NCBI GenBank assembly: GCA_017514765.1 | Contig: JAFWIU010000005.1 | Coordinates: 1-52,854, forward strand | Origin: Candidatus Saccharimonadota bacterium | GTDB lineage: Bacteria; Patescibacteriota; Saccharimonadia; Saccharimonadales; Saccharimonadaceae | Length of the DNA: 52,854 bases | Direction of reading: 5' to 3' | In this document: one piece after another, positions 1 to 52,854 of the stretch | Position numbering within the stretch: the first letter of the stretch is position 1 | How the letters are laid out: the number at the start of each line of letters is the position of its first letter | The notes under the pieces: generated by a model | Seen by the model: the letters and a program-made list of their open reading frames with translations, nothing else | The model's database searches: none | Told to the model about the DNA's origin: nothing | Program-made: the position numbers and the translations under genes

Positions 1-47
1 CAAAAACAATCCATTGCCCCACATAGCTTGCTTTTGTCTTTTAACAT
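1..47 (-). CDS. Partial CDS running off the left edge, hypothetical
   Basis: An open frame begins with ATG at 47 and runs out of the window after 15 codons. It is preceded by a purine-rich AGAAAGG at a ribosome-binding distance. A TATAAT box with an extended TG lies upstream on the same strand (90-95), so a transcribed gene start is plausible. Too little protein is visible to name a family. The call rests only on start-site signals. Confidence 0.35.
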   Translation of the reverse strand, partial: MLKDKSKLCGAMDCF

Positions 48-171
48 ATGACCTTTCTTCACGGAATTACAATCATCATAGTCATAACCATTATAACATG
101 ATTTCAAAAAAACAAAAGCCAAAACCGCATAATCATCATTCCTATGCATTTAAAAACCACCAAGACACAAC

Positions 172-211
172 AAAAAAACGACAGAACCCATTCCGGATCC
201 TGCCGTTTTTC
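172..211 (-). terminator. Bidirectional intrinsic terminator after the surface-protein gene
   Basis: An 8-bp stem (177-184 with 200-207, one G-T pair when read as RNA on the minus strand) is flanked by an A tract on the left and a T tract on the right. It can terminate the surface-protein gene ending at 248 and also transcription from the other side. Confidence 0.75.
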
Positions 212-247
212 TAAGGACCACCCTTCCCCACCCGTGAAGCGGTCAAC

Positions 248-1546
248 TTATTTCATTAACTTTTTGCGGCTAGCAATATAGTAGCTAAGAGTAGTTACCA
301 CTGCACCAGCACCAATCGCACCAGTCACAATCGTGTCACTAGCACCAGTCTCTACAATCGTAGTAGGAACTTCAGGTGTAGTAGGATTGTCTGGGGTTGG
401 TTCTGGATTAACCGGCTTATCTTTACAACTCTCATCGTTCTTCTCAACAAAGACCGAAGCGTCATCCTTATAAACCGCGTTTTTCACAGTTGAACCTGAC
501 ACTGTAGCACTTGCCCAGTTCACCAATTGGTTCTTACCACAGGACATCTTCTTATCTACCACTTTACCAGTAAAGCGTACATAAGCGTTACCCTTAGCAT
601 TGTAACTACCGATATTAATACCAGTAGTTGCTATAGTATTATCCTTAAGCAAAACACCACTTTGGTAGTTGGAATTGTAAAGATACGTAGTATTCTCAAC
701 ATATTCCACGTTGGTAGGAAGTACGTCACGGATCATTACATCCTTTACTTGCTCAGCTAACAAGTTAACATACTCGATTTGGTATTCAACCTCATCGCCA
801 ACCTTAGCTTCAACAGATTCGCTCCAGTCTTTAGTACCTTTGATACGAACCTGCTTTGAAACCTTCGCAGCCACCGAATTGTGAACCTTCACGTCGATCG
901 TCACAACACCAGAATAACCATAACAGCCAGGAATCTTACCATCCATACTGTCATAACCTAGCGTTGCACCAGAAGTAATTACACTATCTGGAAGATCAAA
1001 CGAACGTTCCTGACCGTCTTCGCTCTTATTGTTGAACTTAGCCGAACCAGAAACATATTCAAGGTAAACATCCTCGCTAGCATTGAGAGTTACCTCATCC
1101 CAGTAACGATTAGGAGTTGCGTTCGAAGCATCGATGTAACCCACAATCGTTTGAGACTTAGCTACCGTAGTAGGAATCGAGAAAGTAGCTTTCACACCTT
1201 CCGCGATAGCATCACGGCCCTTAGGGCTGTTGTTGTGAACGTAAAGACGAATCGTATAGGTCTCACCGTCTTTTACGTCAATCGTGTTAGCATTCCAAGT
1301 GTTGACCTGAGCGCCAGACACCTTAGCCGCCACGAAGTTTTTCTCATCACCAATAACTTGGTTATTAGTGATAGAGTTGAGCACGATTTTATCGCCTAGC
1401 TCACCGGCGTTTACCTGATCAAGCGTATAGCTTGGACGGCCATTACTCGAATCGCCCCAAGCGCTTACCATCACAGGCGCAAGCGTACCAGCAAGCACTA
1501 CGGCTGCACCGGCTACGCCAAGTATAGATTTATAAATTTTATTCAT
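248..1546 (-). CDS. Anchored cell-surface protein with DUF11-like domain
   Basis: Start chosen at 1546: the ATG (MNKIYKSILG) follows an AAAGAAAGGA ribosome binding site, giving 432 residues. The first 30 or so residues are a signal peptide (basic start, Ala/Val-rich core, ending near VSAWG). The body has no enzyme motif. Residues about 250-370 look like a DUF11/isopeptide-type repeat (KVGDEVEYQIEYVN, then a DVLPTNVEYV segment). A Pro/Thr-rich spacer precedes an ETGASD motif, a hydrophobic helix and a basic YIASRKK end, which resembles a sortase-type anchor with VETG in place of LPxTG. Likely an exported structural or adhesion protein. The precise role is unknown. Confidence 0.75.
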   Translation of the reverse strand: MNKIYKSILGVAGAAVVLAGTLAPVMVSAWGDSSNGRPSYTLDQVNAGELGDKIVLNSITNNQVIGDEKNFVAAKVSGAQVNTWNANTIDVKDGETYTIRLYVHNNSPKGRDAIAEGVKATFSIPTTVAKSQTIVGYIDASNATPNRYWDEVTLNASEDVYLEYVSGSAKFNNKSEDGQERSFDLPDSVITSGATLGYDSMDGKIPGCYGYSGVVTIDVKVHNSVAAKVSKQVRIKGTKDWSESVEAKVGDEVEYQIEYVNLLAEQVKDVMIRDVLPTNVEYVENTTYLYNSNYQSGVLLKDNTIATTGINIGSYNAKGNAYVRFTGKVVDKKMSCGKNQLVNWASATVSGSTVKNAVYKDDASVFVEKNDESCKDKPVNPEPTPDNPTTPEVPTTIVETGASDTIVTGAIGAGAVVTTLSYYIASRKKLMK

Positions 1547-1752
1547 TTTAAAATTCCTTTCTTTGAATAAAACTAAGCTTATTATTAAGTCTAATATGAA
1601 ATTCGCATCCATATCAAACTATATGCTGATTTTGCTGACCTTTCCTTCTAGAGGTAAGGCCAAGCCTTTTTGCTAGCTACATTAATTGTTAATGATTCGT
1701 CTGCTTCAACCAAATCATCTCAAACTTCAATTCTCTCTATTATAATTCATGG

Positions 1753-1840
1753 AGTGAAGCCCGGTAACCGTAGTTACCGGACTTTTAAAGTAAGGTACAT
1801 AAAGTACTATAGGCCGTCCCGCCTATGGGCTTCACCCTTT
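1753..1840 (+). ncRNA. Candidate structured RNA: nested inverted repeats in four-way-junction layout
   Basis: A 7-9 bp outer stem (1754-1762 with 1827-1835) encloses an 8-bp hairpin with a 4-nt loop (1761-1768/1773-1780), a short GTAC hairpin (1795-1798/1804-1807) and a 6-bp hairpin (1809-1814/1821-1826). On the plus strand a TATAAT box (1741-1746) lies just upstream and a short T run (1837-1840) follows the closing stem, so it could be a small transcript. It lacks a T-loop and an anticodon arm, so it is not a tRNA. It could instead be a 3' structure of the minus-strand gene ending at 1864, or a mobile palindrome. The rest of 1547-1863 shows only a weak hairpin at 1656-1671. Confidence 0.35.
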
Positions 1841-1863
1841 TCGCAGCTATCTACCTGCCAATT

Positions 1864-3645
1864 TCAATCCGGGGGGCCTCCCCAGGCTTCACCCGGATTG
1901 TCAGAAATCGCCTGACCGGTCTCCGCCACCGTTGATGGTGGCGTAACGGCCGTAGGCGTGTTAATCGGTGACCCGCCATTACCACTGTCGCCATTGTTGT
2001 CGACATGGGTATCTGGCGTCGGTGCCGGAATCGATGGAGTATTACCATCATTCCCAGTCTTCTGGATCTGATTAATCTCCTTCAACTCCTGCACCGTTTC
2101 ACGGTGCTCCTCGTCCGTCATATGGTTCGAATTAGTCGGCAAATCTGCCGGCGCAGTATCCGTACCATTATTCGTATTCGGACCCGGTCCCGGATCGTCG
2201 TTCGGCTCCGTATTTGTCTGCGGAGATTTCGACGGATCCTTTTTCGGAACCGGAGTCGGTGTCGGAGTTGGAGTCGACGGTACCGGCGTTGGTGTAGCCG
2301 GTACTGGCGTCGGTGTCGGTGGTACCGGCGTCGGTTTATCCGGCGTAGGAGTCGGATTGCTCGGCGTCGGTTTATCCGGCGTAGGCGTAGGGTTTGGATT
2401 TGTCCGCGGAGTATCGTCCGGCACAATGTTCATAATTTCCTGAACATTGGTCGGCTGATACCCACAGTCAATTCTGTAAGATACTTTGAAGACATTTTCC
2501 TTTATCACAAAGGTATATGTCAGGAAGTATCCCGAATGATCAGTAGTCGTCATGACCACCACATCCGGTATACAGTTGACTGTATACGGATTCATGTACA
2601 TCTGATCTGTCAGGTCAGACGTCTGATAATCCATCGCCACCACGTCAGCAGTGTCAAGGAAGGCGAAAAACGCATCCAGTGTCCGATAGAACAGACCCTG
2701 ATCGGCCATAAACCTTTCCTTTGTCAGATTAATAGTCTTAGCCCAATCGCCTTTGCAGGACTCATAGAAAGTTCCAAGGAACCGAGTACCTACATTAGCA
2801 TCAAGCCACGCCATATCTGCCGCAGCCAGTGCCGGGTCTACGCTCATGCGCTTCCGCAATTCCGTATCGTAATCCTTCGCTTTCGCCCCCTCCGTAAACG
2901 GATTAGGACCAAAGTTAAAATCATTACGCGGATCTGCGTCGAGCTGCATGTTCAGGTTGTAAAACCCATACCACACAGACTCATCCGCTTCGTCCTGAGC
3001 ATTGTTGTATTCCAGCACGTCCTCAGGTTCCTCCTGTTCCCCAACATAATCAGGCGTTCTAAACGCCGAAGTCATCAGCTCCGAAAATCCGCCCCAATAC
3101 ACCTTCGTGCATAACAGGACTACAATAATCAGAGCCGTCACGACTCCAGCGATAATCGCCAGATATTTGTCGAGTGAATAACGAGTCATCTCTGTGTAAC
3201 GAAACCAGAACAGATTCGTCACAAAGTATCCGATCGCTAACACTAGGACTATCACCGGTATCACCAGAATCAGCGTGTAGAAAAAGTAATTCTCTACCAT
3301 TCTCGCCGTCATGATTGCCGCCGCTGAAGTCGTAAAGTAGAACAGTACAACTAAGACAATCATTGGGATCATCTCACTAAAACTGCTGCCTTCCTTTCTC
3401 CACCAATAAATCAGGTAAACGGTCGCAAGGACCATTACCACCAAACTTACTGGTGCTAAGAAAGCGACCCTATCGTAAAAAGTTGGAACGAAGTAGTTTA
3501 TCACCCCAACCAATGCTGCAACCAGGATTGCCCGCAGAGCATTATCACCCTGTGGCACTCCCTCTTCCTCACTGCTGAACAGCCATCCAGCTACCAACAT
3601 TACAAGAAACACAATTACACCTAATACGATTGACATAACCATCAT
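1864..3645 (-). CDS. Multi-pass membrane protein with Pro/Thr-rich external tail
   Basis: Start at 3645 (MMVMSIVLGV) follows an AGGAGG site at 9 nt; the longer frame would begin inside the leader RNA. Of 593 residues, about the first 200 hold five or six hydrophobic helices. A soluble region with Cys and aromatic residues follows (roughly 220-415), then a repetitive TPTPDKPTP/PVPATPTP stretch and a low-complexity tail. Near the C terminus is VAETG, echoing the VETG of the neighbouring surface protein, but without a following membrane helix. I recognise no family. It is probably a cell-envelope protein with a wall-spanning tail. It has its own strong promoter and an attenuator-like leader. Confidence 0.7.
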   Translation of the reverse strand: MMVMSIVLGVIVFLVMLVAGWLFSSEEEGVPQGDNALRAILVAALVGVINYFVPTFYDRVAFLAPVSLVVMVLATVYLIYWWRKEGSSFSEMIPMIVLVVLFYFTTSAAAIMTARMVENYFFYTLILVIPVIVLVLAIGYFVTNLFWFRYTEMTRYSLDKYLAIIAGVVTALIIVVLLCTKVYWGGFSELMTSAFRTPDYVGEQEEPEDVLEYNNAQDEADESVWYGFYNLNMQLDADPRNDFNFGPNPFTEGAKAKDYDTELRKRMSVDPALAAADMAWLDANVGTRFLGTFYESCKGDWAKTINLTKERFMADQGLFYRTLDAFFAFLDTADVVAMDYQTSDLTDQMYMNPYTVNCIPDVVVMTTTDHSGYFLTYTFVIKENVFKVSYRIDCGYQPTNVQEIMNIVPDDTPRTNPNPTPTPDKPTPSNPTPTPDKPTPVPPTPTPVPATPTPVPSTPTPTPTPVPKKDPSKSPQTNTEPNDDPGPGPNTNNGTDTAPADLPTNSNHMTDEEHRETVQELKEINQIQKTGNDGNTPSIPAPTPDTHVDNNGDSGNGGSPINTPTAVTPPSTVAETGQAISDNPGEAWGGPPD

Positions 3646-3660
3646 GGCTTTATACCTCCT

Positions 3661-3742
3661 ATAAATAAAAATATCCGGAGGCCAAACCCCCGGATGTAGC
3701 GGGGATTTAGATAGATAGCTTTCAGATTTCACTTGAAATCTG
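3661..3742 (-). promoter_or_regulatory. Attenuator-like 5' leader of the membrane-protein gene
   Basis: The transcript starting near 3800 first meets an 8-bp hairpin (3723-3730/3735-3742). It then meets a 6-bp GC-rich hairpin (3673-3678/3690-3695) followed at once by a U-rich run (complement of 3661-3672) and then the AGGAGG of the gene. A terminator-like hairpin between promoter and ribosome binding site is the usual layout of an attenuator or riboswitch expression platform. The effector is unknown. Confidence 0.5.
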
Positions 3743-3806
3743 AGATGATTTGGTTGTTAATGGTCGTCATCGCTAAGACACACACCCTTAAACTCAGACT
3801 ACCTAC

Positions 3807-3835
3807 ATTATAGCACACTTTATCAAAAAAGTCAA
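3807..3835 (-). promoter_or_regulatory. Strong promoter of the membrane-protein gene
   Basis: TTGACT, 17-bp spacer, TATAAT, with an extended TGC before the -10. The flanks (TTATGGTTTAA upstream and AAGTGTGC before the -10) match the promoter at 4795-4823 closely. Predicted start of transcription is near 3800, leaving a leader of about 155 nt. Confidence 0.85.
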
Positions 3836-3883
3836 TATTTAAACCATAATTTTAATCAAGTACAAACTTAGCTCAAAAGCAAC

Positions 3884-3913
3884 GGAAAACCTGACCTTTC
3901 GGCCAGGTTTTCC
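3884..3913 (-). terminator. Intrinsic terminator after the coiled-coil protein gene
   Basis: A 13-bp stem with a GAAA tetraloop (one G-T pair) lies about 30 nt downstream of the stop codon at 3946, followed by a short T-containing stretch on the minus strand. Confidence 0.7.
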
Positions 3914-3945
3914 CCCTCATAAATGTACAGCAGTTTTGCTTTGGG

Positions 3946-4740
3946 TCACGGGCAGTACTTCTCGATTTCTTCCGGAGACATGATGTGATCAAGCTCTCCG
4001 TTCGCATCAAGCCAAACCCAAACGGGTTCGTAAGTACCGTTACCAGCAGCCTTGGCCGCCCAGAGGTCACGTTTCGGTCCTTTCCAGCAGCTAGCTTTCC
4101 AGTCCCAATACTTAAACCTCAGTTCGGGGCCTTCATGGTAGGAACTGCGTGACGCCGATATCTTGACCAATTCGCACTTAGAACGCTTCGGTTCCTCTGT
4201 CCGGGGATTGGCTTCGGGCTGCTTCTTCGGTTCTTCAACCTTAGTTGCAGCCTGCGGTTCGGGCTTCTTTGTAAGGGGTTCGGGTTCCTTAGGCTCATTC
4301 TTAGACTCAACTGTCTTCGTATCAACAGTCGACTTCTTCGAACTAGCAGCCTCGAGAACGTCAAGACGACCCTCGACCTTTTCAAGCCGCATCGTATGGT
4401 TCTTCACCATCGCGCCCTGGCAACCGAAAAGCTCTCCGACCTTATCGAGGACATCATACACCTCATCGAAGCGCTGCTCAACGGTTTTGGTCTTAGTGGA
4501 CTTAGCCTTCGGCTTCGCATCAGTTTTGGGCTTTGAGTCACCCTCTGATTCGAACTTCGGACCAAATCCAATTTCGTCAGAATCCGAGTCAAATTCCGGA
4601 TCGAAACCTGATTCTTCGTCCAGGCACTCGTCAGCATTCCTCGTCTGGATATCATCGTTGATATAATCACGCAACCTTCTCGCGGCTTTCTTTATATCCT
4701 TCTTTTTGTAGTTACCTTTTCTTACTTCGCTCTTTGACAT
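3946..4740 (-). CDS. Hypothetical soluble acidic/coiled-coil protein
   Basis: 264 residues, starting at the ATG at 4740 behind a G-rich site about 7 nt upstream. There is no signal peptide or membrane helix. The order is: a basic N terminus (KKKDIKKAARRLRDYI), an acidic Asp/Ser/Glu region (about 38-70), a short predicted coiled coil (about 88-135, VEQRFDEVYDVLDKVGEL then MRLEKVEGRLDVLEA), a Lys/Pro/Glu linker, and a compact Trp-rich C-terminal domain (about 200-264, RFKYWDWK and EPVWVWLDANG). I recognise no family. The Trp-rich end might bind a ligand or surface, but that is a guess. It shares a promoter type with the upstream membrane-protein gene, so the two may be co-regulated. Confidence 0.65.
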   Translation of the reverse strand: MSKSEVRKGNYKKKDIKKAARRLRDYINDDIQTRNADECLDEESGFDPEFDSDSDEIGFGPKFESEGDSKPKTDAKPKAKSTKTKTVEQRFDEVYDVLDKVGELFGCQGAMVKNHTMRLEKVEGRLDVLEAASSKKSTVDTKTVESKNEPKEPEPLTKKPEPQAATKVEEPKKQPEANPRTEEPKRSKCELVKISASRSSYHEGPELRFKYWDWKASCWKGPKRDLWAAKAAGNGTYEPVWVWLDANGELDHIMSPEEIEKYCP

Positions 4741-4794
4741 AGTTAAACACCCCCATTGTCAAAAAATAAATTGTTAAAACTGCTACTGTTGCTA

Positions 4795-4823
4795 ATTATA
4801 GCACACTTACCAAAATATGTCAA
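4795..4823 (-). promoter_or_regulatory. Consensus promoter of the coiled-coil protein gene
   Basis: TTGACA, 17-bp spacer, TATAAT with an extended TGC: a perfect sigma-70-type promoter. It matches the promoter at 3807-3835 upstream of the -35 and next to the -10. Confidence 0.85.
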
Positions 4824-4862
4824 TAGTTAAACCATAAGAAGCAAAATCTTCAAATCCTCCTC

Positions 4863-4891
4863 TTGATTTTCCAATCATTACGCGCTATAAT
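4863..4891 (+). promoter_or_regulatory. Promoter of the tRNA-His/tRNA-Gly unit
   Basis: TTGATT, 17-bp spacer, TATAAT, ending 10 nt before the mature tRNA-His 5' end. Confidence 0.8.
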
Positions 4892-4901
4892 AATTATGTA
4901 C

Positions 4902-4979
4902 GGTGGGATTAGCTCAGATGGTTAGAGCGTCTGATTGTGGTCCAGAAGGTCGTCGGTTCGATCCCGATATCCCACCCCA
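4902..4979 (+). tRNA. tRNA-His (GTG)
   Basis: Full cloverleaf with a 7-bp acceptor stem, D stem GCTC/GAGC, anticodon loop TTGTGGT (anticodon GTG) and a T arm with GGTTCGATCC. The extra 5' G (position -1) faces C73, the identity element of tRNA-His. The CCA end is encoded. The pair closing the anticodon loop is an A-C mismatch. Confidence 0.95.
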
Positions 4980-4989
4980 TTAACAATCT

Positions 4990-5064
4990 GCGGGTGTAGT
5001 ACAGCGGTTAGTATGCAAGTTTTCCAAACTTGAGATAGGGTTTCGACTACCCTCACCCGCACCA
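4990..5064 (+). tRNA. tRNA-Gly (TCC)
   Basis: Acceptor GCGGGTG/CACCCGC, anticodon stem CAAGT/ACTTG with loop TTTCCAA (anticodon TCC), encoded CCA. It follows tRNA-His by 10 nt and is probably co-transcribed with it. Confidence 0.95.
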
Positions 5065-5073
5065 ATAAAAACA

Positions 5074-5094
5074 AGCCCGAAAGGGCTAATTTTT
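5074..5094 (+). terminator. Terminator of the tRNA-His/tRNA-Gly unit
   Basis: AGCCC-GAAA-GGGCT hairpin followed by AATTTTT. Confidence 0.85.
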
Positions 5095-5109
5095 ATGTAA
5101 GGGTTTCCA

Positions 5110-5907
5110 TTATTTAGGTAGCAACAAAAATGCCACCGTTCCCGCTACCGCTCCTAGTATAATAGTCAAAATAATCGTTACGATCAATCCCGCCTTCGAC
5201 TCTTTCTCTGGTTTCGCAATTATTGCTACTGGACCCTTACTAGTCTTCTCGTTCGTCGCCACCACTTTTTTCTGATACACGTTCTTCGATAATGGCCGCT
5301 TCGCCACCTTATCCTGATTGATAAAAGTCGGCTTTGGTGCTACGAAAGTGTCTTTCTTTTGCTCGGACTTCTTCCCATTACTAACCGACCCTTTAGCATT
5401 CGCCTTCGCAGATGACTTACTCCTGAATCTACCAATCAATTTCTTCGATTTCGCCTCCTTAGCCTCATTCTTCGTAGTCGACGAGCCAACTTTCCGTTCC
5501 GTACCATCCCCCAGTGGCCGCTTCGGCACATCCATATTCACAAATTTCGGACTGAGATCCTCAACTTCCCCCAGCTTTGCACTACTACGAATTGTAAAAG
5601 TATCCTGACTATCATCCGCCTTAGTAGCAGTACTCGTCACCACCGGTCTCTGTTCTACTGTTTTCTGAGCAACAACTCGCTTAGGCACATCTCTCCGTAC
5701 CAACCTCGTCCTCGGCGTCGCTGTCGGTTCAGGCATCATCACCTTTGGCTTAGACGTAGTCACCACTCTAGTTGACCTTGTCCTCACCACAGTAGTACTA
5801 GCCGCTGATCCCTCAGCCACTCTAGTTCTTCTTGGCGCACCAACAGCCACCGTTGTACTTTTGTCAACGTTTTTTACCGGTACAAAATCCATGTATCTTT
5901 TACTCAT
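5110..5907 (-). CDS. Hypothetical tail-anchored basic protein
   Basis: 265 residues. About 240 are basic and low-complexity, rich in Lys, Arg, Thr, Ser and Val, with scattered PKRPL-type motifs (VPKRPLGDG, VAKRPLSKN). They end in one hydrophobic helix (about 240-262, LIVTIILTIILGAVAGTVAF) two residues from the C terminus, so it is probably a tail-anchored protein with a long disordered cytoplasmic part. The start ATG overlaps the tpiA stop by 4 nt (ATGA), so translation is coupled. I recognise no family. The disordered basic part could bind nucleic acid or an envelope polymer, but nothing visible settles this. Confidence 0.65.
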   Translation of the reverse strand: MSKRYMDFVPVKNVDKSTTVAVGAPRRTRVAEGSAASTTVVRTRSTRVVTTSKPKVMMPEPTATPRTRLVRRDVPKRVVAQKTVEQRPVVTSTATKADDSQDTFTIRSSAKLGEVEDLSPKFVNMDVPKRPLGDGTERKVGSSTTKNEAKEAKSKKLIGRFRSKSSAKANAKGSVSNGKKSEQKKDTFVAPKPTFINQDKVAKRPLSKNVYQKKVVATNEKTSKGPVAIIAKPEKESKAGLIVTIILTIILGAVAGTVAFLLLPK

Positions 5908-6674
5908 GCTCTCACTCTTTTAGCTACCTCAATTATATCAACAAACTCACTCAAAATCAAACTCGACGCACCGATTAATAGACCGTTCACCCCTGGCACC
6001 GTCAAATACGCACCCGCGTTCGAAGGATTCACACTGCCGCCAAACAATACCGGTACCCCCTCCGCTGCCTTCGCTCCATAAGTCTCACTCAAAGTCTTTC
6101 GAATCAAATCCACCACCTCAGCAATCTCATCTGGCGACGCTAATTTTGCCGACTTCGCTGACGAAATCGCCCATACTGGCTCATACGCAATTATCACCTT
6201 CGCTAGTTCATCATCCGACACTTCCGACAATCCACCAATTAATTGATCCCGAATCACATCCTTTGTCTCACCGAATGCCCTTTCACTTTCTATCTCACCA
6301 ATACAAAGAATTGGCGTAATATGATTCCGAATCGCCGCCGCTACCTTCTTGGCAATCTCTTTATCATTCTCATGAAGCACGTAGCGTCGTTCCGAATGGC
6401 CAATAATCGCATAATTCACTAACCCCCGTAATTGCGCAAATGACGTCTCACCTGTATACGCTCCCGTATCCCGATAAAACCCGTTCTGTGCTGCCAGCTT
6501 AATCTTATGTCTATCCACTTGAAGCGACAACGGCTGCAACGCCAAAGTCGACGGCGCCACCACTATTTCAAGGTCTCGATAATTCGGCAATGTTTTTAAT
6601 AATTTATGAAGATATATGGAAGCCTCGCCGACCGTAAAATTCAGCTTCCAGTTGCCCACAATATAAGTTTTCAT
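5904..6674 (-). CDS. tpiA: Triosephosphate isomerase
   Basis: Interconverts dihydroxyacetone phosphate and glyceraldehyde 3-phosphate in the cytosol, in glycolysis. The 256 residues carry the full catalytic set: Asn8 and Lys10 in GNWKLN, His93 in IGHSERR, Glu165 in AYEPVWAIS, and the phosphate-binding LFGGSVNPSN near residue 210. Length is normal. The TATAAT box ends 6 nt before the ATG and no ribosome binding site fits between, so the mRNA is probably leaderless. That -10 is one half of an 18-bp palindrome whose other half serves the divergent gene at 6708. The downstream tail-anchored gene overlaps by 4 nt. Confidence 0.97.
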   Translation of the reverse strand: MKTYIVGNWKLNFTVGEASIYLHKLLKTLPNYRDLEIVVAPSTLALQPLSLQVDRHKIKLAAQNGFYRDTGAYTGETSFAQLRGLVNYAIIGHSERRYVLHENDKEIAKKVAAAIRNHITPILCIGEIESERAFGETKDVIRDQLIGGLSEVSDDELAKVIIAYEPVWAISSAKSAKLASPDEIAEVVDLIRKTLSETYGAKAAEGVPVLFGGSVNPSNAGAYLTVPGVNGLLIGASSLILSEFVDIIEVAKRVRA

Positions 6675-6680
6675 ACATCT

Positions 6681-6698
6681 ATTATAGCATGCTATAAT
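6681..6698. promoter_or_regulatory. Palindromic divergent -10 region (tpiA / PMM-like gene)
   Basis: ATTATAGCATGCTATAAT is a perfect 18-bp palindrome giving a TGCTATAAT extended -10 on each strand. It lies 6 nt from the tpiA start and 9 nt from the start at 6708. The two RNA polymerases would compete for one site. Confidence 0.75.
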
Positions 6699-6707
6699 AT
6701 AATTATT

Positions 6708-7472
6708 ATGAAAAAAGTATTATCATTCGACATAGATCAAACTTTAAACATCGCCAAGACCCCCATCCCCGACGAAATTGCCGATTTATTAATTAAATGC
6801 CTCGACCATTTCGAGATTTGCCCGATTTCCGGCCAAAAATTCGACCAATTCCTTGTTCAAATCGTCAATCGTCTCGTCGATCGCGGCGCCTTACCTCAAC
6901 AATTAACACATCTTCATCTCTTCGTCGCTCAAGGCACCCAATATTACCGCTACGAAAATAACGACTGGAAACAAATCTACAGTTATCCCTTGACTGACGA
7001 GCAGGTCCAGAAAATCAGCGAAGCCCTAGAGCAATCCGCCCGCGAACTCGGCTTCTGGGAAGAAGACAAGCTACAACCAGGCGATGAAATCATCGAAAAC
7101 CGCCTTTCCCAAGTCACTTTCTCTGCTCTTGGCCAGAAAGCCGGCACTGAAGAGAAATATGCCTGGGATCCCGATTGCAAGAAGCGCGAACAAATCGTTG
7201 CCCGAGCCAAAAAGCTTGCACCTGAATTCGATTACGAAATCGGCGGTACTACCTCTATCAACGCCATCACTCCTGGCATGAACAAAGTTTTCGGTATGAC
7301 CCACCTCCTAGAAGAACTGGGGGTCGACAAACAAGACATCCTCTATTTCGGCGATATGACTCAACCCGGTGGCAACGATTATCCCGTCGTCCAAATGGGT
7401 ATCGACACCATCACCGTCAGAAACCACGAAGACACCGCCTACGCTCTACGCGGTATACTTGGTGTTATCTAA
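6708..7472 (+). CDS. HAD-superfamily phosphomannomutase-like protein (eukaryotic PMM type)
   Basis: Start set at 6708 because the -10 box lies only 9 nt upstream; the longer frame reaches into tpiA. 254 residues. The N terminus SFDIDQTL matches the HAD DxDxT nucleophile/acid motif. ENRLSQVTFSALGQKA is like the substrate loop of eukaryotic phosphomannomutases. IGGTTSINAITPGMNKVFGM and YFGDMTQPGGNDYPV match the HAD-IIB C-terminal Lys and metal-binding Asp motifs. It probably interconverts mannose 6- and 1-phosphate for surface-sugar synthesis, though another HAD-IIB sugar phosphatase activity is possible. It is followed closely by the aldolase fusion on the same strand. Confidence 0.8.
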   Translation: MKKVLSFDIDQTLNIAKTPIPDEIADLLIKCLDHFEICPISGQKFDQFLVQIVNRLVDRGALPQQLTHLHLFVAQGTQYYRYENNDWKQIYSYPLTDEQVQKISEALEQSARELGFWEEDKLQPGDEIIENRLSQVTFSALGQKAGTEEKYAWDPDCKKREQIVARAKKLAPEFDYEIGGTTSINAITPGMNKVFGMTHLLEELGVDKQDILYFGDMTQPGGNDYPVVQMGIDTITVRNHEDTAYALRGILGVI

Positions 7473-7494
7473 CTAGTTATGCTATAATATTTCC

Positions 7495-9357
7495 ATGAGC
7501 ATTTTAATCGTGGGCAATGTTTTGAAGGACGTCTATCTTAACCTAGACTCCCGTTCCGAGCATCTTGAAACCGATAAGCACGGCACTCAGTGGCTCGACC
7601 TCAGTTTCAATGCGAGCCAACATCATTTCTATAACCGTAGCTCCAACCTTGGCGGCGCCACCGTCTCTTTGGAAGTTCTCACCAATCTAGGCCTCGAAGC
7701 CTCCATTAATGGTTCCAGCCTCCATTTTACTGCAGACGGCCTCATCAACAATCAGCCCACCGAAACCTATCGTTACATCATGTTAGCGGATGACAAACCC
7801 TGTTATCTCGTTCCCACCTCGTATAGAACCACTCACTTCACGCCTCCTGCCGAAAGCTATGACTATCTCTATATTGATCGTTCCGCCGAGCTAGACCAGA
7901 CTGCCGCAAGCCGCATCGTTACCTACCTCGAAATCTCCCAAAACACCAAACTCATCTTATATCTCAAAAACCTCAGTAATCCTCACCTCAACGGACTCAT
8001 CCCTTACGCCAGTCTACTTTTTCTAGAAGAGGCCAATCAATTATCAACTTCCAAAGGCATCATCCCAGCCGACATTGAAAACTCCGACAAGCTCATTCAT
8101 ATTTCCGATCATCGCCTCACCTGTCAAAACATCTCCGAACCCATCTCCATAGAACGCATCGATATGCTCACACATCTATCCATTTATTCTATTATCTCCG
8201 CTACCGTTCTTGGTAGCTTCATCCTGGGCTATTCCATAGAAGACAGTTTCCGTCTCGCCCGCATCAACATCGAAAATTCCAAACTCAATGCTTCTCTTAG
8301 TCTCGAGCAACTCCAATCGCTCGACCTCGACACACCCACTCCCAATAATCTTGAACTCATTGCTAGTAGTCTCGTTCTTCACCCCAAAGGCATCCTTGCC
8401 GCCGACGAATCAGGTGGCAGTATCCACAAAAAGTTCGAACAATTAAATATCCCCGACACTTACGATAACCGCCGCGACTATCGCAACATTTTCTTTACCA
8501 CCGACGGCCTCGAAGACCACGTCAACGGTGTTATTCTCTTCGATGAAACCGCCCGCCAAATTGCCGATAACGGTCAAAATTTTGTCGAATATCTCACTAG
8601 TAAACGCCTCATTCCTGGCATCAAGGTCGATCAAGGTCTCGCACCATTAAGTCCCGGCTCACTTGAAACCATCACCAATGGTCTCGACGGACTTGAACAC
8701 CGTCTTACCGAATACTACCAAATGGGACTCCGTTTCGCCAAATGGCGTGCTGCATTCGAACTTCGTGTCAACCATCAAGGTCACATCCTCACCCCCACCG
8801 AAACAGCCATCACAGCAAACTGCCACGCTCTCGCCAAATACGCCTCTCTCTGCCAAAAAGCCGGCCTCGTACCCATCGTCGAACCAGAAGTCGTCTACGA
8901 TGGTTATTACAGCATCGATCAATCCGCCTCTGTTACCGGCAACATCCTACGCGCTCTTTTCGCCGCTCTTCAGGAAGCTAACGTCAATCTCAAAGCCTGT
9001 ATCCTCAAGGTTAACATGATTCTCGCTGGCAAACAATACGAAACTCAATCCACCCCCGCAGAAGTTGGCAAATACACCGCCGAAATTCTTAAAGCTAATG
9101 TTCCCGACGATTTAGCTGGCATTGTCTTCCTTTCCGGTGGTCAAACCGTAGAACAAGCCACTGACAATCTCACCGCAATCATTAAGAACGGTCCGTTCCC
9201 TTGGCCTGTCACCTTTAGCTTCGCACGTGCCCTCCAAGACCCCGCTCTCTATGCTTGGAAAGGCGACAACACCAATGCTGACACCGCCCGCCAAGCCTTC
9301 CTCGAACGTCTCCAAGCCAACACATCAGCTTTAAAGCAAGCAAAAACCAACCAATAA
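7495..9357 (+). CDS. Fusion: degenerate PfkB-like kinase domain + class I fructose-bisphosphate aldolase
   Basis: 620 residues. Residues about 1-275 follow a PfkB carbohydrate-kinase fold (LIVGNVLKDVYLNLD, SNLGGATVSLEVLTNLGLEA, then a helix GSFILGYSIEDSFRLA), but the GAGD catalytic loop is replaced by THLS, so it is probably inactive as a kinase. Residues about 290-610 are a class I aldolase: Asp304 in ILAADESGGS, Lys416 in FAKWRAAF, Glu463 in VPIVEPE and Schiff-base Lys505 in CILKVNM. The aldolase should cleave or form fructose 1,6-bisphosphate. The kinase-like part may bind a sugar phosphate or regulate the enzyme. The start follows TATAAT by 6 nt, so the mRNA looks leaderless. Confidence 0.88.
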   Translation: MSILIVGNVLKDVYLNLDSRSEHLETDKHGTQWLDLSFNASQHHFYNRSSNLGGATVSLEVLTNLGLEASINGSSLHFTADGLINNQPTETYRYIMLADDKPCYLVPTSYRTTHFTPPAESYDYLYIDRSAELDQTAASRIVTYLEISQNTKLILYLKNLSNPHLNGLIPYASLLFLEEANQLSTSKGIIPADIENSDKLIHISDHRLTCQNISEPISIERIDMLTHLSIYSIISATVLGSFILGYSIEDSFRLARINIENSKLNASLSLEQLQSLDLDTPTPNNLELIASSLVLHPKGILAADESGGSIHKKFEQLNIPDTYDNRRDYRNIFFTTDGLEDHVNGVILFDETARQIADNGQNFVEYLTSKRLIPGIKVDQGLAPLSPGSLETITNGLDGLEHRLTEYYQMGLRFAKWRAAFELRVNHQGHILTPTETAITANCHALAKYASLCQKAGLVPIVEPEVVYDGYYSIDQSASVTGNILRALFAALQEANVNLKACILKVNMILAGKQYETQSTPAEVGKYTAEILKANVPDDLAGIVFLSGGQTVEQATDNLTAIIKNGPFPWPVTFSFARALQDPALYAWKGDNTNADTARQAFLERLQANTSALKQAKTNQ

Positions 9358-9390
9358 TACAATCAAACTAATTCCAACCTATTTATTAGC

Positions 9391-10080
9391 TTATTCCTTC
9401 TCTTCGCTAGAAGCTTCTGCTGTCTCAGCAGGTGTTTCCGCCGACTCCTCAGCGCCCTCAGCATTTTCCTCAGTTGCCGCTGCAGCTTCTTCTGCTTCAC
9501 GCTTCTCTGCTTCAGCTGCCGGATCATACAACGATGCTACTACCTGCTCAAGATTCAATTCCTTATCTGCAAACACTACCCCTTCAGGCAACTTAATATT
9601 CGCTATTGTCAACTTGTCATCCACTTCCTTCAATGTTGAAGCATCCACAGTTAATTCCTTTGGTAAATCAGCTGGCTTTGCCTTGACATCTAGCTCTTCC
9701 AATGTTTGCGTCAAAGCAAAATGATACAACTTCGAAGCCTCTGACTCTTCAAATCCTACGATTACTACTGGTGTCGTAGCTTCCACTACTTCCTTCGCTG
9801 AAATCGCCTGAAACTCGATGTTTACGATCTTACGTGACACTGGATCAATCGCTATATCCTTTACAATCGCTAATTTCTTCTTCCCTTCAATATCCAAATC
9901 AATCGGGGAATGATACCCAGCACCCGTCAAAACCTTTTCTGTTGCGACATATTCGGAAGCTGCTAGTACCGGCTCTTTTCCACCATAAACCACCGATGGA
10001 ATCAACCCTTCAGCTCTCAAGGTCTTTAACTTCTTTCCCACCAATTCACGCTTCTTTAGCGCCAACTTGTATTCAGCCAT
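9391..10080 (-). CDS. rplY: 50S ribosomal protein L25 (CTC/TL5 type)
   Basis: Binds 5S rRNA in the large subunit. 229 residues: the N-terminal L25 domain (LALKKRELVGKKLKTLRAEGLIPSVVYGG, then SPIDLDIEGKK), the TL5/CTC beta domain (about 95-185, with LEELDVKAKPADLPKELTVD) and a Glu/Ala-rich acidic tail typical of long L25 forms. GAAAGGA precedes the ATG. It lies 33 nt downstream of grpE and is probably read from the hrcA promoter, which would place it in the heat-shock unit. Confidence 0.93.
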   Translation of the reverse strand: MAEYKLALKKRELVGKKLKTLRAEGLIPSVVYGGKEPVLAASEYVATEKVLTGAGYHSPIDLDIEGKKKLAIVKDIAIDPVSRKIVNIEFQAISAKEVVEATTPVVIVGFEESEASKLYHFALTQTLEELDVKAKPADLPKELTVDASTLKEVDDKLTIANIKLPEGVVFADKELNLEQVVASLYDPAAEAEKREAEEAAAATEENAEGAEESAETPAETAEASSEEKE

Positions 10081-10113
10081 TTTTCTATATCCTTTCTAAT
10101 TCCTATTATTATA

Positions 10114-10599
10114 TCATATTTTCTTAACCTTGACCATAGCAGGACGCAAAATTTCCCCTTCGTAATAGTATCCTGGTCTCAATGTCTCCGCCACTACTTC
10201 TCTCTCACCATCACCCTCTACCATCACCGCATCATGTAAATCTGGATTGAAATCCACCCCCTCATCCGACGATATTCGCTCTAAATCTAGTTCCTTCATT
10301 GTCTTAGCCAATATTCCTCCCAGCGGTTTCAATTCCTCATACATCGCAATTCCCCTCTCAATATCATCAAGTAGTGGCAACACTTTGCTCACTGTTGCAA
10401 ACCTTGCCAGCTTTTTTTCCGCCAGTTTCTGCGCTTCAATCTGCTTCCGGTAGTTCTCAAAATCCGCACGTGTCCTCTGTAAATCCGCCGTTAATTCCGC
10501 AAGCCTCTTCTCGTTCTCTTTAATCTTCGCTTCAGACTCCGTTGTCTTCACATTCTCTGCAACTTCCACCCCTTCATCATTTTCTTTTATCTTTTTCAT
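10114..10599 (-). CDS. grpE: GrpE nucleotide-exchange factor
   Basis: Exchanges ADP for ATP on DnaK. 161 residues. An N-terminal coiled coil (about 20-75, NEKRLAELTADLQRTRADFENYRKQ) is followed by the GrpE core with LPLLDDIERGI, LEKRISSDEGVDFNP-type residues (ERISSDEGVDFNPDLHDAV) and the C-terminal beta wing ending GYYYEGEILRPAMVKV. The start overlaps the hrcA stop by 4 nt, so the genes are translationally coupled. dnaK and dnaJ are not in this window. Confidence 0.95.
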   Translation of the reverse strand: MKKIKENDEGVEVAENVKTTESEAKIKENEKRLAELTADLQRTRADFENYRKQIEAQKLAEKKLARFATVSKVLPLLDDIERGIAMYEELKPLGGILAKTMKELDLERISSDEGVDFNPDLHDAVMVEGDGEREVVAETLRPGYYYEGEILRPAMVKVKKI

Positions 10600-11324
10600 A
10601 ATAATTCCTCCAACATATTACCAGTATATCTCACCAGCGACATCACTCGTGAATAATTTTGCCGCGTCGGTCCTAGTATCCCTATATAGCTCCGATCCGA
10701 AAACGGCGACCGAAACTTTGAAATAATCAAAGATACTTCCGAGTTCTTTCCAATCGGATTTTCCTGACCAATAAAGATATTCAGAGGCTCTCCTGGCGCC
10801 GCCTCTCTGAGCCACGGCTCCAAATTATCGAGCAGTTTCGCTACCGCTTGCACTCGCCGCGTATCTATAAATTCCGGCTGTGTAAAGAGCTGTGCAATCC
10901 CCGACAAATACAACTGTCCACCTATTGTCGCCAGCCCCAGATTACCAGTCAACTCCACCAAAGAATCCACCGCCCTACGAATCGCCGCATCTGCCTGCGA
11001 CTGCGAAGAAACTCGCACCTCTATCGCATGTGTACCACGTTCGAAAGACCTTCGTGTCACCTCAGATTCCTCAGTCGCTAGCACTCCATTTTCCAAATTA
11101 TTCACATAATACCGATACCCTGCATCCGTTGGCACTCTCCCTGCCGAAGTATGTGGCTGCGCAATTAGCCCCAAAGCCTCTAATCGTGCCATCTCCGCTC
11201 TAATCGTCGCCGGTGACACCCCAAACAACTTCGCCATCGTCACACTCCCCACTGGCGACGCCGTCTCCGCATATTCCTCTATAATTTGACAAAGTATTTC
11301 CTTTTGTCTAGCCGTTATTTCCAT
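10596..11324 (-). CDS. hrcA: Heat-inducible transcription repressor HrcA (short form)
   Basis: Represses heat-shock operons by binding CIRCE. The N-terminal winged helix is intact (ARQKEILCQIIEEYAETASPVGS, then GVSPATIRAEMARLEALGLI and HTSAGRVPTDAGYRYYV). At 242 residues it is about 100 shorter than usual, the GAF-like middle being reduced, but the conserved end (GILGPTRQNYSRVMSLVRY) is present. A CIRCE site overlaps its own promoter, so it is autoregulated. TATAAT ends 6 nt before the ATG: leaderless mRNA is likely. Confidence 0.93.
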   Translation of the reverse strand: MEITARQKEILCQIIEEYAETASPVGSVTMAKLFGVSPATIRAEMARLEALGLIAQPHTSAGRVPTDAGYRYYVNNLENGVLATEESEVTRRSFERGTHAIEVRVSSQSQADAAIRRAVDSLVELTGNLGLATIGGQLYLSGIAQLFTQPEFIDTRRVQAVAKLLDNLEPWLREAAPGEPLNIFIGQENPIGKNSEVSLIISKFRSPFSDRSYIGILGPTRQNYSRVMSLVRYTGNMLEELL

Positions 11325-11330
11325 AACCTA

Positions 11331-11359
11331 ATTATACAAAATTAGCACTAAAATGTAAA
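11331..11359 (-). promoter_or_regulatory. hrcA promoter
   Basis: TTTACA, 17-bp spacer, TATAAT on the minus strand, with the CIRCE element covering the -35 and half of the spacer. Repressor bound there would block RNA polymerase directly. Confidence 0.85.
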
Positions 11360-11368
11360 GAGTGCCAA
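11342..11368. promoter_or_regulatory. CIRCE operator
   Basis: TTAGCACTA, 9-nt spacer, GAGTGCCAA. This agrees with the CIRCE consensus (TTAGCACTC-N9-GAGTGCTAA) at 16 of 18 arm positions. Confidence 0.93.
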
Positions 11369-11469
11369 TCACTTTTCAATTACCCTTCAATTACCTCTAT
11401 AGCTCATCGTGTCACAGCCCATCACACCTATTCACTTCTAACTCTCTTCCTAAAACCATCCAAACGTGG

Positions 11470-11523
11470 TATAATTACAAAACTGGGCGTTTTACACCCA
11501 GTCGACACTGTTAACGGTACCGT
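11470..11523 (+). promoter_or_regulatory. -10 box and structured leader of the small basic gene
   Basis: TATAAT at 11470-11475 is followed by a hairpin (ACTGGG at 11482-11487 with CCCAGT at 11497-11502) and the palindrome ACGGTACCGT at 11514-11523, then the GGAG of the gene at 11563. No T run follows either structure, so a stability or translation role is more likely than termination. Confidence 0.45.
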
Positions 11524-11562
11524 CGTTTAGTGTACCTGGTTCTTTTCAAAGGAGTATATAAT

Positions 11563-11838
11563 ATGAAAAGTAAGGACATTCTCAAAGAGGGCAGAAAACC
11601 GAAAGAAAGGAGGGTAAAACTCGATATCGATAGCTTTATCGAAACGAGCAAAGGCAAAGCCTTTGACGTAGATGCGAAATATCGAATCTCGTACGGCAAA
11701 AACTTCAAGGCCACCGTCACCTATCTCGATGGCCCCCTCAAGAATCAAAGCGCTATCTACAACGGAAAGACCAGAGAATGGTCAGGCGCTGATGTCCCTA
11801 ATGGTATCAAAAAAAGCGTTGAACAGTTTTATTCGTAA
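11563..11838 (+). CDS. Hypothetical small basic protein
   Basis: 91 residues from the ATG at 11563, which follows AAAGGAG at good spacing. No signal peptide or membrane helix. The basic N terminus (KSKDILKEGRKPKERRVK) leads into a small probable beta-rich domain (YRISYGKNFKATVTYLDG, YNGKTREWSG). It has its own -10 box, a structured leader and a terminator, so it is a free-standing, probably well-expressed gene. I recognise no family. Confidence 0.65.
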   Translation: MKSKDILKEGRKPKERRVKLDIDSFIETSKGKAFDVDAKYRISYGKNFKATVTYLDGPLKNQSAIYNGKTREWSGADVPNGIKKSVEQFYS

Positions 11839-11867
11839 CCACATAGTTTCATATTTATACCTCACCA

Positions 11868-11898
11868 CCCCCAGTAGCTATTTCGCTGGGGGATTTTT
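11868..11898 (+). terminator. Terminator after the small basic gene
   Basis: CCCCCAG/CTGGGGG 7-bp stem with an 11-nt loop, followed by ATTTTTT. Confidence 0.88.
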
Positions 11899-11918
11899 TA
11901 TGCTATTATTAGATTATC

Positions 11919-12566
11919 ATGGAAGACAAAATCGAAGCAATCAAGCAATGGCTTGGCACTGGTAGTATTAACATCTTCGGCCTACCAATGTCCGGCAAAG
12001 ACACTCAAGGAATCAAACTCGCCGAAGCCCTAGATGCTAAATTCTTATCATCCGGCATCGTGATCCGCGCCATGGAAGCTAAGACCAAGAAAAACTACAC
12101 CAAAACTGGTAACCTTATCCCCACTAATATCTTCTACGAATGGGTACTCCCCTTCTTCGAACGGCCTGATTTATTCAAATACCCATTGATCCTCTCTTCC
12201 ATTGGCCGCTGGCAAGGCGAAGAGGATCAAGTCATGTCCGTTGCGGCTGGCTCCGGCCATGATATCAAAGCCGCCATCATCTTAAATATCAGCGAAGCTG
12301 ACGTCGAAGAACGTTTCAAAGCCGCCGAAACCTTACAAGATCGCGGCGAACGCCAAGATGACAAGGATCTCAACGTGTTTCATAACCGCCTACACGAGTT
12401 CCGCACCAAAACCCTTCCTGTCCTCCAACATTACAAAACACTCGGATTGCTTATCGAAGTCAACGGCGATCAATCTCGTGAAGCCGTCTTCAACGAAATC
12501 ATCGACAAACTTTACCTCAAAGCCACCACACCCTCCGAACCACGTCCATCAGGTCTCGCATCCTAG
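11919..12566 (+). CDS. Adenylate-kinase-like nucleoside monophosphate kinase
   Basis: 215 residues. The P-loop GLPMSGKDTQ (Lys27) and the following helix GIKLAEALDAKFLSSG match the adenylate kinase family (GxPGSGKGTQ). The lid region is short (TLQDRGERQDDKDLNVFHNRL, with the R-x-D-D pattern), and the usual DGFPR strand reads SIGRWQGE. It should transfer phosphate from ATP to a nucleoside monophosphate; the altered NMP-binding motif makes the substrate uncertain. A TGCTATTAT extended -10 lies 9 nt before the ATG with no ribosome binding site. The gene converges on the next, overlapping it by 4 nt. Confidence 0.75.
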   Translation: MEDKIEAIKQWLGTGSINIFGLPMSGKDTQGIKLAEALDAKFLSSGIVIRAMEAKTKKNYTKTGNLIPTNIFYEWVLPFFERPDLFKYPLILSSIGRWQGEEDQVMSVAAGSGHDIKAAIILNISEADVEERFKAAETLQDRGERQDDKDLNVFHNRLHEFRTKTLPVLQHYKTLGLLIEVNGDQSREAVFNEIIDKLYLKATTPSEPRPSGLAS

Positions 12567-13933
12567 CGTCTTAATATTCTTCTTCCAAGTTTCACAATCT
12601 GGTGTCGGAATTCATATATCAAATAAATCATCCCTATCACTACCACACCCAACACCGCATAAAGCGCCACGAACGACGACTTTTCTTCAAATTCTTCTGG
12701 TTCTATGCTATAATCAGCGCTCTTATTTTCAACAATCTTACGACATCTTCCCGTCTCCGGATTCAAATAATAACCTTCCTTACACGTCTTTTCGGTTTTA
12801 GTTTCTATCTTTTTACACCTACCAGTCAGAATATTCAAATAATAACCTTCCTGACACACTTTTTCTGCCACCGTCGTCACTTTAACGCAATTCCCAGTAG
12901 CCTCATTAATCACTTTTCCCGCCTCACAAGTCCGATACTCCTGATAATTATTTGGTGAACCCGGCGTCGGCGCATAAGTCACCCGCCAGATTTCCTCGCC
13001 TTTTTCATCATACCCAACCAACGCATAAGCGGCGCCCTTTCTTTGCCCATTTGGGTAGTTCATCTTATATACCGTCGTACCATCCGTATCAATAATCTCT
13101 AAAGTATTCATATTCGTCGGATTCTTCGTCAAGCTAAACTCGGATGGGTAATAAACATAATACTCCTCCGGTCTCACGATGCCACTTAAACTATATTTTT
13201 TATTCTTATAACTAAGATTACAACCGTCCAATAATATTTGCTCCGATCCAGCATTATATAGTTCAATAAATTGTTCCGTTTTTGATGTTTCATAATAACT
13301 CAAAATCTCCGAAATCACCAATTTCTTGCATTGGCTAGGTCTAGTTTCGGCACCATACCCTTCCTCTTCGATCACTTCAACCTTATAGTTATTCTTATCA
13401 TAATGCAATTCATATTCTTCCAGGTGCTCATATCCACCCGTTTCTAGATTTCTTACCAAAGTCGTTGGCTTTGCTGAGATAAAACTCTTATAACACCCCT
13501 CCTTCCCAGTCCAGCAAACTGCATCTATCTCTTCTTCACCCCTCATTAATGTCAACTTGGCGCTCATCGCCAAAGTTTTGCTATAAGTTGCATTGGCTAG
13601 CTCACTATCTGGTGAACTAGCCAAACGAAGGAGTACCAACTCGCCGGCCATATAGCTGTTGTCAGGGAACGTAAACAGCGAAGAGTCGTTCCCGCTTGAA
13701 TTAGTATAGCGCACAGTTAATCCAGCGAGCGAAATCGGTGTGTCGGATTCTTTGCGGCCAATTTCAATCATTTCTCCGACGTTGCTTTTACCATCAACCG
13801 TATAACCCGGATTGATAGCCTTAATGTATATTTCAGGAATCAAATCACTAGCTTCTGCCCTTACCACATCGCCAAGCATTATTGCGCTAATAATTGTTCC
13901 AATTACCACCCACAAAACATTAAATTTTTTCAT
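12563..13933 (-). CDS. Exported lamin-tail-domain protein with C-terminal membrane anchor
   Basis: Start at 13933 (MKKFNVLWVV): a TGC-TAGTTT -10 with TTGCAA at 17 bp lies 7 nt upstream. 456 residues. A signal peptide (cleavage near VRAEA) precedes two lamin-tail-like beta domains (about 35-150 with IEIGRKESDTPISLAGLTVRY; about 205-330 with EQFIELYNAGSEQILLDGCNLSY). Three Cys-rich repeats of about 22 residues follow (CEAGKVINEATGNC, CQEGYYLNILTGRC, CKEGYYLNPETGRC), then one membrane helix (about 422-445) and a basic tail. Likely a surface protein; lamin-tail domains in bacteria usually sit in exported adhesion or nuclease proteins, but no nuclease motif is visible. Confidence 0.75.
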   Translation of the reverse strand: MKKFNVLWVVIGTIISAIMLGDVVRAEASDLIPEIYIKAINPGYTVDGKSNVGEMIEIGRKESDTPISLAGLTVRYTNSSGNDSSLFTFPDNSYMAGELVLLRLASSPDSELANATYSKTLAMSAKLTLMRGEEEIDAVCWTGKEGCYKSFISAKPTTLVRNLETGGYEHLEEYELHYDKNNYKVEVIEEEGYGAETRPSQCKKLVISEILSYYETSKTEQFIELYNAGSEQILLDGCNLSYKNKKYSLSGIVRPEEYYVYYPSEFSLTKNPTNMNTLEIIDTDGTTVYKMNYPNGQRKGAAYALVGYDEKGEEIWRVTYAPTPGSPNNYQEYRTCEAGKVINEATGNCVKVTTVAEKVCQEGYYLNILTGRCKKIETKTEKTCKEGYYLNPETGRCRKIVENKSADYSIEPEEFEEKSSFVALYAVLGVVVIGMIYLIYEFRHQIVKLGRRILRR

Positions 13934-13993
13934 AACGCCAAAACTAGCACGGTTTATATAAAATTGCAACCCTTTTTATGATATAATTTTAAC

Positions 13994-14704
13994 ATGAACG
14001 TTTTCGCCTCTATTGGAATCGTTATTCTTGCCATGCTTATCATGGCTTCTTTGCAGTTAGTGCCTGGTGTTTTTGCTCTTTTTTTCCATTATGTTTCTGG
14101 TAAATATTCGTTCAGAAAAGCCTCTTCACTTAGTCTTTACTTTATCCTCGGCTCTGAAATCATCTCCGCTTTTCTTTTCATGTCAGCTTTTTTTATCTCC
14201 TACACTCTTTTCCTCAACGATCTTAACCCTCGCAACAATGTACTCACTTGGATTTTTATTGGCATTTTTATTGCGCTCTCTATTGCTTGTTTCTTTTTCT
14301 ATTATCGTTCCCCGCATTCTCATAACACTGAACTTTTCATCCCCCGCAAATACGCTAAGATCCTGAATCTCAGAGCCAAATCCGTCAAAACCCCTTCTGA
14401 TGCCTTCGTACTAGGTGCCCTCAGCAACACTTACGAATTAATTATCACTCTACCGTTATATATTGTTACAGCCACCGAAATCATGTATATGCACAACGAT
14501 TACTTTGCCGATGACGTCATGACAATTCTCTACATCGTCATCTCTTCTATTCCACTCTTATGTATGTATCACTCTTTCCGAATTGGCCACAACCTTGCCC
14601 AAATCCAGCGCAATCGCGTCAAAGATAAAACCTTCCACCGCATTATTATTAGCTTCAGTTTCTTCATTATCGCTCTCTTAATAATCTGTTTCAGGATCGC
14701 CTAA
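13994..14704 (+). CDS. Multi-pass membrane protein, hypothetical
   Basis: 236 residues with about six membrane helices (roughly 5-32, 45-72, 85-105, 135-162, 172-195, 212-233) and a basic loop around 112-130. The layout recalls small transporter or GAP/LysE-like proteins, but no motif is clear enough to assign. TATAAT ends 6 nt before the ATG (leaderless). It is followed after 2 nt by the 79-residue gene and then by the oxidoreductase, so the three form an operon. Confidence 0.65.
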   Translation: MNVFASIGIVILAMLIMASLQLVPGVFALFFHYVSGKYSFRKASSLSLYFILGSEIISAFLFMSAFFISYTLFLNDLNPRNNVLTWIFIGIFIALSIACFFFYYRSPHSHNTELFIPRKYAKILNLRAKSVKTPSDAFVLGALSNTYELIITLPLYIVTATEIMYMHNDYFADDVMTILYIVISSIPLLCMYHSFRIGHNLAQIQRNRVKDKTFHRIIISFSFFIIALLIICFRIA

Positions 14705-14706
14705 CC

Positions 14707-14946
14707 ATGAAAGATTTTAATATCAAAGCCATCCAAAAAGAACTCGAACTCGACGCCAAAGCTCTCGACATCCCCTCTGGAGCTGCCAAGATTTTTATCC
14801 AACACGCCATCGATTCAGCTATCAAATCACTATCTAAGAAAACACTTATCACGGAAAACGATCTAAGGCGTGCCATTGCAAAAGAACTCAAAAAATACCA
14901 CCCAGATTTAGCTTATGTTTATCAAAATCGTGATACAATAATATAG
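14707..14946 (+). CDS. Small helical protein, hypothetical
   Basis: 79 residues, predicted mostly helical: a long amphipathic helix (IPSGAAKIFIQHAIDSAIKS), a short turn (KKTLIT) and a second helix (ENDLRRAIAKELKKY). The long helix, loop and short helix with a Lys-Thr turn weakly recall a histone fold, but the match is not strong enough to name. It sits 2 nt after the membrane-protein gene and 2 nt before the oxidoreductase, so it is co-translated with them and may be a partner or subunit. Confidence 0.6.
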   Translation: MKDFNIKAIQKELELDAKALDIPSGAAKIFIQHAIDSAIKSLSKKTLITENDLRRAIAKELKKYHPDLAYVYQNRDTII

Positions 14947-14948
14947 AT

Positions 14949-16328
14949 ATGAGTAAAAAGTATGATTTTCAATATATAGTAATTGGCAGCGGACCAGCTG
15001 GTATCACAGTTGCCACCACCTTAGCCAAAGGCAAAAAAGGCGTAGCCCTCGTTGAAGGTCGCTTCTTCGGTGGCTCCAACCTCAACACTAGAGACGTACC
15101 CTATACCGCAGCCCTAGATTTCGCCCATACCTACGCCAAAGTCAGTTCTTCTCCCGAATTTGCAAATCAAGATTTCTCCGTCAACCTTCCCGCTGTCATT
15201 GCACGCACTCAGAAAGCCACTGCCGCAACCGTCAACAGCGAAAAAGCCCTTTGCGAAGCGTCGTCCGTTGTTTATCTAAGCGGCTATGCCAATTTCCTAG
15301 ATGCTCACGCCATCGCCGTAAACGACAAAAAAATCACTTCCGCACATTTCATCCTTGCGACCGGCTCGCATCTCAACACTCAAGATATCACCGGTATAGA
15401 TACTGTTCCATTTCTTAACCCCGAAACCGCCATCAAAGTCCGACGTCTGCCTAGAGTTATTGCCGTCATCGGTGCCGGCAGCACCGGTTGCGAAATTGCA
15501 TCCTTCTTTGCCGAACTTGGCAGCAAAGTTGTACTTTTGGAAGCCGCTAATCGTATCCTTCCCCAAGAAGATACCGAAGTCAGCACCACTATCACCGACT
15601 ATTTCGCCCATCAGCTCGGCATTAATGTTCTTGCTAATTGCAAAGTCGTTGCCATCGGCCAAGACGCCACCAGTAAATACATCATTTTCCGCTACGGTAC
15701 CGTCGAGAAAATGGTTCGCGTCGAAGAGATCGCTCTGGCTACCGGTAGTCTACCCAACACTGATTCTGGTCTCGAAAACGCCAAAGTCAAATATAAAGAC
15801 ACCGGCATCATCGTTAATAAATTGTTTGAAACTTCTGCCAAACATATCTATGCCATCGGCGATTGCATAGGCGGCGAATCATCCACCGAGCGCGCTTACC
15901 AGCAAGGGCTTACTCTTGCAACCAACATCATCAAAAAAGGCAAAAACCCTGTCAATTACTGCGGCACCACTCGCTTTACCAATACCCCTCTACAAATTGC
16001 CACCGTCGATGCCAATGAACAAAGCCTCAAGAAACAAGGTCGCAAGTATAAAAAATCCGTTATTAATCTCAAAGAAACCACCGCCGGTCAGATCGATGGA
16101 CTAGAGTATGGCTTCATCAAACTTCTAGCCAACAAAAACCGTTACATCATCGGCGCCACCATCGTCGCGCCTCACGCCGGACTTCTTGCTGAAGAAATCG
16201 CACTCGCCATCAGGCATCATCACACCGCTGTCGAACTCGCCAGCACCCCTCACCTTATTAATAGTTACAACCAAGCTATCAAACTTGCCGCTCGTAATCT
16301 CGTCATCAAGAAAAAATCGCCCAAATAG
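14949..16328 (+). CDS. FAD/NAD(P) oxidoreductase of the disulfide-reductase fold lacking redox cysteines
   Basis: 459 residues with the class I pyridine-nucleotide-disulfide oxidoreductase layout: N-terminal FAD motif IGSGPAGITVATTLA (13-27), NAD(P) motif IGAGSTGCEIASFFAELGS (about 175-193), FAD-binding HIYAIGDCIGG (about 300) and a C-terminal dimerisation domain. The usual CxxxxC after the FAD motif reads GGSNLNTRDVPY (41-52), with both Cys gone, and the C-terminal HPTxSE reads TPHLINS. It cannot work as a mercuric or lipoamide reductase. It may be a diaphorase-like NAD(P)H oxidoreductase. A TACAAT -10 lies 9 nt upstream of the ATG. Confidence 0.82.
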   Translation: MSKKYDFQYIVIGSGPAGITVATTLAKGKKGVALVEGRFFGGSNLNTRDVPYTAALDFAHTYAKVSSSPEFANQDFSVNLPAVIARTQKATAATVNSEKALCEASSVVYLSGYANFLDAHAIAVNDKKITSAHFILATGSHLNTQDITGIDTVPFLNPETAIKVRRLPRVIAVIGAGSTGCEIASFFAELGSKVVLLEAANRILPQEDTEVSTTITDYFAHQLGINVLANCKVVAIGQDATSKYIIFRYGTVEKMVRVEEIALATGSLPNTDSGLENAKVKYKDTGIIVNKLFETSAKHIYAIGDCIGGESSTERAYQQGLTLATNIIKKGKNPVNYCGTTRFTNTPLQIATVDANEQSLKKQGRKYKKSVINLKETTAGQIDGLEYGFIKLLANKNRYIIGATIVAPHAGLLAEEIALAIRHHHTAVELASTPHLINSYNQAIKLAARNLVIKKKSPK

Positions 16329-16352
16329 GCAATTCTCACACACTAAGTAAAA

Positions 16353-16429
16353 TGGTTGTGGGGGTTGGATTTGAACCAACGACCTTTTGGTTATGAGCCA
16401 AACGAGCTACCAGGCTGCTCTACCCCACG
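16353..16429 (-). tRNA. Initiator tRNA-fMet (CAT)
   Basis: The C1-A72 mismatch at the acceptor end, the D loop AGCCTGGTAGCTC and the anticodon loop CTCATAA identify the formyl-methionine initiator. CCA is encoded. The anticodon stem is TTTGG/CCAAA, so only two of the three usual G-C pairs next to the loop are present (29-41 is T-A). Confidence 0.95.
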
Positions 16430-16439
16430 GCATATAACC

Positions 16440-16467
16440 ATTATACTTTATTTTCACGAAAAGTCAA
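16440..16467 (-). promoter_or_regulatory. Promoter of tRNA-fMet
   Basis: TTGACT, 16-bp spacer, TATAAT, ending 10 nt before the tRNA 5' end. Confidence 0.8.
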
Positions 16468-16511
16468 CACCACTATTAATATACCGCTAAGTCTTCAAAA
16501 TCATCATCTTA

Positions 16512-17954
16512 TTATTTACACGCTTCTGGACTATCAAAATCATACTCACATGTTACAGTCATATTCTTCTCTAATACCACCGAATTGCCATCATTACTAC
16601 CAGTCAATTCCAGCGGTCCCATTATAGATAATGCCCAATCATCATTCGCCTCTAATCTAGTTTCCACTCTTCTAAACAAATCATTTGCTCGCCCAGTTAC
16701 ATCAACCCCTATTTGTAAACCTTTCAACACTGCTTGTGTTCTATCAACAGGAGTAGTCTCACCGTCCTCAGACACTATCGTCTCCTGACCGCATAAATTA
16801 CTACCTTCTTTACAGAAAAACTCCAGCGAAAAAGTAGTTTCCGGACCGCCATACGGTAACCCTACCACTACTACAAAAGTATTATCGCTTCTCTCTCCAC
16901 TCACTGGCTCCGGCAACTCAATCTCTACCGAACAAGCTAAATCTCCTGTTCCCTCACAATACACCACATAAGGCACATTTTGATAGGTTTCATCATCATA
17001 ACTGCTCTCTGAACTTCTATCATTTGATTTCACTAATGCGCCTTTACTAAGCAAATTGGTACCAACATCAGTATCAGGATTGCTCACGTAAATACCATGA
17101 TAATTACCAATAACCGTCTTATTCGCAACTTCAACATCACCAGTCGGCACTAAATACACCATACTCCTATCCGTTTTTCCGTTCTTTCCATTTTCGTCAA
17201 CGTAAACCTTATCAAAATCATCCGTATTAAATGACTCTCCAGTCTGTAATATAGCCACCGAAATCGTCGCTGGGTTTGAGGCGGCATCCGGCCCCGAACC
17301 AAACACCACCTCACCATTAACGATATTATTGAAGTAGAAAGACGAATCCTGAACTTGAGTCTCCGAGTTATTTTCAGGACCCCAACTAACCCTAATCTTC
17401 TTTATATTTTTAGCCTCTACGCCATCAAATCTCGGTCTGACCGCTTTTATCGGCTGGCTTTTCGACAAGGTTGCACGATAATCACCTAGTTCCGTTGTAA
17501 TCGTCGCGCAAGTATAAGCCTGCGACATATTATTACCTTTCTCGCTAGATTCTTCAATCGTCACAGGACCATATTGAATCCCTCCATCCTCATCCAATTT
17601 TCCTCTACCCAAAATAAACGAAACCACATCACACTTAAGATTACCCAGCTTATCCGGATTATCCATCGCATAAATTATTTCTCCGCACGTTACCACGCCA
17701 TCGTCATTAATCCCTTCATCCGCAGTCTCACCTTGCGCCAAACACTTTTGATAGTTATAAAAAGCCAGCTTCGCATCTTCTACGCCAGCCAAAGCTGAGT
17801 CATAAGCCGACTGTGCCAAATCTGCGTTTGAAGAACGCGTAATTTGCGCTATCACTAATGCCGTAAAACTCGCTACAATTATTAATAATATCAGGGTTGA
17901 AAATGCCACCACATAGAACGAAGCAGCACCTGTTTTAAACTTTACTTGGCTCAT
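16512..17954 (-). CDS. PilX-like type IV pilus-associated protein
   Basis: 480 residues. One N-terminal hydrophobic helix (about 12-38, ASFYVVAFSTLILLIIVASF) is followed by QITRSSNADLAQSAYDSALAGVEDAKLAFYNYQ, the layout of PilX-type minor pilus proteins that lack the GFTL prepilin motif. The rest is a large beta-rich external domain with scattered Cys pairs. Its start codon overlaps the stop of the upstream prepilin gene by 1 nt (TAATG). Likely a minor subunit or tip adhesin of the same pilus. Confidence 0.68.
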   Translation of the reverse strand: MSQVKFKTGAASFYVVAFSTLILLIIVASFTALVIAQITRSSNADLAQSAYDSALAGVEDAKLAFYNYQKCLAQGETADEGINDDGVVTCGEIIYAMDNPDKLGNLKCDVVSFILGRGKLDEDGGIQYGPVTIEESSEKGNNMSQAYTCATITTELGDYRATLSKSQPIKAVRPRFDGVEAKNIKKIRVSWGPENNSETQVQDSSFYFNNIVNGEVVFGSGPDAASNPATISVAILQTGESFNTDDFDKVYVDENGKNGKTDRSMVYLVPTGDVEVANKTVIGNYHGIYVSNPDTDVGTNLLSKGALVKSNDRSSESSYDDETYQNVPYVVYCEGTGDLACSVEIELPEPVSGERSDNTFVVVVGLPYGGPETTFSLEFFCKEGSNLCGQETIVSEDGETTPVDRTQAVLKGLQIGVDVTGRANDLFRRVETRLEANDDWALSIMGPLELTGSNDGNSVVLEKNMTVTCEYDFDSPEACK

Positions 17955-18892
17955 TATTGACCTCCTTTCGCCAAAGCCGCAAAATTAAACTTATTAATCG
18001 CACAGTAATCCAGATTCTCTAGCTCACTGTAAGCTCCCTCTGGAGTCGCACAAAAATTCCCACTCGCATTAACATTTATCCCACCATGCACTGTACCTAA
18101 TATTAACGACGTATAATAATACATACTTTTATAAGAATCTCCTGAAATATCAGTCGTCAAACCATATACAGCCAAATTACTATCAACATTCTCACCGCTA
18201 TCACCAAGATACTCTTCCGGCTCTTCATCAGTAGACCTTAGCACTGCCATATTAAAATTCGACTTTACTTTATCCTCTTCCACCTGATAAGCATCATTAT
18301 CATCACTAATTCCCTTAATCGCCGCCTCACATACTGCTCTAGAATTATCCTTTACTTTTAATAATCTAAAGTTACGCTTCTCCAACACGGTATCAGATTC
18401 TCCACTACCACTCATCCTGTAACTTAAAAACGCACCACCAGTATTATCGGTCATACTTACCTCATATTCTTCACCGAAGAAATACCCAGAATTCCAAATA
18501 TACGAATAACTACCTGTACACAGTGCACCAAATACTGGCACATTTCCAATATTTTTTCCATTCGCTTTCACATCCGCGTATCGCACAATCGAAGCCAAAT
18601 TCTGTCCTCCATCTTCCTCACATGCTTCAATCTCATCTTCGTCATCAAATTTTTCGCTACATTCATTCGCCAAATTTCCCGCCGAAGATGCCTGAATCGA
18701 TCGCCTGATATCATCCACCAACCCCGACCCTACACTATCCACTTTACTTAGAGTAATCCCTCTATGATACGAAGAGATCGCGCTAGTCATTACTAATACT
18801 ACGGCTATTGAAAGAATTGCAATAAACACCATCGAAAGCGAAAGCTCCACTAAAGTAAAACCTTTCTTACAATTTTGCTTATGCATACCCAT
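17954..18892 (-). CDS. Type IV prepilin-like protein (PilW-like)
   Basis: Start at 18892 (MGMHKQNCKKG) behind GGGGAG at 7 nt. 312 residues. KKGFTLVELSLSMVFIAILS is a class III prepilin signal: the peptidase should cut after Gly11, leaving F as residue 1 and E at +5. The helix is followed by a large external domain with several Cys (for example DEIEACEEDGG and ENLDYCAINK). Size and position suggest a minor pilin of the PilW/PilJ kind. Middle gene of the three-gene pilin operon, 31 nt after the first. Confidence 0.8.
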   Translation of the reverse strand: MGMHKQNCKKGFTLVELSLSMVFIAILSIAVVLVMTSAISSYHRGITLSKVDSVGSGLVDDIRRSIQASSAGNLANECSEKFDDEDEIEACEEDGGQNLASIVRYADVKANGKNIGNVPVFGALCTGSYSYIWNSGYFFGEEYEVSMTDNTGGAFLSYRMSGSGESDTVLEKRNFRLLKVKDNSRAVCEAAIKGISDDNDAYQVEEDKVKSNFNMAVLRSTDEEPEEYLGDSGENVDSNLAVYGLTTDISGDSYKSMYYYTSLILGTVHGGINVNASGNFCATPEGAYSELENLDYCAINKFNFAALAKGGQ

Positions 18893-18923
18893 ATTATATC
18901 TCCCCTTCAACTGCCGTAACATC

Positions 18924-19724
18924 TTAGTCTCCTGATCTACATTTACTATCATTATTATCAAACGAGATTATTTCTACACCTGAAGCATCATGCGCATTGG
19001 CTATCAACCTCACATTCATACGATTGCTATACTCTCCATCCCCATTTGGATTAATGCAAAAATCCACCGTCTTAGGCACAAATCTTTCCGTCAAATAATT
19101 TTTCTCTTCAGCGTACTCAAACACATTCTTACCTGATACATAATTACTTGGCTCCAGATACTTCGACACCTCAACCACATCATCCATCGCAAATGTTTGT
19201 ATAGTCCCAGATTTCGGATTTCTTACTATTAATAACGATCCCTCGAAATCTTCAAATTCTTCTCCTTGAACCTTAGCTACCCATTTTGGCGTATAAGTCT
19301 CAGCATATCCCACCGTACGATAACTATTATCCTCATCCCGCAATACATTTGCATCTAATCCCTTCAGCAATTCCAATGTATTGCCGCTCGCTGTATCCCA
19401 CGAATTCGTTGCCTTACCAATTACATTATATACGTGTATCACTTGTTTACCCTCATTCCCATCGCCAGCTACCTCCTCACCGAAGGTTACCAATTTCCCG
19501 TAAATCGCTCCATCTTTCCTACCACCATCAATATCACTCTGTACATTAGCAACCTCAGCATATAAATTACCTAGAAAATCCGCAAAGCTTTGCACCGTAT
19601 CATTATACCTTTGTTGATAAATCGAATTTTGCACCCCAACCGTCACTGCAGCAAACAATGCTCCAGTCACCGCTAAGAAAATTGATATCTCAATCAAAGT
19701 AAATCCTCTGGCGATTCCTTTCAT
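18924..19724 (-). CDS. Type IV prepilin-like protein
   Basis: 266 residues. MKGIARGFTLIEISIFLAVT is a short prepilin leader (cut after Gly7) with Glu at +5 of the mature chain. The remainder is a soluble external domain. TGCTATAAT ends 7 nt before the ATG, so this operon has its own, probably leaderless, promoter just inside the gap behind the DivIC-like gene. With the next two genes and the PilB ATPase at 26112 it supports a functional pilus or competence pseudopilus. Confidence 0.8.
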   Translation of the reverse strand: MKGIARGFTLIEISIFLAVTGALFAAVTVGVQNSIYQQRYNDTVQSFADFLGNLYAEVANVQSDIDGGRKDGAIYGKLVTFGEEVAGDGNEGKQVIHVYNVIGKATNSWDTASGNTLELLKGLDANVLRDEDNSYRTVGYAETYTPKWVAKVQGEEFEDFEGSLLIVRNPKSGTIQTFAMDDVVEVSKYLEPSNYVSGKNVFEYAEEKNYLTERFVPKTVDFCINPNGDGEYSNRMNVRLIANAHDASGVEIISFDNNDSKCRSGD

Positions 19725-19757
19725 ACCATATATTATAGCATAAACTTTTTCATAAGA

Positions 19758-20189
19758 CTAATAATTTGGAAATAAAAATCTCATCCACTTTTCAAAATTT
19801 GAATAATCCGCTTTTTCCACCGTCACTTGCTCAGCTACTTGATGCCTGTTTCGTGCTTCTTCTGAATTTTCTGGCAATACCACCATCTTCTCACCCGGCA
19901 ACTGCTTGTCCAAATACTTCCGCGCTACCAATTCTTGATGCTCATTTGATCGATAGTATTCATTTTCAAGCTCTGCGGCTTCACTCTCAATCTTCAATAG
20001 CTCCAACTCCTTTCGCTCCGCCGTTAATTTCTCCGACAATTCCCAGTTTCGCGACATCGCTGTAATCGATTGATATGTCCACACCAGACACAGTACAATC
20101 GCCAAGAACAACACTACATTTTCAACCGTCAGAAAATCATGCTTCAAATAATACTTTATTCGCCTCACCCAAGTCTTAATCTTGTTCAT
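19758..20189 (-). CDS. DivIC/FtsB-like septum formation protein
   Basis: 143 residues. A basic cytoplasmic N terminus, one membrane helix (about 22-42, VENVVLFLAIVLCLVWTYQS), an external coiled coil (about 50-85, LSEKLTAERKELELLKIESEAAELENEYY) and a short folded end containing ARKYLDKQLPGEKMVVLP, where the last part matches the FtsB/DivIC pattern (A-x-x-x-L-G-x-x-x-P-G-E). It would act in the division complex with FtsL-type proteins. Leaderless start: TATAAT ends 7 nt before the ATG. Confidence 0.75.
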   Translation of the reverse strand: MNKIKTWVRRIKYYLKHDFLTVENVVLFLAIVLCLVWTYQSITAMSRNWELSEKLTAERKELELLKIESEAAELENEYYRSNEHQELVARKYLDKQLPGEKMVVLPENSEEARNRHQVAEQVTVEKADYSNFEKWMRFLFPNY

Positions 20190-20228
20190 GCTTACTATTA
20201 TACCATTTTTGTGATAAAATTAAACCGC

Positions 20229-20305
20229 GGGGGTATAGCTCAGTTGGTCAGAGCATGCGTCTTATACACGCAGTGTCCTTGGTTCGAGTCCAAGTACCCC
20301 CACCA
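20229..20305 (+). tRNA. tRNA-Ile (TAT)
   Basis: Acceptor GGGGGTA/TACCCCC, anticodon stem TGCGT/ACGCA with loop CTTATAC (anticodon TAT), T arm with GGTTCGAGTCC, encoded CCA. It would read AUA codons directly, instead of the usual CAU tRNA modified with lysidine. Confidence 0.92.
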
Positions 20306-20315
20306 TAGTAAACTA

Positions 20316-20337
20316 AAAGGCCCAGAGGGTCTTTTTT
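20316..20337 (+). terminator. Terminator after tRNA-Ile
   Basis: GGCCC-AGA-GGGTC hairpin (one G-T pair) extended by A-T pairs and followed by TTTTTT. Confidence 0.75.
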
Positions 20338-20368
20338 AATTTACCATAATAGATACTTGAATAAGAAC

Positions 20369-20390
20369 AAAAATCCAATTATTGATTTTT
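20369..20390 (-). terminator. Weak AT-rich terminator after the small membrane protein
   Basis: AAAAATC (20369-20375) pairs with GATTTTT (20384-20390). It lies about 50 nt past the stop at 20443. I see nothing else in 20338-20442 apart from an isolated TATAAT on the minus strand. Confidence 0.4.
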
Positions 20391-20442
20391 AGCGTCAGCT
20401 ATTATTATACCAATCGCTATACATTCCTCCCATATAGATGGA

Positions 20443-20880
20443 CTAATCTTTATTCTCTCCTTGAAAATCAACCCAAAAACAAATGTTAGCCAGACAATAC
20501 CATATAGCTATCAAAGATACTATTTTCAATAACTCCTCATGTAAAGCCACAGGACATATGGATTCCGCTGGCGGACACGGTTCATTTATTATTATCGTCC
20601 TAAGAAAAAAGAGAGTAATTGGCACAAACAGAATCAAACCATTCACTATACAAACAATAATTCCATTTTTTCTACCCAATTTTCCACGACCCATCAACCA
20701 AGCACCAACTGGTATAATCATCGTTATGCAACCAAGAAACAAAAAAGCAAGAACAGTAGTACCAAAGATCTCAACCGCAAATGATCCATCCGTAGACCAA
20801 ATACTAGAGAAAAAAGCCATAACCACCAAAAGCAATATGCCTATAATCACCTTTAACAGACGATCCTTATTCAATCTCAT
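20443..20880 (-). CDS. Small four-helix membrane protein, hypothetical
   Basis: Start set at the ATG at 20880 because TATAAT ends exactly 6 nt upstream, the leaderless spacing seen across the window; a GTG two codons earlier is the alternative. 145 residues with four membrane helices (about 10-27, 35-58, 70-92, 112-132) and a Cys-rich external loop (NEPCPPAESICPVALHEE). I recognise no family. Confidence 0.65.
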   Translation of the reverse strand: MRLNKDRLLKVIIGILLLVVMAFFSSIWSTDGSFAVEIFGTTVLAFLFLGCITMIIPVGAWLMGRGKLGRKNGIIVCIVNGLILFVPITLFFLRTIIINEPCPPAESICPVALHEELLKIVSLIAIWYCLANICFWVDFQGENKD

Positions 20881-20902
20881 ACACACATTATATCATGCCA
20901 CA

Positions 20903-20986
20903 AAAATCCGCCAACCAGTGTTTTCTCCGAGTGAAGTGCGCCTAATTGACGAGCGAACGAGGAAAAACGCCGAGATGGCGGATTTT
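20903..20986. repeat. Long inverted repeat with nested terminator hairpin
   Basis: An 11-bp perfect stem (20903-20913 with 20976-20986) encloses about 60 nt that contain a CGCC-GGCG-TTTTT terminator on the minus strand and a further imperfect stem (GTTTT with AAAAC). It lies 10 nt past the stop of the 67-residue gene and probably ends its transcript. Its inner part resembles 29994-30029. Confidence 0.6.
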
Positions 20987-20995
20987 AACAGGAAT

Positions 20996-21199
20996 TTATT
21001 TCTTCTTAAGAGTGAGGAACCCATTCCTTGGATTCTCACAAACCATACGATCCGCTGGAAGATCACATGGGGTACCCTTACCACCATTCTCTTCCTTTGT
21101 AAAGAAATAAATCGTCTGTGGTTTGCCACCGCGAAGAGTTACCTCGGACTTATGTAGATAGTACTTTACACCTTTACTGTTGGTATGTTCGTAAGCCAT
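20996..21199 (-). CDS. Small conserved-looking protein of unknown function
   Basis: 67 residues from an ATG behind a perfect AGGAGG. The sequence is compact and polar with an amphipathic beta pattern (VKYYLHKSEVTLRGG, then QTIYFFTKEEN) and two Cys (GTPCDLP, RMVCENP). Its strong promoter (21232-21260) and good ribosome binding site suggest high expression. From memory, similar short HTNSKG/YYLH proteins occur in other Saccharibacteria genomes; I know of no function for them. Confidence 0.7.
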   Translation of the reverse strand: MAYEHTNSKGVKYYLHKSEVTLRGGKPQTIYFFTKEENGGKGTPCDLPADRMVCENPRNGFLTLKKK

Positions 21200-21231
21200 T
21201 TTAGCTTTCCTCCTTAAGTTAGTATATTCCT

Positions 21232-21260
21232 ATCTTATGACCCCGCTTTCAAATTGTCAA
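21232..21260 (-). promoter_or_regulatory. Promoter of the 67-residue gene
   Basis: TTGACA, 17-bp spacer, TAAGAT, followed after about 25 nt by AGGAGG. Confidence 0.78.
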
Positions 21261-21286
21261 GAGGTATTTTCAGCTTTTTTGCACGA

Positions 21287-21964
21287 CTACACAAATAACA
21301 GAGAAAGCCTAAGCACAATCCACACAATCATTCGATACATTATTACAACAATGATTATAAGCGTAATCAGTACCATAAACCCAGTCAATGTCGGCGTCCA
21401 AATTGGTGCAGCATATTCACGCCGATATAATTCCGTCGACGGTAAACTTGCCTTTATCGAATCCTGTATCTCATTCGCCGCTGGATACTTTTGAATCTCC
21501 GATACCATACAATTAATATAATTCGGATCATCCCAAGCAGTCCAACCATTACTAATCGCTTGCGCTCTACACGCATCCGACGCTTTTGCATACACATTGC
21601 CATTAGGATTACTATCATCCGCCAATTGACTTTCCGCTTCTTCTAATGCTTTGTTCGCTGCCTTAATATACTGATGTTCAAGATAAAACGGCCCAGTTCC
21701 AAACGTCACTCTTTGTTCCCCATTGTCATCTACTACATTTATCACCATATTTGACAATGTAAACTCTCTCAGCTCTTCCAATCGTTTCGTGACTTCCTCA
21801 TCATTATCCGAAGCATCAGCCTCTAATACTGCATCCCTCAACTCCGTCATGCGAACATGTTCCATTCGCAACAATGTTGCATCTAGAAACAATAATGGCA
21901 CCAAAATCAACAGTAATTGCCACGTCTTCACCTTATGCAACTTAATCCGCCCACGCTTTTTCAT
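21287..21964 (-). CDS. Membrane protein with two helices and an external domain, hypothetical
   Basis: 225 residues: basic N terminus, helix about 14-30 (WQLLLILVPLLFLDATLL), an external helical region with acidic stretches and two Cys (SDACRAQAISNGW, PNYINCMVSEI), and a second helix about 192-215. Topology suggests both ends inside the cell and a domain of about 160 residues outside. TATAAT ends 7 nt before the ATG (leaderless). No family recognised. Confidence 0.62.
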   Translation of the reverse strand: MKKRGRIKLHKVKTWQLLLILVPLLFLDATLLRMEHVRMTELRDAVLEADASDNDEEVTKRLEELREFTLSNMVINVVDDNGEQRVTFGTGPFYLEHQYIKAANKALEEAESQLADDSNPNGNVYAKASDACRAQAISNGWTAWDDPNYINCMVSEIQKYPAANEIQDSIKASLPSTELYRREYAAPIWTPTLTGFMVLITLIIIVVIMYRMIVWIVLRLSLLFV

Positions 21965-21982
21965 AGTACCTATTATATATTA

Positions 21983-22558
21983 TTAATCCTTCCCTATCAA
22001 ATAGTCCATCAACATCTGAATCGTAAAACAGCCTACCAATTCCCCTTTCTCGTTTCTTACCAAGAAATAATAACTATTGGTCCTCTCAATCTCCTCTACT
22101 ACTTGTTTCAGACTATCATTTTCGTGCAAATAATTAACACTTTTATCCATATAACTCTCCGCCAAATCAGTCTTTTTAATCTCAAGTGCATTCAAAGCCT
22201 CCGTGTGAATAATCCCCACCACCTTATCCCTTTCATCCACTACTGGAAAATTCGTAAAACCAGATTTATATAATCTATCCAGAACTAATGGACCTAACAC
22301 CTCTTTACGCTTCACAAATACAATTTTACTCTTCGACGCCATCAGATCCCCCACTCTTCTATCATTAAAACTCATCACCGCCGCAATTTTCTCACGTTCA
22401 CTCGTTGACAGTATACTCTTCGGTGTTCTCTGAATTACACCAATAAACTCTTCTAGGCTCTCTGGTGTATATTTTTTCGCCGGCGCTTTCTTCGGTCGAT
22501 ACTTCTCCAATTTCGGATCCAATACACTTACAATTTTCTGCATTAATCTTTCGAACAT
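21983..22558 (-). CDS. CBS-domain protein
   Basis: Start set at 22558 (MFERLMQKIV), 9 nt after a TATAAT. 191 residues. Residues about 60-190 form a CBS pair: AAVMSFNDRRVGDLMASKSKIVFVK, then GFTNFPVVDERDKVVGIIHTEAL, and SYMDKSVNYLHENDSLKQVVEEI with YYFLVRNEKGELVGCFTIQ. The N-terminal part resembles the linker of CNNM/CorC-type transport proteins, but there is no membrane part. CBS pairs usually bind adenine nucleotides and regulate a partner. The partner is not evident here. Confidence 0.8.
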   Translation of the reverse strand: MFERLMQKIVSVLDPKLEKYRPKKAPAKKYTPESLEEFIGVIQRTPKSILSTSEREKIAAVMSFNDRRVGDLMASKSKIVFVKRKEVLGPLVLDRLYKSGFTNFPVVDERDKVVGIIHTEALNALEIKKTDLAESYMDKSVNYLHENDSLKQVVEEIERTNSYYFLVRNEKGELVGCFTIQMLMDYLIGKD

Positions 22559-22631
22559 GATATAATTATTATAACATTGAAATGATAAAAGGTGTATTTT
22601 GAGCAAATCTCAAAATCAAAAGGAGTTATTT

Positions 22632-23387
22632 ATGCATAGTCGCAAAGGTTTTCAAGTAGTTGGCCTCATCATCGGGATCGTCGTAGTCGCGCTCATCGCC
22701 ATCGCTGCCTATTTTGTCATCGACGGCAACAACAAAGCCACTGATTTTAATAGCTACGATTTCTTCTCCATTATCGAAGCCGATCAGAATAACGGCAACA
22801 TCGGCGACCACGTCAAAGGTAATTCCGACGCACCAGTCATTGTTTATGAATACGCCGACTATCAATGCCCAGGCTGTGCTTCCATCAATCCTAAGGTCAA
22901 CAAAGCCGTTGAAGATTCCAAAGGCAAACTTGCCATAGTCTATCGCAGTTTCCTCCTTTCCTATCACAAGAACGGCACCGCTGCCGCCTCCGCCGCCGAA
23001 GCAGCTGGGCTTCAAGGCTACTGGAAACCCTACGCCGATAAACTCTTCGCCGAACAAGCCGAATGGGAATCTGCCTCCGCTACTGAACGTACTGAGATAT
23101 TCGAAAAATACTTCATCGATGTCACCGAAGGTAAAGGCAACCTCGATCAATTCAAAGAAGATATGGCTAGCGACCGTGTCTCCAAAAAAATCAGCTTCGA
23201 TATGGGTATCGCTCGCCGTATCGACGTCCCGAGCACTCCAGCCTTTTATGTCGATGGCCAACTCATCAAATGGAGTGAAGCTGGCGAAGTTGAAATCAAC
23301 GGCGAACTAATATCTTGGGATTCTGGTCGTTCCGGCGACGATTTTATTAAACTCTTAGAAGAAATTGTGGAGGCCAAAACCAAATGA
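22632..23387 (+). CDS. DsbA/thioredoxin-fold disulfide oxidoreductase, membrane-anchored
   Basis: Start at 22632 behind AGGAG. 251 residues. One N-terminal anchor helix (about 8-29), then a DsbA-like domain: active site CPGC (79-82) in YADYQCPGCASINPKV, an inserted helical part (GTAAASAAEAAGLQGYWKPYADKLF) and the cis-proline segment RIDVPSTPAFYVDGQ. It acts outside the membrane, probably making disulfides in exported proteins; the Cys-rich pilins and surface proteins here are candidate substrates. No DsbB or VKOR partner is visible. The stop overlaps the aspS start (ATGA). Confidence 0.88.
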   Translation: MHSRKGFQVVGLIIGIVVVALIAIAAYFVIDGNNKATDFNSYDFFSIIEADQNNGNIGDHVKGNSDAPVIVYEYADYQCPGCASINPKVNKAVEDSKGKLAIVYRSFLLSYHKNGTAAASAAEAAGLQGYWKPYADKLFAEQAEWESASATERTEIFEKYFIDVTEGKGNLDQFKEDMASDRVSKKISFDMGIARRIDVPSTPAFYVDGQLIKWSEAGEVEINGELISWDSGRSGDDFIKLLEEIVEAKTK

Positions 23388-25183
23388 GAACTCTAGCACT
23401 TGAAGCCATCAATCACATCGGCAAGCCCATTACCGTCTCTGGTTGGGTCAATTCCCGCCGCGATCATGGTGGTCTTATCTTTATCGACCTACGGGATCAT
23501 AGTGGCATCCTCCAACTCGTCGTCACACCAGAACTCAAAGACGCCTTCGCTCTCGCCGAATCCGTGCGTGACGAGTTTGTTTTAACTGCCACTGGTAAAA
23601 TCCGTAAGCGCGCTCCTGAACTTGTCAACCCCAATATCGCTACTGGCACTATCGAACTCGTAGTCGACGAATTAACTCTACTAAATAAATCACTCACTCC
23701 ACCAGTCAACACCCACGACGACGGTGAAAAATCTTCCGAAGAGTTACGCCTTAAGTACCGTTATCTCGACCTTCGTCGCCCTTCCATGCAAACCATCTTA
23801 AAACATCGCTCCGAATTCTACCGCTTCATTCGAAACTACATGTACGACCACGATTTCACCGAAATCACCACTCCAATTCTCGCTAATTCCTCACCTGAAG
23901 GTGCGCGCGATTTTCTCGTTCCTTCCCGCTTACATCCAGGCATGTTTTATGCCCTCCCCCAAGCCCCTCAACAGTTCAAACAACTCCTCATGGTCGGTGG
24001 AGTTAACAAGTATTTCCAAATTGCACCTTGCTTCCGCGACGAAGATCCTCGTGCCGATCGCCTCTACGGTGATTTCTACCAACTCGACTGCGAAATGTCG
24101 TTCATTAACGATGGCGAAATCATCCGCCAGGAAATCGAACCACTCTTCACCTCTCTCGTCACCAAATTCGCTAGTAAAAAACTAGTCCTCAATTCCGAAC
24201 CCGCTAAAAAATACCTTATCAAAGACTCCTTAATCCCTCGCCTACCTTACGACTTCGCTATGGACACTTATGGTGTCGACAAACCAGACTTACGTTATGG
24301 ACTCGAGCTCATCAATCTCACCGACACCTTTAAATCAACCGATTTCAAAGTCTTCAAGCAACCATGCGTCAAAGCTATCTGTGTTCCAGGCGGTGCTTCT
24401 CTTACTCGCCGTGAAATCGACGAATTCACCGACAAAGCTCGCAAACTCGGCGCTGGTGGTCTTGCTTATATATTATATACCGACGAAGGCCCCAAATCCC
24501 CCATCCTGAAATTCATGAGCGAATCCGAAATCACCAACGTCCAAAAACTCACTCATGCCAAACAGGGCGATGCCGTCTTCTTCGGCGCCGACGAGCGCGC
24601 CAAAGTCAACAAAGTACTTGGTGAACTCCGCATCACTTTCGCCGACCATTTCAATTTGAAAAATCCCAACGAAGTTTCTTATACCTGGGTTATCGATTTC
24701 CCCTTCTACGAATGGGATGACAAAAACCACAAACTCGACTTCGGTCATAACCCCTTTAGTATGCCTAAAGGAGGTCTAGCAGCCCTCGAAAATGCCAAAA
24801 CCGACACCGACAAACTTGCTCTTGTTGCCGATCAATTCGACATGGTTATGAACGGTTATGAAGTCTGTTCTGGTGCTGTTCGCAACTATAACCCTGACAT
24901 TATGTACAAAGTATTCAACATACTCGGCTACAATAACGAATATGTCGAGTCCCGTTTTGGCGGTATGTTAAACGCCTTCAAATACGGCGCTCCACCACAT
25001 GCCGGTTGTGCTCCTGGTCTCGATCGTATTTTCATGGTACTCGAATCTGTCGACAACATTCGAGACATTGTTGCCTTCCCGAAGAACGGTTCAGGTGTCG
25101 ACCTCATGATGAATTCTCCTTCCCTCGTCGACCCCATCCAACTAGAAGAATCCCATCTTGCTATTGTTAATGACGAAGAATAA
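23384..25183 (+). CDS. aspS: Aspartyl-tRNA synthetase (bacterial type)
   Basis: Charges tRNA-Asp. 599 residues in the bacterial order: OB-fold anticodon domain (VSGWVNSRRDHGGLIFIDLRD), class II catalytic core with motif 2 (FRDEDPRADRLYGDFYQLD), the bacterial GAD insertion (about 270-420), and motif 3 (GAPPHAGCAPGLDRIFM). QLVVTPELKDAF and GARDFLVPSR are also typical. Whether it is discriminating or also charges Asn cannot be told from this. It overlaps the DsbA-like gene by 4 nt and shares its transcript. Confidence 0.96.
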   Translation: MRTLALEAINHIGKPITVSGWVNSRRDHGGLIFIDLRDHSGILQLVVTPELKDAFALAESVRDEFVLTATGKIRKRAPELVNPNIATGTIELVVDELTLLNKSLTPPVNTHDDGEKSSEELRLKYRYLDLRRPSMQTILKHRSEFYRFIRNYMYDHDFTEITTPILANSSPEGARDFLVPSRLHPGMFYALPQAPQQFKQLLMVGGVNKYFQIAPCFRDEDPRADRLYGDFYQLDCEMSFINDGEIIRQEIEPLFTSLVTKFASKKLVLNSEPAKKYLIKDSLIPRLPYDFAMDTYGVDKPDLRYGLELINLTDTFKSTDFKVFKQPCVKAICVPGGASLTRREIDEFTDKARKLGAGGLAYILYTDEGPKSPILKFMSESEITNVQKLTHAKQGDAVFFGADERAKVNKVLGELRITFADHFNLKNPNEVSYTWVIDFPFYEWDDKNHKLDFGHNPFSMPKGGLAALENAKTDTDKLALVADQFDMVMNGYEVCSGAVRNYNPDIMYKVFNILGYNNEYVESRFGGMLNAFKYGAPPHAGCAPGLDRIFMVLESVDNIRDIVAFPKNGSGVDLMMNSPSLVDPIQLEESHLAIVNDEE

Positions 25184-25200
25184 TATGGTATAATAAAACT

Positions 25201-25950
25201 ATGAGTGATAAAGTTATTTCTGATTATAATGGCTACGATTACAAAAAAGAATTCTGGGAAAACGTAGATCGTGAATACGAAGACCAAGCTGATCGCATGG
25301 CTATCCGCAAACTTCTCCCGAAACGCATGAACAAATTCGCCGACATCGGTGGCGGCTACGGACGCCTTGCCAACGAATATTTAAAGCGTGCCCACAAAGT
25401 CATCATTTTTGATTATTCCAAATCTGAACTCGAACAAGCCAAAGAAATCTACGGCGACAAAATCGAAACTCGCGCCGGTGACATTTATAAACTGCCATTC
25501 AAAGACGACGAGCTTGACGGGCTCATGATGGTCCGTGTTACTCACCACCTTAAACATCTTGACCAAGCCGTCGCTGAACTATATCGTGTCTTAAAGCCAG
25601 GCGGCGTCGCCGTTATCGAAGTAGCCAACAAACGCACCTTGCCCAAGATGGCTCGGTATATCACTGGCCGTTCCAAAGTTAATCCTTTCGACCAGAAAGT
25701 CGCCAACTACAAAGAAATCGCCGCCAACGGGTTTTACAATTACCATCCCAAATACGTCGAAAACATTTTCACTAAAACCGGTTTCAATACCGAACGTGTT
25801 CTTTCCGTCTCTAATTTCCGTAGCAAGAGCCTCAAAAAAGTCTTCGGTACCAAAAACCTCGTCAAAATGGAAGATGGTGCTCAGAAACTTCTCGCCCCCA
25901 TCCGCTTCGCGCCTTCCATCTATTACAAGTTGCGTAAACCCACCGAATAA
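25201..25950 (+). CDS. Class I SAM-dependent methyltransferase
   Basis: 249 residues. Motif I ADIGGGYGRLANEYL (about 48-62), the acidic end of strand 2 (VIIFDYSKSELEQAK), the Asp-Ile of motif III (AGDIYKLPF) and motif IV-like MMVRVTHHLKHLDQAVAELYRVLKPGG make a UbiE/COQ5-type small-molecule methyltransferase fold. The substrate is unknown; the C-terminal third carries no recognised domain. TATAAT ends 6 nt before the ATG (leaderless). Confidence 0.85.
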   Translation: MSDKVISDYNGYDYKKEFWENVDREYEDQADRMAIRKLLPKRMNKFADIGGGYGRLANEYLKRAHKVIIFDYSKSELEQAKEIYGDKIETRAGDIYKLPFKDDELDGLMMVRVTHHLKHLDQAVAELYRVLKPGGVAVIEVANKRTLPKMARYITGRSKVNPFDQKVANYKEIAANGFYNYHPKYVENIFTKTGFNTERVLSVSNFRSKSLKKVFGTKNLVKMEDGAQKLLAPIRFAPSIYYKLRKPTE

Positions 25951-25977
25951 TATATAATATATAATACAAAACACGGC

Positions 25978-26052
25978 GGGCTCGTCGTTCAACGGATAGG
26001 ACATATCCCCTCTAAGGATACAATGCTGGTTCGATTCCAGCCGGGCCTACCA
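25978..26052 (+). tRNA. tRNA-Arg (TCT)
   Basis: Acceptor GGGCTCG/CGGGCCT (two G-T pairs), D stem GTTC/GGAC, anticodon stem TATCC/GGATA, T arm GCTGG-TTCGATT-CCAGC, encoded CCA and a T run after. The seven-nt anticodon loop is CCTCTAA: anticodon TCT, but position 33 is C in place of the near-universal T. Two overlapping TATAAT boxes lie at 25953-25965. Confidence 0.9.
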
Positions 26053-26111
26053 TTTTTTGTTCACAATTTTAGATAGTAGTAAAAACGCAAGTAGTTTGCT
26101 ATAATAGCATT

Positions 26112-27734
26112 ATGGAAGAACAAAATATACAGCAAAAACGTCGCGACAACGAAGAGCAATCCACAGCTGAACGTGCCCGCATTCTCGGTTTGCCTTATCT
26201 CGACACTCGTCCATTCGAAGCTATGGTTCCACTTGTACCAGACCTTATCAGTATTTCACAAATGCATCAAGACCATATTATCCCATTGCAACGCGGTGGT
26301 GGTGAAGAATCCTATCAATTCCTCGTCACCAGCCAAACACCACGTAGTATCATCGACAACATGCGACAATCATATACTAACGAAGGTGAACGCGCCGTAT
26401 TTTTCTTAATCTCTAATTCCGCCTATAAAGTCTTTATGCTCCGCTATGACCCGCCTAAAGTCGTCCACTATGACGACATCCAAATTGCCGGCGAAGGTGA
26501 TTCTGCTACCATTGCCAAAGTCTCTCAAACTCTGGCCAGCGTCTCCACCGAAAAAGTCTTCGACTACCTCATCGACCAAGCCGACAAACTCGGTGCCAGC
26601 GATATTCATATCGAGAACATGCGTGATACCATCCGCATCCGTATGCGCGTCGACGGCCTTCTTCACCCAGTCGCCAACATCGATCGCAATCGATACCGCA
26701 TTTTCATGGGCGAATTGAGCTCCCGCGCTGATATTTCAACCGCCTCAAACAGCCCTCAATCCGGCCACATGCAACGCGAAATCCATCGAGGCAATACTTC
26801 ACATCTTCTCAATATTCGCGTCGAAACCATCCCTACCATGTACGGCCAAGATGCCGTGCTCCGTCTCTTTAATTTTGACGAATCTCTGCTTAACCTTAAT
26901 CTTCTCGGTCTTTCGCCCGACGAGCTCAAACAAATCAATGAAATCATCTCTCATCCTCGCGGCCTCGTCCTCATGGTCGGCCCTACTGGCTCCGGTAAAT
27001 CCACCACTCTCTATTCTATGCTTAACGCCCTCAACACGACCGACCGCAAAATCATCACTTTGGAAGATCCTATTGAATATGGTATTACTGGCATTTCTCA
27101 AATCCCCATCCACACCAACGACGGTGGTTCCTTCGCCGAAGGCCTTCGCTCCGTACTTAGGTTAGACCCTGATGTCGTCATGGTCGGCGAGATTCGCGAT
27201 GGTGACACCGCTAAGACCGCCATCCAGGCTTCCATCACTGGCCACCTTGTTTTAAGTTCCTTCCACGCCAACTCCACCTCCGCCGCATTCGCCCGCATGA
27301 TAGATCTCATCGGCGTCAACCCTATCTTTGCTAGCTCTATCCGTCTCCTTATTGCACAGCGTCTCGTCCGCAAGCTCACCGACTCCAAACAGCCCCGTCC
27401 CGCCACCGCCGCCGAAGCAAGTTATATCCGTGAAGCCTTCTCATCTGCTTCACAAGAACATCTCAAAGATATCAATCTCGACAACATCACACTCTACGAC
27501 CCAGTCGTTACCGCAGAACACCCATTCGGCTACGATAATCGTATCGTCATCATGGAACAACTCGTCATCGATGATAACATCCAATCCCTCATCCGTGGTG
27601 ACGTTACCGACATCAACACCAATCTCATCGAAAAAACCGCCACCGACCACGGCATGCTCACCCTCGAACAAAAAGGCCTCCTAGCCGCTTTGCGTGGTGA
27701 TACCACCCTCGACGAAATTTCACGCGTTATCTAA
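26112..27734 (+). CDS. pilB: PilB/GspE-type pilus assembly ATPase
   Basis: Powers pilus extension from the cytoplasmic face. 540 residues. N-terminal GspE domain (LGLPYLDTRPF, DLISISQMHQDHIIPLQRGG), then the secretion ATPase with GASDIHIENMRDTIRIRMRVDG, Walker A GPTGSGKS (290-297), Asp box LEDPIEYGITGI and Walker B VVMVGEIRDGDTAKTA with the His box HLVLSSFHAN. The tetra-Cys zinc motif of many PilB proteins is absent. Leaderless start (TATAAT then 6 nt). It serves the pilins at 16512-19724. Confidence 0.93.
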   Translation: MEEQNIQQKRRDNEEQSTAERARILGLPYLDTRPFEAMVPLVPDLISISQMHQDHIIPLQRGGGEESYQFLVTSQTPRSIIDNMRQSYTNEGERAVFFLISNSAYKVFMLRYDPPKVVHYDDIQIAGEGDSATIAKVSQTLASVSTEKVFDYLIDQADKLGASDIHIENMRDTIRIRMRVDGLLHPVANIDRNRYRIFMGELSSRADISTASNSPQSGHMQREIHRGNTSHLLNIRVETIPTMYGQDAVLRLFNFDESLLNLNLLGLSPDELKQINEIISHPRGLVLMVGPTGSGKSTTLYSMLNALNTTDRKIITLEDPIEYGITGISQIPIHTNDGGSFAEGLRSVLRLDPDVVMVGEIRDGDTAKTAIQASITGHLVLSSFHANSTSAAFARMIDLIGVNPIFASSIRLLIAQRLVRKLTDSKQPRPATAAEASYIREAFSSASQEHLKDINLDNITLYDPVVTAEHPFGYDNRIVIMEQLVIDDNIQSLIRGDVTDINTNLIEKTATDHGMLTLEQKGLLAALRGDTTLDEISRVI

Positions 27735-27764
27735 AAATGCTATAATAGGATAAAAGGAGATTTT

Positions 27765-29225
27765 ATGAAAAAGTGTTTTGATGCAACCAAGTATCTGAAA
27801 GTTCAGAAGAAAAAAATCGAAAAACGCATCAAAATGTTCGACAAACTCTACCTCGAATTCGGCGGCAAACTAATAGATGACCAACACGCCGCCCGCACCC
27901 TCCCAGGCTTCCTCCCAGACCTCAAAATCCGCCTCCTTCAGGAGTTCAAAGACAACGCCGAAATCATCCTTTGTATCAATGCCAACGCCATCGAGCATTC
28001 CAAAATCCGTGCCGACCACATGATTTCCTATGAAACCGAGATTCTTCGCCTTATCGAATTCCTTCGCGCCCGCGATCTCTACGTCAGTTCCGTTGTCATC
28101 ACCATGTATAACGGTCAGAAAAAAGCCGAGGATTTCGCTCGCAAACTCCAAGACTATAAAATCAAGACTTATTTCCACACTTTCACCAAAAGCTATCCTA
28201 CCGATGTCGCCACCATCGTCTCCGACGAAGGCTACGGTGCGAACCCATATATAAAAACCACTAAACCTCTCGTCATCGTCTCCGCTCCCGGACCTTGCTC
28301 CGGCAAACTCGCCACCTGTCTCTCACAACTCTATCACGAATACAAGAAAGGCGTTAATGCTGGATACGCCAAGTTTGAAACTTTTCCCGTCTGGTCTCTC
28401 CCCTTAAAACACCCCGTCAACGTCGCTTATGAAGCCGCTACCGCCGATCTCGGCGATATCAATATGATCGATCATTTTCATCTCGAACACTACGGTGAAC
28501 AAGTCGTCAACTACAATCGTGACCTCGAGACCTTTCCCGTTCTCAAAGAAATCCTTCACCGCATCACCGGACACGATATCTACTATTCCCCTACCGACAT
28601 GGGCGTTAACGTTATCGGTGAGTGTATCACTGACGACAAAGCTATCCGCCGTGCCGCCGAAGACGAAATCATTCGTCGCTACTATCGCGCCATCGCCGAC
28701 CTCAAAAAAGGCCTAGTTACGCCAGAAGTCCCCGAACGTATCAAACTCCTCATGAACGAACTTGGCATCTCAGAAGATGCACGCACCGTTGTTTCTCACG
28801 CCTTTGAAAAACTACAATCTTCAGGTCACCCCAGCGCTTGCATCAAAATCGGCAAACGCTACGTCACCGGACGTCGTACTGATTATCTTTCCCCAGTCTC
28901 CAGCACCATCTTAAATGCACTCAAAACCATCAACCGTATCCCCGATTCGGTCGATCTTATTGCTCCCACCGTCCTTACCCCCATCCTCGAAATCAAAGAT
29001 CGCGTTTCCAACTTCAAAGCCCATTATCTTGATTTAAATGAAGTACTTATCGCTCTCTCTATCTGTTCCACTACCAATCCCGTCGCCAAGAAAGCCATCG
29101 AAACACTCTCTAAGCTCTCAGATACTGAGCTTCATTCCACCCACATGCTCTCCGACAACGAAATGATTACCCTCATGAATCTCGGCATTAATGCCACTTA
29201 TACCCCTGACCTCGACATCGACTAG
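27765..29225 (+). CDS. UPF0371/DUF1846 family protein
   Basis: 486 residues behind AAAGGAG. The family is recognised by its layout: FGGKLIDDQHAARTLPGF near the N terminus, NANAIEHSKIRADHMISYE, VIVSAPGPCSGKLATCLSQLYHE (a P-loop-like turn), NMIDHFHLEHYGEQVVNYNRD and SPTDMGVNVIGECI. Length is close to the usual 500. Known members are soluble and structurally related to nucleotide-binding proteins, but the reaction has not been settled as far as I know. It follows pilB by 30 nt but has its own ribosome binding site. Confidence 0.88.
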   Translation: MKKCFDATKYLKVQKKKIEKRIKMFDKLYLEFGGKLIDDQHAARTLPGFLPDLKIRLLQEFKDNAEIILCINANAIEHSKIRADHMISYETEILRLIEFLRARDLYVSSVVITMYNGQKKAEDFARKLQDYKIKTYFHTFTKSYPTDVATIVSDEGYGANPYIKTTKPLVIVSAPGPCSGKLATCLSQLYHEYKKGVNAGYAKFETFPVWSLPLKHPVNVAYEAATADLGDINMIDHFHLEHYGEQVVNYNRDLETFPVLKEILHRITGHDIYYSPTDMGVNVIGECITDDKAIRRAAEDEIIRRYYRAIADLKKGLVTPEVPERIKLLMNELGISEDARTVVSHAFEKLQSSGHPSACIKIGKRYVTGRRTDYLSPVSSTILNALKTINRIPDSVDLIAPTVLTPILEIKDRVSNFKAHYLDLNEVLIALSICSTTNPVAKKAIETLSKLSDTELHSTHMLSDNEMITLMNLGINATYTPDLDID

Positions 29226-29297
29226 ACAAATCAAATCATTTATGATATAATATAGATATACTGTTATTTTTCCATCGTTACAGAAAGGGGGCGCACT

Positions 29298-29963
29298 TTG
29301 AAAAAATCACATATTATAGGTATTCTAATCCTAGCAATCATCATCGCTAACATCGTCGGTTATTGCGAAATGACCGACGCGGAATCTGGTACAGATGTTT
29401 ATCTGACACTAGTCAACAAAACTCATTCACTTCCAGAAAACTGGGAAGAACTAGTTCAGATTGATACCGTTTTCAACTCTCTCGATGAAGAAAACCGCAT
29501 TGAACACAAAACCTACGAGCAATTCAAATTACTTCGTAGCGAATTAATCGAAAACGGTGTTCACATCGAACTAGATAGCGTTTATCGAACAGTTGAAGAA
29601 CAGCAAGCAATCTGGGACGAATGGTCAAATGACCCAGAACTCGGCGAAGAGTATTGCAGAAAGTATCTCGCAGTTCCAGGCCATTCCGAGCACCACACCG
29701 GTCTCGCAGTTGACATTTTCATCATCAAGAATGGCGAAGAAATCCGCGAAAACGACGACATGATTGCTGACACGAAAGATTTCGCCAAAATTCACGAGCT
29801 TTTACCTAAATACGGCTTCATCCTTCGTTACCCCGAAGGCAAAGAAGACATCACCGGCTATGCTTATGAACCCTGGCATCTACGTTATGTCGATAGTGTA
29901 GAAATTGCCACAGAAATCACTAACCAAGGTTTAACTCTTGAAGAATACCTCAATCAAACATAA
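29298..29963 (+). CDS. VanY-type D-Ala-D-Ala carboxypeptidase-like peptidase
   Basis: Starts with TTG at 29298 behind GAAAGGGGG, so the start is unusual but well supported. 221 residues. One N-terminal anchor or signal helix (about 5-22), then a VanY domain: SVYRTVEEQQAIWDEW, the zinc motif PGHSEHHTGLAVDIF (His and Asp ligands) and the third ligand in EPWHLRYVD. It should trim D-Ala from peptidoglycan stem peptides outside the membrane. TATAAT at 29246-29251 gives an untranslated leader of about 45 nt. Confidence 0.9.
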   Translation: MKKSHIIGILILAIIIANIVGYCEMTDAESGTDVYLTLVNKTHSLPENWEELVQIDTVFNSLDEENRIEHKTYEQFKLLRSELIENGVHIELDSVYRTVEEQQAIWDEWSNDPELGEEYCRKYLAVPGHSEHHTGLAVDIFIIKNGEEIRENDDMIADTKDFAKIHELLPKYGFILRYPEGKEDITGYAYEPWHLRYVDSVEIATEITNQGLTLEEYLNQT

Positions 29964-29988
29964 AGACCCCTACGGGGTCTTTTTTATT
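29963..29988 (+). terminator. Terminator after the VanY-like gene
   Basis: AAAGACCCC/GGGGTCTTT stem with a 3-nt loop, running into a T tract. Confidence 0.92.
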
Positions 29989-30007
29989 ATCAGGACGAGC
30001 GAGCACG

Positions 30008-30029
30008 AAAAAACGCCAAGACTGGCGTT
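30008..30029 (-). terminator. Terminator after tRNA-Ser
   Basis: On the minus strand AACGCCA-GTCT-TGGCGTT is followed by a run of T. The sequence beyond it (GCTCGCTCGTC) recurs beyond the terminator at 20960-20975. Confidence 0.8.
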
Positions 30030-30033
30030 CCTA

Positions 30034-30119
30034 TGGCGGAAGGGACAGGATTCGAACCTGCGGTGCTTTCACACGCTGGTTTTCAAGACCAGTGCCATCA
30101 ACCACTCGGCCACCCTTCC
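30034..30119 (-). tRNA. tRNA-Ser (TGA)
   Basis: Acceptor GGAAGGG/CCCTTCC, discriminator G, long variable arm, anticodon stem CTGGT/ACCAG with loop CTTGAAA (anticodon TGA), encoded CCA. TATAAT on the minus strand (30127-30132) lies 7 nt upstream. Confidence 0.94.
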
Positions 30120-30165
30120 ACCTCTTATTATACCACATTAAGATAAAATATGGTATAATAACCCC

Positions 30166-30270
30166 ATGGCAAGAAAATTCAAGATGAAAATCGTTGCAAA
30201 GCAAAATCGCAACAATAATCACAAGCATAGCGACAAACGCAAACACCCTCGTTTGAAAAACGGTCGCTAG
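30166..30270 (+). CDS. 34-residue highly basic microprotein
   Basis: ATG at 30166 to TAG at 30270. The peptide begins MARKFKMKIVAKQNRN and ends KHPRLKNGR, with 14 Lys/Arg and 3 His in 34 residues and no acidic residue but one Asp. TGG-TATAAT ends exactly 6 nt before the ATG, matching the leaderless starts elsewhere, and an intrinsic terminator begins 2 nt after the stop, so this is a complete one-gene transcription unit. Composition suggests an RNA- or ribosome-binding peptide (compare bL36 or bTHX), but it does not match those sequences. Function is inferred from charge only. Confidence 0.7.
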   Translation: MARKFKMKIVAKQNRNNNHKHSDKRKHPRLKNGR

Positions 30271-30271
30271 G

Positions 30272-30297
30272 ATAAGCCCAACAGGGGCTTATTTTTT
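30272..30297 (+). terminator. Terminator of the 34-residue gene
   Basis: ATAAGCCC/GGGCTTAT stem with a 5-nt loop, followed by TTTTT. It overlaps the pyrG stop codon on the other strand. Confidence 0.88.
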
Positions 30298-31944
30298 ATT
30301 TCCAGCTGCTTTTACAAACTCTCTAAACAGCGGATGCGGATGCAGCGGTCGCGATTTAAACTCTGGGTGTGCCTGCGTTGCTACAAAGAATCGGCACGAA
30401 GGCGCTTCCACAAATTCTACTAATTTCCCATCCGGCGACAAACCCGATACTTCCACTCCCCCAGTCCGAATCTCATCCAAGAATTTCTGGTTCACCTCAT
30501 AACGATGCCGGTGCCGCTCAACCACCTCCACACCACCATCCTTCAACGCTTCTGTTCCATACACATACTCATCTTTTTCCGCTGCCTTCTGATAAATCTT
30601 CGCTACCCTCGATTTGGGCTTCAAAATCGCTTTATAGTCCCCGAGTCGCATCGTCCCACCCGTCGATTCCTTCCCTTTCTGTCCTTCCATTATATATATC
30701 ACATTATTCTCATCCTTCTCATTTGCCCCAAACTCCTCCGAATTCGCGTCTTTCATTCCACCCCGACGCGCCGCCGCAATGCACGCAACTTGCAGCCCCA
30801 AGCACAAACCAAGATAAGGGATATTGTATTCCAGCGCATATTTCGCCGCCCGAATCTTCCCCTCCACTCCTCTCGTACCAAACCCACCAGGCACTACTAT
30901 CCCATCTAACCCTTTCAGCAATCCAACATTCTTTTCCACATCTTCTGCATTTACCCATTTAAGATCCAAATTCACCTTATCCCAAGCGGCGGCCGCCTTC
31001 AGTGCCTCCGTCACACACATGTATGTATCATCATTCCCTACATATTTTGCTACCAACCCAATTCGCACCGTTTTTGCATACTCCTTCGCTCGCCTCCGCG
31101 AAAACTCCTCCCACCGACTCATATCTGGCTCACAAGTATCATCCACGAAGTCATTCAGTATCGCAAGTACTCCCGACTTCAACACATTAAACGGCACATC
31201 ATATACCGAACTAATATCCGGCAAATTCACCACTGCATCAGACGAAATCCCCGAAAACGCCGCAATTTTTTCGCATATCTCCCTCGGACAAGGCTCCTCC
31301 GTCCTCACGCACACTACATCCGGAATAATCCCAAATCCCCGTAAGTCCTTAAGCGCATTCTGCGCTGGCTTTGTCTTCAATTCATTTGACGTATGAATAA
31401 ATGGCACATATACCACCGACACATACAAACAGTTTCGCCTTCCCACCTTATTCGCAAACAACCGAATTGCCTCCACAAACGGCAATCCTTCGTAATCCCC
31501 CACCGTTCCACCAATCTCTACAATATGAATATCCGACTCCGCCGAAGCCTTTTCAATCTTTTCGCACACCAACCCAGTAAAATGTGGCACTAACTGCACC
31601 GTTTTGCCATGAAATCCCCCTGAACGCTCACGCTCAATCAACTCCTTATATATCGACCCCGATAAAGTAATCGAATATTTCGACGTCTCAAAATCCAAAA
31701 ACCTCTCATAATGCCCTAAATCAAGATCAGTCTCCACCCCATCGTGTGTTACGAAACACTCTCCATGCTCCACCGGATTTAAGAGACCCGCATCTACGTT
31801 GAGATACGGGTCGCATTTTTGCATCGTTACTCTGTAACCTTTTGCCTTCAGTATCGCTCCGATTGAAGCTGCTGTGATTCCTTTACCGACCCCCGACAAC
31901 ACCCCACCAGTTACAAAGATATACTTACACTTTTTATTTTTCAT
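30289..31944 (-). CDS. pyrG: CTP synthase
   Basis: Makes CTP from UTP, ATP and glutamine. 551 residues. Synthetase domain with TGGVLSGVGKGITAASIGA (P-loop around 17-22), QKCDPYLNVDAGLLNPVEHG and EIGGTVGDYEGLPF; C-terminal glutamine amidotransferase with VPGGFGTRGVEGKI, nucleophile Cys381 in GLCLGLQ, and a His-x-Glu end in QAHPEFKSRP. AGGAGG precedes the ATG. Complete and of normal length. Confidence 0.97.
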   Translation of the reverse strand: MKNKKCKYIFVTGGVLSGVGKGITAASIGAILKAKGYRVTMQKCDPYLNVDAGLLNPVEHGECFVTHDGVETDLDLGHYERFLDFETSKYSITLSGSIYKELIERERSGGFHGKTVQLVPHFTGLVCEKIEKASAESDIHIVEIGGTVGDYEGLPFVEAIRLFANKVGRRNCLYVSVVYVPFIHTSNELKTKPAQNALKDLRGFGIIPDVVCVRTEEPCPREICEKIAAFSGISSDAVVNLPDISSVYDVPFNVLKSGVLAILNDFVDDTCEPDMSRWEEFSRRRAKEYAKTVRIGLVAKYVGNDDTYMCVTEALKAAAAWDKVNLDLKWVNAEDVEKNVGLLKGLDGIVVPGGFGTRGVEGKIRAAKYALEYNIPYLGLCLGLQVACIAAARRGGMKDANSEEFGANEKDENNVIYIMEGQKGKESTGGTMRLGDYKAILKPKSRVAKIYQKAAEKDEYVYGTEALKDGGVEVVERHRHRYEVNQKFLDEIRTGGVEVSGLSPDGKLVEFVEAPSCRFFVATQAHPEFKSRPLHPHPLFREFVKAAGNKK

Positions 31945-32029
31945 TTATAAACCTCCTTCCCTCACCATAAACAATATTTTACCATTGTACCACAAAAACC
32001 ACCCCACAAATACCACAATTCAGCCAATT

Positions 32030-32731
32030 TTATTCCGCATTAGTATAAACATTCGTCACATCATCAAGATCATCCACAGCCGCAAGCAACTTCTCCAACT
32101 TCTCCGCATTCTCCCCCTCCACCGGTACATAACTCGAAGGCACATACTGAAGTTCTGCACTAGTCACCGTAAGTCCCCCATCCACTAAACTTTGCCTTAC
32201 CTTCATCAAATCCGAAGCATCGGTATATATAACTGTACCTTCATCTTCATCCATCACATCTTCTGCTCCCGCGTCGAGTGCTACCATCATTACCTCATCA
32301 CCTTTCTCCGACACCTCAATCACGCCTTTTCGCTTGAACTGGAACATCACCGAGCCAGACTCCGCCATTCGTCCACCGTTCTTATCCAGAGTATGTCTCA
32401 CCTCCGGCAAAGTCCGGTTCTTATTATCTGTCGCCACTTCAATCACAATCCCCACTCCACCAGGACCGTATGCCTCATATACTTCTTCAATTAACGCCGC
32501 CGCCGACTTATCCGCCACCCTCGCTATTGCCCGCTCAATATTCGCTTTCGGCATATTCGCGAGCCGTGCCTTCTCTAATACCATAGCGAGCGAAGGATTC
32601 ATCGCCGGATCCGTTCCCGCTCTAGCCGCAATCGCGATCTGATTCCCAATCTTAGTAAACAACGCGCCACGTTTCGCATCCACTACTGCCTTCTGCCTTT
32701 TGGTTGTCGCCCATTTGCTATGTCCAGACAT
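32030..32731 (-). CDS. yebC: YebC/PmpR family protein (TACO1 type)
   Basis: 233 residues with the family start SGHSKWATTKRQKAVVDAKRGALFTK, then MPKANIERAIARV, YEAYGPGGVGIVIEVATDNKNRT and DKNGGRMAESGSVMFQF. Described in the literature as a DNA-binding regulator in some bacteria and as a translation factor relieving ribosome stalls in others. GGGAG precedes the start. The product is complete. Confidence 0.95.
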   Translation of the reverse strand: MSGHSKWATTKRQKAVVDAKRGALFTKIGNQIAIAARAGTDPAMNPSLAMVLEKARLANMPKANIERAIARVADKSAAALIEEVYEAYGPGGVGIVIEVATDNKNRTLPEVRHTLDKNGGRMAESGSVMFQFKRKGVIEVSEKGDEVMMVALDAGAEDVMDEDEGTVIYTDASDLMKVRQSLVDGGLTVTSAELQYVPSSYVPVEGENAEKLEKLLAAVDDLDDVTNVYTNAE

Positions 32732-32839
32732 ATTATTCTCCCATCAAAATTATTATTCAACTTCCCTTAATTGTACCACTTATCACCCCAAATGTCTATT
32801 TCGCATCTGTAATCTCATAAGCCTACGCGGCCCGATCGC

Positions 32840-33799
32840 CTATTTCGCACCTGCAATCTCAGAATGTAACTTCTTGAACTTAGGCGACTTGTCGTCTAGT
32901 TCGTCAAAATCCTTCTCACTTGGTTTTTCTTCAATACCAGAATTAATAAAGTTGCGTAGTACTCCTACCAGTATAAACGGTCTTACAAACACTGAATGCA
33001 GCATCGACCAGAATATCACCCCTACACCAGCCGAACATATGAGCATCACCGTATTTGCATCCATCGCTTCGCCTTCCTCTGCTAAAGCCTCCGCAAGTTG
33101 TCGGAACGCATCCGGAAAATTCATCATAATAAGATATGAAATCCCCATGAACACCCCACCTATCACTAGGAATGACACAATCGATATTCCAAACACCCTC
33201 CCCATGTTTTTGAAGAATGTCTTACCATGTTTAAAGAATAGCACCGCACCTTCACAAGTCGCCTTGCCAGAACCAATATCTTTACGATAAAACACCCACC
33301 CCAGACAACAATCACACAGATATCCCACGATTGTATTAATAATGCTAGATATCGCACTACCAATCGCGCCTCCATTATCACCACCAACCGCTTCACCTAC
33401 TGCAGTAATACCCTTACCAATCTGATTGAAAATCCCTTTAATTGCACTCGTCGCCGCATAGTACACTGCTACAGTCGTGAATCTCTCCTTTACAACCTTC
33501 TTTCCTTCACTAATTACATCTTTTGGTAACTTTCCATCTATAACTCCCTGTGTCATCATCGCAATCTGGCCTGCCTTATATGTATATGACACATACCTCA
33601 ACAAGAAATACACCAACACCCCACCAACTAGTGCGCCAATTATCAATCCTATCGCCACCGCACCGTTTGCTACACATGCTATCAATAAGCCAAGCCCCAT
33701 CATCACTACAAATGCCACAAATGCCACTACATCCCAACCAAATCGTCTCAACGAAAACCCCAAGGTTTTCTTATATATTTCTTTATTGTCTAAAGCCAT
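32840..33799 (-). CDS. Multi-pass membrane protein, hypothetical
   Basis: 319 residues behind AAAAGGAG. About five or six membrane helices (roughly 20-45, 47-72, 112-135, 150-175, 205-232, 250-280) with glycine-rich stretches (GKGITAVGEAVGGDNGGAIGSAIS) and a Cys-Asp-Cys-Cys segment (YLCDCCLGW). The C terminus is charged and cytoplasmic. No family is recognised. A second, diverged copy of its last 22 nt lies just past its stop (32796-32817). Confidence 0.65.
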   Translation of the reverse strand: MALDNKEIYKKTLGFSLRRFGWDVVAFVAFVVMMGLGLLIACVANGAVAIGLIIGALVGGVLVYFLLRYVSYTYKAGQIAMMTQGVIDGKLPKDVISEGKKVVKERFTTVAVYYAATSAIKGIFNQIGKGITAVGEAVGGDNGGAIGSAISSIINTIVGYLCDCCLGWVFYRKDIGSGKATCEGAVLFFKHGKTFFKNMGRVFGISIVSFLVIGGVFMGISYLIMMNFPDAFRQLAEALAEEGEAMDANTVMLICSAGVGVIFWSMLHSVFVRPFILVGVLRNFINSGIEEKPSEKDFDELDDKSPKFKKLHSEIAGAK

Positions 33800-33814
33800 T
33801 TCAAACTCCTTTTA

Positions 33815-34636
33815 TTATTGTTTATTAACCGGTTGCGTATTATTAGCATCCTGTTGCTGAACCACATTACCACCTTGTATAGCAGCCATTCTAGCCTGTA
33901 CTTCCTTCTCTACCATTTCTTGAATCTTAGCCTGGACTACTTCATTATTTACACCATTTAACCCATTATTAGCTTCTTTTTCCTTCTTCGCTCCGCTATC
34001 TGACACAATCGCCGCCGCACAAGCCATCACAATAAAAGCAAACCCAGCCAGAGCAGCCAATCCATACCATCTCCCATCCATCACCGCCTGAACTTCTCCC
34101 AAAGTCACCACAACCGCATATATCCCACAATAAAGCGCACAGATAAGTGCTGTTATTTTTAGTGGTTTGACTGGCTTCAACGTCTCCTTAATCGCCCAAA
34201 CGTTCGATATTACAAAACCCATAGTTGCAATATCAATCGCCACCACAAATGCTTTAGCCATAACAGTCATGTGGTAAGAATAACCCAGAAAAGCACCCCC
34301 CTCAATCCTTTCCGTAAATGGTAATACTTCCCAAATAAACAGAATCGATAATATCAACCATACAGTATTTCCTATCAAACTTATCAATGCAAAACATTGC
34401 GCAATCCTATCCTTTTTCTCCATCAATGAAAAATTATTTACGCCTAAGAAAAGCATTAATCCACACAATGCAAAAGTTCCCATTAGCTTGCCAATCGTTA
34501 CACTAAAGCTCTGCACTACTATCAATACCGCCCCCACCACCACTTCTCCAATCAATATACAAACCGCCGTCCACAAAAAACCTTTTTTTATTTTTTTTAT
34601 AGTTTCTATTGCTGATTCACTAAATATACTTTCCAT
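33815..34636 (-). CDS. Membrane protein with cytoplasmic coiled tail, hypothetical
   Basis: 273 residues: six membrane helices in the first 210 (roughly 18-42, 48-68, 80-100, 122-145, 157-178, 188-210), then a Gln/Asn-rich tail with a short helix (VVQAKIQEMVEKEVQARMAAIQ). TATAAT ends 7 nt before the ATG (leaderless). It is separated from the next membrane-protein gene by 15 nt, so the two are probably co-transcribed. I recognise no family. Confidence 0.62.
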   Translation of the reverse strand: MESIFSESAIETIKKIKKGFLWTAVCILIGEVVVGAVLIVVQSFSVTIGKLMGTFALCGLMLFLGVNNFSLMEKKDRIAQCFALISLIGNTVWLILSILFIWEVLPFTERIEGGAFLGYSYHMTVMAKAFVVAIDIATMGFVISNVWAIKETLKPVKPLKITALICALYCGIYAVVVTLGEVQAVMDGRWYGLAALAGFAFIVMACAAAIVSDSGAKKEKEANNGLNGVNNEVVQAKIQEMVEKEVQARMAAIQGGNVVQQQDANNTQPVNKQ

Positions 34637-34644
34637 TCTTCACA

Positions 34645-36084
34645 TTATATCATAATCTTTTTCCAAAACCTCTTTTTACAGCTCAAAAACAACAAAACAA
34701 TAATCACGATATAAATCACAAACACCCACCCTTGATACTTCGGTATCTCCACCAAGAATTCCCTCATCCCTCCGAACCACCCTATCACTGCAATATGATA
34801 ATCCAACAATTTCGTTGCACACCACCCCACCATCATACCAATCATTGGCACATTTGCCACCACACCAGTTGCAAACACTAATCCCATCGCCCACGGCAAA
34901 GTCGGCAGTATCAGTATATTTGCCACTACACTAATTAATGACACCGCACCATAATAATATAGTATTATAGGCAGCGTCATCACCGTCGCCGCCATTGTCG
35001 TAATCACCATCGAACCCACAAATCCCGGTTTCTTCACGCCATAGAAAAACTTAATCATTTTAGACCCCAGTATCATAATCCCCGCATACGAAGCAAACGA
35101 CAATTGCCACCCCATATTAATTATAAAGCTCGGTTGCATCATCAAAGTCACCGCCGCTACCATTAGTATTAATCGCCACGCCGCCACCTCCCGCCCTGAA
35201 TACCATGCCACGAGAGTCAATATCGTCATCATCCCAGCCCTGAGAATCGACGGCGTCCATCCCACCATCGCCATGAAAAACACTACGAACAGCACAGCAA
35301 ATAATACTCCCGCAAATCTCGATAGCTTACCAAATAATTTTCGCGCCACCCCCACTAATATCGCAAGATGCGCTCCGCTCGCCACCACGATATGTGTGAG
35401 CCCCACCACTCGCAAATTCTCATCTAATTCATCCGGCAGCCCCGTCTTCAGCCCCAACAAATACGATAGCCCCAATTTCACCTCCGGCTCCGGCACCATT
35501 GACCGCACTCGACCTGCAAACCAATTCCGCACCGCTAGTACCCACGACCCCGGCTCCGGCCGTTCCCATTTCACTAGTTTCGGCCGATACATATATCCCG
35601 CATAAGTTCCAAATCCGTCCAACATTTTCCCACTAAGCACCACTTTGTCTTCTCGCGCTAATTCTTCATTTTGGCTCACCGTCACATATATACTACCCGT
35701 GCTCTCCACCTCCTCTTCACCGAATTGCAAATTACCTAGTTTAAACTTCGTCACCCCTTCATCTGTTTCCGGATCTCCCTCAACCACACCTGTCACCACA
35801 ATCTCATATCCATATAACCTTCGCACATAATCTTCTCCGACGAGCTCATTTGCAATTTTTACAAATGCCAATACCATCCCCGCCACCAGTGCCAGCACTA
35901 CCACCGCACACCTCGGTTTCAAATACGCCACTACTAGCATCACTACCACCAATCCTATCCATACCGGTGAAGCAAAATAATTCACCCACATCACCATCCC
36001 TACTATCACACCCGCGACAACCCCAACACAAAGAAACACCACCAACCACGACTGATGCACCTGTCTAGAAAGCCATTTGAGCAT
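34645..36084 (-). CDS. comEC: ComEC/Rec2 competence channel, short form
   Basis: Carries incoming single-stranded DNA across the inner membrane in natural transformation. 479 residues: N-terminal helices, an OB-like external part (about 90-170), and the Competence domain with GLTHIVVASGAHLAILVGVAR, GWTPSILRAGMMTILTL and NMGWQLSFASYAGIMILG, then several helices. The C-terminal metallo-beta-lactamase domain of full ComEC (total about 750) is missing, as in several other bacteria. It fits the pilins, PilB and DprA in this window. Confidence 0.88.
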   Translation of the reverse strand: MLKWLSRQVHQSWLVVFLCVGVVAGVIVGMVMWVNYFASPVWIGLVVVMLVVAYLKPRCAVVVLALVAGMVLAFVKIANELVGEDYVRRLYGYEIVVTGVVEGDPETDEGVTKFKLGNLQFGEEEVESTGSIYVTVSQNEELAREDKVVLSGKMLDGFGTYAGYMYRPKLVKWERPEPGSWVLAVRNWFAGRVRSMVPEPEVKLGLSYLLGLKTGLPDELDENLRVVGLTHIVVASGAHLAILVGVARKLFGKLSRFAGVLFAVLFVVFFMAMVGWTPSILRAGMMTILTLVAWYSGREVAAWRLILMVAAVTLMMQPSFIINMGWQLSFASYAGIMILGSKMIKFFYGVKKPGFVGSMVITTMAATVMTLPIILYYYGAVSLISVVANILILPTLPWAMGLVFATGVVANVPMIGMMVGWCATKLLDYHIAVIGWFGGMREFLVEIPKYQGWVFVIYIVIIVLLFLSCKKRFWKKIMI

Positions 36085-36144
36085 CCCTCACTTCTACCAC
36101 ACCCACCACAAAACTACAACCCCCGCAAAATACTATGATTGAAG

Positions 36145-37116
36145 CTACAACTTGATGACTGGTTCCTTACTTTCGGCCAGCTTTGCTGCTTTCTGTATCA
36201 ACGCCTCCACCTTCGCATGATCCGCCTTCTGTTTCTCTGCATCAAACGCCGCCTGCTGCCGCTTCAAATCCCCTAGGAATCCAGTTCCCTTCGCCGCATT
36301 CCAGAAAATCCTCTCACATGGCACATTCTTGTAATGCCACGGTTTATTAAACAGATTAAAATGTACCAACTTCACATTCCGCGGCAAATCTTTTACCGGC
36401 TCCGCATTCCACTTCGGATCCAAGAACGCAATCTTCCCACGCAGTATCACATTTAAATAATCCTGATCCGGCGCCACCAGATCCGCATCATATTTCTTAA
36501 TCAAATCAATCATAGTCGAGAGATATCGCATCTTCCGCATCTTACGAAGATCCATCACCTGTACCCCCGAATTCACATACTCCGTATGCGGCACATTAAG
36601 TGCATTATCCACATAATCCCGAAATTCCGGTATCACCGTCACCTTCGGATCTATCATCGCTGCCATCGCATTGTCGCCCAAGTCCGTATCATATAGTTCC
36701 CCAATGTCACCACGCAGAATCGTATCACTATCTATATATACTGCCTTTTTATATAGCGGGAACATCACCGGAATAAACGCTCGGTAATAGTACACCGCTG
36801 AAGAAAAGAAATCCCCTGCCCCTTTCTGCCGCCTTGTACAATACGTCACAATCGCCTTAAGATACAAACTCCGCGTCATTTTTTTAAACTGTAACGACAC
36901 ATTTCGCGTTACCAAGTTTCGCAACCTCCACCGATTCACCAGATTCAACCCATCATGCAAAATAATCACCCGATAATACCTATGCGGGTCTGAGTGTTGA
37001 GTCAAAGAGTGAATCGCCGCCGCTGCATACGGCGCATATGCACTATTAATCGTCAAAAACACCGGCACCACCTTCACGTGCTTCTTAATCGGATTCCCTG
37101 TATTAAATATGCTCAT
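36145..37116 (-). CDS. Family GT8 glycosyltransferase
   Basis: 323 residues. VPVFLTINSAYAPYAAAAIHSL is the GT8 N terminus; the metal-binding DxD is Asp129-Ser-Asp131 in KAVYIDSDTILRGDIGELYD; EYVNSGVQVMDLRKMR and DQDYLNVILRGKI are family motifs, and HFNLFNKPWHYKN gives the later His-x-x-x-x-x-K/W region. It should add a hexose from a UDP-sugar to a lipid or surface glycan. The start lies 1 nt after the acyltransferase stop, so they are one operon. A Lys/Ala-rich helix ends the protein. Confidence 0.88.
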   Translation of the reverse strand: MSIFNTGNPIKKHVKVVPVFLTINSAYAPYAAAAIHSLTQHSDPHRYYRVIILHDGLNLVNRWRLRNLVTRNVSLQFKKMTRSLYLKAIVTYCTRRQKGAGDFFSSAVYYYRAFIPVMFPLYKKAVYIDSDTILRGDIGELYDTDLGDNAMAAMIDPKVTVIPEFRDYVDNALNVPHTEYVNSGVQVMDLRKMRKMRYLSTMIDLIKKYDADLVAPDQDYLNVILRGKIAFLDPKWNAEPVKDLPRNVKLVHFNLFNKPWHYKNVPCERIFWNAAKGTGFLGDLKRQQAAFDAEKQKADHAKVEALIQKAAKLAESKEPVIKL

Positions 37117-37117
37117 C

Positions 37118-37939
37118 TTATTTCTTCACGTATTTAAAATATTCATAAGTGTTTTTCTTACTATATTTTACCATAGAATCATAAACTTTTTTCGCCAAAG
37201 CATCCTGCTTCTCCACTTCCGAACCTTCACTATCTGCATAAAACGGCCCGTCCAAATACACATCCATCCGCGGCAAATCCCCTTTCTCCCGCTTCAATCG
37301 TTTATGATAAGTCGTCGTCATCGTGTAGACCGGCAAATCATTCCGCACTGCATATTTAAACGACCGCCCACCCGCCTGGAACTTTCGAATCTTCGTCGCA
37401 TACGGCCACACGTGCGCCTCCGGATATATTACAAGGCACTTCTTCTGCGCCAACCTCTTATCCACCGCTTCATTAAACGCCTTCTTCTCATCAGCTGATT
37501 TTCCGAGTGGCAACCCACCGATATATGGCAAAATCGGTCCAATCCCCGGAATTTTCAGATTCACTGGACTAATAATCGTAAATATCCTTCTGTCCGCCGC
37601 CACCGCCGGTCCAAACACATCATGAAATGGGTTCGTATGATTCGCATATATTAAATATCCTTTACCCCGAGCTTCTTTCAACTTCTCCCGCCCATGGAAC
37701 TTCGCCTGCCAGTACCACCTCTCATACCACTGTCCAAATATCCAAAAAATCCGAAACAATATCGCCGAATAAACTCTCGTCCACCAATGCTTCGGAATAA
37801 ACTCATACCCATCCGGCAGTCCTACTTCGACTTTCTTTTCTTGCTCATCCGTTTTAATTGGATCATCTGTTTCCGACTCGTAATAAAACACCCGTTCTGA
37901 TTTCGGTATATCTTTCTGGAATAATTCCGCTTTCGCCAT
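37118..37939 (-). CDS. PlsC-like lysophospholipid acyltransferase
   Basis: 273 residues. An N-terminal polar stretch, one hydrophobic segment (about 55-75), then an acyltransferase core: ANHTNPFHD (His101, Asp107, so H-x5-D in place of the usual H-x4-D), LPLGKSADEKKAFNEAV, and YPEAHVWPYATKIRKFQAG in the position of the FPEG motif. It should acylate a lysophospholipid or similar glycerolipid at the membrane. TATACT ends 6 nt before the ATG (leaderless). It may act with the GT8 enzyme on a glycolipid. Confidence 0.8.
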   Translation of the reverse strand: MAKAELFQKDIPKSERVFYYESETDDPIKTDEQEKKVEVGLPDGYEFIPKHWWTRVYSAILFRIFWIFGQWYERWYWQAKFHGREKLKEARGKGYLIYANHTNPFHDVFGPAVAADRRIFTIISPVNLKIPGIGPILPYIGGLPLGKSADEKKAFNEAVDKRLAQKKCLVIYPEAHVWPYATKIRKFQAGGRSFKYAVRNDLPVYTMTTTYHKRLKREKGDLPRMDVYLDGPFYADSEGSEVEKQDALAKKVYDSMVKYSKKNTYEYFKYVKK

Positions 37940-38011
37940 ATTATAAGTATATCATAAATGACAGAGCAACATACCTCAACAATCCACCGCAGAATATGCT
38001 ATAATTATTCC

Positions 38012-38758
38012 ATGAAAATCATCTTCCCCGAAGTTAATACCAACGAGCTAGCTAAACAAGCTACTACAGAATTCCCCGACATCGAGTTTCTCCCCGCTGA
38101 TTTCCTCGACCATGCCGCCGACATGTTACAACAGGGTATTGCCGATTCCCTCATCTCCGGTATCGATTTTCCTTCTCGCGACGTTGTCATCGCCTGCAAG
38201 AATCATCTCAAACTATCCTCCGACTATTTCTCTAGTTGTTTCATCTGCGAAAAGGGAAATCAAGTCCTCGCCCTCGCTGATGGCGGTGTTAATAAACACC
38301 CCACGAAAGAACAGCTCTACACCATCGTCGAAGATACCGCCAAAACCTTCATCAAATACACCGGAAACCAACCCAGAATCGCTATGCTTTCCTATTCCAC
38401 CAACGGTTCCGGTGGTAAAAACCCCGACTTAGACAAAATCCATTTCGTCATCAACCAAATTCGCCAAACCCACCCCGACTATATCATCGATGGCGAAATG
38501 CAACTCGATGTCGCCATCGACCCCACCATCTCAACTAAGAAATACCCCTCTTCCCAAATTCAAGGTGACGCCAACATTCTTATCACGCCTGATCTCAATT
38601 CTGGCAATCTGCTCTACAAATCTCTCGAACGCTTCGGCGGTTTTACTATCGCCGGTCCCATCATTCAAGGCTTCACTATTCCTCTCGCCGATCTCTCTCG
38701 CGGCAGCACCGTCGCAGATATCGTTTTAACCATTAAAGTCATAAGGAGTTTATTATGA
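38012..38758 (+). CDS. Phosphate acetyl/butyryltransferase-like protein, short
   Basis: Start at 38012, 6 nt after TATAAT (leaderless). 248 residues against about 330 for typical Pta. The C-terminal half fits the PTA/PTB family: RIAMLSYSTNGSGG, HPDYIIDGEMQLDVAIDP, the variable loop, then ANILITPDLNSGNLLYKSLERFGGFTIAGPIIQG and PLADLSRGSTVADI. It should move an acetyl group between CoA and phosphate; acetate kinase is not in view. The N-terminal region is shortened, so activity needs testing. The stop overlaps the glmM start by 4 nt. Confidence 0.78.
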   Translation: MKIIFPEVNTNELAKQATTEFPDIEFLPADFLDHAADMLQQGIADSLISGIDFPSRDVVIACKNHLKLSSDYFSSCFICEKGNQVLALADGGVNKHPTKEQLYTIVEDTAKTFIKYTGNQPRIAMLSYSTNGSGGKNPDLDKIHFVINQIRQTHPDYIIDGEMQLDVAIDPTISTKKYPSSQIQGDANILITPDLNSGNLLYKSLERFGGFTIAGPIIQGFTIPLADLSRGSTVADIVLTIKVIRSLL

Positions 38759-40071
38759 AATACTTCGGCACCGACGGTATCCGCCAACCAGCCGACCAAT
38801 TCACCTCAGAATTTCTCACACGAATCGTCAAAGGTCTCATCGATTACGCCGGCGACGAAATCAAAATCATGCTAGGCGGCGACACCCGCGAATCCACCGA
38901 ATGGATTCTCCAAGATCTTGAAACCGCCTGCGAATCCTTCGGTATCGAATACATGAATGTTGGCGTTCTCCCCACCCCCGCCATCAACTACTGTTTCTAT
39001 CAAATGGGCTTCGACTTCGCCATCGACGTTACCGCCAGCCACAATCCTTACACCGACAATGGTATCAAAGTCTTCGAACGCGGCTCCCACTATGGTCAGA
39101 AACTCTCCGAGCAGGGCTGCAAATCCATCGAAACCGCCCTCGATTCGGCACAAACCTACGCGCTCGCATCCACCACCATCAGGGAAGATTTACATAGTGA
39201 CGCTCTCGAACTCTACCTCGCCCACCTCCTCGAATACCTCGGCGATGCCGACTTCACTGGTTTAAGCCTCGCCATGGATTGCGCCGACGGTGCCACTAGT
39301 GTCATCAATCAAACTGTTTTCGATGAGCTCGGCGCCAAAGTCACTCTCATTCATGCCAATTCCAACTACAATACCACCATCAACCACGACTGCGGCAGTA
39401 CCCACCTCGATTCTCTGAAAGACACTGTCGTAAATAATCACCTCGACTTCGGTATCGCTTTCGACGGTGATGGTGACCGCTGTCTATTTATTGACCACCA
39501 AGGCAACGAAATCGACGGTGACCAAATCATCGCCATTCTAGCAAACCATCTCAAACTCAACCACATCGCTATTACCGTTATGGCCAACCAGGGTCTTCTC
39601 AATTGGGCCAGCGACAACCATATCGCTACCGAAATCACCCCAGTCGGCGATTCCAACGTCGCCGCAGCCATGCGCACCCATCACATTCCTATTGGCGGGG
39701 AACAGTCCGGCCACATCATCCTCCCGAACGAACCCACTGGCGACGGTATGCTGACTAGCCTCATGCTTACCAAAGTCATTGCCGAAACCGGCAAATCCCT
39801 CCACAATCTCGCCAGTCTCTATCACAAATCTCCTCAAGTTATCGTTAATCTCCCTGCTACTAACCAGCAAAAAACTTCCCTCAAATCCTCCGATTCTGTC
39901 CAAAAACTCCTCCTTGACTACGGCCAGAAACTAGAAGCAGAGAACGGCCGTCTCCTCGTCCGCCCCTCCGGCACCGAACCCCTCATCCGCATCACTATCT
40001 GGGGGAACGACGAAGCCAACATCAAGACTATCGCTAATAAACTCAAAAACGAATTGGAGACCTTACTATGA
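38755..40071 (+). CDS. glmM: Phosphoglucosamine mutase
   Basis: Interconverts glucosamine 6- and 1-phosphate. 438 residues with all four domains: MKYFGTDGIR, the phosphoserine loop TASHNPYTDNGIKVF (Ser95), the metal loop FDGDGDRCLFID, GGEQSGHII for sugar binding, and the phosphate-binding RPSGTEPLIRIT. The FGTDGIR start and the presence of glmS nearby favour GlmM over PMM/PGM. It overlaps the pta-like gene and the GNAT gene by 4 nt each. Confidence 0.9.
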   Translation: MKYFGTDGIRQPADQFTSEFLTRIVKGLIDYAGDEIKIMLGGDTRESTEWILQDLETACESFGIEYMNVGVLPTPAINYCFYQMGFDFAIDVTASHNPYTDNGIKVFERGSHYGQKLSEQGCKSIETALDSAQTYALASTTIREDLHSDALELYLAHLLEYLGDADFTGLSLAMDCADGATSVINQTVFDELGAKVTLIHANSNYNTTINHDCGSTHLDSLKDTVVNNHLDFGIAFDGDGDRCLFIDHQGNEIDGDQIIAILANHLKLNHIAITVMANQGLLNWASDNHIATEITPVGDSNVAAAMRTHHIPIGGEQSGHIILPNEPTGDGMLTSLMLTKVIAETGKSLHNLASLYHKSPQVIVNLPATNQQKTSLKSSDSVQKLLLDYGQKLEAENGRLLVRPSGTEPLIRITIWGNDEANIKTIANKLKNELETLL

Positions 40072-40511
40072 AAATTCAAACGCTAACTGAATATAACGAA
40101 GAAACCGCTAATCGAATTAGGGAATTATTGATTCAGCTTTCCCGTAGCGGCAAAGATCGCGGGGAAATACCACAAACATGGTTCGACGAGCTGATCGCTT
40201 CCCCTTCCCACGACATGCTGCTTGCCATCAACGACAATGACGAAATTGTCGGCATCGCCACCCTTTCTATTATTATGGGGCCCATTGTCCGTAAAGTCGC
40301 CTACCTCGAAGACTTTGTTACCGACAAAGCATATCGCGGGCAAGGCGTCGGCACTGAACTCTGGAATGCTATGCTTGACTGGGCCAAAGACGAACAATGC
40401 ACCGAACTTTGTTTCACTTCTGGACACGGTCGCGAATCCGCTCAAGCTTTCTATCTTCATAAAGGTGCCGAAATTTACGACACCAACTACTTCCGTTTTC
40501 CACTTCAATAA
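40068..40511 (+). CDS. GNAT-family N-acetyltransferase
   Basis: 147 residues with the GNAT fold: MLLAINDNDEIVGIATLSII, the acetyl-CoA motif A in VTDKAYRGQGVGTELWNAML, and ARGRESAQAFYLHKGAEI-like motif B (RESAQAFYLHKGAEIYDTNYF). The ATGA overlap with glmM means coupled translation, and the size and motifs fit small amino-sugar acetyltransferases such as GNA1, so acetylation of glucosamine phosphate is a reasonable guess. GlmU is not in this window. A different amine substrate is possible. Confidence 0.82.
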   Translation: MKIQTLTEYNEETANRIRELLIQLSRSGKDRGEIPQTWFDELIASPSHDMLLAINDNDEIVGIATLSIIMGPIVRKVAYLEDFVTDKAYRGQGVGTELWNAMLDWAKDEQCTELCFTSGHGRESAQAFYLHKGAEIYDTNYFRFPLQ

Positions 40512-40518
40512 TTTGTTT

Positions 40519-42027
40519 TTAGAAATTTGGCAACACCGCCAGAATCATCGGTAACAAATAAACATGTAAAGCATTTGGTAAACCAGAGAAGAACATCAAT
40601 GAAGCTCCGTACGACACTAATAATCCTAAAAGCATCACTCTAGTTGATTTCTTCCAAACAGCCTTGAATATCAATATTAAAGTTAATACAAATAGGGAAA
40701 CACCAATCAATCCAGTTTCAAGCAACAAAGAAGCATATTCATTTTGCACAATCTCTTTAGGCGCAGGGGACAACCCATTATTATATAATGCAAATCCTGC
40801 ACCCCCCAATCCCACGCCAAATATCATATTAGACCAACTTTGCGACCATACTTCCATCGCTGCACCAGACAATCTCACCCGTGTATCTGTCGATTCTGCC
40901 ACATATCCCCCAAAAACCGCCTCTTCCTTCTCGAAGTTTTCCACAGAGTTTTCCACAAGCACAAATTCATCCTCTTTCAATTCCCCCTCCATATTTTCCG
41001 TTTCAATATCTTCATTGATAGGTTTATCAACCCTAATATCAATCACCCCAAGCGACAAATGATTGATCACCTTCGCCACCCCATCGTAATATGTATCACT
41101 CGTCGGTCCCATCTCTGCCATCAAACCCTGTAGATTTAATATCGCTACAAAAGAGAGCACTATTAACCCCCATACTACTCCCACCCGCTTCACCATCAAT
41201 CGTCTTTCCTTCTGTCTTATTCCAAAAATCACAAAACCACTCATAAACAGCATCCCAACCACAAACGCATAAATCGCCCCCCGCGAAAACGTCAAGAATA
41301 GTGTTGCCACGAAGACGATTGGCAATAGTACTTTGAGGACATTTCGGAGGTCACGACCGAGACTTAGGGCGCTCCGCCCGTGACGACGGGCCGGAGCGAC
41401 CCATGTCCGAAAAGTACTATTGCAATCGTCTTCTAAGAAAAGCCATATACTTGCCATTATCGGTGCCAGGAGCAAATTTCCCATAAATTGTGGCTCTATT
41501 GCAAACCCATTCGGATGCGGAAACCCAAACATATGATATGTACATCCATCGCACATCAGGGAATACTCCTGACCCACTCCCGCAAGATCAAGTATACACT
41601 GCACTACACACCACACGCATATCACCAATGTCGAACCAAAGAACCACTTCAACCACAATAATTTAAATCCATCATCCAACCAATCTTTCACTAACCACAT
41701 CACATAGCCCGCCAAATACAGCAACCACATTATCCCCACTGTCAGCACTCCTCGTACCACATTAAGCGACCATATTACCGACAAAGTCACCCACACAGGG
41801 AATAGTAGCCACAGCCACCTCCATCCCTTCAGCCAATCGAATAGTTTTCGTCTTTGTATTAATATCACCACGCCCACCGCATCAAACACTACAAGCCAAA
41901 TCAAAGGCAGGGAAAGCTCAAAATTCATCGATTCGCTACTTCCCAGTTTAATCAACGGCCAATACGAAAAGAATAATGTCGATGGCAATATATACAACAA
42001 AGACCTAGTTAACTTTTTTATCCACAT
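40519..42027 (-). CDS. O-antigen ligase/polymerase-like membrane protein carrying an in-frame palindromic insert
   Basis: 502 residues with about ten membrane helices and the Wzy/WaaL pattern: FLTFSRGAIYAFVVGM (the conserved SRG after a helix), a large external loop (about 290-410) and QNEYASLLLETGLIGVSLFVL near the end. It should join lipid-linked glycan units outside the membrane. Residues 199-239 (41311-41433) come from a 123-bp GC-rich palindrome and give a basic, charged segment (RTWVAPARRHGRSALSLGRD) between two helices, which looks foreign to the family. The first 23 nt overlap the end of the GT4 gene, so it is in the glycan operon. Confidence 0.78.
   Translation of the reverse strand: MWIKKLTRSLLYILPSTLFFSYWPLIKLGSSESMNFELSLPLIWLVVFDAVGVVILIQRRKLFDWLKGWRWLWLLFPVWVTLSVIWSLNVVRGVLTVGIMWLLYLAGYVMWLVKDWLDDGFKLLWLKWFFGSTLVICVWCVVQCILDLAGVGQEYSLMCDGCTYHMFGFPHPNGFAIEPQFMGNLLLAPIMASIWLFLEDDCNSTFRTWVAPARRHGRSALSLGRDLRNVLKVLLPIVFVATLFLTFSRGAIYAFVVGMLFMSGFVIFGIRQKERRLMVKRVGVVWGLIVLSFVAILNLQGLMAEMGPTSDTYYDGVAKVINHLSLGVIDIRVDKPINEDIETENMEGELKEDEFVLVENSVENFEKEEAVFGGYVAESTDTRVRLSGAAMEVWSQSWSNMIFGVGLGGAGFALYNNGLSPAPKEIVQNEYASLLLETGLIGVSLFVLTLILIFKAVWKKSTRVMLLGLLVSYGASLMFFSGLPNALHVYLLPMILAVLPNF
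41311..41433. repeat. 123-bp in-frame palindromic element
   Basis: Outer arms 41311-41334 and 41411-41433 form a 23-bp inverted repeat with a single bulged G. Inside are a 6-bp stem (41337-41342/41403-41408) and a strong GC-rich hairpin (41370-41381/41386-41398, 12 bp with one bulge, loop 41382-41385). The length is exactly 41 codons with no stop in the reading frame. It resembles Rickettsia-type palindromic elements in architecture, not in any sequence I can confirm. Confidence 0.75.
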
Positions 42028-43141
42028 ATTTCTTCATCTCTTTGTCAAATCTCTCTGCGCTAAACTTCTTCGCCGACTTCGCCACCTTAGCACTATCAAA
42101 CTTCATCTTTTCAAATCTCACAATCGCATCACTTAATGATTTCACAGTTTGACGGGGGAAGAGCACTCCATTTTCCCCATCTACCACGTAATCCTGCGCT
42201 CCGCCTTCACCAAACGCAATCACTGGACAGCCAGCCGCTAATGCTTCCACCGGCGCAATTCCGAATGGTTCAAAACTAGGGAACAAGAACCCCTTTGCAT
42301 CCGTCAGCAATTTCGCCAGTTCATGCTTCCCTACCAATGGCACAAATTCAATCCACTCCGAATCATTTGACATTTTTACCAATTTATGGTGTTCCGACCC
42401 TTCCCCTACGACTAGTAGTTTCCTTTTCAATTTCATACATGCCTTTACCGCTAGATCAATTCTCTTCCAGTTTACCTGGCGACTTGTAATAATATAATAT
42501 GCATCCTGAGACATGCTACGAATTTGACCCACAAAATCCTTCACTTCTACCGGTGGATGAATCACCACCGCCTCGCGATCATAATACTCGTTCATCAATT
42601 CTTTGGCATACTCACTAATTGTCACATAATAATCCGGCACTTGCGCTGCCTTATAGTCCCCTCGTCTCAGCGGTCCCACCATTAGTTTAAAGAAAAATCT
42701 CACCACTGGATTCAAAATCCCGAAACCAGGGTTTTCTACATAATCATTATACATCTGCCAATAATACTGTGTTGGCACGTGACAATAGGATATATGAATC
42801 CCCTTCGGATTAGCCGTTTTCTTCCCATGTTCGTGAAGCCATTTCCCCGACTTCACAGCTTTTGCTTCCGCACCCGTCACTGAAATAATCAAATCGTACT
42901 CCGACAAATCCAAATGTTTAAACCATCTCTGTCTCAACGGTGACAGTAATCTCCGCATACATACTGGAAATATTTGCAACCACCCAGTTCTGACATCTGC
43001 GTCTTTGAACCAATCAATTCCCTTCGGTGCATATTTCGACGTATAAATCGGCGCCTTCGGATACATCCGGTGTATTTCAAGTAGCACCTTCTCGGCACCA
43101 CCTACATTTGTCAACCAGTCGCAGACAATTGCAACTTTCAT
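42005..43141 (-). CDS. Family GT4 glycosyltransferase
   Basis: 378 residues in the GT-B fold: N-terminal CDWLTNVGGAEKVLLEIHRMYP, a linker with VNWKRIDLAVKACMKLKRKLLVVGEGSEHHKLV, and the donor-binding EPFGIAPVEALAAGCPVIAFGEGGAQDYVVDGENG. It should transfer a sugar, by position mannose-like, to the lipid-linked glycan in the cytoplasm. Its start overlaps the sugar-transferase stop by 4 nt, and its end overlaps the ligase start by 23 nt. Confidence 0.9.
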   Translation of the reverse strand: MKVAIVCDWLTNVGGAEKVLLEIHRMYPKAPIYTSKYAPKGIDWFKDADVRTGWLQIFPVCMRRLLSPLRQRWFKHLDLSEYDLIISVTGAEAKAVKSGKWLHEHGKKTANPKGIHISYCHVPTQYYWQMYNDYVENPGFGILNPVVRFFFKLMVGPLRRGDYKAAQVPDYYVTISEYAKELMNEYYDREAVVIHPPVEVKDFVGQIRSMSQDAYYIITSRQVNWKRIDLAVKACMKLKRKLLVVGEGSEHHKLVKMSNDSEWIEFVPLVGKHELAKLLTDAKGFLFPSFEPFGIAPVEALAAGCPVIAFGEGGAQDYVVDGENGVLFPRQTVKSLSDAIVRFEKMKFDSAKVAKSAKKFSAERFDKEMKKYVDKKVN

Positions 43142-44562
43142 TTAGCACCCTCTCCCTTAAGTACCACTACAATCGTCTTAAAGAATATCGAAGCATCCAG
43201 CATCAACGACCAATTTCGTACATAATACGTATCAAGCGCTCGCCTCTCTTCAAACGGTATATCTCTCCTTCCTGACACCTGTGCGAAGCCCGTCAATCCT
43301 GACCTTACCGTTAGTATCAAAGATCTATCACCGTAATCACGTAGCTCACCCGGCAACAACGCACGCGGCCCAATCAACGAAATATCACCCATCAAAATAT
43401 TAAATAGTTGCGGCAATTCATCCAACGAAGTCCGCCTTAAGAAGTTCCCTACTTTTGTAATTCTTGGGTCATTCTTCATATAATCCCCGTTTTTGCGATA
43501 CTTTTTAATCAGCTCTGGTTTTCCCATCTTCGTAAATGCCTCCTCTGCCGTCATTCCAGAATACTCCGGCTTCATCGTTCGGAACTTATAACACTTAAAT
43601 CGACGGTTATACCTTGTTAGCCTCTCATCCGCATAAAACGCTGAATGCTTCATATCCGAACACTTAATCGCTATCCATACAATCAACATCGGTATCGCCA
43701 CAATTATGATTCCTATCACTGCAAATACGATATCAAATGCCCGTTTAATTACTGCATTCACACCAGCTAATGGTGTCGTCATCACCAATACTGCCGGCGT
43801 ATTACCAATCAGCTCCAGTTCCCCAAAATGCGACGACAACGCCGTCTCGCTTGGTACAAAGTAATACAACAAATGCCGATTCACCGCTTGCTTATAGACA
43901 TACTCTGTTGATTTCTCATCCGTCTGAATAATCACATCCACCTTCGTCCTTCTCAAAGCATCCTTCAAAGACGAATACTGTCGCTTTTTCAAATCTTTCG
44001 GAATATACCTTTTCCCTGCCACAATTCCCGCCAACCGATAGCCCGACTCCGGCGTCGACGCAATATAATCTGCCAAATATTCCGTATTCTTCGCATTCCC
44101 CACTATAATCACTCGTCTCACCGCATAATCATTTCGGAAAATCGCTCGGATCATCAACCGCACCAGTATCCTTTCCACCAATAGGAATACAAACGACAAC
44201 CCCATCGCCATCACCGTTATCGCTTTCGTCGGAAAAATCTGCTTATCCATATAATATCCATATACAATCAAAGCCGCTACCGACAGCACTGCCGCCACCA
44301 AAAGTCTCCCGCGTTCCGGCATCCGCGATTTATTAATCACTATCGATTTACGATAAAGCCCAAGCGATGCAATTATCAAAAGCATTATCGGTACCAGCCA
44401 TACTACCGTCCACAAAAAATCTGACCACTGCGTTTCAAAGAAATACGGTCGCGGATCGACCACTACTCGAATATAATAAGCCGCTGCAAACGACGCAATC
44501 AGCGCTACTGCATCGCCAATCACCAAACATAATCTCAACACATAATCTGATTTTTTCTGCAT
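43138..44562 (-). CDS. Initiating undecaprenyl-phosphate sugar transferase (WbaP/CpsE-like)
   Basis: Start at 44562, 6 nt after TATAAT (leaderless). 474 residues: four N-terminal helices (roughly 12-32, 46-68, 82-103, 110-130), a Rossmann-like CoA-binding-type domain (VIIVGNAKNTEYLADYI), another helix, and the bacterial sugar transferase domain with KRAFDIVFAVIGIIIVAIPM, KCYKFRTMKPEY and FLRRTSLDELPQLFNILMGDISLIGPRALLPGE, ending in GLTGFAQVSGRRD. It puts the first sugar phosphate on the lipid carrier and heads the surface-glycan operon. Confidence 0.92.
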   Translation of the reverse strand: MQKKSDYVLRLCLVIGDAVALIASFAAAYYIRVVVDPRPYFFETQWSDFLWTVVWLVPIMLLIIASLGLYRKSIVINKSRMPERGRLLVAAVLSVAALIVYGYYMDKQIFPTKAITVMAMGLSFVFLLVERILVRLMIRAIFRNDYAVRRVIIVGNAKNTEYLADYIASTPESGYRLAGIVAGKRYIPKDLKKRQYSSLKDALRRTKVDVIIQTDEKSTEYVYKQAVNRHLLYYFVPSETALSSHFGELELIGNTPAVLVMTTPLAGVNAVIKRAFDIVFAVIGIIIVAIPMLIVWIAIKCSDMKHSAFYADERLTRYNRRFKCYKFRTMKPEYSGMTAEEAFTKMGKPELIKKYRKNGDYMKNDPRITKVGNFLRRTSLDELPQLFNILMGDISLIGPRALLPGELRDYGDRSLILTVRSGLTGFAQVSGRRDIPFEERRALDTYYVRNWSLMLDASIFFKTIVVVLKGEGAK

Positions 44563-44609
44563 AGATTCATTATACCACGTCCCCCTCATCCACTCAATTC
44601 AGCAACCGC

Positions 44610-46436
44610 TTATTCTACTGTTACTGATTTCGCCAAATTCCTCGGTTGATCCACATTGAATCCCTTACACACCGTAATATAATACGCCAAAAGCTGCGAT
44701 ACTAAATTCATCAGAAGCGGCGCAAATAATTCCGCTGAGGACTCTATCTTCACTACATCCTCTACCGGCAAGTCAAACCTATCCGCGTTAGTCACCACCA
44801 CTACATGCCCTCCTCTCGCTAGCACCTCCTGGATGTTTGACACCGCCTTCTCATATAATGCACCCTTCGGTAGTAGCACTACCTCAAAGAATCTATCATC
44901 AATCAAAGCCAATGGCCCATGCTTTAATTCCCCAAATGCATATGCATTCGCATCCACATACGATACCTCCTTCAGCTTCAACGCGCCCTCCATTGCCGTC
45001 GGATAAGCCGTATCACGTCCCAAGTAAATCGCATGATCATATTCAGCGTGTTTTTCCGCAATTTTTCTCACCTGATCCGGCACCTTATCTAACACCGTAC
45101 GAATCTCTTCCGGCAAATGTGCAATCTCTTCGACATATGGTCTTAACATTGCGCCCTTTACCCCCTTCGCTTGCGCAATTGTTAATCCAAACATCACCAT
45201 TGCCACTACCTGTGACGTAAACGCCTTCGTCGATGCCACCGAAATTTCCGGCCCTACGTGTACATAAGTCCCTCCGTCCACTTCGCGCGCAATCGTCGAA
45301 CCAATTGCATTTACAATTCCAATTGTCTTCACGCCCTGCTTCTTGATTTCCCGTAAACACGCCAAAGTATCCGCCGTCTCACCAGATTGTGACACAATCA
45401 ACGCCACCGAATTCTCCGGAATATATGCCGATCGGTAACGATATTCCGAAGCAATCACTGTTTCAATCGTCAATTCTGGCGAAAACTGCTCGATATAATA
45501 CCCTGCCAATAATCCCGCATGATAGGCCGTACCACAGCCCACGATTATCAAATGCTTAATTTTACGCAATTCCGCCTCCGAAAGACCGGGACCCCCCAGA
45601 TGTACCATCCCTTCTTTCAAATTTACTCGTCCCCGCAAAGTTTCTATCAACGATTCCGGCTGTTCCATTATTTCCTTCAGTAAGAAATGATCATATCCGC
45701 CTTTTTGAATCGCCGCAAGATTTGTCTCAATCTCTTCTACCTTTGCTGACACCGGCTCCGCGTTCAAAGTCTTGATTTCAATACTGTTTTTCCCTATTAC
45801 TGCTACTTCACCATCATTCAAATAAATCGCCCGCTTCGTATGACCAATTAACGCCGAAGCGTCTGACGCTATTAAAGTCTCATCGTGGCCCACTCCAATC
45901 ACTAATGGTGACCCGCTTCGTGCTACCACCATCTCCTTAGGCTCTATCTCCGACACTACTGCAATTCCATACGTTCCCTTCACTAGTTTCAAAGCCTGCA
46001 CCACTGCGTTTACTAATGGATATTGTCCATTTTGATAAAACGAATTAATCAACGCCGCCAACACTTCCGAATCCGTCTCCGACTGAAACTCAAACTCTTT
46101 CAGCTGCGCCTTTAACTCTTTATAATTCTCAATAATCCCATTATGTACTAGATAAATCGATCCTGCTTGATGAGGATGCGCGTTCGTCTCTGAAGGCTCA
46201 CCATGTGTCGCCCAGCGTGTATGACCAATCCCAATATGATCATCACGCTTCGCTCGCGCCAGTTTTTCCTCCAAATTGGCAATCTTACCCTTTGCACGTA
46301 GCAAAGTTGCCTTCCCTTCATCATCCAACGTCACAATTCCTGCCGAATCATATCCCCGATATTCCAAACGCTTCAACCCCGAAATCAAATAATCCTGCGC
46401 CTTTTTCTCACCCACATACCCCACGATTCCACACAT
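44610..46436 (-). CDS. glmS: Glutamine-fructose-6-phosphate aminotransferase
   Basis: Makes glucosamine 6-phosphate. 608 residues: N-terminal Ntn amidotransferase starting MCGIVGYVG (Cys2 becomes the nucleophile), with HTRWATHGEPSETNAHPH and LVHNGIIENY; then two SIS isomerase domains (GCGTAYHAGLLAGYYIE, VSQSGETADTLACLREIKKQG, SVASTKAFTSQV) and the C-terminal LAKSVTVE. GTGGAG precedes the ATG; TATAAT lies at 46461-46466. It feeds GlmM and the amino-sugar glycans. Confidence 0.97.
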   Translation of the reverse strand: MCGIVGYVGEKKAQDYLISGLKRLEYRGYDSAGIVTLDDEGKATLLRAKGKIANLEEKLARAKRDDHIGIGHTRWATHGEPSETNAHPHQAGSIYLVHNGIIENYKELKAQLKEFEFQSETDSEVLAALINSFYQNGQYPLVNAVVQALKLVKGTYGIAVVSEIEPKEMVVARSGSPLVIGVGHDETLIASDASALIGHTKRAIYLNDGEVAVIGKNSIEIKTLNAEPVSAKVEEIETNLAAIQKGGYDHFLLKEIMEQPESLIETLRGRVNLKEGMVHLGGPGLSEAELRKIKHLIIVGCGTAYHAGLLAGYYIEQFSPELTIETVIASEYRYRSAYIPENSVALIVSQSGETADTLACLREIKKQGVKTIGIVNAIGSTIAREVDGGTYVHVGPEISVASTKAFTSQVVAMVMFGLTIAQAKGVKGAMLRPYVEEIAHLPEEIRTVLDKVPDQVRKIAEKHAEYDHAIYLGRDTAYPTAMEGALKLKEVSYVDANAYAFGELKHGPLALIDDRFFEVVLLPKGALYEKAVSNIQEVLARGGHVVVVTNADRFDLPVEDVVKIESSAELFAPLLMNLVSQLLAYYITVCKGFNVDQPRNLAKSVTVE

Positions 46437-46506
46437 AATTTTTCTCCACTTATTTTCCCCATTATATCACAAGAAATATCAATACGGGAACCCACACTCA
46501 GCAAAA

Positions 46507-47484
46507 CTAGGAAAACAACGTCATCTGCTTAACGTCATTATCTTCAAGTTTTTCTTTTGTTTCAAATCTACTCCTAAATTCTTCATCAGTCATCAAATCC
46601 TTCACGCTCCATTCTCCATCAATCGCAATCGCCCCTTCCTTTATCAAGGCAAGGTTATCACTATATTTCGCATTATTCCAACAATACACTGGACAATACT
46701 TATTCTTTAAATTTTCCTTCACACCGCTCCAAGTCCCACCTTGTTTTATTGATTTTATCGCCACCACCGCTTCAGCCTGCGCATAAATATACTTGTTACG
46801 ATTCATCGCATTCCCAACGTTGAAACCTGCATCTGGGTTCACTACCGAAAGAAGTAGCAGCTTCCCTTTCTGCACCGCCTTCACTACTTCACTCTTTCGT
46901 AATTTCCGAATCATCGAATCCGCCAAGTATTCAATCACTCTTCCACCGCTACTCAGTGCCACTTCCTCCGAAATCATATCCGCACCGCGCGCTCCACCCG
47001 ACACGATCGCATATTTTCGCCGAACCGTTTCCTTTACCAATTTAGTCTCGAAATCAATATCCCCAGCCGTCATATCTCGTGAGCCCACGAAACCAACACT
47101 ACGTTTCTTCAGTAATTTCAAATCTCCAGCATAGAAGAAATAAGGCGGGCAAGATTCCCCTAACTTATTTTTTAGTCTCACCGGGTATGCCTTATCAGCT
47201 CTTGTCACCAACGAAATTCCCATATTTTCATACTTCGACACCTCGAAAAATAAACTTGCACTCCGCCCTACTAAATCCACGATTCTTTCAGCAAATTCAT
47301 CATCACATTCTAATGCCTTCGTTATCTCATCTTTTGACATATCTAGCAAATCACCCGGCACCATTTCCTTCTCAACTAACGTTCTTGCAAGCATTTTCCA
47401 TTCGGACGGTTTGAGCGGTTTAATTCCCTCTCCCACGCATAGATTACTACACAAAATCAAAATCGCTTGAGCATCTTTACTCAT
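46507..47484 (-). CDS. DprA/Smf-like DNA-processing protein
   Basis: Start at 47484 (MSKDAQAILIL) behind AGGAGG at 8 nt. 325 residues. A helical N-terminal part (about 1-100) precedes a Rossmann-like DprA core with VGFVGSRDMTAGDIDFETKLV, YAIVSGGARGADMISEEVALSSGGRVIEYLA and an AEAVVAIKSIKQGGTWSGVKENLK region. DprA loads RecA on incoming DNA in transformation, but this branch also occurs in other DNA-handling or defence loci. The start overlaps the recQ-type gene by 8 nt, so they are one unit. The usual C-terminal winged helix is not evident. Confidence 0.82.
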   Translation of the reverse strand: MSKDAQAILILCSNLCVGEGIKPLKPSEWKMLARTLVEKEMVPGDLLDMSKDEITKALECDDEFAERIVDLVGRSASLFFEVSKYENMGISLVTRADKAYPVRLKNKLGESCPPYFFYAGDLKLLKKRSVGFVGSRDMTAGDIDFETKLVKETVRRKYAIVSGGARGADMISEEVALSSGGRVIEYLADSMIRKLRKSEVVKAVQKGKLLLLSVVNPDAGFNVGNAMNRNKYIYAQAEAVVAIKSIKQGGTWSGVKENLKNKYCPVYCWNNAKYSDNLALIKEGAIAIDGEWSVKDLMTDEEFRSRFETKEKLEDNDVKQMTLFS

Positions 47485-49561
47485 AACCATCTCCTCCTCT
47501 ACCGCTACTATCCGCCAATGCAAATGGGTACACTTCCTCGCACCCACATTCCGTCAGCTTAAACCCGCATACAGTCAACGTCCATCTCGAATCCACCACG
47601 TCATCAACCAAAATCACTTTTCTCGGCACCTTGTAACGGTCTTTTACATAAAACGCCTCAAAAGCGTTCTTACACTGATAATAACTATTTTCCATCTCCT
47701 TCTGCGGCTTATTCACATGCTTATCTAGCAAATCCAAACATTCAATTCCACATTCCTCCGCCAACCTCTCCGCATAATCTCTTACTATATCGCTTCTCAG
47801 TGACGGCACAAAAGTAATATAATCAATATCTTTTTCTATTATCAGATTCTTCAATTCCTCTGCGCCCTTCTCTACTAACTCATCCCTAAATCTCTCAACG
47901 CCAGAATACTTATCCTGACGCACCATTTCACCATACCCTTCTTCGCCGTATTGCGACAAGCAGATCCCCACCTGGTTTGGCTGCCGGATCGTTACTCTAT
48001 CACCAAAATTATTCCGCGGCCACTGTTTTCGCGGTTCTATCTCAAGCGTTATTCTATCAAGATAATCTTTTGCCGTATCAATCGATGCACCAGACAAAGT
48101 CGACGGGAAAAACTCTTCGCCCAAACAATTCACACAATGGTTGCAATCTTTTGCCGTTTCATCATTCAAACATCTTACTGTATATTTACTTAAACATTTA
48201 TCCGTATAAGTCAGATTAATCATCTCTTGCATTTCCTGTCGCCGAATATTGGAAATAGCATTATACTTCTCAGCATCATAATAGAACCGCTTAGCTGTCG
48301 CATAATAACGAATCGGATTCCGTTCAACTCGCACAAAACCATCATTTATTAGAAAACTCAGTACTTTTTCTATTTTCTGTCGCTTAACATTAAAACCAAA
48401 CTGCAAATCTTTTATCGTTACCCCATCCCGATCAAGTATAAACTGGTATATTTCTTCCGTCTCCTTCCTCGACGGGAAAGCATGGTCAATAAAATAATTC
48501 AAAATATCCTCATCCTCTTCACCATAAAGCAGTATCGCATACGCATTATCTAGTTTCCTCCCCGCCCTACCAATCTGCTGATAATACGAAACAATGTTTG
48601 ACGGCAATTGGAAATGAATTACGAAAGAAATATCATCTTTATCATAGCCCATACCCAGTTTAATTGTCGCAACCAAAGCCTTAATTTTGTTTTCCTTAAA
48701 ATCCTCTTCTACTTCCCGACAGTACTCATCAGGCAGCTTGGAATGGTATGGCACCGCATGTATGCCGTTCTCCTGCAAAAACCTCGCCAAATTATCACAA
48801 TCTTTCGTCGTCAAACAATAAATTATTCCACTACCAGGAATCCGATTAATGTTTTCCAGAATCCACGCATACCTTTCTACCTTGCTCGGCATATTAATCA
48901 CCTGTATAGACAAAGATTCCCTAGTCAAAGGTCCCCGTGACAAGAAAACGTCATTTCCAAACTGCCGCTCCAAATCGCGAATCACCCGATTGTTTGCCGT
49001 AGCAGTCGTCGCAAGCAGCGGCACGTTCGATGGCAATTCCGCTATCACTTTCTTCAGATTACCATATTCCAATCGAAAATCATGCCCCCAGTCCGATATA
49101 CAATGCGCTTCGTCTACCACGAAAAGACCAATCCGAATGTTTCTTAATTCACTCTGCACATCACTACTAAACAAAGTCTCCGGCGTCACGAAAACGATAT
49201 CTAATTCATCGCGTACCATTGCATTAATAATATCTGGACGTCTATCTTTGACCGTACTGTTTAGCACATCGCACTTTAAATCGAGCTTCCGCGCCGCCTC
49301 AAGCTGATTTTGCATCAACACTAAGAGTGGACTTACAACCAGCGTCACTCCATCACCACGCTCGCGCATCAACTTCGTTGTCAAGAAATACACCAAGCTC
49401 TTTCCCCACCCAGTACGTTGTACTACTAACGTCCGCAGATTTGTCAAAGTCGCTTCAATGGCCTCATACTGACCATCACGAAAAGTCGCATCACGCCCAT
49501 ACAGCTCCTTCAGTATCCTAGAGCATTCTTCATATATTTCTGGCTGTTTTACTTCTGGCAT
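47477..49561 (-). CDS. RecQ-family DNA helicase fused to a phosphoribosyltransferase domain
   Basis: Start at 49561 (MPEVKQPEIYEE), 10 nt after a TATAAT. 694 residues. Helicase core: QRTGWGKSLVYF (Lys54), VVDEAHCISDWGHDFR, LLATTATANNRVIRDL, GSGIIYCLTTKDCDN and YYQQIGRAGRKLDNA. A Cys-rich zinc motif (ETAKDCNHCVNCLGEEFFP) follows. The last 150 residues end in VILVDDVVDSRWTLTVCGFKL, the PRPP-binding motif of ComF-like phosphoribosyltransferases. It should unwind DNA in a 3'-5' direction; the role of the PRTase end is unknown. With the DprA-like gene it forms a two-gene DNA-processing unit. Confidence 0.88.
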   Translation of the reverse strand: MPEVKQPEIYEECSRILKELYGRDATFRDGQYEAIEATLTNLRTLVVQRTGWGKSLVYFLTTKLMRERGDGVTLVVSPLLVLMQNQLEAARKLDLKCDVLNSTVKDRRPDIINAMVRDELDIVFVTPETLFSSDVQSELRNIRIGLFVVDEAHCISDWGHDFRLEYGNLKKVIAELPSNVPLLATTATANNRVIRDLERQFGNDVFLSRGPLTRESLSIQVINMPSKVERYAWILENINRIPGSGIIYCLTTKDCDNLARFLQENGIHAVPYHSKLPDEYCREVEEDFKENKIKALVATIKLGMGYDKDDISFVIHFQLPSNIVSYYQQIGRAGRKLDNAYAILLYGEEDEDILNYFIDHAFPSRKETEEIYQFILDRDGVTIKDLQFGFNVKRQKIEKVLSFLINDGFVRVERNPIRYYATAKRFYYDAEKYNAISNIRRQEMQEMINLTYTDKCLSKYTVRCLNDETAKDCNHCVNCLGEEFFPSTLSGASIDTAKDYLDRITLEIEPRKQWPRNNFGDRVTIRQPNQVGICLSQYGEEGYGEMVRQDKYSGVERFRDELVEKGAEELKNLIIEKDIDYITFVPSLRSDIVRDYAERLAEECGIECLDLLDKHVNKPQKEMENSYYQCKNAFEAFYVKDRYKVPRKVILVDDVVDSRWTLTVCGFKLTECGCEEVYPFALADSSGRGGDGYE

Positions 49562-49610
49562 ATTACCCTTAATTATATCAAAAAACGCCACTAAAGGGCG
49601 CATATTCTAA

Positions 49611-49687
49611 TGGTGATCCGGGTGGGACTCGAACCCACGACACCAAGCTTAAGAGGCTCGTGCTCTAACCAGCTGAGCTACCGGACC
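49611..49687 (-). tRNA. tRNA-Lys (CTT)
   Basis: Acceptor GGTCCGG/CCGGATC (one G-T pair), D stem GCTC/GAGC, anticodon stem CGAGC/GCTTG with loop CTCTTAA (anticodon CTT), T arm GTGGG-TTCGAGT-CCCAC, encoded CCA. Confidence 0.94.
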
Positions 49688-49760
49688 GACCACATATAGT
49701 ATTATATCACGAAATCCACTATTTGAAAAGCCCCCGAACCACCAACATTACCCTGAATGT

Positions 49761-50642
49761 TTACACTTCTACTAGTTCATACTTACGCGACCCCAGCCCC
49801 AGTGACTCCGCATACGGCAAAATCTCACGCCCTAATCTCGTATTAATCCGCTCCTTGAGCTCCGCCGCCCCCGGGTCATCACTCGCCCAAATCATATCGA
49901 TAAACGCTTGGTCATTCGCCACCGGATCTAGTGACCCTACAATTCCCAGTTCCCCCATCACCGGATCACCCTGTTTTGAATCACAATCACAATCTACCGA
50001 CAATGCATTCATCACCGTAATATACACAATCGGCTTCCCTTTCTCTTTTAAATAATCTGCCACTGCTGTCGCCGCTTCCGCCATTGACTCAATAAAATCA
50101 ATCTGTTCATGCTTCGATATCCAGCATAGCTTCGGACTTTTTGTCTTCCCACACGAATGAATATACGCCTTTCCGTCTCTCGAAGCAAACCCAATCGACT
50201 GATTCTTCAAATTCGCACCAAATCCCCCCATCGCATGCCCCTTTCCATGCGCCAGATTCACAAACGAATCATAATTGTCAAAATGCGACCCTAACAAATC
50301 ATACTTCAAATGTTTCCCATTATTCACCGGAATCTTGATTTCCCCCTCCGCATCCATAATATCCACCTCCGCAAATGATGTAAATCCATGCTCTTCCGCC
50401 ACCTTCATATGATCCGACACTTTGTTCCGTTCCCCAGGATAAGCCGTATTACACTCCACTATCGTTCCCTTAAGCGACTTCACAAACGGTCCTATAAGAT
50501 CCGTTTTCAAATATCCCTTTGCGCCTTTCTCCCCCGTCGACACCTTCACACCTACCCTACCGGGCAACTCTACGCCAAGTGCTTTATATACTCGCATCAA
50601 ACCCTCCGGCGAGATTTCCTTCGTAAAATAAACTTTAGCCAT
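49761..50642 (-). CDS. DUF362-family protein
   Basis: 293 residues behind GAGGAGG. DUF362 features: VGVKVSTGEKGAKGYLKTDLIGPFV, GTIVECNTAYPGERN, LAHGKGHAMGGFGANLKNQSIGFASRDGK and NALSVDCDCDSKQGDPVMGELGIVGSLDPVANDQA. Cysteines in IHSCGKTKSPKLCW and DCDCD could bind metal, but no classic CxxCxxC ferredoxin motif is present. The function of the family is unclear. The gene is complete and apparently the end of the right-hand minus-strand cluster. Confidence 0.85.
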   Translation of the reverse strand: MAKVYFTKEISPEGLMRVYKALGVELPGRVGVKVSTGEKGAKGYLKTDLIGPFVKSLKGTIVECNTAYPGERNKVSDHMKVAEEHGFTSFAEVDIMDAEGEIKIPVNNGKHLKYDLLGSHFDNYDSFVNLAHGKGHAMGGFGANLKNQSIGFASRDGKAYIHSCGKTKSPKLCWISKHEQIDFIESMAEAATAVADYLKEKGKPIVYITVMNALSVDCDCDSKQGDPVMGELGIVGSLDPVANDQAFIDMIWASDDPGAAELKERINTRLGREILPYAESLGLGSRKYELVEV

Positions 50643-50674
50643 CAGCCTCCTCTTTATATTTTTATCATATCAGA

Positions 50675-51331
50675 CTAAGTCAAATATTTCCACCCAAGCG
50701 ACCGGTAAAAATCCATCGCATCCGGCCAGTCAAAGAATTTCGACGCCAATAGATTATATACCTCATCCACCATCACTAGTGCAAATAATGTAATCGCAAG
50801 CGTCATAAATGCCCGTTTAGACATCTTCCCCATCAACCACAAGAAAAACGGCACCACCGCATACATCAAAAACAACGACGAAAAACCAAACACCAGTACA
50901 GAACGAAGACATACAAAACCTTCAATATTCCCCCAATTCCAGATCTCCACATTGTAGTCCCAATACCTCGTTCCACCACCAATTACATATACTAACCACC
51001 CACCAACAAACTCCACCACCCCAGCAATCACCATCGACAATAACAACACCGCCCACGGATACCGTCGCAATTTCCAACAACAGAGCACAATCGGCACCGC
51101 ACCTATCGCATATATGTTAATCCACGGCAAAAAATTCCCTCCCTGCATATAAAACTCCCCTGTCCCGCCGTCAAAATAATAAAAAATAAACTCATACAAC
51201 CACCCAAAACACCCAGCAAACACAACGAGCAGCATTATGAGCCCCACCCATTGCCACCGCTCCAACTTCGTTTCCCCCTTCATATATCCCCGAAACACTT
51301 CTTTCAAAGTTTTTTTACCACCCTTTTTCAT
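50675..51331 (-). CDS. CmpB-like putative ABC-transporter type IV membrane protein (PF06541 type)
   Basis: Start at 51331 (MKKGGKKTLKE) behind GAAAGG. 218 residues with about five membrane helices. WLYEFIFYYFDGGTGEFYMQGG, then GTRYWDYNVEIWNWGNIEGFVCLRSVLVFG (the G-R/T-RYWDY...N...G motif), matches the CmpB family. Despite the family name, no ATPase partner is visible and the activity is unknown. It lies 4 nt after the CYTH gene, so the two are co-transcribed. Confidence 0.8.
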   Translation of the reverse strand: MKKGGKKTLKEVFRGYMKGETKLERWQWVGLIMLLVVFAGCFGWLYEFIFYYFDGGTGEFYMQGGNFLPWINIYAIGAVPIVLCCWKLRRYPWAVLLLSMVIAGVVEFVGGWLVYVIGGGTRYWDYNVEIWNWGNIEGFVCLRSVLVFGFSSLFLMYAVVPFFLWLMGKMSKRAFMTLAITLFALVMVDEVYNLLASKFFDWPDAMDFYRSLGWKYLT

Positions 51332-51335
51332 AGTG

Positions 51336-51920
51336 TTAGACCTTTCTCTCTCGCGCCCACTCCGGCAATTCCATTTCAAATAGTATTTTCGGTGTATGAC
51401 GATTTACTATATCCGGTTCAACCCCATAATAGTGTTCGTAAGTCGTATCAACCGAACCAAATTTCGCTTTATCACGTGAAAGCCCCAATTTCTCTGCTGT
51501 CTCCCATACAATTTCCTCACTCGGCCCCTCAATCTCTACAAAAGTCGGAATCCACGGCCAAGTATCAATGCAAATCTCCACCTCGCCAAATTCCCAAGTC
51601 TCTCGATACGATTCCTGCTCCGCCTTAGGCTTCAACCCACAAGCCTTTAATAGCATAATTCCGTTCTCATAATCATCAATCGTCACGTTCACCTCTTTGG
51701 TACCCATAATTGATTTGTCATCCGATACGTTTTTGTAAGTCATAACAATCTTTCCACCACCTTCGTCACGCACTCTCGCAAATGCATGCGGTCCAAGGTC
51801 AAATACCGTCCGTTGCATCAACACTTCCGGTTTCACTAATTTTGCCCCTTTTTCTTTAAGCTTTGCACGCAGTTCATCTTTATTGATGTCCAGAAACTGC
51901 GCTTCAATTTCGTTCTTCAT
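51336..51920 (-). CDS. CYTH-domain protein (CyaB/ThTPase-like)
   Basis: Start at 51920, 6 nt after TATAAT (leaderless); the longer frame runs into the divergent promoter. 194 residues. NEIEAQFLDI is in the place of the ExExK signature (Gln instead of Lys); QRTVFDLGPHAFARVRDEGGGKIVMTYKN, REIWEF-like ETWEFGEVEICIDTWPWIPTFVEIEGPSEE supply the other charged tunnel residues. CYTH enzymes act on triphosphate-containing substrates; the altered signature makes the activity uncertain. Confidence 0.82.
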   Translation of the reverse strand: MKNEIEAQFLDINKDELRAKLKEKGAKLVKPEVLMQRTVFDLGPHAFARVRDEGGGKIVMTYKNVSDDKSIMGTKEVNVTIDDYENGIMLLKACGLKPKAEQESYRETWEFGEVEICIDTWPWIPTFVEIEGPSEEIVWETAEKLGLSRDKAKFGSVDTTYEHYYGVEPDIVNRHTPKILFEMELPEWARERKV

Positions 51921-51953
51921 ACCCCAATTATAGCACCTTTTCAAAAAAAGCAC

Positions 51954-51982
51954 TTGCAATTTATTGCAAAATATAGTATAAC
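51954..51982 (+). promoter_or_regulatory. Exporter promoter with operator-like palindrome
   Basis: TTGCAA, 17-bp spacer, TATAAC. The -35 is the left half of a perfect 7-2-7 palindrome (51954-51969, TTGCAAT-TT-ATTGCAA), placed so that a bound dimeric regulator would block RNA polymerase. Predicted transcription start is near 51989, leaving about 245 nt of leader. Confidence 0.7.
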
Positions 51983-52006
51983 AAAGACATGTGTAGATAT
52001 ATTTCC

Positions 52007-52090
52007 ATGCACGAGTCAAATACAACAAAATGGGCCAATCTTTTTGGTCTCATTTCAGTATATCATGACTTGTGCGCGGGAGTTATCTAA
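52007..52090 (+). CDS. Candidate 27-residue leader peptide of the exporter gene
   Basis: ATG at 52007 to TAA at 52090, within the exporter leader RNA. It starts MHESNTTKWANLFG and ends DLCAGVI. The stop codon lies in TTATCTAA (52083-52090), one of three segments that can pair alternatively, so a ribosome on this frame would control RNA folding. There is no clear ribosome binding site (only UAUAUUUCC before the ATG), which weakens the call. Confidence 0.5.
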   Translation: MHESNTTKWANLFGLISVYHDLCAGVI

Positions 52091-52198
52091 AACTTACAAC
52101 CAAACTCTTCCAAATCGGAATTAGATAAACCCCGAAGCAACCGTTTCGGGGTTTATCTAGCCGCACAGAAGCAACCACAAAAGCATTCACGGCGGCTA
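52083..52198 (+). promoter_or_regulatory. Mutually exclusive hairpins in the exporter leader
   Basis: TTATCTAA (52083-52090) can pair with TTAGATAA (52121-52128). The latter is also part of a 15-bp perfect hairpin (52122-52136/52145-52159), and a third stem (52158-52164/52192-52198) follows 22 nt before the ribosome binding site. Only one of the first two can form at a time. No T run follows, so control of translation or RNA stability is more likely than termination. Confidence 0.6.
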
Positions 52199-52234
52199 AA
52201 GCACCTTAACACACGGTTAGAAAGGAGTTAAAAA

Positions 52235-52854
52235 ATGAAAACATCCCATGCTCTTAAAGAAGCTCGGAAAAACTTATTTCTCGTAATGGCGGAATCTGCC
52301 ATTACAGAGGGACTCCTCTGCATGTCCATCATGACGCCATTTTTTAATTCAATCGGATTAAACCAAAGTCAGATATCATTGACCCAAATCTTTTTTACAA
52401 TTGTAGTGCTTATCTTCAATGTTCCCACCGGATACATTGCAGACCGCATCAGTCGTAAATGGGCCAACATTATCGGCGATATAGGCCATGGCATCTTGTT
52501 ACTAGCTTACGCTTTTACTAACAACTTTTTAGGAGTAGTAATCTGCGAAAGCCTCATGGGCATAGCGTCAGCACTCAGTGCCGGCGTCGATCAGAGTCTC
52601 TTGAAACACTTTGCTACCAAAATAGCCAAGGAAACCGACAAATCAGCGAACCATATCTTAAAAACCAAAACTGCTAAGCTAGAATGCGCTAAATACGCTT
52701 GCACCCTATGCTTACTCATGCTCGGTGGCCCCATCGGCGCCATCAGTCTGCGTCTAGCCATAGCGTTATCGAGCATTACGCAATTTGCAGGTGGCATCAT
52801 CAGTATTTTTATCGACGACGATAGCGAAAAACTCGTCCCCGTCCATAAAAACCC
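52235..52854 (+). CDS. MFS-family transporter, 3' end beyond the window
   Basis: ATG at 52235 behind AAAGGAG; the frame is open for 206 codons to the window edge. Membrane helices at about 20-40, 48-70, 78-98, 100-120 and 155-175, with the MFS motif A GYIADRISRKWANIIG between helices 2 and 3 and a Gly/Ser-rich ALSAGVDQSLLKH after helix 4. A drug or small-molecule exporter is the likely role. Its leader has the marks of inducible attenuation. Confidence 0.85.
   Translation, partial: MKTSHALKEARKNLFLVMAESAITEGLLCMSIMTPFFNSIGLNQSQISLTQIFFTIVVLIFNVPTGYIADRISRKWANIIGDIGHGILLLAYAFTNNFLGVVICESLMGIASALSAGVDQSLLKHFATKIAKETDKSANHILKTKTAKLECAKYACTLCLLMLGGPIGAISLRLAIALSSITQFAGGIISIFIDDDSEKLVPVHKN

Follow-up and report, generated by a model that had tools for sequence, protein, structure and literature searches.

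A probable dispersed palindromic element read in frame within housekeeping genes of one Saccharibacteria genus

A 123-bp palindrome contained in frame in an O-antigen-ligase-like gene of a Saccharibacteria genome is likely (with a probability that we put at about 0.7) to be a family A copy of a dispersed, non-autonomous palindromic element that is spreading within one genus of this lineage. The element has a Y-shaped conserved core of about 75 nt, which occurs in many copies per genome and is intact in nearly all of them. It is found inserted in either orientation and in all six frames, within permissive loops of housekeeping proteins or between genes. In genes, the insert is presumably tolerated as a translated, flexible in-frame peptide, as inferred from open frames in the absence of proteome data.

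The palindrome of the window and its host gene

The window, that is, the whole stretch of 52,854 nt that was analysed, comes from Candidatus Saccharimonadota bacterium, a small rumen-type bacterium (GTDB lineage Patescibacteriota; Saccharimonadia; Saccharimonadales; Saccharimonadaceae), and corresponds to positions 1-52,854 of the forward strand of contig JAFWIU010000005.1 (assembly GCA_017514765.1). The palindrome ( Table 1 ) is the top-scoring spaced inverted repeat of this 53-kb window, in which two inverted repeats score 15 or more, compared with none in five shuffles. Its outer arms are paired over 23 bp with one bulged G and are followed inwards by an internal loop, a 6-bp stem (GGACAT, 41337-41342, with ATGTCC, 41403-41408) and a 12-bp GC-rich hairpin. 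This architecture had been described in a first-pass annotation, made from the sequence alone, and held as described, except that a second, small hairpin of the core had been omitted; this hairpin turns the core into a three-way junction and gives it its Y shape. The minimum free energy of the palindrome is -47.7 kcal/mol when folded as DNA (z -10.6) and -78 kcal/mol when folded as RNA (z -9.4), and in neither case did any of 200 shuffles reach a value as low. The covariance model of family A, described below, recovers one copy in the window. Elsewhere in the window, a perfect 15-bp inverted repeat with an 8-nt loop (TAGATAAACCCCGAA/TTCGGGGTTTATCTA) was noted at 52122-52159, and is likely to be a terminator-like hairpin.

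Table 1. Features of the window and loci of families B and E.
Feature	Position or loci	Strand	Remarks
Whole palindrome	41311-41433	-	123 bp, 41 codons, approximately residues 199-239
Host gene, O-antigen-ligase-like membrane protein	40519-42027	-	502 aa; Pfam Wzy_C; element in frame
Conserved core of family A	41331-41413	-	covariance model 95.4 bits; Y-shaped, two hairpins on basal stem
12-bp GC-rich core hairpin	41367-41402	-	conserved apical CCCGTCGTCACGGG, coding strand
Second, small core hairpin	41345-41359	-	conserved CTCGGTCGTAACCTCCG in family consensus
Copy-specific arm, gene 3' side (LKVLLPIVF)	41311-41334	-	inferred native
Copy-specific arm, gene 5' side (EDDCNST)	41411-41433	-	reverse complement of 3' arm; inferred inverted copy
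Family B	L040, L041, L047, L048, L049, L052, L066, L078, L081, L097, L101, L115, L034
Family E	L036:47-217, L039:2339-2503, L275, L248

The host protein matches the O-antigen ligase domain Wzy_C (PF04932; 37.3 bits against a cut-off of 31.7), and its reading frame runs uninterrupted across the palindrome. In the AlphaFold2 model of this protein (mean pLDDT 81), residues 201-225 are predicted to be disordered and to lie between helices 187-199 and 223-246, in agreement with the earlier claim that the palindrome adds a basic segment between two membrane helices. The arm on the 3' side of the gene is presumably native, since it falls in the predicted transmembrane helix 223-246 and aligns with insert-free orthologues, and the arm on the 5' side is inferred, by analogy with the PcrA insertions presented below, to be its inverted copy. 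The net gain of the window copy over core-less loops is only about 81 nt, suggesting that some target sequence was probably lost. In a separate observation, residues 333-367 of the same protein (~40927-41031, minus strand) form a further region of low confidence; it is very acidic, the alignments of many orthologues are interrupted there as well, and it could possibly represent another variable insert region.

Dispersal of the core and its private arms

DNA searches with the element recovered matches in 94 of 147 genomes of the genus and, among 247 genomes of the order, in no other genus. At the protein level, matches to the insert residues alone fall at unrelated sites of other genomes. Built from 58 cores and providing only rough E-values, a covariance model of the ~75-nt GC-rich core detected 27 copies in this genome, 25 of them full-length, and of the genomes sampled it matched 41 of 42 in the genus and none of 28 in other genera of the order. 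The expectation of the first-pass annotation that further copies would occur in the genome was therefore met, most of them lying in frame in housekeeping genes. An unbiased scan for inverted repeats in 813 kb of fetched loci retrieved 65 distinct repeats, compared with none in shuffles; given that these loci had been chosen for the element or its host genes, this density is not representative. The genomes are mostly metagenome assemblies and, in the absence of a tree, copy counts do not separate independent from inherited insertions.

Inside open frames that continue on both sides lie 70 of 116 sampled family A copies, in both orientations and in all six frames. Eleven of the other 46 copies have long open runs on both sides in the same strand; the eight of these that were inspected are all located between adjacent genes, and none breaks a gene. 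In the genome of the window, 22 of the 25 full-length copies occur in open frames. Assignment of genic status is based on open frames and flanking homology, without protein data. The hosts in this genome, as classified by NCBIfam and Pfam, include the synthetases IleS and ValS (two places each), LeuS, ArgS and PheT, together with DNA polymerase I (PolA), LigA, LepA, ObgE, GatA, TsaD and QueA. Further hosts classified in this way include a cysteine desulfurase, an RsuA-type pseudouridine synthase, TatD and a methyltransferase (two places), and Der was identified as a host via its orthologues.

Conservation is limited to the core, and the two flanks of each copy pair mutually and differ in nearly every copy. 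The arms align with a score of at least 12 in 102 of the 116 copies, versus 0.9% of random combinations of a left flank and a right flank from different copies. They extend 21-25 nt beyond the core (interquartile range), and the other core types have private arms too. On this point the first-pass annotation needs correction, the repeated unit not being the whole 123 bp: only the core is repeated, and the outer arms are copy-specific, one of them being, by inference, host sequence. Copies L120, L124 and L138, at apparently the same intergenic place, were also observed to have arms that are different yet self-matching.

Arm mismatches of the genic copies, read on the mRNA strand, amount to 9 G-U and 25 A-C, and in the core stems 15 of 19 pairs have changed on both sides, with almost no one-sided change. 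Selection for mRNA folding would be expected to make G-U frequent. Since G-U is not favoured on the mRNA strand, mRNA folding is not what keeps the arms paired, and the few G-U mismatches together with the two-sided core changes indicate that pairing is made or kept at the DNA level. On the top strand of the core, the arms of all 116 family A copies show 43 A-C and 12 G-T mismatches (p 3e-5, an optimistic value because copies share ancestry). The A-C excess on this strand implies G-T on the bottom one, a hint, and no more than that, that the bottom strand may be the one that folds single-stranded as the active form.

Insertion sites and a proposed fold-back mechanism

Orthologues of the host gene were fetched from the same genus, and 87 of them were comparable at the insert loop. 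Approximately 35 have a short loop of 123-150 nt without insert, and others hold different palindromic inserts, at most 180 nt long and unrelated in sequence. As some orthologues are empty and others differently occupied at the same loop, the segment of the window is an insertion, as had been claimed initially. Of the two results that would have refuted that claim, namely the same 41 residues in all homologues and the lack of any other copy in the genome, neither was obtained, which supports the interpretation.

Several distinct core types, here called A-G, are present within the genus, and at least five of them are held by the host-gene loop: A (that of the window), B, C (a relative of A), D and G. 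Type B is represented at this loop by 13 members, which are read in two frames in different species and whose arms at this one site differ between species and match within each. Family B is also larger, having a 117-nt core and a total length of about 170-190 nt at the same loop. Three orthologues of the host gene (L046, L083 and L091) contain a hairpin without a core, and L075 contains a near-perfect hairpin that retains only the ends of the B core, indicating that cores can be deleted. Relics were recognized in PcrA (L295), in Der (L252) and in the window's gene (L075 and L046).

The adjoining glycosyltransferase gene is a second hot spot, occupied by types A, D, E and F and by core-less hairpins. 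Family E, with a core of ~121 nt that includes CGCTGGACCGCGGGCAGAACCGCCC, has members in PcrA and Der as well as in the glycosyltransferase. Among 36 orthologous segments of Der, most have an insert in the interdomain linker, either of type A, which is present in both orientations, or of another type, and the linker is plainly empty (41-49 aa) in only about seven; the net gain is approximately the length of the core. Segments L242 and L248 of Der, together with relic L252, present different cores inside similar or homologous arms at one site. Net lengths are ambiguous in the window's gene, the neighbouring glycosyltransferase and Der, since their native loops vary in length. In addition, the apical loop of the A/C core of L050, L214 and L245 harbours, still in frame, a nested mini-insert (TTCGCGYCCCAAGGGGCGAGC together with a small variable hairpin of its own), one element thus lying inside another.

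Evidence on the origin of the arms comes mainly from PcrA/UvrD. In this protein 21 empty orthologues run W-K-L-L...P-P-R-S-F-M-P-Y-M-G-T-F-H over 31-45 aa (median 38). The left arm of L130, L202, L271, L272 and L275 consists of the native W.LL stretch, and their right arm reproduces it as the reverse complement (17 of 17 bases in L272 and 25 of 25 in L275), followed by the native gene once more; in L271 the SRSFM codons are missing at the return point. Compared with the median empty site, L130 and L202 are longer by 96 nt, equal to the core (75) plus one arm (21). The sixth copy, L268, has both arms within a variable stretch and is uninformative. Best inverted-repeat scores are 5-8 in the empty orthologues and 10-25 in the six occupied ones, and the empty PcrA orthologues have no hairpin at the insertion site. 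The structure in PcrA is flank U, core, inverted flank U' and the rest of the gene (D). That one arm is native and the other copied is clear only in this gene, in five of six copies, and the claim rests mainly on it. For Der and the window's gene the gain in length comes closer to that of the core alone, so that either part of the target must have been lost or both arms were partly native.

A clean pair of empty and filled sites was sought among orthologous pairs of more than ~77% DNA identity in the fetched loci and none was found; the usable pair, L058 versus L060, has diverged too far for both junctions to be located exactly. The insertion event itself is inferred, no donor and target pair differing by a single recent insertion having been found. 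In the mechanism proposed here, the core would be joined to a 3' end of the target, its self-complementary end would fold back as a primer, and U would be copied into U', after which synthesis would switch back to the chromosome. This may happen at a staggered break of ~21 nt, which, if capped by the hairpin, would fix the arm length. Copies would survive in genes when their net length is a multiple of three and no stop occurs in the host frame, those not meeting these conditions persisting only between genes, and later internal deletion of the core would leave short in-frame hairpins. Subsequent templated repair may preserve or lengthen the arms, and pre-existing hairpins may attract later insertions.

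No candidate enzyme was identified: the Y1 transposase (PF01797) is absent from this genome and occurs in one of 36 genomes of the genus, and reverse transcriptase (PF00078) is absent from this 99%-complete genome and from the copy-rich genomes G018, G025, G026 and G056. Reverse transcriptases, mostly of ~350-480 aa, were observed in 39 of 60 genomes of the genus (L297-L300 and others), at up to several places per genome. A bolder reading is that these are a class of mobile coding palindromes of a CPR genus which use a new route, the fold-back copying of ~21-25 bp of target without a known transposase, by which each insertion acquires private inverted arms, and which have extended much of the essential translation and replication machinery with additional peptides; we consider this slightly less likely than not.

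Of the alternative explanations, the one that competes most closely supposes that pairing of the arms arose after insertion, or is preserved, through templated repair of an imperfect palindrome (quasipalindrome correction). The strict Watson-Crick pairing and two-sided changes of the core stems are in line with this, as are the different, self-matching arms of L120, L124 and L138 and the B-family arms that vary between species at one site while matching within each. However, arm length is fairly uniform, chance flanks would begin unpaired, and correction alone leaves the PcrA net gain of core plus one arm unexplained, so that we lean against it, and it may well act on top of fold-back insertion, as a possible additional process. 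Insertion into the loops of pre-existing hairpins, with both arms being target sequence and only the core being new, appears unlikely. It would account for the different cores within similar arms in Der (L242, L248 and relic L252), the several families at one loop of the window's gene, the mini-inserts nested in the apical loops of L050, L214 and L245 and the core-length net gain in Der, but empty PcrA genes have no such hairpin, the second arm there is the reverse complement of the conserved W.LL codons, and long hairpins are otherwise very rare in the window.

That the palindrome is a selected structured RNA, whether it acts in regulation or is skipped in or spliced out of the mRNA, is very improbable. 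Its strong fold, two conserved apical loops and covariation could be taken in favour, but G-U is not favoured on the mRNA strand (9 versus 25 A-C), genic copies occur in both orientations and all frames, and the frames are open with lengths divisible by three, a constraint that splicing or bypassing would not impose. Searches of Rfam gave no credible match over the elements in 11 loci. Nearly as remote is a REP/RAYT-type repeat or an ordinary MITE mobilized by a known transposase via conserved terminal inverted repeats; the element is indeed palindromic, short, dispersed and non-coding by itself, yet the Y1 transposase is absent here and found in one of 36 genomes of the genus, and the outer inverted repeats are copy-specific, without a conserved terminus. 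An ordinary stretch of protein whose palindrome is due to chance, or an artefact of assembly, can practically be ruled out: no supporting point was found, and against it stand the DNA fold (z -10.6), the 27 genomic copies and the presence of the family at conserved gene positions in many genomes that were assembled independently. A chance palindrome had also been rejected because shuffles do not reproduce the fold or the inverted repeats.

Comparison with known palindromic elements

Intragenic MITEs and enterobacterial repeats (ERIC, RU) are small and non-autonomous and can fuse in frame with genes (PMC10969869; PMC2759123). The Saccharibacteria element differs from them in lacking a conserved terminal inverted repeat, in that the flank duplication seen in PcrA is inverted and not direct, and in that most sampled copies are genic. 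REPs with their RAYT (Y1) are likewise GC-rich dispersed palindromes, but they are extragenic, whereas the Saccharibacteria copies are mostly intragenic and this genome has no Y1 transposase. Long perfect inverted repeats inside translated genes, with both arms coding, are found in mitochondrial genes of Nematomorpha (PMC6649704); the abstract of that work describes no dispersed mobile core, in contrast to the shared core and one new inverted arm seen here. Mitochondrial repetitive or double-hairpin elements are thought to be mobile and are mostly intergenic, sometimes occurring in coding or rRNA genes (PMC2800124). These are organellar and are not, as a rule, translated in frame, and no sequence comparison with them was made.

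The closest likeness is to the Rickettsia palindromic elements (RPE), which are short (~150 bp) and palindromic, form several families per genome and lie in frame in unrelated genes (PMC10969869), and to the Wolbachia palindromic elements (WPE), WPE-like inserts without stops being described in addA, addB and priA (PMC4224334). Shared features are a palindrome of ~100-150 bp in multiple copies per genome (here 123 bp and 27 matches), in-frame location in unrelated genes (here 22 of 25 full-length copies, most hosts having been named) and several families in the same genomes (here core types A-G in the genus). In contrast, the element studied here belongs to one Saccharibacteria genus, the sampled core being found in no other genus of the order, and its arms are private to each copy and half native in PcrA, with six frames used; RPE arms were not compared. 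By analogy, the Saccharibacteria element would work like RPE and WPE, and membership is not shown, there being no sequence homology data. The likeness to Rickettsia elements drawn by the first-pass annotation thus held for the mode of action, and descent is not claimed. Its statement that such elements had not been reported for CPR also stands, in that no report in Saccharibacteria or CPR was found in the literature searched, which covered few subscription journals.

Essential enzymes (several tRNA synthetases, DNA polymerase I, DNA ligase and GTPases) carry acquired peptide inserts, their translation being inferred from open frames, and such inserts bear on annotation, on structure prediction and on how proteins gain new loops. 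The many orthologous sites across related species make the insertion mechanism testable by comparison of empty and filled sites. Most known in-frame coding palindromes come from Rickettsiales, and their mode of movement is, to our knowledge, not established. Next to them, the Saccharibacteria represent a second, apparently independent and much richer case, in a lineage of ultra-small genomes.

Follow-up and report, generated by a model that had tools for sequence, protein, structure and literature searches.

Upstream of an MFS exporter gene of a Saccharibacteria genome we identified a leader that, judged from its sequence, is probably a ribosome-mediated transcription attenuator: translation of a short leader ORF appears to decide whether transcription reaches the exporter gene or, at other loci, an acetyltransferase gene. 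The same leader was found at 79 loci, 54 with MFS and 25 with GNAT genes. Comparison supports the ORF, its spacing from the promoter, the pairings and, leaving one genus aside, the terminators of most relatives; we infer the start site, the translation, the termination and the read-through. A sequence-only reading had proposed a leader-peptide attenuator before an exporter in CPR bacteria and had set conservation of the small frame and of the alternative stems in relatives as a test beforehand; both were looked at, and the conserved ORF and pairings support the proposal rather than refute it. Ribosome-mediated attenuation is an already known kind of control; what is new is the lineage, a leader ORF that is probably leaderless and precedes genes of two kinds (MFS and GNAT), and the extra conserved elements D and E.

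Genomic context and exporter gene

The window (the whole stretch of DNA analyzed, 52,854 nt) is the end of a Saccharibacteria contig, one of 12 contigs of a 0.70 Mb genome with a completeness of 99.2%. The features of the leader are listed in Table 1. Full-length orthologs of the exporter comprise approximately 400 residues and gave weak scores, far under the cut-offs, with models of TetA(P), Tet(40), HP1165 and H+-antiporters. The predicted structure (mean pLDDT 84) corresponds to a generic MFS fold, and a structure search yielded generic MFS matches, the bacterial drug pumps EfpA, YajR, NorA and MdfA included. Because the sequence-model scores are weak and the structural matches generic, the substrate and the direction of transport are only presumed. 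Among the 295 family genomes searched, 62 carried the exporter; its closest orthologs were also located on 11 named contigs, all of them from Saccharibacteria and many from ruminant guts. Elsewhere in the window (46507-49603), an ORF for a RecQ-like helicase with a C-terminal extension shares a 71-nt overlap with a dprA-like ORF.

Table 1. Coordinates of the leader and of the exporter gene in the window.
Feature	Position	Strand	Remarks
-35 box TTGCAA	51954..51959	+	17 nt from -10 box; equals left half of palindrome; TTGACT or TTGCAT in relatives
-10 box TATAAC	51977..51982	+	ends 6 nt ahead of leader ATG
Leader ORF	51989..52090	+	33 codons plus TAA (52088-52090); peptide MCRYISMHESNTTKWANLFGLISVYHDLCAGVI*; probably leaderless
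Segment A (region 1)	51994..52018	+	pairs with B
Hairpin in leader ORF	52028..52055	+	predicted; candidate RNA polymerase pause hairpin, putative role
Segment B (region 2)	52066..52090	+	end of leader ORF including stop codon; alternative partners A and C
Segment C (region 3)	52121..52137	+	partner of B in the antiterminator, of D in the terminator
Segment D (region 4)	52143..52160	+	3' arm of 17-bp terminator hairpin 52122-52159; U-tract UUUAUCU 52152-52158
Hairpin E	52158..52198	+	arms 52158-52164 and 52192-52198; conserved
Shine-Dalgarno sequence of exporter gene, AAGGAG	52222..52227	+	
MFS exporter gene	52235..52852	+	PF07690, 36 bits; cut at contig end, 206 of ~400 codons

Promoter and leader ORF

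The -35 box is overlapped by the exact 7-2-7 palindrome TTGCAATTTATTGCAA at 51954-51969, which the sequence-only reading had correctly recognized and taken for a likely transcription operator. A repressor acting there as the main control would fit the position and the exactness of this copy (with up to two mismatches, 0.49 such patterns are expected per window by chance). The operator claim fails because the palindrome is not conserved: it was missing from 9/9 same-genus relatives and occurs as a single copy in the genome, and its left half is simply the -35 box. A TetR/MarR-like regulator gene next to the palindrome, suggested earlier as a check, was not found either, as the gene adjoining the leader encodes a CYTH protein. 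Control by a repressor at this site is thus most improbable.

Promoter spacing was evaluated for 59 leaders (48 MFS and 11 GNAT). The distance from the -10 box to the leader ATG was 6 nt in 46 and 6-7 nt in 52 of them, base -1 of the ATG was T in 50, and a Shine-Dalgarno-like motif ahead of the ATG was present in 0/59. Because the ATG lies exactly 6 nt past the -10 box without a ribosome-binding site, the leader ORF is probably translated from a leaderless 5' end; from the promoter spacing, transcription probably starts on the A of the leader ATG. The 27-codon frame described earlier holds with regard to the open frame and its stop codon; the conserved start is at 51989, and 52007 is internal to the 33-codon ORF.

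After removal of duplicates, 48 MFS leaders were read, all of which carry the small frame. It was open across 27 codons in 48/48, compared with 15.4 ± 3.2 in dinucleotide shuffles; the leader starts had been chosen by promoter spacing, which biases toward open frames indirectly only. The other two forward frames contained a stop in 41/48 and 45/48 MFS leaders. The pN/pS values were 0.58-0.65 in frame versus 0.79-1.11 out of frame, and bootstrapping placed the in-frame value below the out-of-frame values 56-57 times out of 59 for the genus of the window (g1) and 59-60 times out of 60 for genus g11. The leader ORF therefore appears to be under selection as an ORF and is presumably translated. 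In the genus of the window, 4/10 leaders are out of frame right ahead of segment B. An N-terminal motif, M-N-x-Y-N-P, is repeated in MFS leaders of different families (e.g. L007, L070, L147, L148); it may be a signal in the peptide, or it may follow from A:B pairing as a by-product.

These results bear on the possibility that the leader is a ligand-binding riboswitch or binds a protein, with an incidental open frame. The strong and conserved structure of the leader would suit such an element, as would the conservation of hairpin E and its flanking bases. An incidental frame is, however, contradicted by its being open in all 48 leaders, by the in-frame selection and by the fixed promoter-ATG spacing; in addition, no Rfam covariance model matched the window or nine related loci at gathering score, which argues against a known riboswitch. 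We consider this explanation scarcely probable.

Alternative pairings of the leader RNA

The fold predicted for positions 51990-52260 had an energy of -90 kcal/mol versus -50.9 kcal/mol in shuffled sequences (z -8.8). Within this structure, mutually exclusive pairings of three segments had been described previously; these exist, and a fourth segment (A), as well as the hairpin at 52158-52198, had been missed. In the window, A and B (51994-52018 with 52066-52089) form 23 pairs. Among 33 representatives, the mean energy of A:B with the own partner was -19.1 kcal/mol, compared with -10.8 ± 0.67 kcal/mol with swapped partners (0/500 permutations). The earlier proposal that the segment with the stop codon of the small frame pairs with 52121-52128 was confirmed: TTATCTAA in B can pair with TTAGATAA in C, and the pairing in the window is even longer, reaching past these 8 bases to GGG:CCC (-15.6 kcal/mol). 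A competing hairpin is indeed located at 52122-52159, comprising 17 pairs (-27.3 kcal/mol) instead of the 15 bp assigned to it.

Covariation was evaluated for each group of leaders separately, because a MAFFT alignment of all groups together placed C against C', the partner of C in distant relatives. In the distant MFS leaders, C:C' was paired in 100% of cells (6 double-change cells), B:C in 98.9% (7 double-change cells) and C:D in 92.4% (12 double-change cells), each with 0/500 shuffles; all three exceeded the 500 shuffles in covariation score and double-change cells as well as every slid control, values that are strong but not formal significance, as the shuffle controls leave shared ancestry in. 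Compensatory changes of B:C and C:D were seen again in the GNAT leaders, with 12-14 double-change cells for C:D across the sets. Within the genus of the window, C:D showed 4 double-change cells and B:C no compensatory changes. Taken together, the segments resemble in their behavior regions 1 to 4 of a classic attenuator, with A:B, the antiterminator B:C, and the terminator C:C' or C:D.

In hairpin E, 98.6-99.2% of cells were paired in two genera, and a compensatory CTG..CAG change was found in one distant relative. Hairpin E was also considered as a terminator and rejected, as most leaders have no U-tract there. D and E (52143-52198 of the window, with equivalents in all leaders) are kept phylum-wide, even beside the separate terminator with C'. 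Hairpins of the GGCC..GGUC type with other sequence are found in the middle of the ORF at the same place in most relatives, as judged by eye. The mid-ORF hairpin could presumably make the polymerase pause and so give the ribosome time to close the gap.

Intrinsic terminators and possible translational control

Many relatives contain textbook intrinsic terminators (CCTCC..GGAGGTTTTTT). Clear examples with U-tracts are present in the distant MFS and the GNAT leaders, among them the C:C' terminators GTCTCCGACAAGGGAGAC-TTTTTT (L072) and CCTCCGGACCACGGAGG-TTTTT (L081). The terminator d-score was above 0 in 10/11 distant MFS leaders (L073: -2.7). In the genus of the window C' is absent, and C:D with the U-tract UUUAUCU is the terminator candidate; its d-score was +2.5 in the window, which is borderline, and -3.6 to -21.9 in the remaining leaders of the genus. 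In nearly all g11 leaders it was strongly negative, and a recognizable terminator was not found there.

The sequence-only reading had interpreted the leader as a translation attenuator. In such an erm/cat-type system, refolding would mask or release the Shine-Dalgarno sequence in front of the main gene. For the genus of the window this did not hold: the competing hairpin is terminator-like, the Shine-Dalgarno sequence is located approximately 62 nt downstream of it, pairing of D with the Shine-Dalgarno sequence was not in excess (1/10), and the predicted accessibility of the latter in the window was nearly constant across ribosome positions. The intrinsic terminators of the distant leaders are likewise contrary to this type. 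In genus g11, by comparison, the lack of terminators is what translational control would allow, and some leaders exhibit strong pairing of D with the Shine-Dalgarno sequence, e.g. UCUCCUUU with AAAGGAGGGA (L019, L024-L027; 9/27 at the 5% level). As a general explanation of the leader, erm/cat-type control is unlikely. Segment C was tested as anti-Shine-Dalgarno sequence of the main gene and rejected (at most 1/11 at the 5% level). Genus g11 (L012-L029) no longer has the U-tract, and some of its members have a D that is complementary to the Shine-Dalgarno sequence; for this reason, g11 may have moved from transcriptional to translational control.

Proposed mechanism

According to the attenuator model, the A of the leader ATG would be the first base transcribed, so that a ribosome would load on the leaderless 33-codon ORF. 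Without a ribosome, A would pair with B, leaving C free for its downstream partner, and the intrinsic terminator would form (OFF). A fast ribosome at the stop codon would cover B, and the terminator would form again (OFF). A ribosome slowed between approximately codon 1 and codon 20 would block A, so that B could pair with C; the terminator arm would then remain unpaired, and the polymerase would enter the exporter gene (ON).

The model was followed in the distant MFS and GNAT leaders by folding the transcript to the end of the U-tract with the ribosome-covered bases hidden. In these calculations, A:B and the terminator formed without a ribosome. With the ribosome in the middle of the ORF, the expected number of B:C pairs increased from approximately 1 to 4-5, and the terminator became weaker; with the ribosome at the stop codon, B:C dropped to 0 and the terminator was complete. 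In the window, the terminator is always favored at equilibrium (-27.3 versus -15.6 kcal/mol). Since it far outweighs B:C in the window and its genus, switching there would have to be kinetic, with B:C forming first during transcription; for the window itself, this kinetic antitermination is the weakest link of the model.

The four-segment architecture equals that of trp/his-type attenuators, in which the leader would contain codons for one amino acid, here supplied by the transporter. Trp codons near positions 9-15 or 26 in some leaders would agree with such a function. Among 77 leader peptides, however, no amino acid was enriched (Asn ranked highest with 9.6%) and Trp was absent from many, and the presence of the same leader at genes for GNAT enzymes argues against amino-acid sensing. 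An amino-acid attenuator is therefore very unlikely. For the ribosome-mediated attenuator, our guess by analogy is that ribosome-targeting compounds or general translation stress act as the trigger, because the products of the controlled genes are exporters or GNAT acetyltransferases, and single-residue runs are absent from the leader peptides. On inspection, these peptides showed no macrolide stall motif of the MRLR type. Given that neither such a motif nor a codon run was seen, general slowing of translation is at least as likely a trigger as one specific drug.

Distribution of the leader family

A whole-genome DNA search with the leader retrieved close relatives and noise only, and covariance models were needed. 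With model R1, built from the distant MFS leaders, a search of the 295 family genomes revealed the leader also before a GNAT acetyltransferase gene (PF13302) in other genera. A second model, R2, extended the distribution to further families within the order and to further classes within the phylum; its matches judged genuine singly comprised 14 additional GNAT and 6 additional MFS loci. The GNAT leaders (L103-L111, L114, L117, L118-L125, L136-L139, L146, L149) belong to several families and classes of Patescibacteria, with class and family taken from kinship labels. The weak matches L126, L129 and L150 had neither a promoter-spaced leader ORF nor a downstream MFS or GNAT gene and were dropped. 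One leader was seen per genome; second matches were at the same place on the opposite strand. The exporter ortholog G001 (L004, L063, L091) of the same genus has no leader, with promoter and Shine-Dalgarno sequence only.

The candidate RNA family is absent from Rfam 15. The earlier statement that no such system had been described in CPR bacteria agrees with the literature searched: in open-licence full texts, no attenuator in Saccharibacteria or other CPR bacteria was described.

Comparison with known attenuators

The bmrB-bmrCD system of Bacillus subtilis comprises a translated leader ORF, alternative stem-loops and an intrinsic terminator, and its drug exporter is induced by ribosome-targeting antibiotics (PMC4191407). 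The likeness lies in the translated leader ORF, the alternative stems and the terminator before an exporter; no sequence relation to the leader family was seen, and the two are likened by layout. In contrast to the MFS exporter studied here, bmrCD encodes an ABC transporter, and the terminator is located inside the leader ORF. The bmrB leader ORF is not known to be leaderless. In mef(E)/mel of Streptococcus pneumoniae, a leader peptide, a terminator and an anti-attenuator are located upstream of an MFS exporter (PMC4335068). Its leader MTASMRLR, of 8 codons, is served by a separate ribosome-binding site and contains a macrolide stall motif, whereas the leader ORFs described here mostly have 28-44 codons, no ribosome-binding site and no such motif seen in their peptides. 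Attenuators before exporters are known to respond to ribosome-targeting drugs (PMC4191407, PMC4335068).

The attenuators of the trp and his operons share the regions 1:2, 2:3 and 3:4 and the translated leader with the family; unlike these, it has no regulatory codon run, the stop codon is at the 3' end of region 2 and the controlled genes are not biosynthetic. The whiB7 uORF attenuators of Actinobacteria are a further case of leader peptides linked to attenuators and antibiotic responses, and trpL of Sinorhizobium meliloti is leaderless. For trpL/peTrpL of the latter organism, the leader peptide has been linked to an attenuator and an antibiotic response (PMC7298713). Both systems differ from the leader family in phylum, peptide and RNA fold; moreover, peTrpL has its effect in trans, and whiB7 encodes a regulator. 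With ermC and ermB the family shares hairpins that exclude one another, the choice between them being made by a ribosome stalled on the leader; the ermC and ermB leaders control access to the ribosome-binding site, whereas the leader in the genus of the window most likely controls transcription.

Implications

Resistance genes commonly encode exporters or GNAT enzymes. A broader, tentative reading, to which we give less credence than to attenuation as such, is that of an ancient switch of Patescibacteria, in which the leaderless ORF would gauge general ribosome activity (translation speed and leaderless initiation) rather than one drug, and which would have been retained while the controlled gene was swapped among unrelated transporters and an acetyltransferase. 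If true, no ribosome-sensing attenuator would have been known from this radiation before. As a native switch of approximately 250 nt with an ON state expected from slowed translation, the leader is directly testable and a potential tool. The leader family suggests that the ultrasmall and poorly understood parasites of the Patescibacteria own inducible, resistance-type gene control. If so, bacteria with very small genomes would regulate resistance-type exporters and acetyltransferases, a point relevant to the question of why resistance-like genes are present in CPR genomes (PMC8651080).
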